The position numbers and the translations under genes are program-made. From Balneolaceae bacterium (lineage in GTDB: Bacteria; Bacteroidota; Rhodothermia; Balneolales; Balneolaceae): a stretch of 64,000 nt of DNA. The stretch is taken from positions 1 to 64,000 of the forward strand of contig JAFIFB010000061.1 in NCBI GenBank assembly GCA_020832285.1. The letters are read 5' to 3'. Under the pieces are notes generated by a model. The model searched no databases and was not told where the DNA came from. It was given only the letters and a program-made list of their open reading frames with translations. Positions 1 to 64,000 of this stretch are shown one piece after another; within the stretch, counting starts at the first letter, position 1; every line of letters begins with the position of its first letter.

Positions 1-150
1 ACGCAGATGTTTTCGCTGAGTCTCGCTGATCTTCTGCGTAAATCTGCGGATAACTCAGCGATAATCTGCGAGAAAGGGAACAGATGTCATTAGAGGTTGT
101 AAATTACTTTCTTTTTCACAAATCGTTTTGGACAGTATTGACCTGAGCTA
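1..150. repeat. Dispersed CTGCG-rich intergenic repeat, copy A
   Basis: The gap before the malate synthase gene starts with short motifs built on CTGCG (TCTGCGTAAATCTGCGG, then ATCTGCGAGAAA) and ends with a segment containing ACTTTCTTTTTCACAAATCG. Related text recurs near 15.5, 23.05 and 32.25 kb, always between genes. The remainder up to 256 shows no gene. Function is unknown; it is most simply a dispersed noncoding repeat. Confidence 0.6.
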
Positions 151-256
151 TTAGATTTCAGCAATGAAAGATACAGACCTGTTGGAATAAAAAACGCGCT
201 TTTGTATGTTGACGACACCCAGAAATTGTCTGAACTGAAATCTTTATATAAACAAA

Positions 257-2143
257 ATGGCCCAAACAAAACTGACTATCCGAGGAAACCTAAAGGAAGA
301 ATATAAAGACATCTACACTCCCGAGGCTCTTGAAGCACTCGCATCGATGAGCCATATCAATGATGCCATTAAAGAAGTGATGCAGCAGCGAATGAAGCGA
401 CGGACTGAAAGACAAATAAAGAAGAAGAGAATCCGGTTTGCCGACCCGGAAAGTATCATTCCGCGTACAGATATTCGCGTGAAAGATGCACGTGAAGGAA
501 ATTTTTCGGGATCTGACATTCCGCACGACTTGCAGCGGCAGTGGATACAGGGAACAGGCCCCGCTGCCAAGCCGAATGCACCGGTAGAAAACAGCATCCG
601 CAATGTGGCATATGCCCTGCTATCCGGGGCCGACGGCTGGATGTTTGACGGAGAGGATGCCCTTGGTCAGATTTCATCTATGTCACTGGACAACCAGCGA
701 AACCTGAAACTGGCCATTCGCCGCGACCCCGTTTTCCTGGAAACTGCAGAAACTGTGGCAAACGGAATGAACCAATGGGCAAACGGATTTTTCGGGCGAG
801 ACATCATCAGGGACTGGAAAAAACAGCTCGATTTTACTACTGTAATTTTTCGTGCACGCGGATTACATCTCGATGACCGTCACGTTCGTATCAATGGCAA
901 GGCTCTCGCTGCCTCTATAGCAGATACCGTGCTTTACGTGGTGAACAACCATCGTGAGCTGCAAAAAAGAGGTGCTTCTATTGTTTTGTATCTTCCCAAA
1001 ATTCAAACAGCCGAAGAGGCCGCTGTCTGGAATCAACTGCTTACTGATCTTGAAAGACACCTTGGACTGGAAACAGGTACCATCAAAGTATATGTTCTGG
1101 TTGAACAACTCGAAGCTACCTTTAATCTGATGGAAATCCGTGCGGTGCTCGGTAAACATTTTGTTGGCTACAACACCGGGCGGTGGGACTACATCAACAG
1201 CGTCGCTGATGCAATGGCGTGGGACCCGGAATTTATCCACCCCAATATCGAAGATGTAACGATGACATACGGCTACATGCGTATATATGAAGACCGGGTT
1301 CGCCGGGCCGTCAATACTCCAGATCGAAACGGTAATTACGCTCTCTGGCAGGGCGGTATGGAACCCAATATTCCAGTTGGTTCGAAGGAAGGAGTTTCGG
1401 CAAGTATGAAAAAAGCCGTAGGAGGTGCCGAACGTGAACAGCGTGAAGGAGCCAGCGGAAAATGGGTAGCTCACTGGAAGATGGTACACATTGTTCGCCC
1501 GGTTTGGGAAGAGAAAAATGATGATAATCAGCTGGGCAGAACCTTCCCTCCTCTCAGCTATACCGAAAAAGATGGTGGTGACCTGGTGCTTCTGGAGCCT
1601 GCCACAACATCCATCCGGGGGGCACGAAATCTTCTGAGTGTAGCCCTTCAATACGGAAATGCTTTTTTACAGGGAATGCAGGCAGCTGCCCTGAAACCGG
1701 CCGATTTCTTCGGAAACGACGATATCCTCTATCTGATGGAGGATATGGCAACTGGTGAAATTCGCCTTAGTATTTTGTGGGAGTGGATCCACAAAGGAGC
1801 ACGATTGACAGAAGATGACCGTAAAACCGGGATCAAAAAGGGAGATCTGTTTAATGCAAAATTGTTTGAGCGGCTTCTGAAGGAAGAGTACCAAAAACTT
1901 CTGGAAGCGGACAACCGCGATGTGCATGATAACTCGAAACGAACCACACTGCCCATTTCACGGGAAATTGTAAAAACCTACATGGAAAGCTCCGTGAAAC
2001 CACCTTGGTTCATCGACCTGCTCAATATCAATCTGGACAATGAAGATCTGGATATTGCCAGGAAACGGATCCATAGCTACCTCGAAGCCTTCAAAAAAGA
2101 CGGTAGCCGGTTAACTGAAAACCCGGATTTTCCTGGAAAGTAA
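257..2143 (+). CDS. Malate synthase (aceB-like)
   Basis: This protein should condense glyoxylate and acetyl-CoA to malate in the glyoxylate shunt. The TIM-barrel core is recognisable: DGEDALGQ near residues 131-138 matches the acidic Mg/substrate loop, FRARGLHLDDRHV near 198-210 corresponds to RPRGWHLxEKH, and TGRWDYI near 310 followed by MTYGYMR matches the acetyl-CoA/glyoxylate site of malate synthase A. At 628 aa it is about 90 aa longer than the usual form A enzyme, and its basic N-terminal 70 residues resemble no typical start. The ATG at 257 opens the longest consistent frame. No isocitrate lyase is nearby, so that partner would lie elsewhere. A strong terminator follows. The family is clear; substrate specificity is inferred. 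Confidence 0.85.
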   Translation: MAQTKLTIRGNLKEEYKDIYTPEALEALASMSHINDAIKEVMQQRMKRRTERQIKKKRIRFADPESIIPRTDIRVKDAREGNFSGSDIPHDLQRQWIQGTGPAAKPNAPVENSIRNVAYALLSGADGWMFDGEDALGQISSMSLDNQRNLKLAIRRDPVFLETAETVANGMNQWANGFFGRDIIRDWKKQLDFTTVIFRARGLHLDDRHVRINGKALAASIADTVLYVVNNHRELQKRGASIVLYLPKIQTAEEAAVWNQLLTDLERHLGLETGTIKVYVLVEQLEATFNLMEIRAVLGKHFVGYNTGRWDYINSVADAMAWDPEFIHPNIEDVTMTYGYMRIYEDRVRRAVNTPDRNGNYALWQGGMEPNIPVGSKEGVSASMKKAVGGAEREQREGASGKWVAHWKMVHIVRPVWEEKNDDNQLGRTFPPLSYTEKDGGDLVLLEPATTSIRGARNLLSVALQYGNAFLQGMQAAALKPADFFGNDDILYLMEDMATGEIRLSILWEWIHKGARLTEDDRKTGIKKGDLFNAKLFERLLKEEYQKLLEADNRDVHDNSKRTTLPISREIVKTYMESSVKPPWFIDLLNINLDNEDLDIARKRIHSYLEAFKKDGSRLTENPDFPGK

Positions 2144-2168
2144 TTTGCACTCTGATATTATCACATAC

Positions 2169-2205
2169 GAAAGCAGCTTGAAGTTTAAGTTGCTTTCTTT
2201 TTTTT
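2169..2205 (+). terminator. Rho-independent terminator after malate synthase
   Basis: The arm GAAAGCAGCTT (2169-2179) pairs with AAGTTGCTTTC (2187-2197), including one G-U pair, over a 7-nt loop and is followed directly by eight T. It lies 26 bp past the malate synthase stop and on the same strand, so that gene probably ends a single-gene transcript. Confidence 0.85.
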
Positions 2206-2331
2206 AAACGATCAAAAAGAATGAAACCAGGTATCAGTTCAACACGTACCAGAAATTTCGTTTTTAATAGTAAACAATTTTTCATACCGTTGATGCACCA
2301 TTAAAGTGGGGCAAAAACAAACAGATAATTC

Positions 2332-3255
2332 ATGACCACAATCGATGTAAACAACCTTAGTAAAACATTCGGAAAGACCAAAGCGGTGATCGATGCATCA
2401 TTCGAGGTTGAACGAGGACGCATCTTCGGGCTGTTGGGGCCAAACGGGGCGGGTAAAACCACCACCATCCGTATGATCAACTTCATTATGCCGCCTGATG
2501 AGGGAGAAATTCTTATCAACGGAGTAAAAGCGGGACCGAAAACCCAGCGATGGATTGGCTACATGCCTGAAGAACGAGGCCTCTATAAAAAAATGAAAGT
2601 GGGAGAACAGCTGATCTATCTTGCGCAATTGAAAGGACTGACAGCCTCCGATGCAAGGGAAAAGATTCGCTATTGGCTGAAACGGTTCGGAGCTTACGAC
2701 TGGCATTCCAAAACAGTAGGCGAACTTTCAAAAGGAATGAGCCAGAAAATCCAGTTCATCGCCACAATTGTTCATGATCCAGATATTTACATTTTTGATG
2801 AACCGTTCAGCGGCCTCGATCCCATCAACAGTGAACTTTTGAAGGAAATCATAATAGAGCTTCGTGAAAAAGGAAAAACCATCCTTTTCTCCACCCACCG
2901 CATGGAACAGGTGGAGCAGATGTGCGATGATATCTGCCTCTTCAACAACGGAAAAGTGGTACTGACTGGAAACCTCAGAAAAGTGAAAAAAGATTTCGGT
3001 AAAAACACCGTCCTGATCGAATTTGAAGGCGATCCCGCTTTCCTGGATCAGCTTGAGAATGTTCGCATCAATAACCGGTCCACCAACTTTGCCGAGATCC
3101 GGATTCTGGAAGGCTTGGATCATCAGGATATTTTACGCAAGGCAATGGAAAATACAGAAGTACATAAATTTCAGCTTGTTGAACCATCTCTGAATGAAAT
3201 TTTCATCTCTACTGTAGGAGAAGACAACATTAAACAAAAGGAGCTTGCTGTATGA
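2332..3255 (+). CDS. ABC transporter ATP-binding protein, NatA-type
   Basis: This is the ATPase half of an ABC exporter. The order of motifs is complete: Walker A GPNGAGKTT near residues 36-44, Q-loop region near 85, signature LSKGM near 133, Walker B IYIFDEPFSGLDP near 150-162, and switch His in FSTHRMEQV. The last 80 residues after the ATPase form the small C-terminal domain (DUF4162 type) common in NatA-like proteins. It overlaps the next gene by 4 bp (ATGA), so the two are probably translationally coupled and form one complex. NatAB exports Na+ in Bacillus, but related pairs export other substrates; the cargo cannot be read from sequence. Confidence 0.9.
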   Translation: MTTIDVNNLSKTFGKTKAVIDASFEVERGRIFGLLGPNGAGKTTTIRMINFIMPPDEGEILINGVKAGPKTQRWIGYMPEERGLYKKMKVGEQLIYLAQLKGLTASDAREKIRYWLKRFGAYDWHSKTVGELSKGMSQKIQFIATIVHDPDIYIFDEPFSGLDPINSELLKEIIIELREKGKTILFSTHRMEQVEQMCDDICLFNNGKVVLTGNLRKVKKDFGKNTVLIEFEGDPAFLDQLENVRINNRSTNFAEIRILEGLDHQDILRKAMENTEVHKFQLVEPSLNEIFISTVGEDNIKQKELAV

Positions 3256-4541
3256 GCTGGAGACAAATTTTTCTTGTCCTGAAGCGAGAGTATATCACAA
3301 GAGTAAAAAGTAAAGGATTTATCTGGGCCACCATACTCGTACCTGTCGGTTTTGCCGCAGTGATAGGTATCATGGTTTTCATTACGGTATGGGAAAGCGA
3401 ATCCACATTTGAAGTGGCAATTAAGGACGATACCGGCCAGGTTGCACCCTCGCTTATTGAAATTAATGAGCGGCGTTACCTGGATTATTCAGATCTGGAA
3501 ATCGACTCCCTGCGCACGCTGGTTCAGCAAGATCGAATTACCGGCTATATTGTGATTACGGAAGAGAACATTACCGAACGCAGAAATCCTGAGCTGATTT
3601 ATCGCGGCAGCGGAGGTATGGAGTTCCTGATGTCTGTAGAATCGGATTTCCGGCAGGTGATTCGTGAGGTACGCCTCAGCCGAGCCGAAGTATCCGAAGA
3701 GATTCAGGAAATTTATGAGGCCCGTATTAACCTTGATACCCGTCGTTTAACACGAGAAGGTGAAGAACAAGATGACGACACTATTTTCCTCTCATTTGTG
3801 GGAATGCTTTTGGGGATCATTATTTTTATCTCCATTTTCAGTTATGGCGGCTATATCACACGGGGTGTAATTGAGGAGAAAACCAACAGGATTGTTGAAG
3901 TGATCGCTTCATCCGTTAAACCAATTGAACTTCTTACCGGAAAAATGGCCGGTGTGGGAGCATTAGCAATCACACAATTCACTATCTGGATACTCGCCTT
4001 TGCCGGCCTCACCACAATTGCAGGCCCGGTGGCAATGTCCCTGATGGAATCATCGGCTTCGGCAAGCGGAGACTTGACTGCAGCTGAAGCTGAACTGCCC
4101 GCATTTCTCGATTTTCCAACGGTAGAAATCTCACTGATCGTCTACTTCATCATCTTTTTTATCCTGGGCTATCTGCTCTACAGTTCCCTCTTTGCTGCCA
4201 TCGGGTCTGCAGCTGATTCTGATACAGACACACAGCAGCTCATGCTTCCCATTACCATACCGATCATGATCGCGTATTTTATCATGTTCCACACCTGGCG
4301 CAGCCCGGATAGCATTCTTTCTGTGGTAAGCTCCATCATTCCTTTTTTCTCACCCATTTTGATGATTACCCGCATCGCTATTACCGATGTACCATTCTGG
4401 CAGATCGGAAGCTCGATCTTACTGATGATATTAACATTTGCCGGAACGATGTGGCTTAGCTCGAAAATTTATAAAGTGGGCATCTTAAGTTATGGCAGCA
4501 CAGCCAGTTTTAAAGATATATTAAAGTGGATCAGGCAGTAA
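3252..4541 (+). CDS. ABC-2 type transporter permease, NatB-type
   Basis: This is the membrane partner of the preceding ATPase. The protein has one N-terminal membrane segment (about residues 25-47), a large extracytoplasmic region of about 140 residues rich in charged residues, and then a cluster of about five membrane segments from residue 178 to the end, the ABC2_membrane_3 layout. EEKTNRIVEVIASSVKP after the second segment is a well conserved stretch of NatB-like permeases. Its start overlaps the ATPase stop (ATGA). A 32-bp perfect palindrome lies downstream. Substrate unknown. Confidence 0.88.
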   Translation: MSWRQIFLVLKREYITRVKSKGFIWATILVPVGFAAVIGIMVFITVWESESTFEVAIKDDTGQVAPSLIEINERRYLDYSDLEIDSLRTLVQQDRITGYIVITEENITERRNPELIYRGSGGMEFLMSVESDFRQVIREVRLSRAEVSEEIQEIYEARINLDTRRLTREGEEQDDDTIFLSFVGMLLGIIIFISIFSYGGYITRGVIEEKTNRIVEVIASSVKPIELLTGKMAGVGALAITQFTIWILAFAGLTTIAGPVAMSLMESSASASGDLTAAEAELPAFLDFPTVEISLIVYFIIFFILGYLLYSSLFAAIGSAADSDTDTQQLMLPITIPIMIAYFIMFHTWRSPDSILSVVSSIIPFFSPILMITRIAITDVPFWQIGSSILLMILTFAGTMWLSSKIYKVGILSYGSTASFKDILKWIRQ

Positions 4542-4693
4542 TAGTTTTATCGGTCCGGACAAAACGTTTAGGGAATGTGAAAGAAATTAATGTAGCCGGT
4601 GTCTGCTGTCAACGATAAATAAAGGATGATTAGAATAGAAAGGCTGTCCAAAAAGACAAACGCTTGTAAAATGCACGTAATTTAATTAAGTAA

Positions 4694-4726
4694 AACCCTC
4701 CAAGGGTTTGAAACCCTTGGAGGGTT
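4694..4726. repeat. Perfect palindrome of the CTCCAAGG type
   Basis: AACCCTCCAAGGGTTT (4694-4709) and its exact complement (4711-4726) flank one base. It sits between the convergent permease and M1-like genes, inside an otherwise featureless gap (4542-4865), so it may act as a terminator in both directions, although no T-run follows. A near copy lies at 23245-23277, which suggests a dispersed element and not just a local terminator. Confidence 0.7.
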
Positions 4727-4865
4727 CGCCAATTAGGGGTAGTTCAAACGTTTTAGCCATCAGTTACGCGTTTATAGAAAAATGTCAAAGAGACAACCAC
4801 CCACGGCCCCTTTTTCCTTAAGGATGGAAAACCTTTATCTAAACATAAAACAACCTGAAATAACA

Positions 4866-7145
4866 CTACTCTAATAACTGCCTGATCCTTTCATCAAATT
4901 CATCATCAATCCGGTCGTCAACGATGGCATTTCGTTGTCCGCTGCTCAGTTTATCAAGTGCCAATGCTGCATGGTACCGAATACGCGGATGGCGGTCCAT
5001 GAGAAGTTCAGGCAGCCTTTCCTGCCAGTTGGACGGAGATTCATCATATTGCAGCATTATATCCAGCGCACCTTTCCGTGTTGCAAACGGAAACTCCTCT
5101 GCAATAAAAGTAGATGCGAACTCCACAGCATTTTCAGCCTCTCCTTTTTGTGCAAGCAGATCCAGCAGTAAGGCGACTTCATTCAGAACCGACTCCTGGG
5201 TTACCAGGTATTCCACCTGTGAGCTGAAACGTTCTCCGTCAGTGACTTCGTAAAGAGAACGGATCGCTTCGCGGCGAATTTCTTCATCGTTGGTTTGAAC
5301 AATAATGGTTCGAAGCCGGCTGATTGCACGGTCATTATCACGGAAATAAGCCAGTGCTTCGACCGCCGCTTTTTGAACAACCGGATTCTGATTAGATGAG
5401 GAGTATTGCAGAAAACGTTCATCTGTACCTGAAGCTCCTGCCGTTATCCTTGAAATTGAACGTATGATTTCAGCATATACTTCCGGGTTCGACTCCATCT
5501 GCAGAACATCATTCAGAGCAAGCTGCAAGTCGGGGTTATCTGAAAGCTGGGCAAGCCCCCGTGCGGCTTCGGCTCTTCGTCCCGAATCTTCATCGTTTCT
5601 TAATTGATGTATCCAGAAAAGAAACGGTTTTTCTTCATGTATAATGAGTTCATCATTATCTTCAACGTAAAGCTTTATATTCTCAATCCCGGATGAAACA
5701 TTGATCACTACACCGTCACTCTGTCCGGAAAAAGTCAATTCATGGCTTCGCACATCATTGATTGTAATCTCTTCTGCCCGTATAGTAACCAGCTCATCAA
5801 CAGGAGTACTTATCGACTCAAAATGAATCTCCGCGGCATCGGCACCCTCTGCCCACTCCACACGTGCAATATATTCGGCCACATGTTCGGTTTGTTCTGG
5901 CTCAATTTCCATTTCTACGGTACTCAAACGATCGAAATATGGAACTCCGGTTTCTTTATAAAGTGCTGAGGCAAACTCATGCCACCCCATTATTATATGA
6001 TCACCCGAAAAAAGGTATTCATTCACATATCCAAGGCAATTTTGCAGTGAACCCGTTTGATTATCGATCAGAGTTTTTTGCCATAACGAAAGTGTATATT
6101 GCGAAAACCGGTCATATGGATCTGTCCCCTCTTCTAAATCCGTTATATATTCAAAATCAAACAAGCGATTGGCAAGTTCTGCCTGAAGCAGATGAACCGC
6201 ATCAGCATCACTCCACTGTTCTTCTCTCAGCAACACTCCTGCCCATTGTGCCAGTACTCCCCGCTCAATCTGCTGTCTGAAATTACCTTTATTTTTATAT
6301 ACAAAAACCATACCTGCACCGTATGGTTTGGTTTCCCAATAATCCTCCTCAAGCATCACGATATGAAGGTCCTGATACGGATAACTTACTCCCAATTCGT
6401 TCAGAACCGACCTGAATGCCCCGGATGCAGATTGCAGATATTCTTCATCGGCCTGACCCGATTCTGAGTAGAGAAAAATTCTGGAATCGGAAACCGTGGC
6501 AGAAGCAACCTCGTTTACTTCACCGGTTGCCCATGAAAGGGCTGTAACTGGAACTGGATTGGCAGATTCAAATGAAGTTTGTTCTTCATCAACACTGAGC
6601 ACCTCCGTGCGCCCCCTTTCCCCGCTGGCTATCATCGTTTTACCGGAGGGGTGGGTAAAAATGATATCCGTTGTAAAGGACACTCTCGGATGATCGTATG
6701 TAGGCAGCCAGTGCCGTACAGATTTAGGCAGCAAAGAAGTCCAGATTGTACCATTGCCGTTTCTGTGTACTCCAAAGGAGGGTGAAGTATCGTATTGGAT
6801 TCTGATATTTATCACTTCATTTCTTGAAAAATCTTCATCAAGATCGATAATCAGCCGATCGTCATCCATTCTGTACTCCTGAACTTCATCATTCACAGAT
6901 ACGGAAATGATGTTCATCCTTGCTGCATGAAAAACAAGGCTGTCGGTATGATTTCTCATGAACCGGGCATTATAAAGTACATCTCCTTCAATAAAACCAT
7001 CTTCACTGATCCTGATATCAGCATCAAGATGCTGAAGCTCTACATCAAGCCGGGGAAATTTTTCATAATCCCATCCCTGAGCCTGTGTATTTTGCATACA
7101 AAATAAAAGAAGAAACAAAAGGGTGATTGATTTAATAAATCTCAT
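4866..7145 (-). CDS. Secreted M1 aminopeptidase-like protein with HEAT repeats, zinc site lost
   Basis: Residues 1-22 form a signal peptide ending at TQAQG, so the protein is exported. Residues 25-450 follow the M1 aminopeptidase plan: a beta-rich N-terminal domain with VRHWLPTYDHPR near 143-154, then the catalytic region. There GAGMVFV (276-282) stands where GAMEN is expected. RGVLAQWAG (295-303) stands where HELAHQWxG is expected, so both zinc His and the catalytic Glu are replaced while QW-G is kept. Residues 530-759 are helical HEAT-like repeats. It is probably a non-catalytic binding or scaffold protein. It sits 6 bp downstream of the phosphatase gene on the same strand. Loss of function is inferred from the motif, not tested. 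Confidence 0.75.
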   Translation of the reverse strand: MRFIKSITLLFLLLFCMQNTQAQGWDYEKFPRLDVELQHLDADIRISEDGFIEGDVLYNARFMRNHTDSLVFHAARMNIISVSVNDEVQEYRMDDDRLIIDLDEDFSRNEVINIRIQYDTSPSFGVHRNGNGTIWTSLLPKSVRHWLPTYDHPRVSFTTDIIFTHPSGKTMIASGERGRTEVLSVDEEQTSFESANPVPVTALSWATGEVNEVASATVSDSRIFLYSESGQADEEYLQSASGAFRSVLNELGVSYPYQDLHIVMLEEDYWETKPYGAGMVFVYKNKGNFRQQIERGVLAQWAGVLLREEQWSDADAVHLLQAELANRLFDFEYITDLEEGTDPYDRFSQYTLSLWQKTLIDNQTGSLQNCLGYVNEYLFSGDHIIMGWHEFASALYKETGVPYFDRLSTVEMEIEPEQTEHVAEYIARVEWAEGADAAEIHFESISTPVDELVTIRAEEITINDVRSHELTFSGQSDGVVINVSSGIENIKLYVEDNDELIIHEEKPFLFWIHQLRNDEDSGRRAEAARGLAQLSDNPDLQLALNDVLQMESNPEVYAEIIRSISRITAGASGTDERFLQYSSSNQNPVVQKAAVEALAYFRDNDRAISRLRTIIVQTNDEEIRREAIRSLYEVTDGERFSSQVEYLVTQESVLNEVALLLDLLAQKGEAENAVEFASTFIAEEFPFATRKGALDIMLQYDESPSNWQERLPELLMDRHPRIRYHAALALDKLSSGQRNAIVDDRIDDEFDERIRQLLE

Positions 7146-7151
7146 AAGCTT

Positions 7152-7922
7152 CTATTTTTTAAAAATATTGAGAATTCCGTCAGACAGTAAACGATTGCAA
7201 GATATAGCATTGCCGGTTTCTATTGAAACCTTTCCATTCAGATCAGTAAACGATCCACCTGCTTCGCTAACAACAGGTAATAACGCTGCTGCATCCCAAA
7301 TGTTTAATATTGCATCAATCATTATATCTGCGCGGCCGGTTGCCACCAGCATGTGTCCGTAGGCATCACCCCAGGTTCTGTGTATGCGACACCTCTCTAA
7401 AAGTTCCTCGAATGATCTGCCGAAACCATATTCATCAAAAGATCTGACGTCTGTAGTTAAAAAAGTAGCATCCGAAACAGAATCACATTTTCTCACTTTA
7501 GCCGGATGTCCGTTATAAGTACACCCCTGCCCCACAGCCGCTGAAACAATCTCATCCAAAGCGGGAGCATAAATAACTCCTGCTACCGGTTTCTTGTTTT
7601 TTAAAATGCCGATCAAAGTAGTATAAAAAGGAATACCGTGAATAAAGGATTTAGTGCCGTCAATCGGATCCAGCACCCAGACAATCTCACTCTCCTCATT
7701 TTCTGCCCCGAACTCCTCACCGATAATACCGTGGCCGGGAAAATGTTCTTTTATTTTTTTGCGGATAATGGTTTCGGCTTCTCTGTCTGCATTGGTTACA
7801 GGCGATGCATCGTCTTTGATCTCCAGGTCGAACGATTTTTTAAAATAATTAAGCGTTGAGTCTCCCCCGGCTTTTGCAAATTCAATCGCAGCTTCCCGAA
7901 GTTCGGTTAAAGATAATGACAT
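7152..7922 (-). CDS. Inositol monophosphatase family phosphatase (HisN/ImpA-like)
   Basis: A Mg-dependent sugar- or histidinol-phosphate phosphatase. The three metal-site motifs are present: GEEFG, DPIDGTKSF and WDAAALLPVVSEAGG. The text around them (IIGEEFGAE, YGHMLVATGRADIMID) resembles HisN-type histidinol phosphatases as much as inositol monophosphatases, so the substrate is open. The ATG at 7922 is preferred because MSLSLTELREAAIEF begins the family's first helix. An upstream in-frame start at 7985 would add 21 residues without family support. It is probably co-transcribed with the M1-like gene just downstream. Confidence 0.85.
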   Translation of the reverse strand: MSLSLTELREAAIEFAKAGGDSTLNYFKKSFDLEIKDDASPVTNADREAETIIRKKIKEHFPGHGIIGEEFGAENEESEIVWVLDPIDGTKSFIHGIPFYTTLIGILKNKKPVAGVIYAPALDEIVSAAVGQGCTYNGHPAKVRKCDSVSDATFLTTDVRSFDEYGFGRSFEELLERCRIHRTWGDAYGHMLVATGRADIMIDAILNIWDAAALLPVVSEAGGSFTDLNGKVSIETGNAISCNRLLSDGILNIFKK

Positions 7923-8064
7923 AAATACGTTTAATATCTTGTTTGTTAGCTTGTTTAAATTCCGGATTACATAGACAAGATACAAAATTTGAACCGCACC
8001 GATTGTGTCAGGCTCCTGTTTTTTGGTGAATAAAAAAGATGAAGTCGAAAATTTAAATTATCGC

Positions 8065-8108
8065 TTGACATTCACAAATATTACTAATTTATTAGTACTA
8101 ACTCAGTA
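8065..8108 (+). promoter_or_regulatory. BlaI-type promoter/operator with dyad symmetry
   Basis: TTGACA at 8065-8070 is a -35-like box. Seventeen bases later the expected -10 region falls inside the dyad TACTAAT-TT-ATTAGTA (8082-8097). A second, overlapping half-dyad TACT-AACTC-AGTA (8096-8108) follows. BlaI/MecI repressors bind TACTA/TAGTA-type dyads over their own promoters, and the blaI-like gene starts 25 bp downstream, so this is most likely its autoregulatory operator. Confidence 0.7.
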
Positions 8109-8133
8109 ATAACCATCTCAAAATAAAAAAACA

Positions 8134-8511
8134 ATGAGAAAACCACTCGATCCACTCGGCGAAACAGAAATGGAGATCCTGAATCATGTCTGGAGTCTCG
8201 GAGAAGCCTCTGTTTCCGATGTACAGGAAAAAATTAAAGAGTATCGTGAGATCGCCTACACTACGGTGATGACAATCATGAAAAATCTGGCCGATAAAAA
8301 TTTCCTTAAATACAGAAAGGAAGGGCGAAGCTACATTTACAGTGCTGCCATTCAGCCCAAAGATGTCCGCTTTAAACTGATCGACCGGCTGGTAGATAAG
8401 GTGTTTCAGGGCTCTCCGAAAGATCTTGTTCAGACGCTGGTTCAGAGCGAAAATCTGACCGAAGAGGAGCGGCAGGAGATTAAAAAGATGATTAATAAGC
8501 TCGAAGACTAA
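8134..8511 (+). CDS. BlaI/MecI/CopY family transcriptional repressor
   Basis: A small dimeric winged-helix repressor of 125 aa, the usual size. LGETEMEILNHVWSLGEASVSDVQEKI and YTTVMTIMKNLADKNFL are the helix-turn-helix and recognition region of the family, and the C-terminal 45 residues are the dimerisation helix. It sits directly behind a TACTA/TAGTA dyad and 4 bp ahead of an M56 peptidase gene, the classic blaI-blaR1 arrangement in which the membrane peptidase relieves repression by cleaving the repressor. No beta-lactamase gene is adjacent, so the controlled genes may be the sensors themselves or a distant target. Confidence 0.92.
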   Translation: MRKPLDPLGETEMEILNHVWSLGEASVSDVQEKIKEYREIAYTTVMTIMKNLADKNFLKYRKEGRSYIYSAAIQPKDVRFKLIDRLVDKVFQGSPKDLVQTLVQSENLTEEERQEIKKMINKLED

Positions 8512-8515
8512 GCAG

Positions 8516-10306
8516 ATGGAATCATTCATTACACAGATCGCATCATATACCGAACAGGTACTTATTTTTGCCTGGTTTCCGATCCTGATCTGGACCGCAG
8601 CTACCGGTATAATCTGGCTGATTCTGAAGTTGTCCGTCAATCTGCACCCGCAGTATCATTACCACGGGCGGCTTGCGATCCTGATTTCACTCCCCGCCGG
8701 TCTGATTTTCCTTGCGGCACTGCAACGGGCCGGCAATGTTTTACTGCCGGATTCCTCAGCAGGAAGCATGGCTATTGTCTCTTTCCCCTCTCCGCTTGAT
8801 TTTTCTTCCGGTGCCATTTTCCCAGAAGCGGAAGCCATCTCTTTAAGCAGCACAGAGATTCTTCTATCCACAATTGCATCTGTATTCCTGATCGGCTTTC
8901 TTCTTCTGTTTGCCCGTTTCTTAACTCAATGGCTGCAATTACAGCGGTTAAAACGCACGGTCAGCCTTATCCCCATCAAAAAATACGGCATGATCAACTT
9001 CTCCAATCAAAAACTGGCCACTGATCATAAGAAACAGATTCACATCGCATTTTTGGACAAACCTGTAGTGCCGGTCACATTCGGGTTTCGAAGGCCGGTT
9101 ATCTTACTTCCGTCCGCTCTTCGGACTGATGAAGAGAAGTGCAATATGGCGATCCGCCATGAACTCATTCACATCCGCCAGAAAGATTTTATCACCCACG
9201 CCGCTGTTCTGGTGACACAGATGCTCTTCTGGTTTCATCCGCTGGTTCACCTGCTCAAAAAAGAAATCACCGATTACCGGGAAATACGGTGCGACAGCCT
9301 GGTTTTATCGGACCAGGATGTTTCCAAAAAAAAATATGCTTCCCTCCTTCTGGAACTGCTGCCGCTGCCCTCTGTGAATAACGAACTTTCCGTAAATATG
9401 GCTCAGGAATCATCCAACCTAAAAAAGAGAATTGAAATGATTACCCAAAATAAAGATCAGATCAAACCCGCACCGAAGCGCTCCTCCATCGGACTGTCTT
9501 CGGCGGTTATTTTGTGCACCTCTCTGGCGATGACCTTCACCGAAATCCAGTCCGATACGGTTTTTCATCTAAACGGCCCAATAGTTCTCGAAAATGTTCT
9601 CGGTACGGTTACAGATAATGAGGGCTATCACGAAGTTACACTTTTTATGGCTGATCCTTCTGATTTTGAAAAAAATACAGAGAAGCTCAGGCAAAAAGGA
9701 AATGCACTTGATGAAAATAAAATCTACAGTGTTCATGTGTATAAGGATGAAAAAGCCATCGAAAAGTTCGGAGAGCCGGGCAGACACGGGGTGATTGTAA
9801 TTAAAACCACTCAGAGTGAAGAATCATACCAGGAAAAACTGAAAGAGCTGAAACTTGAAGGCCATGGGTCTGATTTGAACCGACCGCAAAATCATTCGCC
9901 ATCACAGCAGTATGATGATGACATTCAGAAACCCAGGCTTGCCGATGGCGGGCGAAGCATGCAAACCAACATCCGTTATCCCCGGAAAGCACGGGAGGCC
10001 GGAATTGAAGGGCTGGTAGTGGCAACTTTTGTGGTAACAGAAGAGGGAAATGTGGAGAACCCTGAAATTGCAGAAACTCCCGGAGAAAGTTTGGGAGAAG
10101 AAGTACTCCGAAATCTGGACAAACTGAAATTTGAACCTGCCCTGAAGAATGGTAACCCGGTGAGAGCGGAATTTGAGCTGCCCGTCAATTTTAAACTGAT
10201 GAGCATGACGCAGGATGAGGATACCTCCGAACATATACCCGAAGGCGGTTTTGCAGTTATCGGTTATGGCGGGCAAGGAGACGAAAACCGAAGAACATGG
10301 TGGTGA
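8516..10306 (+). CDS. M56 family (BlaR1-like) metallopeptidase with TonB-type C-terminus
   Basis: A membrane sensor-peptidase. Membrane segments lie near residues 15-38, 55-75 and 115-140. The M56 zinc motif HELIH is near residue 220, followed by FWFHPLVH and the Asp/Arg-rich DYREIRCDSLVL. A further membrane segment lies near 320-340. Beyond it, IYSVHVYKDEKAIEKFGE near 405 resembles the plug motif of TonB-dependent receptors, and residues 480-570 form a TonB_C-like domain (IRYPRKAREAGIEGLVVATF). Such fusions are common in Bacteroidota. It follows blaI by 4 bp and precedes a paralog. The trigger and the cleaved substrate are unknown; the upstream repressor is the likely substrate. Confidence 0.88.
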   Translation: MESFITQIASYTEQVLIFAWFPILIWTAATGIIWLILKLSVNLHPQYHYHGRLAILISLPAGLIFLAALQRAGNVLLPDSSAGSMAIVSFPSPLDFSSGAIFPEAEAISLSSTEILLSTIASVFLIGFLLLFARFLTQWLQLQRLKRTVSLIPIKKYGMINFSNQKLATDHKKQIHIAFLDKPVVPVTFGFRRPVILLPSALRTDEEKCNMAIRHELIHIRQKDFITHAAVLVTQMLFWFHPLVHLLKKEITDYREIRCDSLVLSDQDVSKKKYASLLLELLPLPSVNNELSVNMAQESSNLKKRIEMITQNKDQIKPAPKRSSIGLSSAVILCTSLAMTFTEIQSDTVFHLNGPIVLENVLGTVTDNEGYHEVTLFMADPSDFEKNTEKLRQKGNALDENKIYSVHVYKDEKAIEKFGEPGRHGVIVIKTTQSEESYQEKLKELKLEGHGSDLNRPQNHSPSQQYDDDIQKPRLADGGRSMQTNIRYPRKAREAGIEGLVVATFVVTEEGNVENPEIAETPGESLGEEVLRNLDKLKFEPALKNGNPVRAEFELPVNFKLMSMTQDEDTSEHIPEGGFAVIGYGGQGDENRRTWW

Positions 10307-10311
10307 ACAAT

Positions 10312-12060
10312 ATGGAATCTTACATCATAAAAATTGCTTCATACACTGAACATGTCATCTATTTTATCTGGCTGCCGCTGCTGATCTGGACGCTCATCAG
10401 TATTCCGATCTGGTTGTTTCTCCGTTCGGCCAAAAAAGTGCATCCTCAGTACCAGTATCACGGTCGTTTGGCTCTGATTTATGCCCTTCCCGCAGGCATA
10501 ATATTCCTTGGCTTGCTCCAGGGTGTTGCATCCGTTCTCTTTCCCGAATCACCGGCAGAAACCATGAAAATTGTCACCTTCGCCTCACCTGTAGAAATCG
10601 GGATCACTGCGTCTGAACCCTCGTCTGTAATCACTAATTCCGAACTTGCCTATGCAGGAACCGCGCTGCTTTTTGTATCGGGCATCATTTTCCTGATGGG
10701 CCGGTTTTTGCGGCAGTGGATGCAGATCAGCCGGTTAAAACGAACACTGGCCTTTTCGCCCATTCAGGAAGCGTATAACCTTGATCCGGTAAACCGGAAA
10801 CTGGCAACCGCCCACCCGAGGCCGATCCGCCTGGCTTTTCTGAAGGAAGCGTTGGTGCCCGTTACATTTGGATTTCGGAAACCGGTGATTCTGCTGCCCG
10901 AATCGCTCCGGGAAGATGCGGAAAAATGTAATCTGGCGATCCGTCATGAACTTACCCACATCCGACAGAAAGATTTTATCACCCACACCGCCGTTTTGAT
11001 GACGCAGATGCTCTTCTGGTTTCATCCGCTGGTACATCAGTTCAAAAAAGAGATGGTGGATTACCGCGAGATGCGCTGCGACAGCATGGTGCTTTCAGGC
11101 AGAAATGTGTCCCGGAAGAAATACGCTTCCCTCCTTCTGGAACTGCTGCCGATGCCGGTGGTGAATAAGGAACTTTCCGTAAATATGGCTCAGGAATCAT
11201 CCAACCTAAAAAAGAGGATCCAAATGATCGCACAACAAAACCTGAACAAACCGATTCCCAAAAGGTCGAGCCTGGCTATATTCGGAACCATCATTCTCTG
11301 CACTGTCATTGCTATGGCGTGTACGGATATGCAAACACAAGAGGTATTCGACAATGAAGAATTGAACCTTATGACAGATGTAGACAGAACCGGAGAACGT
11401 GGCTATCACCAAATTCTGATTTTCATGAGTGATGAAGAGCAAGCAGAACGCCATCAGGATGCCATTACACAACTCATGCAAACCCAGCCCGGACAAATCA
11501 TGTCAGTTAATGTGTTGAAAGGGGACACCGCTATTGAAAAATATGGAGAAAGAGGCACGGATGGCGTGATTGAAATCAACACAAATATTGATGAAGAGTC
11601 TTATAACACCGTACTGCGAACGCTTGGAATGGAAACGGAAGATCTAAATTTATATGATCCGGAAGAAGCACAGGATTTCTTCGTTGTAGTTGAGGAAATG
11701 CCAGAACTCATTGGCGGTCTCGAATCCATTCAGCAGGAAATCCGTTATCCCGAAATGGCGCGGAGGGCCGGAATTGAAGGTCGTGTTTATGTACAGTTTA
11801 TTATAAATGAAAATGGCGATGTTGAGTACGCCCGTGTGATCAGAGGCATTGGCGGAGGTGCCGACGAAGAGGCACTTCGGGTCGTTAATATGGCCAAATT
11901 TGAACCTGGAATGCAGCGCGGGCAGCCTGTACGCGTTCAATATGCCTTACCGATCTTCTTCCAGCTTCCGGAAAATGAGTCAAATACAGAACAAACCAAC
12001 GCTTTGCCAGAAGAAATGGATAATGCTATAAATATGATCGGATTTTTCCCTTTGGATTAA
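10312..12060 (+). CDS. Second M56 family (BlaR1-like) metallopeptidase, tandem paralog
   Basis: A tandem duplicate of the preceding gene with the same plan: N-terminal membrane segments, HELTHIRQKDF zinc site, FWFHPLVH, a later membrane segment (near 320-340) ending in ACTDM, a receptor-plug-like IMSVNVLKGDTAIEKYGE, and a TonB_C-like end. The ATG at 10312 is chosen because MESYIIKIASYTEHV aligns with MESFITQIASYTEQV of the paralog. An ATG at 10297 overlaps the previous stop and is possible. DNA patches are almost identical to the first copy (for example 47 bp at 11170-11216), which points to recent duplication or gene conversion. The sensing regions differ, so the two may respond to different signals. 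Confidence 0.85.
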   Translation: MESYIIKIASYTEHVIYFIWLPLLIWTLISIPIWLFLRSAKKVHPQYQYHGRLALIYALPAGIIFLGLLQGVASVLFPESPAETMKIVTFASPVEIGITASEPSSVITNSELAYAGTALLFVSGIIFLMGRFLRQWMQISRLKRTLAFSPIQEAYNLDPVNRKLATAHPRPIRLAFLKEALVPVTFGFRKPVILLPESLREDAEKCNLAIRHELTHIRQKDFITHTAVLMTQMLFWFHPLVHQFKKEMVDYREMRCDSMVLSGRNVSRKKYASLLLELLPMPVVNKELSVNMAQESSNLKKRIQMIAQQNLNKPIPKRSSLAIFGTIILCTVIAMACTDMQTQEVFDNEELNLMTDVDRTGERGYHQILIFMSDEEQAERHQDAITQLMQTQPGQIMSVNVLKGDTAIEKYGERGTDGVIEINTNIDEESYNTVLRTLGMETEDLNLYDPEEAQDFFVVVEEMPELIGGLESIQQEIRYPEMARRAGIEGRVYVQFIINENGDVEYARVIRGIGGGADEEALRVVNMAKFEPGMQRGQPVRVQYALPIFFQLPENESNTEQTNALPEEMDNAINMIGFFPLD

Positions 12061-12108
12061 TACAGGACTTTTTAATAACCTAAAGCTGAGCCATAGCTTT
12101 ACGGAAAC

Positions 12109-12142
12109 AAGCGGAGCCTGCATTGCGGGTTCCGCTTTTTTT
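12109..12142 (+). terminator. Terminator of the blaI-M56 operon
   Basis: AAGCGGA (12109-12115) pairs with TCCGCTT (12131-12137) and is followed by a T-run to 12142. It lies 49 bp past the second M56 stop and ends the three-gene operon. Confidence 0.75.
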
Positions 12143-12209
12143 ATAGAATCTGAGTCCGACTCTCTACAGATTGGAAAATTCAGTACCTAAATTGGTATCA
12201 ATCGTCTCT

Positions 12210-12330
12210 AATGATATTCGATTTTTAAGATGTAGCGACGTAGCGATATTCGATCTGATGGACACCAAAATCGCTACGTCGAATATCGAATATCTCATCA
12301 ATCGTTCAATCATAACAATATCTGACTCAA
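12210..12330. repeat. Dispersed intergenic repeat with GATATTCGAT words
   Basis: The gap between the M56 operon and the PspC gene holds GTAGCGATATTCGATCTGAT and AAAATCGCTACGTCGAATAT, then CATCAATCGTTCAATCAT. The same succession recurs at 23103-23185 with a few substitutions. The inner words CGTAGCGATATTCGAT and ATCGCTACGTCGAATAT are partly inverted. An open frame can be read through but lacks protein-like features in both copies. Confidence 0.6.
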
Positions 12331-12525
12331 CAAGAAGATGCCATTCAATTGCATATCATGAAATCCGGCTCTGAACTCAACAACTTGTGGTTTCCGATTT
12401 TTTTGTGGTATTATCCCACGGAATATTTTTCATTCATTTAATGTTGATCCAATTGAAACACTACCATTAAAGTTTCGTACCAATACATATAAATACATCT
12501 ATAATCAGATCGGAAGGACCTTAAC

Positions 12526-12708
12526 ATGCCAGCCAAGCTCAGAAAATCGCGTACAGACAAGATGGTTGCCGGTGTATGCGGCGGAATAGGTCAATACCTG
12601 AAATGGGACCCCACCATCGTCAGAATAATCTTTTTAGTTCTCATATTCTCCTCGTTCGGAACCATGGTTCTCATCTATTTTATCCTTGCACTGATTATGC
12701 CTGATTAA
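12526..12708 (+). CDS. PspC domain small membrane protein
   Basis: A 60-residue protein that is almost entirely a PspC domain: the basic start KLRKSRTDKMVAGVCGGIGQ contains the family's R-S-x-x-D-K-x-x-x-G-V-C-G-G core, followed by one membrane segment (about 33-57). PspC family proteins sit in the inner membrane and, in Enterobacteria, signal envelope stress; free-standing short forms like this are common and their role is uncertain. Gene is monocistronic here. Confidence 0.9.
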   Translation: MPAKLRKSRTDKMVAGVCGGIGQYLKWDPTIVRIIFLVLIFSSFGTMVLIYFILALIMPD

Positions 12709-12863
12709 AATATTATCCCGATTTGGAATAATCGCGGTGGCTCAGCATCTTGCTTGCCGAATTCACACAATTCTGTCCGGTGTAATTCAATTCAACTTTC
12801 CATGAATCTGCATCAAAAAATCAGACAGATTACACTTTTACCCGAACCTAAGATCTTCCGCGA

Positions 12864-13715
12864 ATGAAAATTGCCATTGTGGGTGAAAAAGAGCGTGCCG
12901 TTGCATGGGAAAAACATGTACGCAAACTTTCTGTTGTAAAAGAGGTGATAATTACTTCGTCACTATCTGTAGAATCTGATTGCCAGGCGGTTCTGCTGAT
13001 TGATGATACCACAGAAAATCTGCAAAGGCTTCTTCATTCGGTAAAGGCAGGAAACCACACCTACCTGATCTCCCGTCTGCCCCATCATACCGAACAGCTG
13101 GAAAATGTGCACAAAGCATCCGAAGAAGCTGGAGTTTTTGTTCAGTTTTCCCACTGGCCTTCCATGTCTGAATCGATCAATTGGATACGTCATCAGGTTC
13201 AAAAACCGGATTTAATTCAGATCAAAAAAGAGAGTGTGCCCCGCAACTACAGAGTGATAGATATTGAAGATTTTAACCGGGACTGGACCGATGAGATCGC
13301 ACTGGCAGCTAAATGGATGGGCGGTAACATTCATCGTTTTGAGGTAAAACCGGTGATTCTGGACAAAATGACTTTAGGGCTGAATATCACTCTTCGTTAT
13401 GAAAATTCAGCTCTTGTTTCAATTCAGTATCTTGCCACAACAGATAAAGAGAAACATCAGCGGCTCTTTTCGAACCGAATCGTGATGGCTGATTTTGACG
13501 TGATTACTCAAAAGCTTCGGCTTCACAAAGTAAATGACCTCAAGAGAATTGCTATTCAGGAAAAAGTATTTGATCCATCCGATACAGCAGAATATTCTGT
13601 GGTTCAGTTTATCAGATCTATCGAACTGGATCAGCCCACACTTTTTGCCACCTACGATGCACTTGTAACCTCCAGAATTGTGGGAAAAATTCGTTCTTTA
13701 ATGGAAATTAACTGA
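12864..13715 (+). CDS. Divergent Gfo/Idh/MocA-like oxidoreductase
   Basis: The 283-residue protein begins with a Rossmann-type strand MKIAIVGEKERAVAWEKHV and keeps the spacing of a dinucleotide fold (AVLLIDDTTENLQRLLHSVKAGNHTYLISRL, similar to the cofactor domain of Gfo/Idh/MocA proteins). The GxGxxG loop is degenerate (GEKERA). The conserved EKP catalytic motif is replaced by ISRLPHH. It is shorter than the usual 330-380 aa. It may therefore bind a sugar-like ligand or nucleotide without normal catalysis. Alternative: an unrelated Rossmann protein. No operon partners are adjacent. Confidence 0.5.
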   Translation: MKIAIVGEKERAVAWEKHVRKLSVVKEVIITSSLSVESDCQAVLLIDDTTENLQRLLHSVKAGNHTYLISRLPHHTEQLENVHKASEEAGVFVQFSHWPSMSESINWIRHQVQKPDLIQIKKESVPRNYRVIDIEDFNRDWTDEIALAAKWMGGNIHRFEVKPVILDKMTLGLNITLRYENSALVSIQYLATTDKEKHQRLFSNRIVMADFDVITQKLRLHKVNDLKRIAIQEKVFDPSDTAEYSVVQFIRSIELDQPTLFATYDALVTSRIVGKIRSLMEIN

Positions 13716-13787
13716 ATCTGCGTTTTTTATTAGATAAGGTTTTTTGCAGATCAAATACCGATCTTTTTTACTCGTGCCAAAGGTATG

Positions 13788-13828
13788 TTAAAGGTTATAG
13801 GTTAAAGGTTAAAGGTTGGGGGTTAAGG
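13788..13828. repeat. Short tandem repeat with unit AAAGGTT
   Basis: Units of the form TTAAAGG/TTATAGG/TTAAAGG recur with a 7-base period after the oxidoreductase gene. A comparable GTTGAAG array lies upstream of rmuC. Probably slippage-prone noncoding DNA. Confidence 0.6.
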
Positions 13829-13869
13829 ATTTTTAAGCGACCTGTCCCTACTAATAGGATCACTGTGCG

Positions 13870-14175
13870 ACAAGTGTGCCCTAGTGCTAACAGTGACAGA
13901 TTTTTTTTCTATCCACTCGGACCCATCCCCCCGCCCCTTCCCTATGCCGCAAACACACGGCACAAGGAAGGGGTGACGTTTTGCAGGGTTTATGGATAGT
14001 TTAAAAAGTCCCTCCGGGGTCCGCTGGTGCTTTTCCAGTGGAATAGGGAGGGACTTAGGGTGGGGCCTTAATAATCGAAATTATAATTCTATATCAAACT
14101 GGATTTCTGTCACTTACGAAATAGTGTTGCCATTCTTTTTGGGCAAAATTACGGGCTCGATGTGACATTAGAAGA
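13870..14175. repeat. Composite dispersed repeat, copy 1 (degenerate)
   Basis: This stretch shares blocks in the same order with the element at 21633-22078: GTGACAGATTT, TATCCACTCGGACCCATCCC, a TGCCG/CGGCA hairpin word, ATAGGGAGGGA, GGTGGG, GAAATAGTGTTGCC, and TTTTGGGCAAAATTA-GGGCT. The terminal TGACACG is decayed here to GATGTGACA. No convincing gene lies between 13716 and 14315; a 71-codon open frame at 14094-14309 overlaps this repeat and is not credited. Confidence 0.65.
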
Positions 14176-14315
14176 CGATTTAACTGGCTAAAACAGGTAC
14201 TCGTGGTCCTATGAACTACGGATATTCCGCCCCGAAACGGTGCTGGTTTATATCCTTGATTAGGTAAATGCCAATCAACTATTATTTGTGAATAGTACAG
14301 GTAAAACAAATCTCC

Positions 14316-15167
14316 TCACTTTTTCAGCTTCATTAATTTAAAGGCTGCTTTCAGTTTTTTTCGGGACATCAATCCATCAATAAAGTTAAACTGCCCTGCC
14401 GACAATTTTTCTCCGCCATCAATCGTCACGCATTCCCCTGTAATGTAGGGAGCCATATCACTCATCAGAAATGCGGCAAGATTGGCCAGTTCTTCATGTT
14501 CTCCGTAACGGCCGGCCGGAATCTTTTCAATAAATTTTTTCTCAAACTTTTTTGCAGGAAAAAGCCGTGTCCAAGCTCCTTCAGTCGGAAAAGGACCCGG
14601 TGCAATGGCATTTACCCGAATATTGTATTCCGCCCACTCGAATGCCAGGGAGCGGGTCATAGCCAAAACACCCGCTTTCCCGCAGGCCGAGGGCAGCACA
14701 AATGCCGACCCGGTATCTTCGGCATAGGTAGTAACAATATTCAGAATATTCCCTTTCTTATTATTATTGATCAGATAGTTTCCAAAATGATGGGTGCAAT
14801 TGAAGCTGCCATAGAGTACAATATCCACCACCGCTTTAAATCCACCGGGTGACAGATCTTCTGATGTACTCAGAAAATTTCCCGCTGCATTATTTACAAG
14901 GCCTGTAAGGCTACCAAATTCATCGATTAACCGCCCAAACATCTCACCCACAGCTTCATAATCCCGAACATCTGCTATGTACCATCGAACATTCGTTTCA
15001 TGTTTTCTCAAATCTTCAGCAGCTTTTTCAAGTTTCTTTTCTGTCCGTCCGCAAATGGCAATATCGGCTCCCAGTTCTGCAAATTTGTGGGCCATCGACA
15101 AACCAAGTCCGCTGCCTCCGCCGGTTATGAGGATGGTTTCATTCTCAAGAGTATTTTCTTTAAACAT
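14316..15167 (-). CDS. Short-chain dehydrogenase/reductase (2,4-dienoyl-CoA reductase-like)
   Basis: A classical SDR. ILITGGGSGLGLSMA is the NAD(P)-binding loop (TGxxxGxG). NNAAGNF matches the NNAG motif, although the usual catalytic Tyr of YxxxK is replaced: the segment FVLPSACGKAGVLAMTRSLA has S-A-C-G-K where SaYxaaK is normal. Peroxisomal 2,4-dienoyl-CoA reductases and related enzymes also lack this Tyr, and the PGPFPTEGAWTRLFP stretch resembles them, so a fatty-acid (dienoyl-CoA) role is the best guess. Start at 15167 (MFKENTLENETILITGG) is preferred over 15188. No operon neighbours. Confidence 0.8.
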   Translation of the reverse strand: MFKENTLENETILITGGGSGLGLSMAHKFAELGADIAICGRTEKKLEKAAEDLRKHETNVRWYIADVRDYEAVGEMFGRLIDEFGSLTGLVNNAAGNFLSTSEDLSPGGFKAVVDIVLYGSFNCTHHFGNYLINNNKKGNILNIVTTYAEDTGSAFVLPSACGKAGVLAMTRSLAFEWAEYNIRVNAIAPGPFPTEGAWTRLFPAKKFEKKFIEKIPAGRYGEHEELANLAAFLMSDMAPYITGECVTIDGGEKLSAGQFNFIDGLMSRKKLKAAFKLMKLKK

Positions 15168-15464
15168 ACGATATCCGTTTAGAATCAATGCACATATGGA
15201 TTGAACTCACTATATATAATAAAGAAGCTCGGTTAATCTTGCATATAAATAAGATCAGAATTTTTACCGGAATCGTTAATGAATAAGTGTTTCGGCAATT
15301 TGCTTAACAAAAATAAATCTTGTTCAAAAAAAAGAGATTGGATATGTTATCCAACCTATTGAAAGCGCTTTTTAATTATTATAAATAATTTCATAACTGT
15401 TCAAAACATTTTAGAATTCAACTAAAACCTTCTTTTCTGTTCATTTGGGATGGATTTTTTTTGC

Positions 15465-15570
15465 AGATTAAAAACCGATCACTATTTTCTCGAAGAAAAT
15501 CTGCGAGAAAGTAAACAGATCTCATTCGGGTTTTAAACTTCATTTACTTTCTCAATCGTTTTGGAGAGAT
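15465..15570. repeat. CTGCG-rich intergenic repeat, copy B
   Basis: AAAATCTGCGAGAAAGTAAACAG followed by CATTTACTTTCTC and AATCGTTTTGGA repeats the second half of copy A (1-150). It occupies part of the 563-bp gap 15168-15730, the rest of which is A/T-rich and shows no gene, RNA or clear promoter. Confidence 0.6.
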
Positions 15571-15730
15571 GTAAGATCCACTACTTAAAATCTTAGTACA
15601 GGCGTATCATTAAAATGAAAATTTTTTGTTCAAATTCTTTGAATGATGGAATAGATCAATTTGTTAGAAATATGAATGAGTCCGTTTTCATTCTTATCCT
15701 CAATGCTGTAATCTGATAGATAATGTACTC

Positions 15731-16645
15731 ATGAAGTCTCTTACCCGAAAACAGGCGCTATCCATTCTTTCCGCAGTTGTCGATGACGAAGCAACCAAAG
15801 CTGAAAAACGTGCTTTTTTTGAGTACATCAAAGAACACTCTGATGTGAGAAGGGAATATGAAAATGCCAAAAAGGTAAAATTCATTATATCTAAAAGGTG
15901 CCCAAGAAAAAAAGCCCCCGAACATCTTAAGAGAACAGTGCTGAAAAAAGTGATGCAGCTTGAAACTGTAAATGAAATAAAGAATGAACATGAACAAAAT
16001 TCAGATGTAATTAATGAGGAACTGAAAAACAGGTCTTCGTCTCCTTTTTCGATCCAAAAGCATGCAACTAACAGCATCCGTTACATTGCAGCTGCAGCAG
16101 TACTTCTTTTTATCTCACTTGTTATTCTTCAGCTACTTGACCAAACCAGTCCGCTACCCTCAGATCCGGTGGAGTTTGTGGTCGAAAATATGACCGCACA
16201 ACATTTTCTATCTACGGGAGGTACTATCATTGAACCGCATTTTGCGACTCATTCAATTCATGAAGCTGAAGGGTACCTTCTTGACCATTACGGAATGAAT
16301 ATGAGTATACCTGAGATTAAAGGTGCTGAATTTGCTGGTATTGTGATGGCCGATTTTCTCGAAAATTTTCAAACTCCATTGTTTGAATACACACAATCTG
16401 ATCTTGAAGAAACGATTTATATATTTGTTTTTGATATAGATAGTCTGAACAATCATAAAAACCTTCAGCGAGATCAGGAAGCTGTAAAGAACTGTGTTCG
16501 GGCCGAAGATTTCTATGTTGCAGAAATTGATGGGTATCATGTCGTTTCGTGGCTGTGGAACAATACCTGGTATTCCGCAATTTCAAATCACAACGGGTAT
16601 GACCTCGCCGCACTCATAGAGCCACTGAATTCAGACGAGAACTAA
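15731..16645 (+). CDS. Anti-sigma-factor-like membrane protein
   Basis: Residues 1-45 (LTRKQALSILSAVVDDEATKAEKRAFFEYIKE) have the short helical bundle and D-D-E-x-T pattern of RseA/zf-HC2-type anti-sigma domains but without zinc Cys/His. A charged linker follows, then one membrane segment near 115-135 (IRYIAAAAVLLFISLVILQLL), then an extracytoplasmic domain of about 165 residues that resembles nothing I recognise. The layout is that of a transmembrane regulator. No ECF sigma gene is adjacent, which is unusual for this class. Converges with rmuC with a 4-bp gap. Confidence 0.6.
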   Translation: MKSLTRKQALSILSAVVDDEATKAEKRAFFEYIKEHSDVRREYENAKKVKFIISKRCPRKKAPEHLKRTVLKKVMQLETVNEIKNEHEQNSDVINEELKNRSSSPFSIQKHATNSIRYIAAAAVLLFISLVILQLLDQTSPLPSDPVEFVVENMTAQHFLSTGGTIIEPHFATHSIHEAEGYLLDHYGMNMSIPEIKGAEFAGIVMADFLENFQTPLFEYTQSDLEETIYIFVFDIDSLNNHKNLQRDQEAVKNCVRAEDFYVAEIDGYHVVSWLWNNTWYSAISNHNGYDLAALIEPLNSDEN

Positions 16646-16649
16646 TTGC

Positions 16650-17942
16650 TTAATTATCTTCATACTCTTCAAGAGCTTTTTCTGCAAAATCCGGTGAAAT
16701 TCTTTTAGAAGAGCTTGCTCCAAGCTCACGAAGTTTTTCGGCCTGGCCAACAAGATTTCCACTCCCTTCCGATAGTTGTTTCATCGCTGCATCATAACTC
16801 TGCCGGGTTTGCTTGATGCGCTTGCCAAGCTGTTCAAGATTTTCTACAAAACCTGCAAACTTGTCATAGAGCAGGCCGCCCCTGCGTGCAATTTCCATTG
16901 CATTCCGGTTTTGATACTCTTGCTTCCAAACATTTTCGATGGTGGCAAGAGTGGCAAGCAGCGTTGTTGGACTTACAATGATAATGTTATTTTCAAATGC
17001 TTCGTTATAAAGCTCCGGATCACCCTGCATTGCAACACCAAAGGCAGGTTCAATCGGGATAAACATAAGCACGAAATCCGGACTTTTGAATCCGTGAATC
17101 TGTTCATAATTTTTACGGGTCAGCCCCTTCACATGAACCCTGAGCGACTGAATATGCTGTTTTAATCCACGCTGCTGTTCGTCAAGATCTTCGGCTGAAG
17201 AAAATTTCTCATAAGCCGTTAGTGACACCTTGGAATCGATTATAAGTTTTTTATCATCGGGCAGATGTACAACAACATCGGGCTGTAACCGCCGGCCCTC
17301 CTCGGTAGTCGAACTCTGCTGTGTGTCATACTCAAAGCCCTTCCGAAGACCAGATTTTTCAAGAATTCGCTGCAAGATAACCTCTCCCCAGTTACCTTGA
17401 CTTTTTGTATCTCCCTTTAGCGCTTTGGTAAGATTTTTTGCCTCTTCACTCAATTTATGGTTCATCTCCTGCAGCATTTTCAGGTGCTGGCCAAGTGCAC
17501 TCCGGCCTTTTAGATCTTCTTTATGAGTCACTTCCACCTGCTTCTGAAATTCAGAAATCTTCTCCCCGAGCGGCTTTAAAAGCTGGTCCAGTTTTTCACT
17601 GTTCTGCTCTGTAAATTTTTTTGATTTCTCCTCTAAAATCTCATTTGCAAGATTTTTAAACTCATTTCTGAACTGCTCCTGAAGATGTTCAAGCTCCTGC
17701 TTTTGTTCGGAAAGCCGCTCTCTTAAATGTTTAATTTCTGCCTGAAGTGTAGCGAGGTTTTTTTCAGACTGATTGGCTCTCTCCGTTTCGCTGGTAAGTT
17801 TTTCTTCGTATTGCTTTGATACTTTTTTCAGATTTTCGTTACGTTCTTCAAGCCTCGACTGTTTTGAATATGCGATAAAAAATGCGAGAGCAAATCCAAT
17901 TAAAAATGAAACAAGTATAAAAATAATTCCAACAGGCCCCAT
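16650..17942 (-). CDS. rmuC: DNA recombination protein RmuC
   Basis: RmuC proteins limit genome inversions and contain a PD-(D/E)XK-like nuclease core. After an N-terminal membrane anchor (MGPVGIIFILVSFLIGFALAFF) come about 170 residues of Lys/Glu-rich coiled coil. The core follows: GDTKSQGNWGEVILQRILEKSGL, then PDVVVHLPDDKKLIIDSKVSL with the D...DSK metal-site pattern, and FVLMFIPIEPAFGVA. The ATG at 17942 is chosen so that the protein starts at its anchor; a start at 18020 would add 26 residues that come from repeat DNA. It lies downstream of dnaJ on the same strand but behind a 138-bp repeat-rich gap. Confidence 0.9.
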   Translation of the reverse strand: MGPVGIIFILVSFLIGFALAFFIAYSKQSRLEERNENLKKVSKQYEEKLTSETERANQSEKNLATLQAEIKHLRERLSEQKQELEHLQEQFRNEFKNLANEILEEKSKKFTEQNSEKLDQLLKPLGEKISEFQKQVEVTHKEDLKGRSALGQHLKMLQEMNHKLSEEAKNLTKALKGDTKSQGNWGEVILQRILEKSGLRKGFEYDTQQSSTTEEGRRLQPDVVVHLPDDKKLIIDSKVSLTAYEKFSSAEDLDEQQRGLKQHIQSLRVHVKGLTRKNYEQIHGFKSPDFVLMFIPIEPAFGVAMQGDPELYNEAFENNIIIVSPTTLLATLATIENVWKQEYQNRNAMEIARRGGLLYDKFAGFVENLEQLGKRIKQTRQSYDAAMKQLSEGSGNLVGQAEKLRELGASSSKRISPDFAEKALEEYEDN

Positions 17943-17959
17943 GATACCGCTGTTTGATT

Positions 17960-18056
17960 GGTTGAAGGTTGAAGGTATGACAAAGTTGAAGGTTGAAAGT
18001 TTGTCTCTAACGTTCAACATTCAACAGCGAAGCGCTGCAACGTTTAACCGTATATA
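17960..18056. repeat. GTTGAAG tandem repeat plus dispersed AACATTCAACAGCGAAG element
   Basis: Between dnaJ and rmuC the + strand reads GGTTGAAGGTTGAAGG, later AAGTTGAAGGTTGAAAG (period 7). It is followed at 18008-18056 by CGTTCAACATTCAACAGCG, AAGCGCTGCAACGTTTAACC. A diverged copy of the second part lies at 59338-59390. CAGCG-AAG-CGCTG is a small hairpin. Confidence 0.6.
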
Positions 18057-18080
18057 CCGGTTTTGAGCTAAAATCAGCGT

Positions 18081-19253
18081 TTAGCTGAAAACATCTTTAA
18101 TTTTTGAGAAGAAACTCTTTTCACGTTTCCTGGCACTTGCAGGATCAAAGTGTTCCTCACCGCGAAGTGCTTCAATATGTTTTCTCTCTTCTGTTGTCAG
18201 ATCTTTCGGGATATACACATTCATTTTTATAAACTGATCGCCCACTCCGCTGTTGTTAAGCCCCCTGATACCACGCTCTTTCATTCTGAGCAGTTTGCCG
18301 GGCTGGGTTCCCGGTTCAATTTTTACTTTGGCTTTCCCTTTAAGTGTAGGCACCTGCACTTCGGTTCCCAAAACCGCATCGGGGATACTCACCAATAAAT
18401 CGTAATAGATATCATTGCCATCCCTTTCAAAATGTTCATGTTCTTTCTCTTCAATGAGCACTATAAGATCACCGGGTTCTCCGCCACGAATACCCGCATT
18501 ACCCTGCCTGCGCAATGTGATATAATTGCCATTTGCCACACCGGAAGGAATATTCACCTTGATCTTATCTTCGCTTCTGTAACGGCCTTCACCGCCGCAT
18601 TTTGAACATTTATTGCGAATGATTCGCCCCTCGCCACCACAATTGTGACATGGCTGAACATTTACGAACTGTCCGAACATGGTTCGTGATACCTGGCGAA
18701 CCTCACCCATCCCATTACAGGTGGCACAGGTTTCATAATCAGAGTCGGTTTCAGCACCGGAACCATTACAGGAGTCACACTTCACATGTTTTTTTACTTT
18801 CAGGGTTTTTTCTACTCCTTCGGCAATTTCTTCAAGGGTAAGTGCAACCCGAAGCTTCATATCAGAGCCGGGCCGGCCAGTTCCCCGTCGTCTTCGGCTG
18901 CGGCTTTGCGATCGGCCTCCGAATGCATCTCCTCCAAAAATGTCACTGCCGAAAATATCGCTGAAGTGGCTGAAAATATCCTCGAAATTGGCATTGCCAA
19001 AGTCTGAGCTGCCGCCAAAACCACCTCCGTTCACGCCAGAATGGCCAAACTGATCGTAGCGCTGTCGTTTTTGAGGATCGCGCAGCACATCGTATGCTTC
19101 GGATGCTTCTTTAAACTTTTTTTCGGCATCGTCATCCCCTTTATTCCGGTCGGGATGATACTTCATGGCCAATTTTCTGTATGCTTTCTTTAATTCTGCT
19201 TCTGAGGCGTTTTTATCAACACCCAATACGTCGTAGTAGTCTCGTTTAGACAT
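18081..19253 (-). CDS. dnaJ: Chaperone protein DnaJ
   Basis: Co-chaperone that stimulates DnaK ATPase and delivers substrates. The J domain (1-70) has the HPD triplet in [12 protein letters not shown] Gly/Phe/Ser-rich linker runs from about 72 to 130. The zinc region carries four CxxCxGxG units: [24 protein letters not shown] and CSKCGGEG. The C-terminal peptide-binding domains follow. At 390 aa it is of normal length. It starts 8 bp after grpE, forming a grpE-dnaJ operon; dnaK is not in the window. No CIRCE element was seen upstream. Confidence 0.97.
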
Positions 19254-19261
19254 AAAACTGA

Positions 19262-19864
19262 TTATTCACTTACAATTACTTTCGCGTGGCGCAAGGTTTT
19301 GTCTCCCATCATGTAGCCATTTTCCACAACCTGAAGAACTATTCCGCTTTCAATATTATCATCATCGGCTTTTTGGCTTAAAAGTGCATCATGAAGATTT
19401 ACATCAAACGGAACACCGGCCTGATCAATGCGCGTAACGCCATACTTTTTCAGAACATCGTCAAATTTATTTGCCACCATTTTGATACCATTCAGATAAA
19501 CTGCACCGGCTTCATCATTTTTCATGGCATCCAGCGTACGCAACAGATCGTCACTCACAGGCAGAAATTCCTGTACGGCTGCCTCTTTTGCTGATTGAAA
19601 AATCTGTTCACGTTCTCTCTGTAAACGTTTGCGCATATTATCCATCTCCGCTGATTTACGAAGCTGGGTATCTCTTACGTGCTTCAGTTCCTCTTCAAGT
19701 TCCTGAATTTTTACTTGCTGATCTTCAATGAGTTGATCTAATTCCTGTTCTGTTTCGATACGTTCTTTTTCTCCGGTTTCTTGTTCGTTGGTTTCTGTAA
19801 TCTCCTCTTCATGAAGATTGAGGCCTTCACTGGTTTCGCTTCTTTTTTCCTTTTCCTGTTTCAC
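19262..19864 (-). CDS. grpE: Nucleotide exchange factor GrpE
   Basis: Exchange factor for DnaK. The first 60 residues are acidic and Glu/Gln/Thr-rich. A long coiled coil (about 45-95, [35 protein letters not shown]) follows, and then the beta domain with the family signature: [46 protein letters not shown]. Length 200 aa is typical. It is the first gene of grpE-dnaJ; the upstream gap (19865-20190) holds a MITE-like element that could influence its promoter. Confidence 0.95.
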
Positions 19865-19938
19865 AATTATGCAAATTTGTTACTTTTTATTCTGGTTACT
19901 TCACAATTAGTGTTGTGCCAACTATAAACTATTGTTAT

Positions 19939-20063
19939 GTCAAAGATAAAACGTCGGGTTAAGTCATCTGACGAGTCGTTCAGGATTCAATCCAATATTC
20001 TTAATTGGTTGATACTATTAAAAACTCTTCAGATGACTTAGGCTTCGTTTTACCATTGACACG
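19939..20063. mobile_element. MITE-like element with imperfect terminal inverted repeats
   Basis: The arm GTCAAAGATAAAACG...TTAAGTCATCTGA (19939-19971) is repeated inverted at 20029-20060, with TTGACACG at the outer right end. The arms are about 32 bp, about 25 positions match, and 57 bp separate them. There is no coding capacity. The terminal sequence matches the ends of the elements at 21633-22078 and 35111-35208. It lies in the gap between grpE and the VOC gene, which otherwise shows nothing. Confidence 0.6.
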
Positions 20064-20190
20064 AAATAAGTTCTAATGAAACATTATCGATTTTATTATT
20101 TAGCTCAACACGATTTTTTAACAATTCAAGCAAATAACATGCCATAAACTCTGCCCCTAACTGAATGTGACAATCTTTCGCCGTTCCTCT

Positions 20191-20571
20191 TTACTGCTCG
20201 TGAAAAAATTCTATGAGATTTCCGTCAGGGTCAGATGCAAATACAAAGCGGCCTTTTTTCCGGTTCGCAGGTCCGCTCAAAATTGTTACTTCCTGATTCC
20301 TGAGGTACGATGCCATTTCATCGACCTGTTCAGCAGAGTCGAGATAAAAACCGATATGGTCTACCCGAAAATCTCGCGAATTTGGATCGTAACTTGTTTC
20401 TGCTTCAACGATCACAAGTGTATCTTCTTTTCCTATTTTATAAACGGCCATACTCTGGCCCATTTTCCGAACGAGTTCAAAGCCAAGTACCTTTCCATAA
20501 AACTCCTCCGAACGGTCAATCCTGTTGACCCGGATAGTGATATGGTTAATTCCTGAAGGTTTAAAGTTCAT
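20191..20571 (-). CDS. VOC (glyoxalase/bleomycin resistance/dioxygenase) family protein
   Basis: A 126-residue single-domain protein with two beta-alpha-beta-beta-beta modules: INHITIRVNRIDRSEEFYGKVLGFELV and VDHIGFYLDSAEQVDEMASYL. The metal-site positions look filled (first His in NHITI, His in VDHIG, Glu in GNLIEFFHE). This is similar to VOC dioxygenase-like and fosfomycin-resistance-like small proteins, but nothing fixes the substrate. It is not glyoxalase I by length. It stands alone, with 354 bp of noncoding DNA upstream. Confidence 0.85.
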   Translation of the reverse strand: MNFKPSGINHITIRVNRIDRSEEFYGKVLGFELVRKMGQSMAVYKIGKEDTLVIVEAETSYDPNSRDFRVDHIGFYLDSAEQVDEMASYLRNQEVTILSGPANRKKGRFVFASDPDGNLIEFFHEQ

Positions 20572-20925
20572 GTATTAAAATTCTGATTTGTTTGAGGTAT
20601 ATTTTCTATCAAAAACTGATTCCGCCTGTGTTCATTCTGTCAACAAACTTATAAGATAAAGATATCCTTGATAGAAAGAAAAAGAGCGGTTTGAATTAAA
20701 AACAGATAATACTCAATCAAAGATTTAAAAATAAAATACCTCTTAAAGCCAATAAAATAGTTCCCGTTTTTATTTAAGTGTTGGCATTAGACTTTATATT
20801 TCGTTTTGTTCTCTGCGTAAGTGCTGATATACAGACAAGAAGTCCGGATTAGCAAAACAGAATGGATTATTACTTAGAAACTGTAATTTTTGCAATTATA
20901 CCTGAAATCAAAAAAGACTAAACTC
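20572..20925. other. Intergenic region without recognisable features
   Basis: This A/T-rich gap separates the divergent VOC and rsmI genes and must hold both promoters. I see no hairpin, repeat copy or RNA gene in it. Confidence 0.5.
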
Positions 20926-21612
20926 TTGGCAACCCTTTACATTGTAGCAACCCCTATCGGCAACCTGAGTGACTTTTCATCTCGTGCCATTGAAATTCTG
21001 AACTCAGTGGACCAGATCGCCTGCGAAGATACCCGCACCTCACTTGTACTGCTCCGTCACTATGGGATTGAGAAACCTTTATTTTCATTTCATCAGCACA
21101 ATGAGCATCAAAAGGTTGATCATCTTATCCATCTGCTTGAGAGCGGCCAGTCGATTGCCATCATCAGCGATGCGGGAATGCCCGGAATATCCGATCCCGG
21201 TTTTTTAGCTGTCCGTGCAGCACATCAGCACGGACATCGTGTGATACCAGTTCCCGGGCCTGATGCACTTACGACCGCACTCGCTGCAAGCGGACTTCCA
21301 TGTGACCGTTTCACTTTCGAAGGGTTTCTGCCTCCTAAAAAAGGGCGTCAAACCCGTGTTAAAAACATTTCAGATTCAGAAATTACCTCAGTAGTTTACG
21401 AAAGTCCTCACAAAATCATCAAACTTCTGGAACAGTTAAACCAGTTTTGCGGGAATGATCGATGGGTGTGCATCGCCAGGGAATTAACCAAAAAGTTTGA
21501 AGAGATAGACCGCGGTCTTCTTGGCGACATCCTGCCGGCATGGAAATCCCGGAAAACCATCAAAGGTGAAATTGTAGTGGTCGTTGCCGGTAAAGAGTAT
21601 AGTGAAGATTGA
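20926..21612 (+). CDS. rsmI: 16S rRNA (cytidine(1402)-2'-O)-methyltransferase RsmI
   Basis: SAM-dependent enzyme that 2'-O-methylates C1402 in the 16S rRNA decoding centre. The tetrapyrrole-methylase fold is clear: LYIVATPIGNLSDFSSRAIEIL at the start, CEDTRTSLVLL, ISDAGMPGISDPG, and VPGPDALTTALAASGLPCDRF. The region VVYESPHKIIKLLEQL is also typical. The family starts with M-(x)-LYIVATPIGNL, so the TTG at 20926 is chosen. A TTG at 20890 would add 12 residues, and no ATG fits. Non-ATG start makes the exact position uncertain. Monocistronic. Confidence 0.92.
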   Translation: MATLYIVATPIGNLSDFSSRAIEILNSVDQIACEDTRTSLVLLRHYGIEKPLFSFHQHNEHQKVDHLIHLLESGQSIAIISDAGMPGISDPGFLAVRAAHQHGHRVIPVPGPDALTTALAASGLPCDRFTFEGFLPPKKGRQTRVKNISDSEITSVVYESPHKIIKLLEQLNQFCGNDRWVCIARELTKKFEEIDRGLLGDILPAWKSRKTIKGEIVVVVAGKEYSED

Positions 21613-21632
21613 TATCTCCGTAATACAATTAT

Positions 21633-22078
21633 CGTGTCATAGATAAATCATCGGGATTCGTTTAACGGGAATCGATGCCCTCAGAGCTTACGAAACTTCA
21701 GGCTTCTAGTGACAGATTTGGTTTTTGTCGTTGAGAGTTGGCCCTATCCACTCGGACCCATCCCCCGCCCCCTTTCCTTCGGTAGCTGGACAGGCTCCTA
21801 TGCCGCAAAAACACGGCACATAGAAGGGGTGACTTTTTGAAATGTTTATTGAATCGTTTTCCAATAAGAAGTCTCTCCTTGTCGAACAGGTGTATTTCCA
21901 GCGCGATAGGGAGGGATTTCCCCAACGGGATGCCTTTGGCAAGGGTGGGTCCGAACCGATCGGAATTATAACTCCTAATAGTAAGTGTGTTCTTTCACTT
22001 CTGAAATAGTGTTGCCAGCTGTACTACGTTAAAACTTCGAAGAGCAGGCATTTTGGGCAAAATTAGGGGCTTGACACG
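21633..22078. mobile_element. MITE-like element, long copy (copy 2)
   Basis: CGTGTCA at 21633-21639 and TGACACG at 22072-22078 bound a 446-bp noncoding element. Inside the left end is ATAAATCATCGGG, then CTTACGAAACTTCAGG, then a block shared with 13.9-14.1 kb (CTATCCACTCGGACCCATCC, a CCG/CGG hairpin, GATAGGGAGGGA). The right end is GGGCAAAATTAGGGGCTTGACACG. Both ends recur in 35111-35208. It fills the whole gap between the convergent rsmI and nfo genes. Confidence 0.6.
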
Positions 22079-22087
22079 AGATTGCAT

Positions 22088-22936
22088 TCAATCTCTCTTT
22101 TCCAGCTTTTTGAGCTGCTCAATTTCTTCCGGCCATCGTTCGGGGTTTGGTGTTTCAAGAATCAGCGGAATACCATCAAATCGGGGATCAGCCATAATCA
22201 GTTCAAACGGCGTCCATCCGATCAACCCATCTCCAAGGCTTTCATGTCGATCTACTTTAGAACCGAGCTCTTTTTTGGAATCATTCAGGTGCATCGCCAG
22301 TAAATTTTCAAATCCAACAATCTTTCCGAACTCATCAAAAGTTTCTTGAAATCCTTTTTCAGTGGAAAGATCATACCCCGCCGCAAATGCGTGGGCCGTA
22401 TCGATGCAGACACCTACCCTCTCTTTCTGCTCTACCTGGTCCATAATTTCAGCAAGATGTTCAAACCGGTAACCCATGTTGGTTCCTTGTCCTGCAGTAT
22501 TTTCAATGGCCGCTTTTACAAATTCGGTTTGATCCAGCGACCAGTTAATCGATTCAGCGATAATTCTCAGGCACTCTTTTTCGCTTATTTTTTTCAGATG
22601 GCTTCCGGGATGAAAGTTGAGCATCTTAATGCCAAGCTGCTCACATCGCTGTAACTCATCCAAAAATGCATCAAGCGATTTCTGAAGCTTCGCCTTTTCC
22701 GGGTGACCCAGATTAATCAGATAGCTGTCATGCGGAATTACAGCATCCATATTGAATCCAAACTCTTTACAGCGCTTTTTAAATGTAGTAATGTTCTCTT
22801 CTGAAAGCGGTTTGGCCTTCCACTGTCTCTGGTTTTTAGTAAAGAGGGCAAAGCCCGTCGCCCCCATTTCTTTTGCCCGTTGCGGGGCATTCTCCACACC
22901 CCCTGCTGCGCTCACGTGCGCTCCGATATACTTCAT
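22088..22936 (-). CDS. nfo: Deoxyribonuclease IV (endonuclease IV)
   Basis: AP endonuclease that cleaves 5' to abasic sites in base-excision repair and carries three zinc ions. Family motifs are present in order: [16 protein letters not shown] at the start, [41 protein letters not shown], and [25 protein letters not shown], which supply the zinc His, Glu and Asp ligands. At 282 aa it has normal length. The stop lies 9 bp from the MITE-like element. No operon partner. Confidence 0.96.
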
Positions 22937-23027
22937 GAATTAATTTTTATTGTGATTTTAGTTCGCAGGAAAATACAAATGTTTTAATCTACCGGAAACT
23001 TTGCGGATAAATTGATATGGTTTTGTC

Positions 23028-23190
23028 TTCGCAAATATTCTGCGTAAATCTGCGGTTAACCCAGCGTTACTCTGCGAGAAAACCAACAGATTTTATTTAT
23101 TATGTCGTTCGATCTGATTGGCATTAAAATCGCTATGTCGAATATCGAATATCTCATCAATCGTTTAATTATTACGATATCTTGCCTAAC
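23028..23190. repeat. CTGCG repeat copy C joined to a GATATTCGAT repeat copy
   Basis: TTCTGCGTAAATCTGCGG (23037 on) through CTCTGCGAGAAA matches copy A at the window start. Directly after it, 23103-23185 (GTTCGATCTGATTGGCATTA, AAATCGCTATGTCGAATATCG) repeats the element at 12.2-12.3 kb. The two families are thus adjacent here but apart elsewhere. Confidence 0.6.
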
Positions 23191-23244
23191 CCCCCGGGAT
23201 TGCTATGCGGCAAGAATCGCGATGCACTTCCCTGAAACACCGAC

Positions 23245-23277
23245 AAACCTCCAAGGTTTTTGAAACCTTGGAGGTTT
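23245..23277. repeat. Palindrome of the CTCCAAGG type, second copy
   Basis: AAACCTCCAAGGTTT (23245-23259) pairs perfectly with 23263-23277 over a TTG loop. A T-rich run follows on the + side. It lies 20 bp past the stop of the Trm112-like gene on the minus strand and may end that transcript, but as a near copy of 4694-4726 with changed stem bases it is also a dispersed element. Confidence 0.65.
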
Positions 23278-23296
23278 TCTTTCAGATGTGTTCACA

Positions 23297-23572
23297 TCAA
23301 TCTTTCTCTGATTTCTCAATAAGCATTGTCTCCTCATTTTTCACTTCCAGCTGAAAACCCCATCTCTTCAAAATGGGTTCTTCGAGAGCTTTTTCGCGGT
23401 ATTCGTCAGGTGTCATAATGGGGATACCGTAAATAACAGGATAATATCTGCCGCATTCGGGACAGGTCATCAGTGCTTCGATGATTTCTTCATTTTCCTG
23501 TTTAAAAATTTTAATCGTCAGGTCGTTTTTGTCCATAGGGCAACAAAGTTTGGACACAAGAGATGTTTTCAT
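23297..23572 (-). CDS. Trm112-like zinc-binding protein
   Basis: A 91-residue protein with the Trm112/YcaR layout: LCCPMDKNDL near 9-18, a short insertion, then CPECGRYYPVIYGIPIMTPDE near 37-57, giving Cys at 10/11, 37 and 40 as likely zinc ligands. The Y-x-YPV-x-GIP motif is diagnostic. In eukaryotes and archaea Trm112 binds and activates class I SAM methyltransferases; bacterial roles are poorly known. It is the last gene of the TPP-riboswitch cluster, 26 bp after the ThiE-like gene, and a class I methyltransferase is the first gene, which makes a physical partnership plausible. Confidence 0.8.
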   Translation of the reverse strand: MKTSLVSKLCCPMDKNDLTIKIFKQENEEIIEALMTCPECGRYYPVIYGIPIMTPDEYREKALEEPILKRWGFQLEVKNEETMLIEKSEKD

Positions 23573-23598
23573 AATCGATGGTGCAAAAGATACTGATA

Positions 23599-24255
23599 TT
23601 AAATAGTTTCTTGTTTATTTACTCTGTTTTGGAGCACTTCATTATATTTTCGAGCGGCTGTTTCGGGGGAATCTGCGCTCAAAATGCCGGATATGACCGC
23701 CACGCCGTCAAAATGCAGCTCTTTTAGATCATTCAGATTTTCTATAGTGATACCTCCAGATAAAAAGATCGGTTTTTTTGTGATTTCACGAGCTTTACGA
23801 ACTGTTTCAGGCTTGACGATTTCGCAGTTTTGCACCGATTTGGAAGGAAACATCGAACAGAAAGATATGTAGTCCATCCCCTCTTCCTCCGCCCATTGTA
23901 TTATTTCCAGGTTGTTCTCGCAGGTGATACCGGCAATAAACTTTCTATTCAGTTTTTTTTTGATCTTTTGAAAATCCTCCGGTACCTGATCAAAATGAAC
24001 ACCATCCAGATCGGGCTGATGCAGCAGCTCCCACTCTTCATTAATCAAAACAGGTACATTGTAGCCGGAAACGATCTTTGCAATCGCCCTGATCATTTCT
24101 TGTTTTTCGGGCACAAGATATTCCTCCGGCCAATTATTCCAGATTTGAACCATGCATATACCTCCATAGATAGCCTCTTTCAGTTTTTCCAAAAGCTTGG
24201 CTTTTTCCATAGAAGGGTTCAGAACAAGATAAATTCCGGGGTTGATCGTTTTCAT
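23599..24255 (-). CDS. Divergent ThiE/TenI-like (thiamine phosphate synthase family) protein
   Basis: The 218-residue TIM-barrel protein follows the ThiE plan: IYLVLNP at the start, VPVLINEEWELLHQPDLDGVHFDQ where INDRvdlA...ADGVHLGQ is usual, and IFLSGGITIENLNDLKELHFDGVAVISGIL, the phosphate-binding end. The usual GPIFPTxTK loop reads SFCSMFPSKSVQNCEIV, and the INDR motif reads INEE. ThiE joins HMP-pyrophosphate and thiazole phosphate to thiamine phosphate. The altered loops raise doubt whether this protein does exactly that reaction. It sits in a TPP-riboswitch-led cluster, which supports a thiamine-related role. Confidence 0.75.
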   Translation of the reverse strand: MKTINPGIYLVLNPSMEKAKLLEKLKEAIYGGICMVQIWNNWPEEYLVPEKQEMIRAIAKIVSGYNVPVLINEEWELLHQPDLDGVHFDQVPEDFQKIKKKLNRKFIAGITCENNLEIIQWAEEEGMDYISFCSMFPSKSVQNCEIVKPETVRKAREITKKPIFLSGGITIENLNDLKELHFDGVAVISGILSADSPETAARKYNEVLQNRVNKQETI

Positions 24256-24306
24256 CGATTAAATTATTAGCTCAATTTATTCTTTTCATTTTAATAATAC
24301 GCCTCT

Positions 24307-24335
24307 CTGTACAACGGGCAGCTTGCCCGTTACTC
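24307..24335. repeat. REP-like hairpin, left member of an inverted pair
   Basis: CTGTAC, stem AACGGGC, loop AGCTT, stem GCCCGTT, then ACTC. It lies between the AIR-synthase-like and ThiE-like genes. The partner at 24426-24454 is inverted, with the same flanks and core loop but a different, still complementary stem. Confidence 0.65.
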
Positions 24336-24425
24336 AGAAACCAACTAAAACATAAAGCCTTTCCATCAGCCCAATTCTGCCGAAAATAGAACCCTTAGAA
24401 CGTACTGATTCACTTTCAAACTCAC

Positions 24426-24454
24426 GAGTGCCGGACAAGCTGTCCGGCGTACAG
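24426..24454. repeat. REP-like hairpin, right member of an inverted pair
   Basis: Read on the minus strand: CTGTAC, stem GCCGGACA, core GCT, stem TGTCCGGC, then ACTC. It ends 4 bp before the stop of the AIR-synthase-like gene. Together with 24307-24335 it forms a BIME-like pair inside the riboswitch cluster and could modulate expression of the two distal genes. Confidence 0.65.
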
Positions 24455-24458
24455 CGGA

Positions 24459-25523
24459 TTATTTCCAGCCATTTTTCATTGCATTAAAAAAAGCGTCCCA
24501 GTATGGGTCTTTGCCGCTAAAAACAAACGGTTTTTCTATATCGTTTTCGATCAGGGTATATCCATCGGAAGATTCTGTAAATTCACCGACAACTGTTGCC
24601 GGAATCGATTTGCTTTCAAGATGATTGATTAGTTCGACCTCTCTTCCCGGTTTTACGGCTATAATCATTGAACCGGCCCCCACACTAAGGCGAGGATCAA
24701 TATCAAACAGTTTGCAAATTGTACGGGGAACTTCTTTAACCGGAAGCTGATTATTCTCTACTATAAATCCGCAACCGGAGGCTTCGGCCATTTCGCAGAT
24801 AGCGCCCATAACTCCACCTTCGGTTACATCGTGCATCGCTCTCAGCTCGTCATTATTTTTGAGTAATTCCGATGCAGCCAGTGCATCGTCCAGTGAGGAT
24901 GTCCTGTAAAAATTTTCACAACCCTGTTCAAAAACTTCTTTCCCGGCTTTGTTTTTTACGGTTTCGGGAAAGCTCATTGACAAAATGGATGAAGAAACCA
25001 GTGCCGCTTCTTTGGTTACTACAATTTTATCACCCGGTTCAGCCCGGCTGCTGGTAATAATTTCATCCACCGGAGCCGTCAAAAACATCGTGCCTCCTCC
25101 CGGGATGGTGGAATTTTGCCCATGGATTTTCCCGGTGTGCCCTCCGGTAATGGCAACTCCGATCTCCTCACACAGCTTGCTGATCTGCTGCCAGTATTCC
25201 AGGAACGCCTCTTTACCAAGGTCGGGCGGTAGGTTGAGCACAAACTGTGCATATTGTGGTGCAAAACCGGTTGTAGCCATATCATTGGTCAGCAGATGAA
25301 CCGAAAGCCAGGCCGACTCCCTTAATCCAAGAGAAGCAATCAGCGAGAGCGGGTCACTGGATACAGCCAGGCCTTTCCCATCACCCAGGTCAATCACCGA
25401 CACATCTACTCCAAAAGCGGGGCCTGTGAGGACTTCTTCTCTCAAAAATCCGCGGTGGGGAAATATGATCTCGTCAAATATTTCATTGTCAATTTTACCG
25501 GATCGATTTTTAAAATCAGTCAT
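24459..25523 (-). CDS. AIR synthase-related protein (HypE/ThiL/PurM superfamily)
   Basis: A 354-residue ATP-binding protein of the PurM-type superfamily. The N-terminal half has GVDVSVIDLGDGKGLAVSSDPLS near 40-60 and NDMATTGFAPQ near 80. The C-terminal half has AMHDVTEGGVMGAICEMAEASG, very like the HypE motif HDPTRGG. Members are HypE (hydrogenase CN ligand), ThiL (thiamine phosphate kinase), PurM and SelD. Ordinary ThiL motifs such as GDDAA are absent; by similarity it is nearest HypE, yet no hyp or hydrogenase gene is near. In a TPP-riboswitch cluster a ThiL-like kinase role is the attractive inference. Follows the methyltransferase by 33 bp. Confidence 0.75.
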   Translation of the reverse strand: MTDFKNRSGKIDNEIFDEIIFPHRGFLREEVLTGPAFGVDVSVIDLGDGKGLAVSSDPLSLIASLGLRESAWLSVHLLTNDMATTGFAPQYAQFVLNLPPDLGKEAFLEYWQQISKLCEEIGVAITGGHTGKIHGQNSTIPGGGTMFLTAPVDEIITSSRAEPGDKIVVTKEAALVSSSILSMSFPETVKNKAGKEVFEQGCENFYRTSSLDDALAASELLKNNDELRAMHDVTEGGVMGAICEMAEASGCGFIVENNQLPVKEVPRTICKLFDIDPRLSVGAGSMIIAVKPGREVELINHLESKSIPATVVGEFTESSDGYTLIENDIEKPFVFSGKDPYWDAFFNAMKNGWK

Positions 25524-25556
25524 TGTTTTACATAATTTCTTTAGATTCAGGCCAGA

Positions 25557-26282
25557 TTAATCCACATCATTCATTCGTACGTGCAGGCCAAAAAAATCAC
25601 CCACTGGCAAGCCCCACTGCTGAACCGGGAACCATTTTGGAAGTCCGGTAGTGGTCCATTCAATCTCGTAGACCCTGCCTTCCAGAGCCTTGTGTATAAT
25701 TTCAATGAGAGATTTTGGTGTGTAAAAGGTAGCGGTTTCATAAAACGGATTTTTCCCGAACATTTCCTGAACACGTCGGCGCACTACTTTGGTTGAGTTG
25801 CGGTTCATCATACCAAACACAATGCCATATTTACCTACACGCACGGCTTCGCGAATCACCTTCACCGGATCTTTGTAATACTCGAATGTCGTTATGAAAG
25901 CAAGGGCATCAAACGTATGATTTTTAAATGGCATGTGGTGCGAGTCGGCCAGAACAAGGTCACCATCAAAAAGCCTGACTCCCTGGGCCAGCATGAATGG
26001 AGAGATATCTCCCCCGGTTGCCTCGATGCCTACTTCCTTCCACCATCGCGTGAATCGGGTAGTTCCGCAGCCGAATTCGAGCAGAGTATTTACACGCTTA
26101 TCTTTCTTAATGAGTCCGGCCAGAATTTTTTTCTGCCAAATTTCTGCCCGTTTATAACGGCCTTCATACCAAAGCTCGTAGCTATCGGTATGTTCGCGGT
26201 TAAAAAACCATTCATCACGCCCCTGCCACTTCTGAAGTTTTTTGGTGACGAGGCCGAATTTCTTCTTTTCGATTTGAGTCAT
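25557..26282 (-). CDS. Class I SAM-dependent methyltransferase under a TPP riboswitch
   Basis: A 241-residue Rossmann methyltransferase. Motif I reads LLEFGCGTTRFTRWWKEVG near 82-100, followed by the acidic GGDISPFMLAQGVRL, then VLADSHHMPFKNHTFDALAFITTFEYYKDP (motifs II-III) and EAVRVGKYGIVFGMMN. The best resemblance is to ubiquinone/menaquinone-type small-molecule methyltransferases, but the substrate is unknown. It is the first gene behind the TPP riboswitch (26354-26439), which is unexpected because thiamine synthesis has no standard SAM-methylation step done by such an enzyme. A hairpin in front of its ATG probably forms the expression platform. Confidence 0.8.
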   Translation of the reverse strand: MTQIEKKKFGLVTKKLQKWQGRDEWFFNREHTDSYELWYEGRYKRAEIWQKKILAGLIKKDKRVNTLLEFGCGTTRFTRWWKEVGIEATGGDISPFMLAQGVRLFDGDLVLADSHHMPFKNHTFDALAFITTFEYYKDPVKVIREAVRVGKYGIVFGMMNRNSTKVVRRRVQEMFGKNPFYETATFYTPKSLIEIIHKALEGRVYEIEWTTTGLPKWFPVQQWGLPVGDFFGLHVRMNDVD

Positions 26283-26284
26283 AA

Positions 26285-26314
26285 CAGGATTTTTTAAATG
26301 TTCAAAAATCCCTG
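26285..26314 (-). promoter_or_regulatory. Expression-platform hairpin in front of the methyltransferase start
   Basis: CAGGATTTTTT (26285-26295, + strand) is complementary, with one bulge, to AAAAATCCCTG (26304-26314). The hairpin ends 2 bp before the ATG and would cover the ribosome-binding region. No T-run follows, which fits translational rather than transcriptional control by the riboswitch. Confidence 0.45.
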
Positions 26315-26353
26315 ATCCGAACAGAGTTGACTTGCTATAGCAAATAAGACTTG

Positions 26354-26439
26354 CTGCTTCCTACGCTGGCATTACCCAGATCAGGTCTTAAGGGTATGAT
26401 CTCAGCCGATTCGTAATTTTACGGATCAGCACCCCACAG
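26354..26439 (-). ncRNA. TPP riboswitch (THI element)
   Basis: Read on the minus strand the element runs GGGGTGCTGATCCG, GGCTGAGATCATACCC, TTAAGACCTGATCTGGGTA, ATGCCAGCGTAGGAAG. These are the TPP-aptamer invariants in the right order: the GGGGUGC start, CUGAGA, ACCUGAUCUGG and UAAUGCCAGCGUAGG. CUGU/GCAG closes P1, and P3 has a short AT-rich hairpin (CCGTAAAATTACG). It opens the minus-strand cluster of methyltransferase, AIR-synthase-like, ThiE-like and Trm112-like genes, about 72 bp ahead of the first start. Ligand and aptamer are certain by motif; which genes are regulated is inferred from orientation. Confidence 0.95.
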
Positions 26440-26532
26440 TTCTTACAAATTAACAAAAATACGGCGGGATCAGAAACGAAGATTTACATTCATTTTTTGT
26501 TATCATAAGCCAAACTTAAAAATCCTGAAGCC

Positions 26533-27912
26533 ATGAAATTTAACGTTCCCCACACACTCGTTCTGCTTTTTATCCTGATGGCGGCTGCCCTGATTCTCAC
26601 CTGGCTGGTTCCATCCGGTGAATTTGAAACAGTGGTGAATGACCTGGGCCGGGAAGTGGTCGTACCCGGCACGTTTGAAACAAGTGATGAAAAGGAGTAT
26701 CTGCCTGCAACATCTCTCTTTACTGTTGTGCCCAGGGCTTTTGCCGATGCACAGGGAATAATCTTTTTTGTTCTGATTATCGGTGGAACTCTTGCAGTGG
26801 TGCGGGAGTCAGGTGCCATTGATGCACTGTTAGGGAAAGCACTAAATCGATTCGGCCATCAGCCGGGCCCTCTTCTTTTTGTGATGATGTTTGCCTTTTC
26901 CGCTGCTTCAGCCACTCTTGGCATGGCCGAGGAATACATTCCTTTCGCCATTATACTGGTTTCACTTTGTGTGGCAATGAAATTCGATTCGGTCACCGCT
27001 ATTGGTACCATGGTTGTGGGTTACAGTATCGGTTATGGAATTGCCGTTATGAATCCGTTTACCCTGCTTGTTGCCCAGGATGTGGCCGGTCTTCAGCCAA
27101 CATCGGGCATGGGTTACCGTTTGGTTCTTGCCATTCCGCTTCTTGCTGTTGGTTTTCATCATGTGTGGAGCTATGCTTCATCCGTCCGTAATGATCCGTC
27201 GTCAAGTTTGGTATATGGCACAAAGCCGCCCTCCGCCCAGGATCAGTCATCATTCATTTCTCCAGAAATGACAACCCGTAAAAAAGGGATACTGGCCGCA
27301 ACTGTACTTGTGCTGATCGCGGTAGTAGCAGGAATCGCATTTGCTGATTGGTACCTTGTTGAACTTGGCGCCATTTTTTTGGCTTTGGCTGTGATTGCCG
27401 GTTTGATCTCTGGAATTGGAATCAATCATATGGCTACTATTTTCAGTAAAGGTGCTGCTGAGCTCACCGGAACCGCCCTGCTGATCGGCTTTGCCCGCTC
27501 CATCGCCCTGCTGATGGAAGACGGTGAAATTTTACACACCGTTGTGAATACTCTCGCCATGCCCCTCTCCTGGGCGGGATCTGAGTTTGCCGCTGTCGGC
27601 ATGCTGTTTATCCAGAGTATTCTAAACTTTTTTATTCCCTCAGGCAGCGGCCAGGCCCTGGTTACCATGCCGCTGATGGCCCCGATCGGTGACATTGTTG
27701 GTGTATCCAGGCAAATAGCCGTTCTTGCATTCCAGCTTGGTGACGGCCTGATGAACATGATCGTACCCACAAATCCCGTGCTGATGGGAATTCTCGGTCT
27801 TGCAGGAATTTCTTACGACCGATGGTTCCGTTTCATCTTTCCGTTGGTAATAAAACTGATTGTTCTCTGTTCTCTTGCACTCGTTGTGGCAGTCTGGATT
27901 GGATATTCGTAA
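26533..27912 (+). CDS. YfcC/DcuC-family membrane carrier
   Basis: A 459-residue protein with about 11-12 membrane segments, of the YfcC type (C4-dicarboxylate/arginine-ornithine antiporter superfamily). Diagnostic text includes HTLVLLFILMAAALILTWLVPSGEF at the start, FSAASATLGMAEEYIPF, and NFFIPSGSGQALVTMPLMAP with the second, inverted-repeat reentrant region. Related proteins move amino acids, dicarboxylates or short-chain fatty acids. It diverges from the riboswitch cluster with a 94-bp gap to the aptamer, so it has its own promoter and is not necessarily thiamine-related. Substrate unknown. Confidence 0.85.
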   Translation: MKFNVPHTLVLLFILMAAALILTWLVPSGEFETVVNDLGREVVVPGTFETSDEKEYLPATSLFTVVPRAFADAQGIIFFVLIIGGTLAVVRESGAIDALLGKALNRFGHQPGPLLFVMMFAFSAASATLGMAEEYIPFAIILVSLCVAMKFDSVTAIGTMVVGYSIGYGIAVMNPFTLLVAQDVAGLQPTSGMGYRLVLAIPLLAVGFHHVWSYASSVRNDPSSSLVYGTKPPSAQDQSSFISPEMTTRKKGILAATVLVLIAVVAGIAFADWYLVELGAIFLALAVIAGLISGIGINHMATIFSKGAAELTGTALLIGFARSIALLMEDGEILHTVVNTLAMPLSWAGSEFAAVGMLFIQSILNFFIPSGSGQALVTMPLMAPIGDIVGVSRQIAVLAFQLGDGLMNMIVPTNPVLMGILGLAGISYDRWFRFIFPLVIKLIVLCSLALVVAVWIGYS

Positions 27913-28059
27913 AAAGTTCCTCAACACAATCCTGCATTCTATACAGCAGGTAACAACGATGGGGGCTCGCTGATTTCGCTGAAAGCGCAAATTTTTTGTG
28001 GTTTTACGAGAATTGATGTGAAGGAGTTGATATGATTTCCCCTGCTGTCCCCTCTTTCC

Positions 28060-28275
28060 TGTTCCTGCAGATTCGATGCGGGTTTTCTTCCCGGGTTCCA
28101 ACGACAACCCCTCGATACTGTATGCTTCTTTTTCAAAACTACTCGACTCGGGGTGTTTTTGGGTTCCATTTTAACCCAGGGCGTCGTTCGTCCCGATGGG
28201 CTCACTGTGCCCCACCGGGATGCCCTTGGCACGAGAAACCCCACAACCATTACTGCAGGCCCTTTATTGTTGATT
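28060..28275. repeat. Dispersed repeat, related to 59.5 kb
   Basis: GGGTTCCAACGACAACCCCT, CGATACTGTATGCTTCTTTTT, then CTCGGGGTGTTTTTGGGTTCC closely match 59513-59603. Downstream is the word CCGGGATGCCCTTGGCACG, which also occurs (as GGGATGCCTTTGGCAAGG) inside the 21.6-22.1 kb element. The gap 27913-28378 shows no gene. Confidence 0.6.
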
Positions 28276-28378
28276 TATGAGCCAAATGTCTTCAATATTT
28301 CGTGATAAAGATCGAAATTACTACATTAAACAGGGGTAACCTGATCACACTCTAACTCTAATCAAACTGCTCTCCCTG

Positions 28379-29395
28379 ATGACTGACGACAACAAAAAAA
28401 AGAATTCGTTCAGCGCCGCTTTTGGCCTGCTGATGAGAACCACTCCATTTTTACTGCTGAACCTTGCCATCTACGGCGGCTTTTTCATTGCGTCCGTTCT
28501 CTGGCTGGTTATTTTCGGGGCCATCGCCTATTTCTTCAGTACCCGCATTGAGCTTCTTTCCATAATCTTTTTTATGATTGCTGTGGGTGGTCCCTATACA
28601 GTTTTAATTTTTGGCAAGCGATACATTCTCTACCTCGTTAAAGGTGCTCACATTGCCGTGCTCACGAAACTTTTTTTAGATGGTGAACTCCCAGACAACA
28701 AACAACAGGTTACGTACGGTCGTGAGGTAGTCCGGGAATATTTCAGGGATGTGAGTATTTTGTTTGCCCTTGACCGCATGATAGACCGGGTTGTAAAGCG
28801 GTTCACAAGACAGTTTGTTCGGATTGTTGATTTTCTTCCGCTGGGTGGAGGAGCTTCAAAAGTAGCAAGGTGGGCCGCGATGATTGTAAACCGATCTCTA
28901 TCTTATGTGGATGAAGCCATTCTCTCCTATGCCATCAGTAAAAATGAAAAAAATATATGGAATAGCGCCCGGCATGGAATTATTCTCTACGCACAATCAT
29001 ACAAACCGGTTTTGATGACTGCCGTTAAAGTGTGGCTGCTCGGACGAGTATTTTTCATCGGCCTGCTGATCGTTCTCGGCATTCCCGGTGTTCTGCTGAT
29101 GCTGGTTTTTGAAGCAATCTGGTTTCAGCTCATCACCATCGTGGGGGTGTTTCTGCTGACATCGCTGCTGGTACGTGCTGTTTTCGATCCATTTGCTTCT
29201 GCCTATACGCTGGTTACATACCATCAGTCTATCGAAGGAGTTGAGGTGAATAAAGAGTGGGATGATCGGCTTCAAAACGTCTCCAAATCATTCCGCGACC
29301 TGGTCGGCAAAGCCAAACAGTTTGGCGGATCAGACGGTGCAGAGGGAGCTTATAAATCAGAAGAAATTGAACAGCAACCCAGATCAGAATTGTAA
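28379..29395 (+). CDS. Hypothetical multi-pass membrane protein
   Basis: The 338-residue protein has two pairs of membrane segments (about 28-55 and 62-85; about 218-245 and 250-275) around a soluble middle rich in Arg/Lys (VREYFRDVSILFALDRMIDRVVKRFTRQF). A charged tail of about 50 residues ends in EEIEQQPRSEL. AYALSYVDEAILSYAIS-type helical text near 180 may be amphipathic. I do not recognise a family. It is convergent with yidD across a strong hairpin, and no partner gene suggests a role. Confidence 0.6.
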   Translation: MTDDNKKKNSFSAAFGLLMRTTPFLLLNLAIYGGFFIASVLWLVIFGAIAYFFSTRIELLSIIFFMIAVGGPYTVLIFGKRYILYLVKGAHIAVLTKLFLDGELPDNKQQVTYGREVVREYFRDVSILFALDRMIDRVVKRFTRQFVRIVDFLPLGGGASKVARWAAMIVNRSLSYVDEAILSYAISKNEKNIWNSARHGIILYAQSYKPVLMTAVKVWLLGRVFFIGLLIVLGIPGVLLMLVFEAIWFQLITIVGVFLLTSLLVRAVFDPFASAYTLVTYHQSIEGVEVNKEWDDRLQNVSKSFRDLVGKAKQFGGSDGAEGAYKSEEIEQQPRSEL

Positions 29396-29400
29396 ATTAA

Positions 29401-29440
29401 AAATCTCAAATTCCAATTTTGAAAATGGAATTTGAGATTT
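29401..29440. terminator. Strong hairpin between convergent genes (bidirectional terminator)
   Basis: AAATCTCAAATTCCA (29401-29415) and its exact complement (29426-29440) form a 15-bp stem over a 10-base loop ATTTTGAAAA. It lies 5 bp after the membrane-protein stop and 14 bp before the yidD stop on the other strand. Neither side has a long T-run, so efficiency is uncertain. Confidence 0.6.
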
Positions 29441-29453
29441 GAACTTTCATCGT

Positions 29454-29735
29454 TTATTGCTCTATTTCTTTCCGGGGGACAGGATCATGGCCGGAAGTTC
29501 CCCAGGGGTGGCATTTGGCCAGCCGTTTAATACCAAGCCAGGTACCTTTCACAGGCCCCCAAACCGAAATCGCCTTGATCATATAGTGCGAACAGGTGGG
29601 TGTGTGGCGGCAATTAGAACCGAGGTATGGTGAGATAGCAAGCTGATAAAACCTTACCAGTTTAATCAGAATCCAGGAAAGTGCTGCACCAAGAACCTCA
29701 GTTATCGATTTCGAAGGTTGTTCCACTGTTATCAT
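29454..29735 (-). CDS. yidD: Membrane protein insertion efficiency factor YidD
   Basis: A 93-residue protein with the YidD core: [33 protein letters not shown], then [28 protein letters not shown], including the three conserved Cys (CRHTPTCS and KCHPWG) and the Gly-x-Asp-Pro-Val-Pro end. YidD assists YidC in inserting inner-membrane proteins. The chosen start overlaps the cysS stop by 38 bp, so the two genes are translationally linked; a later in-frame start is possible but would cut the amphipathic helix. Usually yidD sits with rnpA/yidC, so the cysS link is less common. Confidence 0.93.
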
Positions 29736-31206
29736 CTTTCAGGAGTATCCCGATTTTCTGAAGATCATCCCTGATTTTATCTGATGTTGTAAAATCTTTA
29801 TTTTTTCGTGCTTCGGATCGGATCTCAATCAACAAATTGACCAGCTCTTCCGTTTTTGAGTTCTGTTCACCAGAGATCTCCTTCAAACCGAGAATTTCAA
29901 ACACAAATTCGTTTACTGTCTCTTTCATTTTTAAAAAGGTCTCCTCAGAAACTTCTGCCGGGTCAAGCTGACCATTGTGCAGGGCATTGATTTTTGCAGT
30001 AAGGTCGAACAAGGCCGCCAAAGTTTGCGCAGTATTAAAATCATCACTCATCGATTGATGACATTGTTTTAATGCACCCTGAATTTCTTTCTCTGCTTCG
30101 GATTCGGTTGAATTCTGCCCTGAAACTTCGAGCTGACCGAGCAGTTTCACCGCATTCAAAAGCCGGTTGTACCCTTTTTCGGCAGCGAGCAAAGCATCGT
30201 TCGAAAAATCAATTTTGCTTCGATAGTGCGACTGTAAAATTAAAAACCGGACAATCATTGGGCTAAAGCCTTTCTCGAGCTTCTCATGCTCACCTTCAAA
30301 AAGCTGATCAAGGGTGATAAAATTCCCGGCCGATTTACTCATCTTTGCGCCATCAATGGTGATCATATTATTGTGAACCCAGTATTTTGCCGGTTCATGT
30401 CCATAAGCGCTTTTGCATTGGGCAATCTCTGCTTCGTGATGAGGAAATTGCAGATCCAGTCCGCCTCCATGAATATCAAACTGTTTGCCCAGATATTTTA
30501 AGCTCATTGTGGTACACTCCAGGTGCCAGCCGGGATAACCTTCCCCCCAGGGCGACTCCCACCGCATGATATGGCTGCTATCGGCCTTTTTCCATAATGC
30601 AAAATCATGCGGGCTTTTCTTCTCATCCTGTCCGGCTGTATCACGGCTGCCGGCCTGGAGATCTTCCAATACTTTACCGGAAAGTTCCCCATAAGGATGT
30701 TTTTCGCGATATTTTTCAAGATCGAAGTAAATATTTCCATCTACCTCGTATGCATAGCCATTCTCAAGAATTTTTTTTACGAGAGAAATCTGTTCGATGA
30801 TATGCCCACTGGCAGTCGGCTCAATATCGGGCCTAAGACAGTTCAGGGCATCCATCCCCCGATGATAGCTGAGCGTGTAACGATGCACAATTTCCATCGG
30901 TTCCAGCTGTTCAATCCGGGCTTTTTTTAGAATTTTATCCTCTCCCTGATCCGTTTCTTCGTGCTCAAGATGACCTACATCGGTTATATTTCGCACGTAT
31001 CGAACCTTATAGCCCTTGCTCTTCATATACCGATACATCACATCAAAAGTGACAGCTGCCCTGGCATGACCGAGATGCGGGTCGCCATACACCGTTGGCC
31101 CGCAAACATAAAGACCCACAAACGGAGGGTTCAGAGGTTCAAATTTCTCTTTTTTTCTTGATAAACTGTTGTAAATGAAGATTGGAAAAGAGTCCCTTTC
31201 TGGCAT
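29698..31206 (-). CDS. cysS: Cysteinyl-tRNA synthetase
   Basis: Class I aminoacyl-tRNA synthetase charging tRNA-Cys. The HIGH-type motif is [16 protein letters not shown] near 34-49. The zinc-site region ISGW-like [14 protein letters not shown] and the KMSKS motif ([10 protein letters not shown]) are intact. The [12 protein letters not shown] stretch supplies zinc ligands, and the C-terminal DALR-like helix bundle is present. Length 502 is normal (about 460-500). It lies 22 bp downstream of folE on the same strand and overlaps yidD at its 3' end. Housekeeping gene. Confidence 0.97.
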
Positions 31207-31228
31207 ATTGGTGAATATTTACCCCGTG

Positions 31229-31933
31229 TTACACTTCTGATGAATTGGAATGGATATAGTCAATAAAACGCTGCTGGGCTTTCTTGGTCTGGAATTTACC
31301 CCTGTACTGTGTAGTAACCGTACTGCTTTCACGGTCTTTTATACCACGGGTTGAAACACAAAGATGTTTACAATCTATAAAAACAGCTACATCTTCGGTT
31401 TCGAGTGCTTCATTCATTTCATCTGCAATTTGTAAAGTAAGACGTTCCTGAACCTGAGGACGTCTGGCAAAATAATCAACTATTCGGTTGATTTTAGAAA
31501 GCCCGATTACTTTCCCGGAACTGATATAAGCAACATGCGCTTTGCCGATGAAAGGGAGAAAATGATGCTCGCAAAAAGAAGTCACATTGATATCTTTTAC
31601 CACCACCATGTCATCATACTTGTATTTGTTGCCAAATTTTCGGGCAGTAGGTTTATTGTCGGGATTTAATCCGTTAAAAATCTCCTTCACATACATTTTC
31701 GCCACCCGGTGTGGTGTACCTTTCAGGCTTTCATCGTTTAAATCGAGACCGAGAGTATGCATAATATTTGCAAACTGCTCTTCAATCAATTCAATTTTTT
31801 CAGATTCACTCAATTCAAAAGCATCTGTACGTAGGGGGGTAACCACAGAGGTAGATACATGATCATCGCCCATCTCTTCAGCAAGTGAAGAGTCGATATC
31901 AAGCGCATCTGCCACGTTTTTTTCTTTACTCAT
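31229..31933 (-). CDS. folE: GTP cyclohydrolase I FolE
   Basis: First enzyme of tetrahydrofolate (and pterin) synthesis, turning GTP into 7,8-dihydroneopterin triphosphate. The core signature is complete: FANIMHTLGLDLNDESLKGTPHRVAKMY, DINVTSFCEHHFLPFIGKAHVAYI with the zinc Cys-His-His, IVDYFARRPQVQERLT, and CKHLCVSTRGIKDRES with the second zinc Cys. The first 45 residues are an acidic, poorly conserved extension. ATG at 31933 is preferred over a TTG at 31951. It probably heads a folE-cysS-yidD transcript. Confidence 0.95.
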   Translation of the reverse strand: MSKEKNVADALDIDSSLAEEMGDDHVSTSVVTPLRTDAFELSESEKIELIEEQFANIMHTLGLDLNDESLKGTPHRVAKMYVKEIFNGLNPDNKPTARKFGNKYKYDDMVVVKDINVTSFCEHHFLPFIGKAHVAYISSGKVIGLSKINRIVDYFARRPQVQERLTLQIADEMNEALETEDVAVFIDCKHLCVSTRGIKDRESSTVTTQYRGKFQTKKAQQRFIDYIHSNSSEV

Positions 31934-32204
31934 TGGGTTTATAATTCTCAAAATGGTGCAAATTGCCTAAACCTTAAATTTACGGGTTCCCTGAGCAATA
32001 TCATAATAGAGCAGTAATTCATTTGCCTGTTTTCACAACAGCCTTTGACAATAACCTTTTTTAATGTGTCCAAAAGGATTGAGTTATGCGCAGATATGTG
32101 TCTTATCTTAAAGTGACAGGTCGGTAACTTTGGGTAAAGGAATACAAACAAAATCCAACGCTGTCAGATCCAGTAGGTGCTGACAGGTTTTGACCGATAT
32201 TTGA

Positions 32205-32300
32205 TATCTGACTTAACAGCAGATTATCTGCGAGGCTCAGCGGATTCATCTGCGTAAATTTGCGAGAAAAAAAGGATCGGTTTTCGATTTGCAAGATTCT
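32205..32300. repeat. CTGCG-rich intergenic repeat, copy D
   Basis: ATTATCTGCGAGGCTCAGCGG, ATTCATCTGCGTAAATTTGCG, and GAGAAAAAAAGGATCGGTTT share the word order of copies A-C. It lies in the 409-bp gap (31934-32342) between folE and the aconitase gene, both on the minus strand; the rest of the gap shows no gene. Confidence 0.55.
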
Positions 32301-32342
32301 ATTTTCTATTTCTGTGAAAGTACTTGTGAAACCAGACCGTAT

Positions 32343-34301
32343 TTATGGCAGTCGATTTTTATATGTATTAATGATTCCTCCGTCCAGCAGGGCTTGTAAC
32401 TGACGGCCGCTGAGTGTATGCTCCGTTAAAAAGGTGTATCCCTGGGTTACATTTTTCACCTCCACTTCAGATCCTTCCTTAAGCTGACCTCCCAGGTTTT
32501 CCACTTTCAGAACATCGCCTTCGTCAATTTTTTCGTAATCTTTATCACTGGTAAACTCAAGGGGTGCAATGCCAAAATTGACCAGATTCTGCCACCCTAT
32601 GCGTGCATAACTTTTAGCAATCGCTGCTTTTTGTCCCAGATATCTTGGAGCAATTGCAGCATGTTCCCTGCTTGAACCCTGTGCATAATTATCTCCGGCA
32701 ATAACCACATGGCCTCCATAGGTATCGCGGGCCCTGAGAGCTTTTTCATAAAACTTCTCGTCCACAACGATGTAGGAAAACTTACTGATTTCAGGAATAT
32801 TACTTCGATATGGCAGCACCTCCGCTCCGGCTTTCAAAATTTCATCTGTCGAAATGTTATCACCCATTTTCAGCAGTACCGGGACTTCAAAATCGGTAAT
32901 CTCTTCGAACTCTGGCAAGGTGGAGATATTAGGGCCTTTTATCAGCTCTTTCTTTTTTCCATTTTCTGAAGGTGCCAGCAACATCTCCTTGTTTGTAATA
33001 TAATCCTCAGGTTCATGATATGTTGGATATTTCATACCATACAATTTTTCCAGATTCCGGGGATCGGTAATTTTCCCGGTAAGTGCAGAAGCTGCCGCAG
33101 TCTCGGGGCTGCAGAGAAATACAGAATCTTCTTTGGTCCCTGAACGATCCGGGAAGTTTCTGGGTACGGTCCGAAGGCTGTTTCGCCCGCTGGCTGGAGC
33201 CTGCCCCATTCCGATGCACCCGTTACAGCCAGCCTGATGAATTCTTGCACCGGACTGGATCAGGTGAAGCATCACGCCATTTTTAACCATATTTTCAATA
33301 ATCTGGCGCGATGTTGGATTTATATCGAGGCTTACATTATCGTGTACCCTGCGTCCCTTCACAATCTCGGAGGCTATCCAGAAATCCCGGTATCCGGGAT
33401 TGGCCGATGAACCGATATATGACTGGTAAATCTCTTCTCCTTCCACCTCACTGACTGGAACAACATTACCGGGACTACTCGGCATGGCTATTAGTGGTTC
33501 GATCGTACCAAGATCAATTTCATCGTACTCATCATACTCAGCACCATCATCAGCCAAGAGTTCCGTCCATTGGTCAACACGATTATTCTGCTCCATAAAC
33601 CGCTTCACCTCTTCATCAGATGGAAAAACAGTAGTTGTTGCACCCATCTCGGTACCCATATTAGCGATCACGTGGCGGTCCATTGTATCAAGCTCTTTCA
33701 GGCCGGGACCGAAATATTCAATCACAAAACCGCGCGCCCCTTTCACATCATATCGCCGCAGCATCTCAAGTACAACATCCTTGGCACTTACCCAATCAGA
33801 AAGTTTTCCCGTTAGTTTCACACCCAATACTTTTGGCATTTTCAAGTACACCGGCTCACCCGCGATAGCAAAGGCCACATCAAGCCCGCCCGCTCCAAGT
33901 GCAAACATTCCCATGCTGCCAGATGCCGGGGTGTGGCTGTCTGAACCGGCCAGTGTTTTACCCGGTACTGCAAAATGTTCGGTATGCACGGGATGGCTTA
34001 CTCCATTTCCCGGCCGGCTGAACCAAAGGCCAAATCTCTCTGCCGCTGATTTTAAAAAAAGATGGTCGTCCGGATTTTTATTATCGGTCTGGAGCAGATT
34101 GTGATCAACATACTGACATGAAACATCTGTTTTAGCCTTATCAAGGCCCATTGCTTCCAGCTCAAGCATCACAAGAGTGCCAGTAGCATCCTGTGTAAGA
34201 GTCTGATCAATTTTGATCCCAATCTCCGATCCCGGCTTCAACTCACCATCCACCAGGTGCGATTTTATGAGTTTCTGTGTAACGTTAAGTGGAGTTGCCA
34301 T
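32343..34301 (-). CDS. Aconitate hydratase (Aquifex-type, 652 aa)
   Basis: TCA-cycle enzyme interconverting citrate and isocitrate. The layout is the short aconitase form: N-terminal 3-layer domains with TLTQDATGTLVMLELEAMG and GSDSHTPASGSMGMFALGAGG, then the C-terminal swivel domain (GDNISTDEILKAGAEVLPYRSN, GDNYAQGSSREHAAIAPRYLG). AGCNGCIGMGQ supplies two cluster Cys. The position of the usual first cluster Cys (IGSCTNS) reads IGSSANPGYRDF, and a further Cys lies in FLCSPETAAASALTG, possibly the third ligand. Citrate/isocitrate use is likely; homoaconitate or isopropylmalate chemistry is a distant alternative. Isolated gene. Confidence 0.85.
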   Translation of the reverse strand: MATPLNVTQKLIKSHLVDGELKPGSEIGIKIDQTLTQDATGTLVMLELEAMGLDKAKTDVSCQYVDHNLLQTDNKNPDDHLFLKSAAERFGLWFSRPGNGVSHPVHTEHFAVPGKTLAGSDSHTPASGSMGMFALGAGGLDVAFAIAGEPVYLKMPKVLGVKLTGKLSDWVSAKDVVLEMLRRYDVKGARGFVIEYFGPGLKELDTMDRHVIANMGTEMGATTTVFPSDEEVKRFMEQNNRVDQWTELLADDGAEYDEYDEIDLGTIEPLIAMPSSPGNVVPVSEVEGEEIYQSYIGSSANPGYRDFWIASEIVKGRRVHDNVSLDINPTSRQIIENMVKNGVMLHLIQSGARIHQAGCNGCIGMGQAPASGRNSLRTVPRNFPDRSGTKEDSVFLCSPETAAASALTGKITDPRNLEKLYGMKYPTYHEPEDYITNKEMLLAPSENGKKKELIKGPNISTLPEFEEITDFEVPVLLKMGDNISTDEILKAGAEVLPYRSNIPEISKFSYIVVDEKFYEKALRARDTYGGHVVIAGDNYAQGSSREHAAIAPRYLGQKAAIAKSYARIGWQNLVNFGIAPLEFTSDKDYEKIDEGDVLKVENLGGQLKEGSEVEVKNVTQGYTFLTEHTLSGRQLQALLDGGIINTYKNRLP

Positions 34302-34379
34302 AGATTTTCTTTTTTAATTAACCTTATCTCTTACATAAACATACCCCTTATATTTTCGTTCGATTTTTGGAGAATATCA

Positions 34380-34515
34380 ATGCCCAACACTTTTTTTGCA
34401 ATGCTTTTTGCAGGATTGGTTCTATTAATATGTGGCCAGAACCTCGGCAATGCCCAGCGAAGTCTTTGTGTGAACCGGGACGGTCAGTCAAGTACGCGTG
34501 CACGTGTCGATGATG
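34380..34515 (+). pseudogene. Truncated start of a secreted-protein gene
   Basis: The ATG at 34380 has a good ribosome-binding site (GGAGA, 6 bp upstream) and encodes a convincing signal peptide, MPNTFFAMLFAGLVLLICGQ, cleaved after GNAQ. After about 40 residues (RSLCVNRDGQSS) the frame runs into the reverse complement of the IS200-like remnant, so everything after about codon 45 is not original. I read this as a gene cut by the insertion and then by deletion. The protein family cannot be told from the remaining piece. Confidence 0.5.
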
Positions 34516-34516
34516 T

Positions 34517-34810
34517 TTACGCTGTAAAACCGCCCATCTCCTTTAATCCAGCGCGGGCCAGAATCCGGTTTGATGATCGTTTCTTTACTTCTTCAAGCAT
34601 TTTCATCTGGGTAATTTTTCTCGATAATAAACAAAGAATGTGTACATGATTACGGTGACCACCAACTTGTACAGGGTAACATTCCAGTCCTTTACAAACT
34701 CCTCCCAGATAATCGAACAGCTCTGGTTCAATGACTTCATCGATTAGGTTTTGACGGTGTTTTGTACTAAAGATGATGTGAGTATAGGCTTTGGATAGAG
34801 ATTGTGGCAT
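34517..34810 (-). pseudogene. IS200/IS605-type (Y1) transposase remnant
   Basis: Reading from 34810, PQSLSKAYTHIIFSTKHRQNLIDEV is the typical N-terminus of Bacteroidota TnpA-like transposases. GGHRNHVHILCLLSRKITQMKMLEEVKKRSS contains the HUH-type motif (HVHIL). The frame stops after 97 residues, about 50 short of the full enzyme, so the helix with the catalytic Tyr is missing. It is therefore inactive. REP-like hairpins lie directly upstream, the usual company of REP-associated (RAYT) transposases of this superfamily. Confidence 0.75.
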
Positions 34811-34871
34811 CGATTTGAACTTGGTTAAGGATGACGCTCCTTCAGAGCTATTTTATGGTTCCTGCATTTAG

Positions 34872-35097
34872 CGCAGGGCGCTGCCCTGCGTTGATGCTGA
34901 TGCCCCTTTGGGGCTTTTCAAAAATTGGATTCTACTTATATGAACCAAAATGAGCCAATGCCTTACAGTTTTTCTTGCCGAATTCTGAAAAACAGATCCG
35001 ACAGGCCATAGACAGCCCCGAAGCGGGCGGAATCATCAACACAGGGCACCGCCCTGTGAACAAGACTTAACGGGCGGCAGAAAGCCCCGAAGGGGGC
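34872..35097. repeat. Cluster of REP-like hairpins next to the transposase remnant
   Basis: Four GC-rich hairpins: CGCAGGGC-GCT-GCCCTGCG (34872-34890), GCCCC-TTT-GGGGC (34902-34914), CACAGGGC-ACC-GCCCTGTG (35040-35058) and GCCCC/GGGGC (35084-35097). The two pairs have the same order, big hairpin then small one, and the big stems share AGGGC/GCCCT with changed outer bases. No coding capacity. Confidence 0.65.
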
Positions 35098-35110
35098 GCA
35101 AGCCTACTGT

Positions 35111-35208
35111 CGTGTCAAGCCCCTAATCTTTCCCAAAAAAGCGGGCAACACTATTTAAAAGTCTGAAGTTTCGTAAGAAACCCGATGTTTTATCATTGAC
35201 ATGACACT
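35111..35208. mobile_element. MITE-like element, short copy (copy 3)
   Basis: CGTGTCAAGCCCCTAATC (35111 on) is the reverse complement of the right end of 21633-22078. The other end, CCCGATGTTTTATCATTGAC then ATGACAC (to 35208), is the reverse complement of its left end. Between them CTGAAGTTTCGTAAG is shared too. The element is only about 98 bp and lacks the 350-bp internal part of the long copy. Confidence 0.6.
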
Positions 35209-35252
35209 ATGTTATACTACAAAATATGTAAACTATTTCATGTTATTTATCA

Positions 35253-35290
35253 ATTAATGGTTAATAGACAATTGATAATTAACCATTAAT
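35253..35290. terminator. AT-rich hairpin downstream of the SDR gene
   Basis: ATTAATGGTTAAT (35253-35265) is exactly complementary to 35278-35290 with a 12-base loop. It lies 7 bp past the SDR stop on the minus strand. There is no T-run, so it may be a weak terminator or just an AT-rich palindrome. Confidence 0.4.
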
Positions 35291-35296
35291 AATCAA

Positions 35297-36043
35297 CTAA
35301 CCTCTTCCTGCATAAGGCATCTCATTTGCCATAATAGTGAGCCATGGAATATTGGTGCCCGTAGGCAGGCTTGCCATATATACCACCGCCCTACCCACAT
35401 CGGCAAGCTGCATGATGGGTTCGGGTTTCAGGGAGCCATCTGCTTGCATTACACCGGTTTGCATGCGTTTGGTCATGTCTGTGCCTGCATTTCCGATATC
35501 AATTTGACCACAATTAATATTAAACGCTCTACCATCCAGCATAATGGACTTGGTAAGCCCAGTGATAGCGTGTTTACTAGCGTTGTAAGGAACTGCTTGT
35601 GGTCTAGGTACATGGGAGGATATGGAGCCATTGTTAATGATCCTTCCCCCAATGGGCTTTTGGTTTTTCATCACTTTCACTGCTTCTCTGGCACAAAGAT
35701 AGGAGCCAGTCAGGTTAGTGTCTATGACCCGCTTCCATTCTTCAAAAGGAAGCTCTTCCATAGGCACGGCCGGAGCGTTCACCCCAGCGTTATTGAACAG
35801 TAAATCTAATCTTCCAAAGTCCATTACCAATTTCTGATAGAATTCGCTAACTTCATCAGGCTTGGTAATATCTGCAGGATAGACCTTTACCTTTACAGAA
35901 GGACACAATTTTGCTGTTGCTTCAAGTGTAGCCTTGGTACGACCTACAAGTGCCAAATGCCAAGAGGCCTCTGCAAGAGCAATGGAAACGGCCCTGCCTA
36001 CTCCCGAACCTGCTCCGGTGATCAATGCAATTTTTTGGGTCAT
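35297..36043 (-). CDS. Short-chain dehydrogenase in a sugar-acid gene set
   Basis: A classical SDR of 248 aa: ALITGAGSGVGRAVSIAL (cofactor loop), NNAGVNAP, and GSISSHVPRPQAVPYNASKHAI with the Ser-Tyr-Lys catalytic residues (Y-N-A-S-K). The C-terminal text IGNAGTDMTKRMQTGVMQADG is distinctive for a group that travels with sugar-acid (erythronate/threonate) genes. It ends a three-gene minus-strand run: GntP permease, DenD-like epimerase, this gene, with 5 bp between it and the epimerase. The substrate is probably a C4 sugar acid or related polyol; this is inferred from neighbours. Confidence 0.85.
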   Translation of the reverse strand: MTQKIALITGAGSGVGRAVSIALAEASWHLALVGRTKATLEATAKLCPSVKVKVYPADITKPDEVSEFYQKLVMDFGRLDLLFNNAGVNAPAVPMEELPFEEWKRVIDTNLTGSYLCAREAVKVMKNQKPIGGRIINNGSISSHVPRPQAVPYNASKHAITGLTKSIMLDGRAFNINCGQIDIGNAGTDMTKRMQTGVMQADGSLKPEPIMQLADVGRAVVYMASLPTGTNIPWLTIMANEMPYAGRG

Positions 36044-36048
36044 CTGCT

Positions 36049-37023
36049 TTATAGTTTTGGGAGTTGTATGTTTTCTTCCTGTATATAATTAAGGATCAAT
36101 TCATCTACGGACTTGTCTTTCACAAAACCTAAGCTTTCAGCGACACTGCAGTTAAAATAGTGCGGCCAAGTTAAGACTATGCTCTGCAAAAATTCATCCG
36201 GTTCATAGGTAGCCAGACCTGCCACTTTAGGTCCGGCAATTCTTTCCAGGCTTTTCAGCATTTCCCCCACGGAAGCAGTAATGCCGGGCAAAGTGATTAT
36301 CCTATCTTCACCCAACTTTCCGGCATCTATATTTGCAGCATGAAGGAAGTTTTGTATCACCCTCTTTGGGGACAATAACCAGAATTTAGCTGAATCCTGT
36401 ACGGGATAAGTAGTTTCCTGCCCTTTTAGTGGTTCTCTGATGATACCACTCAAAAATGAAGAAGTGGCCGCATTGGGCTTCCCTGGCCTCACCGAAATAG
36501 TAGGCAGCCTAATACTTCGGGCATCCACGAAACATCTGCGGCTGTAGTCATTTATCAGCAGCTCCACCATAGCTTTTTGGGTGCCATAGCTGCTTCTTGG
36601 TTTTGGTCCGGTGGTATGAGTGATGGTTTGCTTTACATCGCCCCCGAACACCGCACAGGCACTGGCAAAGACAATTCTGGGGTGAAAGTCCATATTCCGA
36701 CAAATCTCCAGCATTTGCAAGGATGCATGAAAATTCACCTTCATACCCAATTCAAAATTTTTCTCAGCTTCCCCACTTACCACTGCGGCAAGGTGAAAGA
36801 TAATATCAGGTTTATGCTCTAACAAGCTTTGCATGGTGGAGGCCTCGCTGAAATCTGTGGCAATGCACCTGAATTTTTCATTCTTTTTCAATTCATCAGG
36901 GAAGGTCAGATCCACCAAGGTAAGTCGGGAAACATGTCCCATGTGCAATCCTCCATGGTTGGCAATGGTAAAGGCCAGCCTACTGCCTAAAAAACCTCCA
37001 CCTCCTAAAATCAGTACTTTCAT
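36049..37023 (-). CDS. NAD-dependent epimerase/dehydratase, D-erythronate dehydrogenase (DenD)-like
   Basis: Extended SDR with VLILGGGGFLGSRLAFTIA (GxxGxxG), DFSEASTMQSLLEHKPDIIFHLAAVVSGEAEKNFELGMKVN, and SSYGTQKAMVELLINDYSRR, the YxxxK catalytic pair. The ARSIRLPTISVRPGKPNAATSSFLSGIIREPLKG region matches D-erythronate dehydrogenases (DenD), which oxidise D-erythronate at C2 in sugar-acid catabolism. The kinase and decarboxylase/isomerase expected to complete the route are absent, so the pathway here is partial or its other genes are elsewhere. Between GntP and an SDR, tightly spaced. Confidence 0.8.
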   Translation of the reverse strand: MKVLILGGGGFLGSRLAFTIANHGGLHMGHVSRLTLVDLTFPDELKKNEKFRCIATDFSEASTMQSLLEHKPDIIFHLAAVVSGEAEKNFELGMKVNFHASLQMLEICRNMDFHPRIVFASACAVFGGDVKQTITHTTGPKPRSSYGTQKAMVELLINDYSRRCFVDARSIRLPTISVRPGKPNAATSSFLSGIIREPLKGQETTYPVQDSAKFWLLSPKRVIQNFLHAANIDAGKLGEDRIITLPGITASVGEMLKSLERIAGPKVAGLATYEPDEFLQSIVLTWPHYFNCSVAESLGFVKDKSVDELILNYIQEENIQLPKL

Positions 37024-37050
37024 ATTTGGTTTTTAAGTTAGTTTATCAAA

Positions 37051-38424
37051 TTAAATCAATGGAAATAACCATGCTAGCATAAGCACTTGAGCCAATCCTA
37101 CCAGACTGATTGCCGCCAATACCAAGGTCCATGTTTGAAGCCCCTCCTTTTCAGAAAACCCACTCATTTTAGACACCACCCAAAATCCGGAATCATTCAT
37201 CCAGGAAATGAACAAAGAACCAAATCCCATAGCAAGTAATAAGTATACTGGATGGTAAGGCAAGGCAATGTCCGTTCCTGCAAGAGCAGTCATAATAGAA
37301 GCTGCGGAGATCATAGCTACCGTACCTGAACCCTGGGCGGTTTTAAATACGGCGGCAATTATCCAGGCCAAAAGGATATAATGTACCTGAAAGCCATCTG
37401 TGGCATATCGGATGGCCTCCCCTATACCGCTGTGACCAATCATTGCGCCATAAGCTCCACCTGCACTGGTGATAAGTATAATCAGGCCCCCAATTTCCAA
37501 TGGCCTGGAAATCCCGCCCCATAGCTCTCTGGCATTCAACCCCTGTGCCCTGGCCCAGACATATAGTGCTATTAGCGTCCCCACGGTCATGGCGATATTT
37601 TTATTTCCCTGAAAAGCAATCCAAGGAGGAACCTCTTCTCCAAAAGCTGCCACCATGGATGCCAGACTGATCATAATCAAAGGCATAATTATGGGCAAAA
37701 TTGACACCAGCAGGGATGGAGGGCGCTGAAGTGGCTTTTGCGAATTGCTGGCCACCCTTAATGGTATTTTAAAGGTTTTATTTTGCCAACTTCCCATTAG
37801 TATCACTACCACCGCTGGCAGGATCCCCGCCAACAATCCACAAACGATGACCAATCCCAAATCCAGCCCCATGGTTTCGGCCATGATCAAGGGTCCCGGG
37901 GTAGATGGCACCAAGCTATGTGTGATTACTCCACCACCTGCTATGGCCACTACGTATAACACGAAATTTTTGCCGGTTTTCTGGGCCAGGGTAATGCCTA
38001 ATGGGATTAACAGGAAAAAGACGGTGTCCAAAAAAACCGGAATGGAAAGGATAAATCCCGCAATTAGAAGTGCAAAAGCGGCTCCTTTTTCCCCAAATTT
38101 TTTCAATAATACATTCACTATTTTGGCGGCGGCTCCACTCTCCATCATCGCTGCACCAATAACCGCGGCCAGGGCAATTACCCAGGCGATTCTTCCGGCC
38201 ATTATACCAAATTCCATCATGGGCAACTCCACTGCGGTCACCCAGGATGCCTCACCTGCCACGGTGGCAGGAAGTTCAGGTGTAAGGAAACCCACAAAAA
38301 TTGCGGCCAGGATAAGGGCAATAAAGGGATGAAACCGCAATTTAGTGATCAATATGACCAACAGAATCACACTAAACAATAACACCAAAAATGGCCAGGT
38401 CATTGGGTCACTCATCAAAGTCAT
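37051..38424 (-). CDS. GntP-family gluconate/sugar-acid permease
   Basis: A 457-residue proton symporter with about 12 membrane segments. GntP features include LRFHPFIALILAAIFVGF near the start, AGFILSIPVFLDTVFFLLIPLG, GGGVITHSLVPSTPGPLIMAE and GSGTVAMISAASIM. Members take up gluconate, idonate, glycerate or other sugar acids. With the DenD-like and SDR genes downstream it probably imports a C4-C6 sugar acid. Its ATG overlaps the stop of a 37-codon upstream frame. The gene trio lies in an accessory patch bounded by decayed mobile DNA on the downstream side, suggesting horizontal transfer. Confidence 0.88.
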   Translation of the reverse strand: MTLMSDPMTWPFLVLLFSVILLVILITKLRFHPFIALILAAIFVGFLTPELPATVAGEASWVTAVELPMMEFGIMAGRIAWVIALAAVIGAAMMESGAAAKIVNVLLKKFGEKGAAFALLIAGFILSIPVFLDTVFFLLIPLGITLAQKTGKNFVLYVVAIAGGGVITHSLVPSTPGPLIMAETMGLDLGLVIVCGLLAGILPAVVVILMGSWQNKTFKIPLRVASNSQKPLQRPPSLLVSILPIIMPLIMISLASMVAAFGEEVPPWIAFQGNKNIAMTVGTLIALYVWARAQGLNARELWGGISRPLEIGGLIILITSAGGAYGAMIGHSGIGEAIRYATDGFQVHYILLAWIIAAVFKTAQGSGTVAMISAASIMTALAGTDIALPYHPVYLLLAMGFGSLFISWMNDSGFWVVSKMSGFSEKEGLQTWTLVLAAISLVGLAQVLMLAWLFPLI

Positions 38425-38534
38425 AGGGATTGCTGCAAAAATTCGGCTATCCGCTTATCCTTTTCTGAATTTTCCTGAGCCAAAGCATGGAAAATCACTG
38501 ACAGACCGACCATAAACAAACTTATTGTCTTCAT
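38421..38534 (-). CDS. 37-codon signal-peptide-bearing leader ORF coupled to gntP
   Basis: MKTISLFMVGLSVIFHALAQ is a clean signal peptide, followed by only 17 residues (ENSEKDKRIAEFLQQSL) before a TGA that overlaps the ATG of the GntP gene. Either it is the remnant of a larger exported enzyme whose body was deleted, or a short leader whose translation feeds into gntP. The overlap implies translational coupling. Nothing in databases could be checked; the remaining charged residues do not identify a family. Confidence 0.5.
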   Translation of the reverse strand: MKTISLFMVGLSVIFHALAQENSEKDKRIAEFLQQSL

Positions 38535-38679
38535 GGCATTTTGATTTAGAGGAAAAAGTTCTAAAAAATTCTACGGATTTTAAGTAAATAAGTAAAAAAA
38601 AACGAGTCTTAAAAGACTGAATGGAATAAATTTAGACGCTATTTCGGCTTTTTTATAATCCGCTTTTAAATTTAATGGA

Positions 38680-38979
38680 CTAAATATTTATTGACCCGGC
38701 TATAATTTTTTTATAAACCTCACAAAAATGCACCATTACCCCTGGCTTTTTCTGCTCTTTTCGTTCAATTAACAAACCAAGAGTCAGCATCTTCTGGGCA
38801 AATTCCTGGCGAAGCAGCTCTTTGTCCAATCCGGACAATATCTGTTCCGGTCGGTGATAATCGGCTCTGGTCAATTTGATGTTTATTCCCCAGTGGCGTA
38901 GCCCATCACCAAGCTGCCGTTTATGAATGGCCATCATTTTGGTCAGGTGGTGGTACTCTTTCACCTGGTGGAAAAACAT
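38680..38979 (-). CDS. Hypothetical protein, 99 aa
   Basis: A basic 99-residue frame starting FFHQVKEYHHLTKMMAIHKRQ, predicted mostly helical, with HWGINIKLTRADYHRP in the middle. I recognise no domain. It lies between the sugar-acid genes and a small membrane protein, in the accessory patch, and could be a fragment of a longer gene. An upstream stop 8 codons before the ATG limits any extension. Coding status is uncertain. Confidence 0.35.
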   Translation of the reverse strand: MFFHQVKEYHHLTKMMAIHKRQLGDGLRHWGINIKLTRADYHRPEQILSGLDKELLRQEFAQKMLTLGLLIERKEQKKPGVMVHFCEVYKKIIAGSINI

Positions 38980-39100
38980 CCGGTGGGTGCTCAGATTGTT
39001 TTTTCAAAAAAGTTCCGGCAGGGGCGAACCAACATAGCTCCGTGCTTTATCTCGGGATAACATAAATCGCGTTATCACAGGAGAGTCCGCCTTGCGGGCG

Positions 39101-39616
39101 TTATGAACTCGAATCTTTTGGTGAGGTTTCCCGGTTAGCTTTTTCCTCGGCAAAAATAAAGACCACAAAACCCAGGCAAACAAGGGGAGAAAGGTAGACG
39201 ATCATAAAGTCTGCTGCGATAAATCCTGCTACTGAAAAGTGAATTCCCGCCAATAAAAAAACCAATACCAAAACCTCTATCACTGCCTGAAGAGCCGGAA
39301 GTATGAGAATCGTCCTGATGGAGGGCAAAAAATAGAGCACTCCAAGCATCCCAAAAAGAAAAAAAAATCCAAATTGAGGCATATAGGCTAAAACCAGTTC
39401 AGACTCACCTGAGGCAAAGTGAATAAGCACGGAACGGGGAACAAGAAAAGCTTCATTAGCAAGACCCCAGTTTTCAGAACTATTCAACAAGATTGAGTAG
39501 ACTACATATTCATTATGGAGAGCCCTGAGCGGGCGGATCGCAAAAAAATAAAACAGGACCATCATAAACATGGCTCCGCTTTTTATTAAATAGTTATTAT
39601 TTTTAGAAATAACCAT
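39101..39616 (-). CDS. Hypothetical integral membrane protein, 171 aa
   Basis: Four probable membrane segments: about residues 12-30, 80-97, 103-125 and 130-155. The N-terminal extracytoplasmic loop (about 35-75) is soluble, and the charged tail (EEKANRETSPKDSSS) is likely cytoplasmic. I do not recognise a family. It stands next to surface-glycan genes, and small membrane proteins of this size accompany exosortase or polysaccharide-polymerase systems in Bacteroidota, but no exosortase is present, so the link is only by position. Confidence 0.55.
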   Translation of the reverse strand: MVISKNNNYLIKSGAMFMMVLFYFFAIRPLRALHNEYVVYSILLNSSENWGLANEAFLVPRSVLIHFASGESELVLAYMPQFGFFFLFGMLGVLYFLPSIRTILILPALQAVIEVLVLVFLLAGIHFSVAGFIAADFMIVYLSPLVCLGFVVFIFAEEKANRETSPKDSSS

Positions 39617-39785
39617 GTTTTACCTAACCTCATTCTGAATCATAGGTTTATCTTGACATATTTATATTGTCTGATTACCGTAATATCCCCAAAAACATGA
39701 TTTTTTCGCATCTGTATATTCGTTTCTAATCACCAATCATATCAGATCTACCTTGAAAAGCAGAGTTTGATCACTATACTAGTTC

Positions 39786-40889
39786 ATGAAAATTGGATTT
39801 AATCTTACAAATTACAATTCTGACAAAATAACCGGAACTGGATATTTTAGTAAACGCTTGTTATTGGAACTTTTGGATAGAAACATACCTGGTTTAACAG
39901 TATATATTTTTTTGCAAAATCACATTCATCCATCAGTTTTTGGTGTTTATGAGCTTTCCGATTCAGTCATTGTAAAAAGAACTCCCCGTTTTAAATTTCG
40001 CGCCCTCAGGGTTTTTTACGAGCAATTAATTCTTCCGTTCAGGATATGCAATCTGGATATTATTTTTTCCCCTTCTGTCGGTGGACCCGCTTTTTGCAAA
40101 CCCAGTCGAATTATTGCTATTCATGACATGATCCCGTTTATCTTCAAAAAAAAGTATGGATTAATCCAAAATAATTACATTAAACTCATGATTCGTTTAC
40201 TCGGAAAGCGGGCTCATCAGATTATAACTGTATCAGAAAACAGTAAAAATGATATAGTCCGTTTTACTTCTGTCTCAGAAAATAAAATTACCATCATCTA
40301 CAATTTTATAAACAATCTTGCTGAGGAAAATGAAAAAAAACGAGAAAACTACTTTTTATCGGTATCAACCTTACAACCGGGTAAAAATCTGATCGCCCTA
40401 TTTGAGTCCTTCGACATGTTTATTCGGAAAACAGGAAGAAAAGATTTCAAGCTTTATGTTATAGGAAGTAAAGGCTGGAATACAAAAAAAATATTTCAAA
40501 TAAAAGATACCCTTAAGTTTTCCGGGAATATCATTATCAAGGGTTATTTATCGGAATCGGAGTTAGAATTGTTTTACAGAAACTGTACCGCATTGATTTG
40601 TCTTAGCCATTACGAAGGATTTGGATTGCCTCCACTTGAGGCTATGTACTACTCTAAGCCCTCCATTGTATCAAACAATTCTTCTTTTCCAGAAGTTGTA
40701 AACGGAGCTGGTATACTTGTTAATCCGAATGATAAAGAAAATATTTTCCAGGCAATGGTAAGTATACTTGACAGTGAGATTCGAAGAAAACTACAAAAAC
40801 AGATACCAAAACAGATCAAAAAATTCAATCCCAAAAAAGAAACTGACAAATTTATATATCTGATAAATTCACTGGTTAAGAAAGATTAA
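39786..40889 (+). CDS. Glycosyltransferase family 4 (GT-B)
   Basis: A 367-residue GT-B enzyme that should transfer a sugar from an NDP donor. The N-terminal acceptor half carries GYFSKRLLLELLDRN and HDMIPFIFKKKYGL. The C-terminal donor half has SVSTLQPGKNLIALFESF, IIIKGYLSESELELFYRNCTALICLSHYEGFGLPPLEAMYYSKP, with the E-G-F-G-x-P...E donor-binding residues, and NNSSFPEVVNGAGILVNPND. The acceptor and sugar are unknown; mannosyl or related transfer is typical for GT4. Converges with the GT2 gene with a 26-bp gap. Confidence 0.88.
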   Translation: MKIGFNLTNYNSDKITGTGYFSKRLLLELLDRNIPGLTVYIFLQNHIHPSVFGVYELSDSVIVKRTPRFKFRALRVFYEQLILPFRICNLDIIFSPSVGGPAFCKPSRIIAIHDMIPFIFKKKYGLIQNNYIKLMIRLLGKRAHQIITVSENSKNDIVRFTSVSENKITIIYNFINNLAEENEKKRENYFLSVSTLQPGKNLIALFESFDMFIRKTGRKDFKLYVIGSKGWNTKKIFQIKDTLKFSGNIIIKGYLSESELELFYRNCTALICLSHYEGFGLPPLEAMYYSKPSIVSNNSSFPEVVNGAGILVNPNDKENIFQAMVSILDSEIRRKLQKQIPKQIKKFNPKKETDKFIYLINSLVKKD

Positions 40890-40915
40890 TCATTGATACC
40901 GGTTGGTTAAAGTTA

Positions 40916-41764
40916 CTATTGTCGGAAATAACGTTTTATTGCTATCATTGCATCATATGTAAAAGTAATTTCGAGTAAAAGTTTCGTAACATCGAAAAGA
41001 GTTTGTAGCGAGAGTGATGTAATCCTGCTTAATCCTGAATAGTTTTTACGTATCATCTGTTGGCGAAAAACCATCCATTCAAATCGTTTCTTTATTTTAT
41101 CTTTTTTACTAAGATTATGCTTTAAATATATATAGTGAATTGAGTCACAAATCGTGATAGAGCTGGAATGGCGCAACAACCGAATCAGCAGGTCTTTATC
41201 TTCAGCCTTTTTGTTTGACACATCAAACCCGCCAGTATGTAAAAAAAGAGATTTTTTTATCAAAATCGCATTCAAATGGACAGGACTAATGGGTGAATAT
41301 GCAATTTTTCTGATGATCTGTTCGGGAGTCATTCCTTTATTAAGTTTCCGAACAATTGAAATATTACCCCCTTCACCCACGATTTTAAATTGACCGATTG
41401 CCATTTCGGAATCAGCATTTCGAGCACATTCCAAATTTTTTTTAAAATTTACAGAATCAATACTATCGTCAGCATCTAAAAATGAAAGATATTCACCCCT
41501 TGAAAGTTTAACCCCTTCATTAAGTGCTTCTGCCCGTCCACTATTTGAAATAGTTATTGATTTGAACGACACCCATTTTAGGTTTACAGCCTTTTTTTCA
41601 AATCTATCAATCACATTTTGTGTATCATCTCTTGATCCGTCATTAACAACAACAATTTCGACAGGCAAATTTTCAAGTGAAAACAGACTTTCCAACGCAA
41701 CCGATAAAGTGGATGCCATATTATAAACGGGAATTATAACGGTTACTTCTGGATATTCTCTCAA
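40916..41764 (-). CDS. Glycosyltransferase family 2 (GT-A)
   Basis: A 282-residue GT-A enzyme. VTVIIPVYNMASTLSVALESL opens the nucleotide-binding domain, EIVVVNDGSRDDTQNVIDRF holds the first Asp, and GEYLSFLDADDSID holds the DxD metal motif. The acceptor half (KAEDKDLLIRLLRHSS) has an ED motif where a catalytic base is expected. Inverting transfer of an unknown sugar, probably to a surface glycan or lipid carrier. Runs opposite to the GT4 gene and 97 bp past the start of the FlaA1-like gene. Confidence 0.88.
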   Translation of the reverse strand: MREYPEVTVIIPVYNMASTLSVALESLFSLENLPVEIVVVNDGSRDDTQNVIDRFEKKAVNLKWVSFKSITISNSGRAEALNEGVKLSRGEYLSFLDADDSIDSVNFKKNLECARNADSEMAIGQFKIVGEGGNISIVRKLNKGMTPEQIIRKIAYSPISPVHLNAILIKKSLFLHTGGFDVSNKKAEDKDLLIRLLRHSSSITICDSIHYIYLKHNLSKKDKIKKRFEWMVFRQQMIRKNYSGLSRITSLSLQTLFDVTKLLLEITFTYDAMIAIKRYFRQ

Positions 41765-41861
41765 AAAAATTGGCTGATTTTTGAATTATTTTGACCGAAG
41801 AGAGATGATAATGAACCCAATCAAAAATCTGAATTATTTTTTGAGAAATAAATGCAACACG

Positions 41862-43724
41862 TTAAACACTGAAAGACTCTGTTTCGCAGCCACTGTATGT
41901 GGGTACGATCCGTTGAATTTCCTGAAGAATCTTTTCCCTGTTCCCTTCTAATGCTATTTCTCTGAGCTTTTCTATTCTTTGTTCGAGATCAGGGAGCACT
42001 CCGTTTTTAGGAGAAATATAAATTTTTTCATGTTTGGTCGTATGAATACCTTCATCGTCAGTTAAGAGTTCTTCAAAGAGTTTTTCACCGGGCCGTATAC
42101 CGGAATACGTGATTTTAATATCCAGATCGGGTTCAAGTCCGCTAAGTTTGATCAGATCTCGTGCCATCTGTTCTATATTCACAGGTTCACCCATATCAAG
42201 CAAATAAACAGCTCCATTTTGGTTGAGGGCACCTGCCTGTAATACCAACTGAGATGCCTCCGGAATAGTCATAAAGTAACGGACCATTTCCGGATGTGTT
42301 ACAGTTACAGGGCCCCCTCTCTTAATCTGATCTTTAAAAAGCGGAATAACACTACCCCTGCTGCCCAATACATTCCCAAAACGCACAGATACAAAAACAT
42401 TCTTTTCTTCCGCGTGATTGGCACCCCACTCAACGATATGTTCGGATATTCGCTTGCTGGCCCCCATTACTGAAGTGGGATTTACAGCTTTGTCAGTTGA
42501 AATATTTACAAAATGTGATACACCGTGTTCAAGCGCAAGATTCACAACATTTCGTGTGCCGATAACATTATTCAATATCGCCTGAGCAGGATTGTCTTCC
42601 ATTAATGGAACATGCTTGTGTGCAGCTGCATGGTACACCACATCCGGTTTTTCATTTTGGAAAATATGACTCAGGCTGTTGTAATCTCTTACATCACATA
42701 TTCGGGTACAATAATCCAGATGTTGAAACTCACTGCTGATTTGGTTTACCAATTGATGAAGACTGTTTTCTCCCCTGCCTAATAGAATTACATGTCTCGG
42801 GTTAAATCTTGAAACCTGGCGTACAATTTCTGAACCAATCGAACCACCGGCTCCGGTGACTAAAATCTTTCTTTCTTCAATGCAGCTCCTGATCTCTTCA
42901 GAATTAAGGATTACCGGTTTCCGCCTGAGCAGATCGGCTACGTCTACGTTCCTGATCTGATTGATCGTTACTTTGCCACTTACAAGATCATAAATACCTG
43001 GTATGATTCGGTAGCGCACTTTACTTTTCCTTGCTCTTTCAACAACTTTTCGAATTGTCTCTCCCGATTCAGAGGGCATTGCAATTAGTATTTCATCAAT
43101 TTCCATTTTTTTTACAATTCCGGAGAGTTCTTCAATCGTCCCTTTTACAGGAATACCCAGAATTCGCTGATTTTGTTTGGACAAATCATCATCCAAAAAA
43201 GCCACAGGTAACATTTTTTCCCTGGGGTGTTTCAGCATCTCTCTTGCGGCCATAGTGCCACTTTCTCCTGCTCCAACAATCAATATTCTTTTTTTCTCAT
43301 CAGAAACTTTGGGTGAGGATTGGCGGTACTTAATAAGAAACCTTGCAGTAGCCCTCATGAAGGCCAATGCCGGAACTCCAAGCAGAAACTCCAATACAGG
43401 AATGGAAACAGGTATGACATAAATATCCCTGACAAACATTACAACAAGTAAAAAAGGTAAGGCAACAGAAACTGTAATTCTTACAATCTGAAAAAGATCT
43501 GCATAACTTGTATTTCTCCAGGCCTGCATGTAAGAACCGGACAGATATACAACCAGGGTTTTAAATATTGCAAGTATACCTGTTACAGCTAAAATCTGGC
43601 TCTCATATCCTTGAATGTTCCCATCAAAACGTATCAGGTAAGCTAAAATCGTAACAGAAGTCCACACCAAAACATCAAGAATGAACTTTACACTTTTTCT
43701 GTAATTATAAATGGTATCTTTCAT
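41862..43724 (-). CDS. Membrane-bound nucleotide-sugar 4,6-dehydratase (PglF/WbpM/CapD-like)
   Basis: A 620-residue polytopic enzyme that converts UDP-GlcNAc (or a similar NDP-sugar) to the 4-keto-6-deoxy form, the first step to bacillosamine or other rare sugars. Four to five membrane segments lie in residues 15-130. A CoA-binding-like Rossmann domain (KRILIVGAGESGTMAAREML) follows, and the SDR domain starts at KILVTGAGGSIGSEIVRQV. STDKAVNPTSVMGASKRISE carries the S-M-K variant of the catalytic triad that marks this family. It lies 105 bp after the DegT gene on the same strand, a PglF-PglE-like pair. Confidence 0.9.
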   Translation of the reverse strand: MKDTIYNYRKSVKFILDVLVWTSVTILAYLIRFDGNIQGYESQILAVTGILAIFKTLVVYLSGSYMQAWRNTSYADLFQIVRITVSVALPFLLVVMFVRDIYVIPVSIPVLEFLLGVPALAFMRATARFLIKYRQSSPKVSDEKKRILIVGAGESGTMAAREMLKHPREKMLPVAFLDDDLSKQNQRILGIPVKGTIEELSGIVKKMEIDEILIAMPSESGETIRKVVERARKSKVRYRIIPGIYDLVSGKVTINQIRNVDVADLLRRKPVILNSEEIRSCIEERKILVTGAGGSIGSEIVRQVSRFNPRHVILLGRGENSLHQLVNQISSEFQHLDYCTRICDVRDYNSLSHIFQNEKPDVVYHAAAHKHVPLMEDNPAQAILNNVIGTRNVVNLALEHGVSHFVNISTDKAVNPTSVMGASKRISEHIVEWGANHAEEKNVFVSVRFGNVLGSRGSVIPLFKDQIKRGGPVTVTHPEMVRYFMTIPEASQLVLQAGALNQNGAVYLLDMGEPVNIEQMARDLIKLSGLEPDLDIKITYSGIRPGEKLFEELLTDDEGIHTTKHEKIYISPKNGVLPDLEQRIEKLREIALEGNREKILQEIQRIVPTYSGCETESFSV

Positions 43725-43828
43725 AGCTGCTTATATATGTATGAATGCAACATGAGATCACCTCCCCCTCTTGCAAAGATATACAATAATACTAAATAAA
43801 ATTATATCTCCAACACGCTTATAATACT

Positions 43829-45106
43829 TTATCCGATATTCAGTGCGTTTTTAATGGTACTTATTACACGCATCTGATCCGATTCTGTCATATTGCTGCC
43901 ACTTGGCAAGCATAGCCCATTTTCAAATAACCAATTAGAAATTCCATTTGTGTAGTTAGGATATTGTTTAAATACAGGTTGCAAGTGCATTGGCTTCCAA
44001 AGCGGTCTAACCTCAATATTTTCTTTTTTCATTGCCATCCGGATATCTTTGCGGGTAACCCCTTTCGTTTGTTCAGAATTTAATATTATAGTGGTTAGCC
44101 AGCGGTTACTGAAATACCCAGCCGGTTCTTTTAGAAAATAGAGACCTGTTGGAGATTTATGTATGAATTTAAAAGATTGAACTGCTTCTGTCAAAGAATC
44201 ATTGCAATTATTACTAAAGCCCATAGTTGGCTCTAACCAGGTTTTACCAAGCTCTGAAAAGTATTTTTTGTAAACTTCTCTTCTTCTTTCCACACGTAAG
44301 TCTAAAACTTTCATCTGACCGCGGCCTATTCCTGCCAGGATATTACTCATGCGATAATTATACCCAATTGACGAATGTTCATAATGTGGAGCATCATCAC
44401 GTGCCTGGGTAGCGAAAAATCTGGCTTTCTTAATGAGATCACTATTATTACCAAGAAGAGCACCTCCTCCAGACGTCGTAATAATTTTATTGCCATTAAA
44501 TGATAAGATACCAAGTTTACCAAAAGATCCGCATTTCTTGTTACCTATTGATGATCCTAATGCTTCAGCAGCATCTTCGATTACAGGAATATCATATTTG
44601 CCGGCAATTTGAAGTATTTGATTCATTTTTGCAGGCATCCCATAAAGATGAACCACAATGATTGCTTTCGGCTTTTTACCCTTTTTTATTCGATCTTTAA
44701 TGGCAACTTCAAGCAGGTTGGGATCTATATTTGACGTTTCCGCTTCACTGTCAACAAAAACAGGTGTGGCTCTTTGATAGCGTATTGGATTCGCAGTAGC
44801 AGCAAATGTAAAACTCTGACATATGACTTCATCACCTTCACCCACTCCAAGTAATATTAAAGCAAGATGAATTGAAGCTGTTCCGCTGGTAAATGCTCCA
44901 GCATATTTAGTCCCTATGTATTCGGAGAGATCTCTTTCAAATCCATTAACATTTTCTCCGACCGGAGCAATCCAGTTTTTTTGAAAAGCATCTTTGATAA
45001 ACTCCATTTCTTCCCCACCCATGTGTGGAGCAGACATAAAAATTCTCTCTTTTCTATTTTCAGAATTACTTAAAGTAAATAACTTTGCTTGGGGTTGAGT
45101 TGACAT
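43829..45106 (-). CDS. DegT/DnrJ/EryC1/StrS-family aminotransferase (PglE-like)
   Basis: A 425-residue PLP enzyme that should aminate a 4-keto nucleotide sugar. ISEY-type start SAPHMGGEEMEFIKDAF matches the family. FTSGTASIHLALILLGVGEGDEVICQSFTF binds PLP phosphate. VIEDAAEALGSSIGNKKCGSFGKLGILSFNGNKIITTSGGG contains the Lys (N-K) for the Schiff base. The C-terminal half has NYRMSNILAGIGRGQM. Together with the downstream 4,6-dehydratase gene it can make a 4-amino-4,6-dideoxy sugar nucleotide for a surface glycan. No acetyltransferase of the pathway is adjacent. Confidence 0.9.
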   Translation of the reverse strand: MSTQPQAKLFTLSNSENRKERIFMSAPHMGGEEMEFIKDAFQKNWIAPVGENVNGFERDLSEYIGTKYAGAFTSGTASIHLALILLGVGEGDEVICQSFTFAATANPIRYQRATPVFVDSEAETSNIDPNLLEVAIKDRIKKGKKPKAIIVVHLYGMPAKMNQILQIAGKYDIPVIEDAAEALGSSIGNKKCGSFGKLGILSFNGNKIITTSGGGALLGNNSDLIKKARFFATQARDDAPHYEHSSIGYNYRMSNILAGIGRGQMKVLDLRVERRREVYKKYFSELGKTWLEPTMGFSNNCNDSLTEAVQSFKFIHKSPTGLYFLKEPAGYFSNRWLTTIILNSEQTKGVTRKDIRMAMKKENIEVRPLWKPMHLQPVFKQYPNYTNGISNWLFENGLCLPSGSNMTESDQMRVISTIKNALNIG

Positions 45107-45517
45107 TACTAATCGGTGATTCTTAGTCTAATTATTTTAAATTACTCTCATCTAAACAATGCTTTGTGATTTGCAAATGGGCCTCTACTGTTTGAAAATA
45201 ATGTACAAAATATCAGATCTGTAAAGGTTAAAGAAAATATTAGAATTTTTTAATAATTTGTGAAAAATTCAGATAAAAACAAAATTTTTATGGCTTTACG
45301 ATTATACATCAGTATGACCTTTAGGATAATCTAATGTTTCATATGCTATCTGAATCTTGAAATTTTTTATACGATCAAGCTTAATTATTGAAATGCAGAC
45401 CCATAAAGTACTTTTTAATTATTCCATTTAATACCATATTATCTATATGGGTAAAAGTTATTTTTGAAAAAATCAGAAAAGAAGAAAAAAATATCTAAAA
45501 AATATAACCTGACAACG
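45107..45517. other. A/T-rich intergenic region between divergent genes
   Basis: This gap separates the aminotransferase and Usp genes and must hold both promoters. It is markedly A/T-rich but I see no repeat copy, hairpin or RNA gene. Confidence 0.5.
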
Positions 45518-46384
45518 ATGAAAATTCTTGTTCCAATTGATTTTTCCGAGAGAAGCACAAAAGCACTTGAAGTAGCTGATATATTTGCTAAGCTTTTTGG
45601 AGGAATGGTAACCCCTTTCTACTCACACTTGCCTATTTCAGAACTGGATGAACCTTATGCACTTGGCATAAGTACAAAAATTTATCAAAAGTTTGATGAA
45701 CTGGAAAAAACGCTTTTAAACAGGGCTAAGGAGGTTAGTCAACAAAAGGTATCTAAAGAACGATTGACTGATCCAATTGTAACGATGGGCAATGCTGCAG
45801 AATCAATCATCAATACTTCAGAAAAGTTTGATTATGTGATCATGAGTACTCACGGTCGTACTGGATTCAGCCGGCTGTTACTGGGTTCTGTTGCAGAAAA
45901 AGTTCTCAGGCTTGCAAGTACTCCTGTCATGGTAGTGAAAAATGATTCAGAAGTAAAAGACTTCAAGAACATTCTATTGACTACAGATTTTTCAGAAAAT
46001 GCAGCCCAGGCATTTCCTTATGCAATCGACATTGCAAAACGATCTGGTGGTACCATTGATCTTATACATATTCTGAGTTTTGAACAATTCGATGAAAAAG
46101 AGAAAGATCTTTCTCTTCGAAAGATCAGAGAAGAGCGACTTAAGCTTCTCAAAAAAGAATATTTTAATGAGATAGAAGAACAGGTCCGGGAAAAAGTAGT
46201 TGTATCACATGATTCTCCTCATGAAGCTATTTATAATCACGTGCAGGATAATCCATACAATTTAATTGTAATGGCTACTGTAGGGCGAACCGGACTCAAT
46301 TATCTGATGATGGGAAGCACAACGGCCAATGTAGTCCGCCATGTGGATAGCGCAGTTCTCAGTATTAATCCACAAAAAAATTGA
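45518..46384 (+). CDS. Tandem-domain universal stress protein (UspA)
   Basis: Two UspA domains in one chain: residues 1-145 start MKILVPIDFSERSTKALEVA and end with STHGRTGFSRLLLGSVAEKVL; the second starts ILLTTDFSENAAQAFPYAID and ends with ATVGRTGLNYLMMGSTTANVV. Both copies keep the G-R-T-G...G-S pattern of ATP-binding Usp domains. The ATG at 45518 is chosen because the family starts with M-K-x-I-L-V-P-x-D; a TTG at 45464 would add 18 Lys-rich residues. Role: stress, starvation or adhesion-related signalling. No operon partner. Confidence 0.92.
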   Translation: MKILVPIDFSERSTKALEVADIFAKLFGGMVTPFYSHLPISELDEPYALGISTKIYQKFDELEKTLLNRAKEVSQQKVSKERLTDPIVTMGNAAESIINTSEKFDYVIMSTHGRTGFSRLLLGSVAEKVLRLASTPVMVVKNDSEVKDFKNILLTTDFSENAAQAFPYAIDIAKRSGGTIDLIHILSFEQFDEKEKDLSLRKIREERLKLLKKEYFNEIEEQVREKVVVSHDSPHEAIYNHVQDNPYNLIVMATVGRTGLNYLMMGSTTANVVRHVDSAVLSINPQKN

Positions 46385-46468
46385 TCCGATATGTCATTTT
46401 TAAGGAAATGCCTGGTAAGAATGATCTCTTCCGTTCAAAAAAATGAATGGCAACTGTTTTCACTTAAA

Positions 46469-48019
46469 TTATTGAAAATTCACTCTCACTGTTCCCATAA
46501 GGTGCCACCTGTCTATTGATCTGTCTGCCTCTTGGGAACGAAAAGTTATTCCGGGAGAACTATTTGGCAGTGGTGAATAATCGTACTGTGCATAATCATA
46601 CACAGATGAAACTTCATCCCACGCTGTATACTGGGCTGCAAGATCTAACTGTACATTACGGGTAAGCAAAATACCTGCTCCAAACCCAAACACATGTTTG
46701 TGATCGTTTCCGTTGATATAACGGCTTGGATGATACTGATAACCACCTCTGACTGTAAATTCCGGGCTTAACTGGTAAGCCAGGCCACTCCTCAATGACC
46801 ATACAGAACGATAATTTTCATTTATAAAATCATTCTCAATCAGTTCATCTTCAAATAATTCACTGCCTTCGAAGTCGATGGTCGTATTCTGGTAGTTTGT
46901 GTAATCAGTAGAGAATGAGGCCGAAAGGCCGGATATATCCGTTATACCCGCACCCAGTGAAATAATGGAGGGGTATCTTATTTTGTAAGAAAACTCTGTT
47001 CCGATATCATCAGCAAAATCTACACCATTGTTAAAGGTAGTCCTGATATTGGCATCAAATACTTCATCAACTTCGATAGATGTGGGAAAAGTATAGCTGC
47101 CACCGATATTAAAGTGATCATTAATTCTGTAGATAAGACCGGCCCGTGCCCTGAATCCGATATAGCGGCTTCTCAGTTGATCGTCGAGGAGTATATTATC
47201 GATATCTGTATCTCCGACTCCATCATCATTACTGTCTATTATAGCACTGTCATAATCATTAAATTCATCCACCTCCTGAAAGATCCGGGTGTAATTAAAT
47301 CTTCCGGAAAGTAATCCGATACTGGCACCAAACATCAAGTTTTCCTGAAATTCAGTAGCGAAAAACATAGAGTATTCTCCGCTGTAACCCCGCTGTATAA
47401 TTTCTCCCTGCTGAGTAATTCCTAAAAAGTCTCCCCATTGTTCAAATCCAATTCTGAAAATAGACTCATCCCAATCCTCAAATTCATCTCCAAAATCTGT
47501 AGCAAACGTATTAAAAGCAATTTCCTGGTAGGGAGAGCCTTCTGCCTTAAATTTATCAGTTATTGTGTTGTTTTCATTTCTTCCCCGAAAACCAAGGGCC
47601 CTGTTGTAAACAGAGTGTTGGGTATAACCTGCACCAAACACAAAACTCCCCTGAACAGTCGGGAAAGAGTACAAAAAACCGATGTTGGAAATACCGCTCT
47701 GATTATCATCCAAAGCGCGATTGTTCCCTAAAAAAGTGGCGGTCTCGTCCACTGCTCGAAAAGACAAACCGAATTCACCAAAACTGGTTTTATGAAGGGC
47801 CATACTTGCAGGATTATCAATAAATGAGCCTTGCCCGGACTTAAATGCGGTTCCCGGCAGAATGATGGAAACTGGATCGGAGGCTGAACTCTGGCTGCCA
47901 AATAATGTTGCCTGATTACTGTATAGTAATGCATTGTTCGGGTTTGAGTCTTGGGCAGATGCACGGCCCACCCCAAAAAGAAGCGCTACTAACAGTATGG
48001 TTTTTAAGATCCTGCGCAT
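46469..48019 (-). CDS. Outer membrane protein of the OmpP1/FadL/TodX family
   Basis: A 516-residue exported beta-barrel. Signal peptide residues 1-22 (ending ASA-Q). The N-terminal region NNALLYSNQATLFGSQSSASDPVSIILPGTAFKSGQGSFIDNPASMALHK is the FadL hatch-like segment with the NPASM motif, and the rest alternates strands and loops, ending in the aromatic-rich GTVRVNFQ (terminal Gln, not Phe). Such proteins import hydrophobic compounds. An acidic loop DSNDDGVGDTDID resembles a thrombospondin-type-3 calcium loop, unusual inside this barrel. Monocistronic, followed by the lipoprotein gene upstream. Confidence 0.8.
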   Translation of the reverse strand: MRRILKTILLVALLFGVGRASAQDSNPNNALLYSNQATLFGSQSSASDPVSIILPGTAFKSGQGSFIDNPASMALHKTSFGEFGLSFRAVDETATFLGNNRALDDNQSGISNIGFLYSFPTVQGSFVFGAGYTQHSVYNRALGFRGRNENNTITDKFKAEGSPYQEIAFNTFATDFGDEFEDWDESIFRIGFEQWGDFLGITQQGEIIQRGYSGEYSMFFATEFQENLMFGASIGLLSGRFNYTRIFQEVDEFNDYDSAIIDSNDDGVGDTDIDNILLDDQLRSRYIGFRARAGLIYRINDHFNIGGSYTFPTSIEVDEVFDANIRTTFNNGVDFADDIGTEFSYKIRYPSIISLGAGITDISGLSASFSTDYTNYQNTTIDFEGSELFEDELIENDFINENYRSVWSLRSGLAYQLSPEFTVRGGYQYHPSRYINGNDHKHVFGFGAGILLTRNVQLDLAAQYTAWDEVSSVYDYAQYDYSPLPNSSPGITFRSQEADRSIDRWHLMGTVRVNFQ

Positions 48020-48103
48020 ACTACTCCAATTGATTTGACAAACAGTTGATAATTAGGTTGCAAATGGGGCCTGAAAATCAATTACAGGTCTTCTTAACAG
48101 TTT

Positions 48104-49696
48104 TTAGTTTCTGTTGTTTGAGCGACTGCGGGAATTTGTAGCACGGCTGCTGTTCGTGTTGCTCCTTGCAGATCTTACAGACGAACTGTTATTGCTGCTG
48201 CTGCGGTTTGAACGTACTGTTGAACGATTGTTATTATTATTTGAACTTGATCGTGTAACAGAGGAACTTCGCGTGGTGTTTCCGCTTGACCGGTTTACAG
48301 ATGAACTTCTTGATGAATTGTTCACGGCGCTGTTAACAGCTCTGTTTACAACTCTTCCCAAAGTACTGCTGCTGCGTGAAGATGACTGGTTTTGATTAAC
48401 CCTGGCACTGCTACTAACATTCGATGCAGACTGAGTGGGATTCACCCGATCCCTGATATTTTGTACAGCCCGCTGCTGGCTTGTAACAGGGCCCCGCTGA
48501 GCAGCAGAAGTGGTATTGTTCGAAGTACGGCTGGTTGCAACACTGCTTCGGTTACTCGTTGCCGTTCTTGCACGGTTAACTGCACTGCTGTTATTATTAT
48601 CCCTGTTATTCAGAATCGCAGAAGATGTCTGCCTGTCATTAGAAGATCGATTTCTTTCAACGTTTCCGCTGTTCCTGTTTGTAGAATTGCTCCGATTAAC
48701 AGCTCCTCTGTTATTGTTGGAATTGTTACTGCGGTTCACGTTGCCGCTTGAACGGTTGTTGTTCGTTGAACGATCACGGTTTACAGTTCCTCTGTTTGTG
48801 TTATTATTCGAGCCTCTGTTGACAGTACCTCTGTTTGTATTGTTATTCGAGCCCCTGTTAACTGTTCCTCTGTTTGTGCTCCGGTCACTGCCACGACTTC
48901 TCACCGTAGAATTGGTTCCCCGTGTGCGATTTACATTACCACTGCGGTTCACCTGCTGTGTCCTTGTATTAGAACGTACATCTGTTCGTGAACGAACGTT
49001 TGCTCCGGACTGCACCCGTGCGTCAGATCGCGTAGTTCGGTTCACATTCTGAACTCCTCGCGAGGTAAGGGCAGTACTTCTCGGGCCATAGTTCCTAACA
49101 GGCCGGGTCGACCTTACATCAGTAAAGAAAACATATCCATAATATGGTCGGGTGTGGCCCCAATATCCATAATGCGGGTAATAGCCCGGATATCTGTATG
49201 GTGAATAAAATGCATAAGGGGATCTGTGCCAGCCGTAATAAGGACGGTGCCAGCCATAATTGAAACCAAAGCTAAAATGCCATCTCGGTGATCTGTAAAA
49301 CGGATAAGGATCGTAATAGCTATAGAAAAACGGATCGTAGTGATAGAAACTCCGGCCGTGGTAATGATGGTGATTCACAACAACATTGCGATAATGTCTG
49401 TTCTGAGCTAAGGATGCACCATGATTTACATACCAATCCCTGGTCTCATGATCTACAAAATAGTAGGCCTCCGAATCTACCCAGCCATCTTCGTAACCCA
49501 GGGCATAATCTTCTTCATTCACCACATCCTGGGAACGCTCCTGCAGGGCTGCCTGACCAGATTGTGCACGGTCTGCAGCTACTCGTTCGCCGGTTGACGG
49601 ATAGCGTTCTTCAACAGTTTGTAACTGTGTGTAGCAACCTGACATCAAAAAAGCCAGTACGGTAATCAAAATGGGAAATTTAGCTGTAAACTTCAT
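48104..49696 (-). CDS. Lipoprotein with Asn/Arg/Ser-rich repetitive domain
   Basis: The ATG at 49696 has an unusually strong ribosome-binding site (GGAGG, 7 bp upstream) and starts MKFTAKFPILITVLAFLMSGCYT, a lipoprotein signal with lipobox LMSGC. Residues 50-100 are acidic and helical. Residues about 105-200 are very Tyr/His/Pro-rich (YNYGWHRPYYGWHRSPYAF). From about residue 220 to 530 the chain is almost only Asn, Arg, Ser, Thr, with a repeat of 13 residues (NRGTVNRGSNNNT, about three times). It is strongly basic. An upstream start at 49735 is unlikely. Function unknown; surface-matrix or nucleic-acid binding is imaginable. Confidence 0.7.
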   Translation of the reverse strand: MKFTAKFPILITVLAFLMSGCYTQLQTVEERYPSTGERVAADRAQSGQAALQERSQDVVNEEDYALGYEDGWVDSEAYYFVDHETRDWYVNHGASLAQNRHYRNVVVNHHHYHGRSFYHYDPFFYSYYDPYPFYRSPRWHFSFGFNYGWHRPYYGWHRSPYAFYSPYRYPGYYPHYGYWGHTRPYYGYVFFTDVRSTRPVRNYGPRSTALTSRGVQNVNRTTRSDARVQSGANVRSRTDVRSNTRTQQVNRSGNVNRTRGTNSTVRSRGSDRSTNRGTVNRGSNNNTNRGTVNRGSNNNTNRGTVNRDRSTNNNRSSGNVNRSNNSNNNRGAVNRSNSTNRNSGNVERNRSSNDRQTSSAILNNRDNNNSSAVNRARTATSNRSSVATSRTSNNTTSAAQRGPVTSQQRAVQNIRDRVNPTQSASNVSSSARVNQNQSSSRSSSTLGRVVNRAVNSAVNNSSRSSSVNRSSGNTTRSSSVTRSSSNNNNNRSTVRSNRSSSNNSSSVRSARSNTNSSRATNSRSRSNNRN

Positions 49697-49897
49697 GGTA
49701 GCCTCCGGGCTTCGGTATCGATTATTCTTATCCACTACTAATTTAATATAAAATAGATAAATACAATATCACATGACCATGTGATAGGTTATATATCCAA
49801 CACAAGGCTGCATGTAATTTGTTCTTGAGGCAGCTCCGTTTTTCAATCAGGACAAACCTATTGGCCACCAAGCCGCCAGAAGAATTCTGCCAAAATT

Positions 49898-50530
49898 TCA
49901 AATTTCGCCACGAAGCGATTTTGCAATTACCTCTGCCTTAGAGTTAACGTGTAATTTCTTATAAATGTTTCTTATATGAGCACGAACCGTATCAATAGAA
50001 ATATCAAACCGATCGGCAATCAGTTTGTAGCTGAGTCCGTCTACCAGGCCGTTAACAATGTCCTGTTCGCGTGCGGTCAGATCGCTTTCCGGTTTTTCTT
50101 CTTTTTTGGATTCATTAAAGTGCTGAATCACTTTTCGTGCTATCTGCGGTGACATTGGTGCGCCACCGGATGCCAGATTTTCAATCGACTCCTTAATTTC
50201 AGGAAGTGATGTGTGTTTCAGCAAATATCCTGATGCACCAGCCACTAATGAATCAAAAATTTTGTGTGAATCGTGGTAAATCGTCAACATAATAATTTCG
50301 ATCTCGGGATACTCTTTTTTAATGATGCCGATTCCCTTAATACCGGACATTCCCGGAAGCTGAATATCCATTAGCATCACATCGGGAGGATCGTGCTCTT
50401 TCAGATAATCCAGCATCTCCTCTACCGAATCAACCGCTGTTTTGCAGCTCATATTATCCTGCATATCCAGGTAACGCTGTATAAGATCTCTGATTTTAAC
50501 GTTGTCTTCAACAATTCCTATTTCAATCAT
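49898..50530 (-). CDS. NarL/LuxR-type response regulator
   Basis: A 210-residue two-component regulator. The receiver domain has EIGIVEDN at the start, the phospho-acceptor in VMLMDIQLPGMSG, and Thr and Lys at the switch positions (MLTIYHDSH, LLKHTS). The C-terminal LuxR helix-turn-helix (LTAREQDIVNGLVDGLSYKLIADRFDISIDTVRAHIRNIYKKL) binds DNA. It follows the sensor kinase gene by 11 bp on the same strand; the pair is a complete two-component system. The targets are unknown. Confidence 0.95.
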   Translation of the reverse strand: MIEIGIVEDNVKIRDLIQRYLDMQDNMSCKTAVDSVEEMLDYLKEHDPPDVMLMDIQLPGMSGIKGIGIIKKEYPEIEIIMLTIYHDSHKIFDSLVAGASGYLLKHTSLPEIKESIENLASGGAPMSPQIARKVIQHFNESKKEEKPESDLTAREQDIVNGLVDGLSYKLIADRFDISIDTVRAHIRNIYKKLHVNSKAEVIAKSLRGEI

Positions 50531-50541
50531 GTTTAATCACT

Positions 50542-53421
50542 CTATTTTATGGATCCGGTTGCCTGTACTGTAAATCCACCGTTTGATTTAATTTCTACTT
50601 TTGAGCCGATCCGTTCCGCCCTCATTCTGATGTTTCGCAGCCCCTGGCCGGATCGTCTGTCTGTTTTAACCTTTGTTCCGTTATCACGGATTTCAAGTTT
50701 GTAATTACTCCCGGAAAAAGAAAAGATGATATCCACTTTAGTCGCATCTGAGTGTTTTATCACATTGTTCATGGCTTCTTTAAAAATGAGGTACACATTT
50801 TCTTTCACATCCACAGGAAGTTTTTCATCCATCCGGAGCTGATCAAAGTGGTAGTGAACCTCCACTTCGCCATTTACAAAAATCTGGTTCACATAATCCT
50901 GCATGCGGTCGGTCAAATCTCCGGCAGTGTCATTTCGTGAGTCGATAGACCAGACGATATCATCAAGACTGTTTACAATTTTACGGCTGTGTTCACCTAA
51001 CTGTCGAAGTGTTTGCTTTATTTCATCACTAATGTTTCCTGCCTGAAGAAAATCGGTCTGAAGAGCCAGCTCCGTCAATGAGGAACCCACGTCATCATGC
51101 AAATCACTGGCGATCTGAACACGCATCCTTTCGATGTCGACCTGCTTGCTTACACGAAAATAACGCATCGAAAACAGAACCATACCTATGATAGTAAGCA
51201 CTATAAGCAGCAAAAACCACCATTGCAGGTAGAATGGCGGTAAAATTTTAAAGGCAAACGATCTGGTTATAGTACTCATCACCCCTTCGGAATTGTAAGC
51301 ACGTATCTGAAATTCATATTCACCCGGGGAGAGTGAAGGGTAGCGGATCATTCGATCGCTGGTAAACTGCCAGCCTGTGTCAAGTCCGTTCATTCTGTAT
51401 TCGTAACGCACCTGGTCGGGAGCTTCGAAACTTAAACCGGAGTAGGAAATCTGTACAAAATTCTGGTCGTGTTCCAATTGATATGACCGTTCGGGCCTGA
51501 GTTCCCGGCCGCTCACCATAATCTCCTCAAATTCAATCCCCGGCGGTGTTGTATTTTCCCTCACCCTGTCGGGGTAAAAACGGCTCAGTCCTTCCACTGT
51601 GCCCAGCCACAAAGTTCCGTCACTTGCAAGAAATGAACCGCCGGCATTTAATTCATTTGCAATCAATCCCTGGTTTTGATTGAAAATCCTGAAAGCTTTC
51701 ATACGCTCAGTGCGAATATTTGTGGAAAGGAGAACATCCGGTTCCAGGTAATACAATCCGCGGTTCGTTCCTACATAGTATTTCCCGGCCTGATCCTGAA
51801 TCATAAAATAGGAGATGGTTTCAGTTCCCTCCGATTCAGGAAAACGGCTGATCGTTTCACCATCATATTTTGCAATCCCATTAAATGTGGAGAACCATTT
51901 CACATCATTGTCGTCGATGTGTATGTGAATTACTCCGTTACTGGGCAATCCATCTGCGATGGTGTACGTCTCGAACTGGTGGCCGTCAAATGTAACTACC
52001 CCTCCGTATGTGGCAAACCAAAATACCCCATCACGATCCTGCTTGATATCCATAACGGTGTTATGCAAAAAACCGTTACCTGTATAGTGCTGTACATATC
52101 CTTCATCAGTCAACCTGATGACCCCGTCGTTATAGGTGGCTATCCAGAATTCTTCATTCTCTTCATCTTCAAAAATTTTACGAATAATCCGGAATGGAAA
52201 CTGCTCATCCGGAATCGTTGAAAAGCTGCCATTTTCGTATATACTGATTCCGTCGCGTGTTCCGATCCACATCCTGTTGCGACTGTCATGATGAAAAGTG
52301 TACACTTTGTTATCAACTAATCCGTCCGCTTCTCTGAATGGTGTCAGTTCTCCCCTGTCGTAACGCAAAACACCACCTCCATAAGTAGCAATCCAGATGT
52401 TGGAATCTGCATCTTCAGAGAAACCGGTTACAACATTATTGGTCAGGCCGTTATCGATATTGTAACTGCTGAAATAATCACCGACCATAAGAGCGACCCC
52501 TCCGCCAAGTGTTCCAAACCAGATGTTTCCTTCGCGGTCGATAATGGATGCATATACTATAGCCGCAGGCACTCCTTCTTCGCGGGTGAAGTTTTCGAAC
52601 TGTTCACCGTCAAAAACGGAAATACCGCTCTCTGTTCCAAGCCATATTTTATCATGACTCTCTACTGAAATCGTTTGTATTCTTCCATCATTCAGCCCGT
52701 GTTCTTCATCAAAAACAATAAACTCTTCATTTTCATACAGAACAAGCCCATCGCGTGAACCGATCCAGATTCTGTTGTACTGATCAATTTTCAAATCTCT
52801 GATACGAAGTTCGGGCAGGCCATGCTCCTCCACAAAGTACTGAACGGTATCGCCATCCAGCTTAACAAGGCCTTCTCTTGAAGCGATCCATATTGCCCCG
52901 TCTTCAGACTGACGAATAGCCCGGACCCGCTCCACAGGCAGGCCGAACTGTTCATCAATGGAAACCAGTTGTCCGTCACTGTCAAGACGCCAGACCCCGT
53001 TTCCATCTGTTCCAAACCAGTAATTGTCCTCATGATCCTGAAAAATATCGAGAATTGAGTATTGGTTCAGTTCAACCACAGATCTGGGAGTAATCAGCGA
53101 ATCGCTGTGAAGTACGGAAATACCACTTTCTGTACCCACCCAAATTGAGCCCTCTTTATCTTCATAGAGTGCATTCACCCGATTGTGCGCAAGACCGTCT
53201 TCTACGTAGAATTGCCTGAACTGGACACCGTCAAACCGATTCAGCCCGTAACCGGTGCCAACCCAGATATATCCGCGTTCGTCCTGTACAAGTGCGTGTG
53301 CGACCGACTCGCTGAGCCCCAGTTCAATGGAATACGTTCTTAATGGCAGAAGCTGTGATTGAACGGCTTCTGCCCACGCACCCAAAATAAGTATCAGAAC
53401 CAAGAGGGATTTCTTCATCAT
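50542..53421 (-). CDS. Beta-propeller sensor histidine kinase (HisKA_3 type)
   Basis: A 959-residue membrane sensor. A signal peptide (1-22) is followed by some 14 Reg_prop-type beta-propeller repeats up to residue 610 (units such as DREGNIWFGTLGGGVALM, DGVFWFATYGGVVTF), which form two propellers. A Y_Y_Y domain follows (about 640-715), then one membrane segment (about 725-748, YLQWWFLLLIVLTIIGMVLF). The kinase part has DLHDDVGSSLTELALQTDFLQ, the phospho-His, and the ATPase box NVIKHSDATKVDI...GQGLRNIRMRAERIG. Ligand is unknown; related sensors often detect glycans. Couples to the adjacent LuxR regulator. Confidence 0.95.
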   Translation of the reverse strand: MMKKSLLVLILILGAWAEAVQSQLLPLRTYSIELGLSESVAHALVQDERGYIWVGTGYGLNRFDGVQFRQFYVEDGLAHNRVNALYEDKEGSIWVGTESGISVLHSDSLITPRSVVELNQYSILDIFQDHEDNYWFGTDGNGVWRLDSDGQLVSIDEQFGLPVERVRAIRQSEDGAIWIASREGLVKLDGDTVQYFVEEHGLPELRIRDLKIDQYNRIWIGSRDGLVLYENEEFIVFDEEHGLNDGRIQTISVESHDKIWLGTESGISVFDGEQFENFTREEGVPAAIVYASIIDREGNIWFGTLGGGVALMVGDYFSSYNIDNGLTNNVVTGFSEDADSNIWIATYGGGVLRYDRGELTPFREADGLVDNKVYTFHHDSRNRMWIGTRDGISIYENGSFSTIPDEQFPFRIIRKIFEDEENEEFWIATYNDGVIRLTDEGYVQHYTGNGFLHNTVMDIKQDRDGVFWFATYGGVVTFDGHQFETYTIADGLPSNGVIHIHIDDNDVKWFSTFNGIAKYDGETISRFPESEGTETISYFMIQDQAGKYYVGTNRGLYYLEPDVLLSTNIRTERMKAFRIFNQNQGLIANELNAGGSFLASDGTLWLGTVEGLSRFYPDRVRENTTPPGIEFEEIMVSGRELRPERSYQLEHDQNFVQISYSGLSFEAPDQVRYEYRMNGLDTGWQFTSDRMIRYPSLSPGEYEFQIRAYNSEGVMSTITRSFAFKILPPFYLQWWFLLLIVLTIIGMVLFSMRYFRVSKQVDIERMRVQIASDLHDDVGSSLTELALQTDFLQAGNISDEIKQTLRQLGEHSRKIVNSLDDIVWSIDSRNDTAGDLTDRMQDYVNQIFVNGEVEVHYHFDQLRMDEKLPVDVKENVYLIFKEAMNNVIKHSDATKVDIIFSFSGSNYKLEIRDNGTKVKTDRRSGQGLRNIRMRAERIGSKVEIKSNGGFTVQATGSIK

Positions 53422-53656
53422 CCCTATAAGCTAATAAGTTATGCGATTCGGGCAAACCGCATATTCATGTGAAGCAAGTGAAAAATAGTGGTTTTGCAGA
53501 TTGCAGCACCAAGATATTAAAGTAAATGGGTTCTGCAGGAAATATTGTCCCATGGATATTTCTTTGGAATGGGTAAGATAAGCTTTCAGCTATCAGGCAT
53601 CAGCTTTCAGAGTGATCTGCTAAAGCCCAAAATATTCCCGGCAGAACCAAAATTAA

Positions 53657-54511
53657 TCAGCCCAGATAAGCTCTCAGTGCAGCGCTTCGGTTGTGATGTC
53701 GCAGCTTGCGAAGTGCCTTCTCTTTGATCTGCCGAACCCGCTCACGAGTCAGGTCAAACCGTTCACCGATCTCTTCGAGAGTGAGAGAGTGTTCGCGGCC
53801 AATGCCAAAATAGAGACGAATCACTTCAGCCTCACGCTTAGTAAGCTTGGAAAGCGCACGCTCGATCTCTACTTTAAGAGATTCACCCATCAGGTCGTTA
53901 TCGGGATCCGGGATCTCTTCGTTTTCAAGTACATCGAGGAGACGGTTGTCTTCGCCTTGTGCGAACGGAGCATCCATCGAAAGATGGCGGCCGGAAATTT
54001 TTAGTGTATCAGCCACCTCAGAAACAGTCATTTCCAGGCTTTCGGCAAGCTCTGCGGCTGAGGGAACTCGTTCATATTCCTGCTCCAGTTTAGAGAGTTC
54101 TTTTCCGATTTTGTTGAGTGCACCCACACGGTTCAGCGGCAGGCGTACAATCCGGCTCTGCTCGGCCAGTGCCTGCAATATAGACTGCCGGATCCACCAA
54201 ACAGCGTAGGAAATAAATTTAAATCCACGAGTTTCATCAAAACGTTTTGCCGCTTTAATTAATCCGAGATTTCCTTCATTAATCAGATCACCCAGGGAAA
54301 GGCCCTGATTCTGATACTGTTTGGCAACTGAAACCACAAAACGAAGGTTGGCTTTGGTTAATTCCTCAAGCGCCCGCTGAGATCCTTTTTGTATCTCTTT
54401 GGCGAGGCGGACTTCATCGTCAGGGGTAATTAGTTTCTCTTTTCCAATTTCGTGAAGATAACGATCAAGCGATTCTGATTCGCGGGTTGAAATTCCTGAG
54501 CTTTTTGCCAC
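53657..54511 (-). CDS. rpoD: Principal-type RNA polymerase sigma factor (short RpoD)
   Basis: A 284-residue sigma-70, shorter than the E. coli form because it lacks the long region 1.1 and the nonconserved insert, as in Bacteroidota housekeeping sigmas. Region 1.2 ([24 protein letters not shown]), region 2 ([56 protein letters not shown]), region 3 ([18 protein letters not shown]) and region 4 ([28 protein letters not shown]) are complete. The WWIRQSI and [12 protein letters not shown] sequences are those of housekeeping promoters. It is downstream of deoB with a 159-bp gap. Confidence 0.95.
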
Positions 54512-54670
54512 GTTGAATATTTACTATGTTAAAATTTTTGTTCTATTAAGAACTCGTAGTGTAATACGTCTCCATTGAAGGATTGTTGTATTTCTTTGAA
54601 AAAATAAACCTTAAAACTTACAAATTTTTTTTCTAAATATGAAGTATTACTCAGCAAGTTTAGCTGTGAA

Positions 54671-55843
54671 TCACAACTGACTTAAGAATGATTTACCTTT
54701 CAAACGATTTTTTATATCAAAAAAGTCCAAAATAGTTGCAGATATATCAGAAAAAGTTTTCCTCGTTCCCAAATTGTTGCCAGTCTGACTCCCTTTTTTA
54801 AAAACTAACAGCGGCACAAATTCTCGAGTATGATCCGTACTGTCATCTGCCGGGTCGTTACCGTGATCGCCTGTAAACATCAGGATATCACCTTCTGTTA
54901 GTTTATCCAGGATGGCCGGAATGGCGCGGTCGATCTCCTGAAGGCATCTCGCAAATCCTTCAGGGTCCTGCCGGTGGCCATAAATCTGATCGGTGTCAAT
55001 CAGGTTAGTAAACGTAAAACTGTTATTGATACGGGCACTCATCAGGCTCAAAAGCTGTGAAATTCCCTCGGCATTGCTTTTTGTACGACGGTACTGTGAA
55101 AATACCACCTCCGTAAAAAGATCCATCACCTTACCTATGGAGTAAGTTTTGATATTTTTTTCCAAAAGCAGCGACATCAGGTTCGGTTCAGGCGGTTTTA
55201 TAGAAAAATCGTGTCTTTTATCGGAAATGCGTTCAAACGAACCCGGCTCACCACAAAATGGACGAGCAATAACACGCCCCACTCCGTGCTCGCCGGTCAT
55301 CACCTCATTGCGGGCATATTTGCACCATTCATACAGCTTTTCAACCGGGGTTACATCCTCATGACATGCCACCTGAAATACACTGTCAGCTGAAGTGTAG
55401 AGAATCGGCTTACCTGTTTCGATGTGTTGCACACCAAAGTCGGCAATAACCTGCGTGCCGGAATAGGGACGATTGCAAAGAACGCCATCTACTCCAATCC
55501 CACTGCAAAACTTAAGGATCAGTGAACCTGGAAATCCATCCGGATAGGTAGGAAAAGGCTGATCCAGATGAATACCGGCAATTTCCCAGTGGCCGGTTGT
55601 GGAATCTTTACCCGGTGACATTTCACGCATCTTCCCGTATGATGCGATCGGTTTTTTGTTCTTTTTAACAGAAGCCAGTTCACGGATATTGCCAAGTCCG
55701 AGGCGTTCAAAGTTCGGGAGTCTCACCTTCGTTATGGCACTTATATTTCCAAGTGTATCGGCATTTTCATCGCCATAAAGGTGTGCGTCTTCTTGTGCAC
55801 CAATCCCCAGGCCATCAACGATAACTAAAAATATTCGTTGCAT
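54671..55843 (-). CDS. deoB: Phosphopentomutase DeoB
   Basis: Interconverts ribose-1- and ribose-5-phosphate (and deoxyribose forms) in nucleoside salvage. Alkaline-phosphatase-superfamily core: IFLVIVDGLGIGAQED at the start, GKDSTTGHWEIAG with the phosphorylated Thr, and GDHGNDPADDSTDHTREFVPLLVF for the metals. At 390 aa it is of normal length. It starts 2 bp after the GAF-like gene, so these two are probably co-transcribed, with rpoD further down. No nucleoside phosphorylase is nearby. Confidence 0.95.
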   Translation of the reverse strand: MQRIFLVIVDGLGIGAQEDAHLYGDENADTLGNISAITKVRLPNFERLGLGNIRELASVKKNKKPIASYGKMREMSPGKDSTTGHWEIAGIHLDQPFPTYPDGFPGSLILKFCSGIGVDGVLCNRPYSGTQVIADFGVQHIETGKPILYTSADSVFQVACHEDVTPVEKLYEWCKYARNEVMTGEHGVGRVIARPFCGEPGSFERISDKRHDFSIKPPEPNLMSLLLEKNIKTYSIGKVMDLFTEVVFSQYRRTKSNAEGISQLLSLMSARINNSFTFTNLIDTDQIYGHRQDPEGFARCLQEIDRAIPAILDKLTEGDILMFTGDHGNDPADDSTDHTREFVPLLVFKKGSQTGNNLGTRKTFSDISATILDFFDIKNRLKGKSFLSQL

Positions 55844-55845
55844 TA

Positions 55846-57300
55846 CTAAAAGTTTACAATTGACTTACTCTCTCCTTTCATAGCACGGCTTAATGCCTGT
55901 TTTGCTTCCTGAATAATCGTTACGGCATCTTCATCACTGTTATCCAGGAATTTTGAACCCGCTTTAGCACGAATTCTCACCTCACGACCATCACCCAGGT
56001 CCATATCATTTTTCAGCTCTTCAAAATTTATGGAGACCCATTTCCGGTGATGCTCTTCTGTTGCACCATAAAGCAGATAGGAAAACACATAATCGCTGTT
56101 AAATCCAATGAGGCCATTGAAACCCAGCCTGGACGGATTCAATGCCTTTACAACAGTTCTCTGTATTTTTTTCAGATCTTCCAGCCGGAAACGGGAACGA
56201 AGTTCAGAAGAATTTTCAATACCTATCAATCCGAACCAAACATTATCTTTTTCATCCCTTTGCAGCTCTTTTTGCAGACACAGCTTCCAGATATCTGCCG
56301 AAAAACTGCTGTATTCGGTATTAAAAAGATTTTCCTCTGGTTTCATTTTTTCCATTGATGACTGCATTGTCAATGCAGCAATTCTTACAATATTTGTGAA
56401 TTGATGTTTGGCAGATTCTGTAAAAGTTAGCGGGTTTTTATCATAAACCAGCACTACAGCCTGCCTGCGGTCAAACAATGTCATTGGGATAGCCAGTGTA
56501 GCTCCTTCGGTAGATGCTTCGGAAGTGGAAACCCGTTTGGGATTCTGATTGAAATGCATCGAAAACAGGGGTTCATTTTTCTGAAGCGCATCGTATGCCA
56601 TCGAACGCTGTTCAAGCATCAAACCGGGAAGCGGAGATTTCGGAGCACGTGAAGAACGAAGCACTGTAACCCAGGTTTCCATTCCGCGCATTGCCACTGT
56701 TACCCCGCCGTTTGGCAGCAAATCCTGCATCTGTTCTGCAGCTACATCCAGCATTTCTGCCGGACTTAGCTCTATAGTAATTTTTTGAAGTGCATGGTCG
56801 TAATCTGTCCAGCGGTTCTGATCATCATATAAATCTGTCAGCTCCAGGTATGTATTCAGCACGTTGATATGTGCATTTTTATAAGAAGATATCGCCTTAT
56901 CATGTTCCCTGAGTGTGAGTTTACGGTCTGTCTCAAGTACAGTTATAGCAACCGTCTGCCCATTATTTATGAAAGGAATCAGTGTAAGATACCGAACAGG
57001 AACTACATCATAATAATGTGGAAAATCCTTGCTATGGAGTTCCTTCCCGATTTCAAGCTGAATAATTTCCCGAATCGTACTGTATTCGTTTAAAAAAAAC
57101 GCTTCAAAACCCACGCGATCCTGAAACATCACATTGGGAAGTGTGGTGTAGGTGGTTTCAAGCACAAACTGCTCACGGGAACGGTTCACCCAATAGAGAT
57201 ATCCGGTCTGTACATCCACAGCTTTCCCCAAAAGCTGCATCAGGTCGTCCATGATGTGCTTAAATTCTAAAAGTGCTTTTTCTTCTCTTTTTTTGTTCAT
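55846..57300 (-). CDS. GAF-like domain protein, function unknown
   Basis: A 484-residue soluble protein. Two GAF-like stretches can be seen (about 10-160, VQTGYLYWVNRSREQFVLETTY; about 165-320, containing PLFSMHFNQNPKRVSTSEASTEGATLAIPM and AVVLVYDKNPLTFTESAKHQF). The remaining 150 residues resemble a degenerate GGDEF-like fold (LRSRFRLEDLKKIQRTVVKAL, VFSYLLYGATEEHHRKWV) without the GGDEF motif, so no cyclase activity is expected. Possibly a ligand-binding regulator. It lies 36 bp after pepF and 2 bp before deoB. Confidence 0.55.
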   Translation of the reverse strand: MNKKREEKALLEFKHIMDDLMQLLGKAVDVQTGYLYWVNRSREQFVLETTYTTLPNVMFQDRVGFEAFFLNEYSTIREIIQLEIGKELHSKDFPHYYDVVPVRYLTLIPFINNGQTVAITVLETDRKLTLREHDKAISSYKNAHINVLNTYLELTDLYDDQNRWTDYDHALQKITIELSPAEMLDVAAEQMQDLLPNGGVTVAMRGMETWVTVLRSSRAPKSPLPGLMLEQRSMAYDALQKNEPLFSMHFNQNPKRVSTSEASTEGATLAIPMTLFDRRQAVVLVYDKNPLTFTESAKHQFTNIVRIAALTMQSSMEKMKPEENLFNTEYSSFSADIWKLCLQKELQRDEKDNVWFGLIGIENSSELRSRFRLEDLKKIQRTVVKALNPSRLGFNGLIGFNSDYVFSYLLYGATEEHHRKWVSINFEELKNDMDLGDGREVRIRAKAGSKFLDNSDEDAVTIIQEAKQALSRAMKGESKSIVNF

Positions 57301-57336
57301 AAAAATGGATTCGATCTGCCGGGAAAAGTACTGTTT

Positions 57337-59136
57337 TTAAACCGTCTCTGCTAACTTTTCAGCCTCTTCCACCATATATTCAAACAGCCTGAGGCCATTC
57401 TTCCAGAAATCGGAATCTTTGATATCGAGTCCCAGTTTGCCAACCAGATTGTGCGGCCAGTCGGATCCTCCCGCTTCAAGCAGTTCCATATATTTTTCCG
57501 AAAATCCGTTTCTCTCCGAACTGCGGTACACATCATACAATGCCAAAACGAGAAGCTCCCCGAAAGCGTAGGCATAAACATAACCGGGTGTGTGCAGAAA
57601 ATGTGGAATATAACACCACCAAAGCCTGTATTCATCGGTAATTTTTACGGAATCGCCATAGAGCTGGTGCTGGGTTTCGTACCAGAGCTCCGAGAACTGT
57701 TCGGTAGTCAGCTCACCTTCAGTCCGGCGGGCGGTGTGAATTTTTTCTTCAAACCGGTTCATTGAAATCTGCCGAAACACAGTGGCAATCGTATCATCAA
57801 TTTTACTGATCAGCAGTGCGAGCTTTTCGGCGGGATCATCAATGCGGCTCATCAGCTTATTGAAAACCAGCATTTCGCCAAATACTGATGCGGTTTCAGC
57901 CGTAGTAAGAGGTGTGGACGACTGCAATTCACCTTGTTTTCGGGAGAGGTATTGATGAACACCGTGGCCAAGCTCATGCGCCAGTGTTTGCACATCACGC
58001 AACTGTCCGTCGTAGTTCATAAAAACATAGGGGTGAACCGAACTGACTGTACTCGCCGAATAGGCTCCTCCCCTTTTTCCCGGTTTGATGGCGGCATCAA
58101 TCCACTCTTTCTCAAAAAATAGCGAAGTAATCTTTCCCATTTCCGGGTGGAAATCTTCGTAAGAATCGAGTACCATCTCCCTGGCTTCATTCCAATGAAT
58201 GGTCTTCGTGGTTTTGGCGATAGGTGCATACCGGTCGTAATCAAAAAGTTCATCATAACCGAGTAGCTTTTTTTTAAGCCGGTAATAACGCTGCACCAAT
58301 CCATAGCTGCCTGTAACCGCACTCACCAGGGCATCCACAGTTTCATCATTGGTTTGATTTGAGAGATTTCGACTGCTGATCCAGCTATTGTAGTTACGGA
58401 GTTTGTCGTTCGTGAATTTATCAGCCAAAACCGTATTAAAAATAAATGTGAGACTTCTGGAGTGCTGATGAAATGTTTTCGTGAGGGACTGATGCGCTTT
58501 TTGCCGCTGCTCCCGGTCGGGGTTGTGCAGTTTACTCAACACCTCCTGCTCGGTCATTTGCTCTCCCTCAAATTCAAACCGGGCGGCTCCGAGTGTTTCA
58601 TCAAAATAACGGTTCCAGGCAGATCGGCCGGTCACCGATTTGGCACTCATCACTTTTTCGGCCTCTTCAGACAACGTGTGATCTTTATACAGACGGGAAA
58701 CTTCAAGGTAGTGCCTGAATTTTTTTAACTCATTCGATTCAATAATTCGTGCCGCCTGCTCATCACTCAGCTTCTGCCATTCCACATCAAAAAAAACCAG
58801 TTTCTGGCTGATTTCTGAACCCAGCTCGCGAGACTGCTGCAGCAGCTTTCCAAATTCAGGGTCTTCGGTGTTAGTTGACCAGATCAGTTGAGAATACGAA
58901 CCAATTTTTCGAATAACCTGAATAATTTCTTCATACTCAGCCAGTGCGGCTGCAAATGTTTTCGGATCCAGCTCACTGATTTTTCCTCTGTAAGACTGGC
59001 TGAAACGATCGGCCAGTTCCAGAACCTTTTTCCGGTCTTCATTCAGTTTTTTATCTGATGGTGATTCGTAAAGGTCGGAAAGATCCCACTGAATGTTTTC
59101 AGCTCCGGATTTTTTTTTGTCTGATGATGCCTGCAT
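57337..59136 (-). CDS. pepF: Oligoendopeptidase F (M3 family)
   Basis: A 599-residue zinc peptidase that cuts oligopeptides of about 7-17 residues. The zinc site is DVQTLAHELGHGVHQYLSRKQ (HExxH near residue 382), followed by TAETASVFGEMLVF with the third ligand Glu and the M3-type C-terminal end FWKNGLRLFEYMVEEAEKLAE. KPGKRGGAYS is the family's Gly-rich loop. The N-terminal helical domain (SDLYESPSDKKLNED start) is complete. First gene of the run pepF, GAF-like, deoB. A 790-bp repeat-rich gap lies upstream. Confidence 0.95.
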   Translation of the reverse strand: MQASSDKKKSGAENIQWDLSDLYESPSDKKLNEDRKKVLELADRFSQSYRGKISELDPKTFAAALAEYEEIIQVIRKIGSYSQLIWSTNTEDPEFGKLLQQSRELGSEISQKLVFFDVEWQKLSDEQAARIIESNELKKFRHYLEVSRLYKDHTLSEEAEKVMSAKSVTGRSAWNRYFDETLGAARFEFEGEQMTEQEVLSKLHNPDREQRQKAHQSLTKTFHQHSRSLTFIFNTVLADKFTNDKLRNYNSWISSRNLSNQTNDETVDALVSAVTGSYGLVQRYYRLKKKLLGYDELFDYDRYAPIAKTTKTIHWNEAREMVLDSYEDFHPEMGKITSLFFEKEWIDAAIKPGKRGGAYSASTVSSVHPYVFMNYDGQLRDVQTLAHELGHGVHQYLSRKQGELQSSTPLTTAETASVFGEMLVFNKLMSRIDDPAEKLALLISKIDDTIATVFRQISMNRFEEKIHTARRTEGELTTEQFSELWYETQHQLYGDSVKITDEYRLWWCYIPHFLHTPGYVYAYAFGELLVLALYDVYRSSERNGFSEKYMELLEAGGSDWPHNLVGKLGLDIKDSDFWKNGLRLFEYMVEEAEKLAETV

Positions 59137-59337
59137 GAACGGGTATTTGTGAATATTAAAAAGCTCGGTTGAATATAAACAAAACCAGCTCCGCGATAAA
59201 TTCCGATTGGTGGTAATTTTTTACAGGCAGTGACCCAATTGTTGTGGGATGCGGGATTCCGGAAGCTGGTTACGGGTATGATTTTCGATATGCGGTTTGT
59301 GCTCTGTAATTTTCATTTTGGAGACTGCAGGAGTGAA

Positions 59338-59390
59338 CTTAACTTTCAACATTCATCAGCGAAGTACTGCAACGCTCAACCATATTTATT
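59338..59390. repeat. Second copy of the AACATTCAACAGCGAAG element
   Basis: CTTTCAACATTCATCAGCGA, AGTACTGCAACGCTCAACCAT matches 18008-18056 at about five of six positions. It lies in the 791-bp gap between pepF and the fused 2-oxoglutarate dehydrogenase gene. Confidence 0.55.
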
Positions 59391-59479
59391 GAAAGTTTGA
59401 TTGATTTGTTTGAAAGTTAAATATTTTTGAGAGTCTTTTAACGCAGGTTAATCGATGACCATCTGCACACGACACGCAT

Positions 59480-59690
59480 TTCAACGCCTGCCTCACTCCC
59501 TCCTACCCTTTCCGGATTCCAACGACAACCCCTCGAAATTGTGTGCTGCTTTTTTAAACTATTCACCCCAGGGTGTTTTTATGTTGCATTTTTTCCTCTC
59601 TCAAATTGAGTTCTTTCCAAAATTCCAATCCATCGGGGAGGGGATTTCAATTATCCCAAAAATAACTACCCTTAACAATTCCAGCAAGAT
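59480..59690. repeat. Dispersed repeat, related to 28.1 kb
   Basis: TTCCAACGACAACCCCTCGA, AATTGTGTGCTGCTTTTTT and CAGGGTGTTTTTATG closely follow 28089-28185. An open frame across it (59455-59697) has no matching frame in the other copy. The rest of the gap up to 59927 is A/T-rich with no clear signal. Confidence 0.6.
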
Positions 59691-59927
59691 CCCTTAATGA
59701 ATGATGTAAACCGAACGATCTGTATCGAAAGCACATTTAAACTCACATCAAATAAACTTTATCAGAATCCAAAATTCATCGTATTTTTAAGCAATTATGA
59801 TTAGTTTAAAGAATTAAACATCTGCATTTGTAAAGATTTTTAATCACTATTTTACGCAGAGAATGTAACCCGGTCAGTCCGGTTAAATAATTAATTTGTT
59901 CACATCCAATAAGAAGACCCTACTGTT

Positions 59928-62900
59928 TTGAAATCACTTGAAGCCGTTTTCGGACCCAACTCAGCACTTGTCGAAGAGCTTTATAAGCAATATCAGGAAA
60001 ACCCGGACAGCGTACCCCAGCACTGGAAAAAATATTTTAATGAAGTAGACGGGGAAGCGGTTCCCAAGCCGGCAACCGGAGAGAACGGGGCGCCTGCTGT
60101 AAAGGAAAAACCAGCCCCTGAAGCACCTCCCCAAAAAGAAAAAGAAAAACCGGCCAAAAAAGAACCTTCTATTCCCGAAGGCTTCGAAGTCCATAAAGTA
60201 AAAGGTGTGGCTTCAAAAATTGTGGATAACATGGATGAGAGTATCTATGTTCCCACCGCTACGTCGCTGAGAGTGCTTCCCGTTAAAATGATGACTGAAG
60301 ACAGGGCCATCATCAATTCACACCTGCTGAAATCCGGCGGGCCGAAAGCCTCTTTCACTCACTTAATAGCATGGGCAATTATTCAGGGGCTCAAAGAGTA
60401 TCCGAATATTAATTCATACTATCTTAACCGGGATGGCGACCATTACAAAGTGGCACCAGACAGTGTGAATCTCGGAATTGCTGTTGACCTTGAATCGCGG
60501 GACGGGTCCAGAAACCTGGTTGTTCCCAATATCAAGGGTGTGGACAAAATGAATTTCAAAGAATTTCTGCATGCCTATGCCGTATTGATTGATAAGGCCA
60601 GAAACGGAAAACTTGAAATTTCCGATTTTCAAAACACTACCATCAGCATCACCAATCCCGGAACTATCGGCACGGTTTCTTCTGTGCCCCGGCTGATGAA
60701 AGGCCAGGGGGCTATCATCGCGACCGGTGCCATCAACTATCCGGCCGAGTTTCAATCGATGGCGCAGGATGTGCTAAACCAGCTTGGCGTCAGCAAGGTA
60801 ATGACTATGACCTGTACCTACGACCACCGGATTATCCAGGGTGCTGAGTCGGGCATGTTCCTTCAAAAAGTAACTGCTCTTTTGAATGGCGAAGAAGAAT
60901 TTTATCAAAAGATTTTCTCTGACCTGGACATTCCTTACGAGCCGTTCCCTTACGGTGCCGATACCTACGAAGGCTTACTGAGCGGACGAGGCAATACACT
61001 TGAACAGGACCGCCGTGCAATTGCCGTATGGAGACTTATTAATATGTACCGGATGCGCGGCCATGTGGTGGCTGACCTGGACCCGCTGCGAACTGAACCC
61101 GGCCGAAGCCCGGAACTGGATCTCGAATATTACGGACTTACACTCTGGGATCTCGATCGTGAATTTTTTTGCGACGGGCTGGGCGGACAGAAAACCGCAA
61201 AACTTCGAGATATCATACAGTTACTGCGGAACACCTACTGTGGAACTATAGGTGCGGAGTACAAGCACCTTCTCGACCTGGATGAGAGAAAGTGGCTGCG
61301 TGAAACGATGGAATCGACCACCAATACACCTGATCTCAGCAAAGACGACCGTGAAGAAATCCTGCATAAGTTAAACCAGGCAATGGCCTTTGAACAGTTT
61401 CTTCACAAGAAATACATTGGGCACAAACGGTTTTCACTTGAAGGCGCCGAAACGCTGATCCCGATGATGCATTTTCTTATCGAGCGTGCCGGTATCAACG
61501 ATGTTGAGAAGTTTTTCCTTGGAATGGCACACAGAGGGCGTCTCAACATTCTTGTAAACATCATGAACAAACCTTACCGAAAAGTATTTGCGGACTTTGA
61601 AGGTAATATTGACCCGGATACCATCCAGGGCTCGGGGGATGTGAAGTATCACCTTGGCTCAAAAGGTTATTATGAAACAATTGACGGAAAAAAAATTGAA
61701 CTTGAACTGCTGCCTAATCCCAGCCATCTCGAAGCTGTAAACCCGGTAGTGGAAGGAACCGCCCGAGCCAGCCAGGATCACTATAGCCAGGAAGACGCAA
61801 AGAAAAAAATTGTCCCTCTGTTAATGCATGGCGATGCTGCTTTCGCCGGACAGGGTGTTGTGGCTGAAACTCTAAACATGTCTCAGCTCCGCGGGTATGA
61901 AACGGGTGGTACTATTCACATCATCATTAATAACCAAATCGGGTTTACCACGCTGCCAAAAGATGCCCGATCCACCGAGTATGCATCCGATATCGCGAAA
62001 ATGATTCTGGCACCCATTTTCCATGTCAACGGAGACGACCCGGAAGCCGCAGTTCACGCTATCAATATGGCTCTGGACTACCGCCAGAAATTTGGCAAAG
62101 ATGTGGTTATTGACTTGATCTGTTACCGCAAACATGGCCACAATGAAGGTGATGAGCCGGCTTTTACTCAGCCTGGTCTCTATAAAGAGATAGAAAATCA
62201 TGAAACAGTCCGGGATCTCTATGTAAAAGAATTGCTTCGAAAAGGCGAGTTCACCGAGGAGGAAACGCAGGCTATTTTTGATGAATTTGAAGAGCTTCTT
62301 CAGCAAGCTTTTGAAGATGCAAAAAGCTCTCCGGCTCTTGAAGTTACCGAAAAAATGCTTGACAGAACCGAAGAACTCCAAAAAGAGAGAGCCGATTTTC
62401 CGGATACTACATATCCGGTGGACGAACTGAAGGAAATTGCCGTAAAACTCAATACAGTACCCACCGATTTTGACGCGAACCCAAAACTTCTCCGGCAGCT
62501 TGCCAAACGGGCAGAAGCTGCTCAAAACAACGAACGCACTATCGACTGGGGGTTTGCCGAAGCATTGGCTTTCGGATCCCTGCTCAAAAACGGCACAACC
62601 GTCAGACTAACCGGACAGGATGCAGAACGGGGAACATTTTCCCACCGTCACGCAGTGTTGCACGGAACCAATACGAATCAGCGTTTTATTCCTCTGAATA
62701 ATCTCAATGAGAATCAGGGCAAATTTTATCCCTATAACAGTCATTTGAGTGAATTTGCAGCCCTTGGCTTTGAGTTCGGGTATTCTTCCGCCAAACCGGA
62801 AGCATTGGTTATCTGGGAAGCCCAGTTTGGTGATTTTGTGAATGGTGGACAGATCATTATCGACCAATTTATTTCGTCATCAGAAGCAAAATGGGGTCAG

Positions 62901-63566
62901 AGATCATCTTTGGTGATGACACTTCCCCATGGGTATGAAGGCCAGGGACCGGAACACTCATCGGCCAGGCTTGAACGGTTTTTACAGCTATGTGCTGAAG
63001 ACAACATTCAGGTGGCTAATCTCACAACGCCGACCCAGTATTTTCACGTCTTAAGAAAACAAATTCTTCAGGACAAGAAAAAACCGCTTGTTATCATGTC
63101 ACCCAAAAGCTTGCTGAGGCATCCTCTGGCCGTTTGTAATGTAGAAAATTTGGCAGAAGGAGCCTTCCAGCCATTCATTCCTGATGTTGATGTGGAAGAT
63201 CCGAAATCGATCGACAGGCTTATTATTTGCTCAGGAAAAGTGTATTACGATCTTTTCAATGAACGAAAAGAAAAAGGAAAAGATAATGTAGCAATTGCAC
63301 GGCTTGAACAGTTTTATCCGTTGCCGGACAAAGATCTGAATAACTGTCTTGAACAGTTCAAACATGTGAAAGAAATAGTTTGGTGCCAGGAAGAACCCCG
63401 AAACATGGGAGCATGGACCTATATTTTCCCGCGCCTCCAAAATTTGCTTAAGAAGGGCCAGAAACTGAGTTACGCCGGGCGACAGGCAGCTGCATCTCCC
63501 GCTGCGGGACAAAAGAAGATCCACGACGCCGAACAGGCTAAACTGATCAGTGTGGCTTTGGGGTGA
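59928..63566 (+). CDS. Fused 2-oxoglutarate dehydrogenase E2-like/E1 protein (Kgd-type)
   Basis: A 1212-residue TCA enzyme in which an E2o-like succinyltransferase domain precedes the E1 domain, as in mycobacterial Kgd/OdhA. Residues 1-45 (FGPNSALVEELYKQYQENPDSVPQHWKKYF) are the E1 N-terminal motif. Residues 46-90 are a Pro/Lys/Glu-rich linker. Residues 90-330 are the E2 core ending TCTYDHRIIQGAESGMFL (catalytic His). From 360 on is E1: HLEAVNPVVEGTARA, GDAAFAGQGVVAETLNMSQL, HINNQIGFTT region and MTLPHGYEGQGPEHSSARLERFL. No lipoyl domain is present, so a separate lipoylated E2 is required. The start is a TTG; no ATG fits. Confidence 0.95.
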   Translation: MKSLEAVFGPNSALVEELYKQYQENPDSVPQHWKKYFNEVDGEAVPKPATGENGAPAVKEKPAPEAPPQKEKEKPAKKEPSIPEGFEVHKVKGVASKIVDNMDESIYVPTATSLRVLPVKMMTEDRAIINSHLLKSGGPKASFTHLIAWAIIQGLKEYPNINSYYLNRDGDHYKVAPDSVNLGIAVDLESRDGSRNLVVPNIKGVDKMNFKEFLHAYAVLIDKARNGKLEISDFQNTTISITNPGTIGTVSSVPRLMKGQGAIIATGAINYPAEFQSMAQDVLNQLGVSKVMTMTCTYDHRIIQGAESGMFLQKVTALLNGEEEFYQKIFSDLDIPYEPFPYGADTYEGLLSGRGNTLEQDRRAIAVWRLINMYRMRGHVVADLDPLRTEPGRSPELDLEYYGLTLWDLDREFFCDGLGGQKTAKLRDIIQLLRNTYCGTIGAEYKHLLDLDERKWLRETMESTTNTPDLSKDDREEILHKLNQAMAFEQFLHKKYIGHKRFSLEGAETLIPMMHFLIERAGINDVEKFFLGMAHRGRLNILVNIMNKPYRKVFADFEGNIDPDTIQGSGDVKYHLGSKGYYETIDGKKIELELLPNPSHLEAVNPVVEGTARASQDHYSQEDAKKKIVPLLMHGDAAFAGQGVVAETLNMSQLRGYETGGTIHIIINNQIGFTTLPKDARSTEYASDIAKMILAPIFHVNGDDPEAAVHAINMALDYRQKFGKDVVIDLICYRKHGHNEGDEPAFTQPGLYKEIENHETVRDLYVKELLRKGEFTEEETQAIFDEFEELLQQAFEDAKSSPALEVTEKMLDRTEELQKERADFPDTTYPVDELKEIAVKLNTVPTDFDANPKLLRQLAKRAEAAQNNERTIDWGFAEALAFGSLLKNGTTVRLTGQDAERGTFSHRHAVLHGTNTNQRFIPLNNLNENQGKFYPYNSHLSEFAALGFEFGYSSAKPEALVIWEAQFGDFVNGGQIIIDQFISSSEAKWGQRSSLVMTLPHGYEGQGPEHSSARLERFLQLCAEDNIQVANLTTPTQYFHVLRKQILQDKKKPLVIMSPKSLLRHPLAVCNVENLAEGAFQPFIPDVDVEDPKSIDRLIICSGKVYYDLFNERKEKGKDNVAIARLEQFYPLPDKDLNNCLEQFKHVKEIVWCQEEPRNMGAWTYIFPRLQNLLKKGQKLSYAGRQAAASPAAGQKKIHDAEQAKLISVALG

Positions 63567-64000
63567 ATCAGTCAAAAATAAAGATCACTCTGTTGCCAAA
63601 CTTGTTTAAGCATGAGCTCAATTTACTGCAAAAAAATATTGAACCTGTCGCGGTCATTCCCTGAGAGACAAATCTGAAAGTGGTTTTCTCTCGGGAATGA
63701 ATTAAATCATTAAGTAAATATGTTGATCATCCCGAGGCTTAAGGACGAGACAAAAAGTATAAAGGCTGTGAATCAATTGCCAGCGGATTCTGCCGGGTGA
63801 CGGAAAAATTTTGCCCAAGGCATCCCTTTGGGGCAAGGCCGATTTGGATTATAGCCTTTATTATTCTTGGGATACGGCGGATGAAATTTTTCTACACGTC
63901 ACCCATCAGCCACCCTGTTTCCGCCACTTGATTCAAGGCCGGGCAAATCTCCATCAAACAACTTTAACTTATCAAAATGTTTATGGGTAATGACAAACTG
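63567..64000. other. Intergenic end of the window with hairpin-rich repeat
   Basis: Near 63787-63820 the word ATTTTGCCCAAGGCATCCCT, TTGGGGCAAGG recalls (inverted) the GGGATGCC-TTGGCAAGG word of the 21.9 and 28.2 kb repeats. GGGTGACG near 63796 and CGTCACCC near 63896 are inverted, about 100 bp apart. An ATG at 63977 starts a frame that runs off the end (MFMGNDKL); it is too short to judge. Confidence 0.35.

Follow-up and report, generated by a model that had tools for sequence, protein, structure and literature searches.

Thiamine synthesis is missing in many environmental Bacteroidota, and it is of wide ecological interest how these bacteria obtain the vitamin that they need. Within this phylum, a survey of TPP regulons covered only the Bacteroidaceae (PMC3766115), and the thiamine regulon described for Bacteroides consists of thi biosynthesis genes together with TPP-regulated transporter genes with tnr3 (PMC5613172). 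Clusters for bacimethrin link a methyltransferase with thiamine chemistry, and hold in addition genes for a thymidylate synthase-like protein, a glycosyltransferase, ThiD2, and an ABC transporter (PMC12345177). The eukaryotic partners of the zinc-knuckle protein Trm112 modify tRNA, rRNA, and release factors, and the function of Trm112 in bacteria was called unknown in a 2017 review (PMC5372719).

The operon described here is led by a TPP riboswitch, and its enzymes, judged from their sequences, appear to fall outside the known thiamine families that they resemble. It lies in a 64,000-nt stretch of DNA from a Balneolaceae bacterium (the window: contig JAFIFB010000061.1, positions 1 to 64,000), with the following features, given from the leader to the last gene:

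26341-26445, minus strand: TPP riboswitch aptamer heading the operon (Rfam RF00059)
26281-26316, minus strand: predicted hairpin extending to the start codon of the methyltransferase gene (leader fold prediction, weak, z -1.25)
25557-26282, minus strand: class I SAM methyltransferase (MT), 241 aa (Pfam Methyltransf_11, E 3e-15)
24459-25523, minus strand: ATPase of the AIR-synthase superfamily (AIRS-like), 354 aa (AIRS and AIRS_C, E 1e-10 and 9e-21)
24314-24446, no strand assigned: inverted pair of palindromic repeats, REP-like, between the AIRS-like and ThiE-like genes
23599-24255, minus strand: ThiE/TenI-fold barrel with altered active site (ThiE-like), 218 aa (TMP-TENI, E 4e-34)
23297-23572, minus strand: Trm112-like zinc-knuckle protein, 91 aa (Trm112p, E 2e-6, over the Pfam cut-off)

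The aptamer matches the full RF00059 model (positions 1-105) at 62.4 bits, against a gathering threshold of 54.3 (E 7e-10), and is the sole RNA family above threshold in an Rfam scan of the window; together with the Pfam families this bears out the preliminary description of the window, which had recognized a TPP aptamer pointing into four minus-strand genes. Through this aptamer, TPP would be expected to repress the operon. The hairpin reaching the MT start codon, whose predicted fold is weakly better than those of shuffled sequences, is a possible expression platform acting on translation; a terminator in the leader was rejected, since terminator-like matches in the region are about as numerous as in shuffles. 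The repeats (CGGACAAGCTGTCCG and ACGGGCAAGCTGCCCGT, inverted) look like a REP doublet and separate, in the window's genome, two genes that nearly abut or overlap in most relatives. The flanking genes encode a DcuC-type carrier (on the opposite strand) and deoxyribonuclease IV, both unrelated to the operon.

Control by a TPP riboswitch is shared with the Bacteroides thiamine regulon, as is the presence, in operon-bearing genomes, of a TonB receptor under a TPP aptamer; the gene set, however, is a different one, and the hosts of the operon mostly lack ThiC, ThiD, and ThiE. Likewise, the association of a methyltransferase with thiamine chemistry recalls the bacimethrin and methoxythiamin clusters, but genes for a thymidylate synthase-like protein, a glycosyltransferase, ThiD2, and an ABC transporter are all missing from the conserved unit, which does not belong to that class. 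The literature that we searched, which covers the field in part and leaves room for a description that we did not see, gave no description of this gene combination, in agreement with the preliminary description, which had seen in it a candidate for an undescribed system.

A search for this gene order behind TPP riboswitches across Balneolota and other Bacteroidota, as the preliminary description had proposed, shows that the four genes form a conserved unit. Among 59 genomes (the window's own and the relatives searched) it is found in six; in the five other carriers the order is identical as far as the contigs extend (one contig stops after the AIRS-like gene, and another starts inside MT), and the aptamer is present in four of them, the fifth being the contig that starts inside MT. 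Across 84,980 species of bacteria and archaea, a single scan returned 126 stretches encoding relatives of the AIRS-like protein, and the best 80 of these, all from Bacteroidota or Balneolota, were taken for comparison. In this set all 79 complete loci have the order MT-AIRS-ThiE-Trm112 on one strand, which greatly exceeds what chance would give. A strict TPP motif stands upstream of MT in 62 of the 78 assessable loci, compared with 1 in 1600 shuffles, and Rfam adds 12 aptamers, for about 74 of 78; the four assessable loci with no detectable aptamer belong to Neolewinella/Lewinella and one related Cytophagales MAG. The preliminary description had named a wide occurrence of the genes apart from any TPP riboswitch as an observation that would speak against it, and these counts show the reverse.

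The conservation stops at the borders of the unit. No neighboring gene is conserved across lineages, neighbors being kept only within genera or close groups; we accordingly rejected both a conserved fifth gene (thiL follows at a single locus) and a flanking gene common to Pontibacter and Balneolota, whose neighbors of 550-600 aa show no similarity between the groups when compared. Families are intermixed in a tree built from the AIRS-like protein, with Ferruginibacter falling among Pedobacter and Cognataquiflexum and with Algoriphagus in three places, which indicates that the unit, riboswitch included, has most likely been transferred horizontally as a whole. Codon comparison gives dN/dS values of 0.00-0.21 where computable, as under purifying selection. 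In Arenibacter we also observed species with two copies of the unit (L088 and L093; L082 and L092), one pair lying approximately 32 kb apart on one contig.

The altered character of the encoded proteins is clearest in the ThiE-like barrel. Its TMP-TENI score of 118 bits (Pfam cut-off 27) places it in the superfamily, while it stays under the equivalog cut-off for thiE (TIGR00693, 108.9 versus 145.1 bits). The structural model (pLDDT 95.5) has Bacillus subtilis ThiE as its nearest fold, with a TM score of about 0.84 (2tps; nearest PDB entries 1g4s and 2tps), followed by TenI, and the protein retains the phosphate loops (GGI and S189) as well as the positions of Q37 (Gln57) and H87. In B. subtilis ThiE, Arg59, Lys61, and Lys159 bind the pyrophosphate of HMP-PP. 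Unlike that enzyme, the operon's barrel has W, N, and V at these three aligned positions, and it has gained conserved residues of its own: W39 (in 99% of 80 members), D89, N114, S131-F132-C133, and C144. The missing pyrophosphate residues fit hosts that, in the absence of a full-length ThiD, seem unable to make HMP-PP.

A similar picture holds for the AIRS-like protein, whose model (pLDDT 92) has HypE, ThiL, and SelD as its nearest folds and which scores far under the curated cut-offs for all three (64 of 184 bits for the thiL equivalog TIGR01379; 64 of 252 bits for HypE TIGR02124). It shares the two-domain fold with ThiL, HypE, SelD, and PurM (whose cut-off it likewise misses by far), keeps the conserved aspartates D40, D57, D81, and D232 where ATP and Mg are presumed to bind, and is probably an ATP-using enzyme; it differs from ThiL in having GGHT at the position of ThiL's GGDT. 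Its C-terminus (...NAMKNGWK) lacks the terminal cysteine of HypE, and for this reason and the low scores a HypE function was rejected. We likewise rejected the idea that it is the missing ThiL, since a canonical ThiL is always present besides.

The MT is the most conserved member of the unit, with 119 columns conserved at 95% or more among 81 sequences, and Bud23, a partner of Trm112, is one of the three PDB sequences that match it at E 1e-5 or better. The Trm112-like protein carries its zinc-ligand positions (C11, D14, C37, and C40) in 100% of 80 members and is matched by PDB entries 6zxw_H and 6f5z_C (6f5z, an archaeal Trm112, at E 3e-8); this zinc-knuckle signature and the archaeal homology place it among Trm112 proteins, with a score of 62.9 bits (E 2e-17) for NCBIfam Trm112_arch, whose cut-off is 77. 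As with Trm112 and the methyltransferases Trm9, Trm11, Bud23, and Mtq2, a zinc-knuckle protein here accompanies a class I methyltransferase, in this case within one operon, and their co-occurrence in 79 of 79 loci makes an MT-Trm112 complex probable. The present version differs from the described ones in being bacterial and in being led by a TPP riboswitch; it provides a concrete pairing for a bacterial Trm112-type protein.

What the operon might supply depends on the thiamine genes found elsewhere in its hosts. In the window's genome, ThiC was not found, the sole ThiD-family match is weak and half-length, and the ThiE-like gene encodes the only TMP-TENI protein over the cut-off. The statement of the preliminary description that no normal ThiL is present is right for the cluster and wrong for the genome, which has a canonical ThiL outside the operon (G000:C46, 255 bits, cut-off 184), as well as TPK and a second strong TPP aptamer leading a TonB receptor; a second strong aptamer leads a TonB receptor in most genomes examined. 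More widely, ThiC was detected in 1 of 22 named operon-bearing genomes versus 48 of 149 sampled Bacteroidia (Fisher p = 0.005), and in none of five further Balneolota hosts. The one exception, Sphingobacterium wenxiniae, has a full classical operon elsewhere in its genome and is also the only host with a full-length ThiD, which is missing in the other 21 of the 22. A separate ThiE is almost never found in operon-bearing genomes, and ThiG is absent in the one host tested for it (G060). ThiL, at the family level, is present in every operon-bearing genome tested, so that the suggested lack of a normal ThiL is not supported; the complete separate thiE/thiL set that the preliminary description had named as a counter-indication is thus found by half, always for ThiL and almost never for ThiE. 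Because nearly all hosts lack the standard vitamin B1 pathway, the operon is probably an undescribed way to the active form of the vitamin, and a variant step or a salvage reaction, as had been proposed, remains the best class of explanation.

TPK was found in 4 of 21 hosts outside Balneolota and in 19 of 80 ThiC-less Bacteroidia with no detected operon (p = 0.78). We therefore rejected the argument that hosts lack TPK and that the operon must for this reason make TMP: TPK is equally rare where no operon was detected, and its absence is no proof that the operon has to supply TMP. The composite-query survey of genomes scored three candidates in each, which makes its number of operons a lower bound. 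A protein that is TPK-like by eye and unrecognized by Pfam lies beside a second TMP-TENI protein in Pedobacter chinensis (L176:5253-6545), and may partly explain the apparent absence of TPK in Bacteroidia. In Balneolota the operon is an accessory: members that lack it, in which ThiC is missing too, have ThiL, TPK, and TPP aptamers, so that thiamine can be used there without it.

The best pointer to the product of the operon comes from a single locus. In a Balneolales MAG (L034), a fifth gene, which lies 22 nt past Trm112, encodes canonical ThiL (290.7 bits, cut-off 184), and the whole MT-AIRS-ThiE-Trm112-ThiL string has its own TPP aptamer ahead of it; this arrangement, seen in 1 of 80 loci, ties the operon to the conversion of TMP to TPP. 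The account that we favor, and to which we give slightly less than an even chance, is that the operon is a mobile, TPP-repressed module that provides TMP to the host's ThiL without HMP-PP, starting from an imported thiamine-related compound. When TPP is low, the riboswitch would permit expression, and the compound would enter through the separately TPP-regulated TonB receptor. The AIRS-like ATPase might then activate or phosphorylate it and the MT-Trm112 pair methylate it, the order of these and the following steps being tentative; the ThiE-like barrel, with its phosphate loops and without a pyrophosphate pocket, would join, tautomerize, or repair, and the presumed TMP product would pass to host ThiL for conversion to TPP. 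Thiamine vitamers known from the environment include FAMP, aminomethylpyrimidine, carboxythiazole, and oxidized thiamine (PMC10470507, PMC10881298, PMC5899164, and PMC12345177), and these could be substrates of the operon. We regard as rather unlikely the fuller claim of a new, self-contained TMP route that bypasses ThiC, ThiD, and HMP-pyrophosphate, in which a bacterial Trm112 activates the SAM methyltransferase and which is passed on by horizontal transfer among Bacteroidota. With its four altered enzymes, the mobile riboswitch-led operon is in any case a testable candidate for an unrecognized step in the use of thiamine vitamers.

Among the alternatives, the operon could encode a de novo route that builds the pyrimidine or thiazole moiety, or couples non-standard halves, in place of ThiC, ThiD, and ThiE, with SAM as the source of a methyl group and the AIRS-like protein closing a ring in the manner of PurM. 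The AIRS-superfamily relatives include PurM, an enzyme that achieves ring closure by activating a formyl or amide oxygen; the three enzymes to be replaced (ThiE in its classical form) are missing in nearly all hosts, and the MT is both the first and the most conserved gene. Four proteins are few for a complete pathway, however, and the hosts look like importers, with their TPP-controlled TonB receptors, as do the Balneolota without the operon, which equally lack ThiC and have TPK; we thus consider such a route unlikely. The patchy, mobile, and sometimes duplicated occurrence of the operon would also suit a TPP-controlled role in making or removing an antivitamin or another secondary compound derived from thiamine, as by the bacimethrin and methoxythiamin clusters, where a methyltransferase is likewise found (PMC12345177). 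Yet the other genes of the bacimethrin cluster are not in the conserved unit, no exporter is conserved beside it across lineages, and the ThiL at L034 points to cofactor supply, all of which makes this distinctly unlikely.

Two further readings were weighed. The MT-Trm112 pair could methylate RNA or protein according to TPP status, with the ThiE-like and AIRS-like proteins acting as regulators that bind TMP or TPP: such targets are those of the eukaryotic Trm112 partners (PMC5372719), and Bud23 is among the three PDB matches of the MT. This is very improbable in our judgment, given that the active-site positions of the two putative regulators are strongly conserved, as in enzymes, and that a metabolic role is the commoner one for such mobile units. 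Plain divergence, in which the ThiE-like protein would still function as TMP synthase and the AIRS-like protein would serve as an additional ThiL, would agree with the nearest folds (ThiE and HypE/ThiL) and with the lack of another ThiE in most hosts. Across 80 members, though, the pyrophosphate residues have been lost and new invariant ones gained, 21 of the 22 named hosts have no full-length ThiD to provide HMP-PP, and a canonical ThiL is always there too, so that we hold plain divergence to be very unlikely as well. TMP supply from an imported compound is the reading that we retain.

Several other TPP-linked loci came to light as well. In Balneolota, further TPP-like aptamers form a second set, with scores of 40-63 bits (L003, at G000:C56:2843-2944; G003:C6:162180; G030:C4:1534146 and 1534576; G033:C1:524594; and G023:C1:216140) and one tandem occurrence, which lies amid genes for a P-type ATPase, a GroEL-like protein, a flavodoxin, and other seemingly thiamine-unrelated products; these are either degenerate aptamers or a sign that TPP controls another gene set. 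In a member of the Catalimonadaceae without ThiC (L160:4339-6311), a TPP-led TonB receptor is followed by two NMT1/THI5-like proteins, apparently cytosolic, which possibly carry out HMP synthesis of the THI5 type. In Arenibacter and Sphingobacterium hungaricum (L167:1594-3184 and L184:8007-9702), an acyl-CoA-dehydrogenase-like protein comes after a PnuT-like transporter that lies next to a TPP aptamer; the uptake or salvage of thiamine would be an unusual setting for a flavoenzyme.
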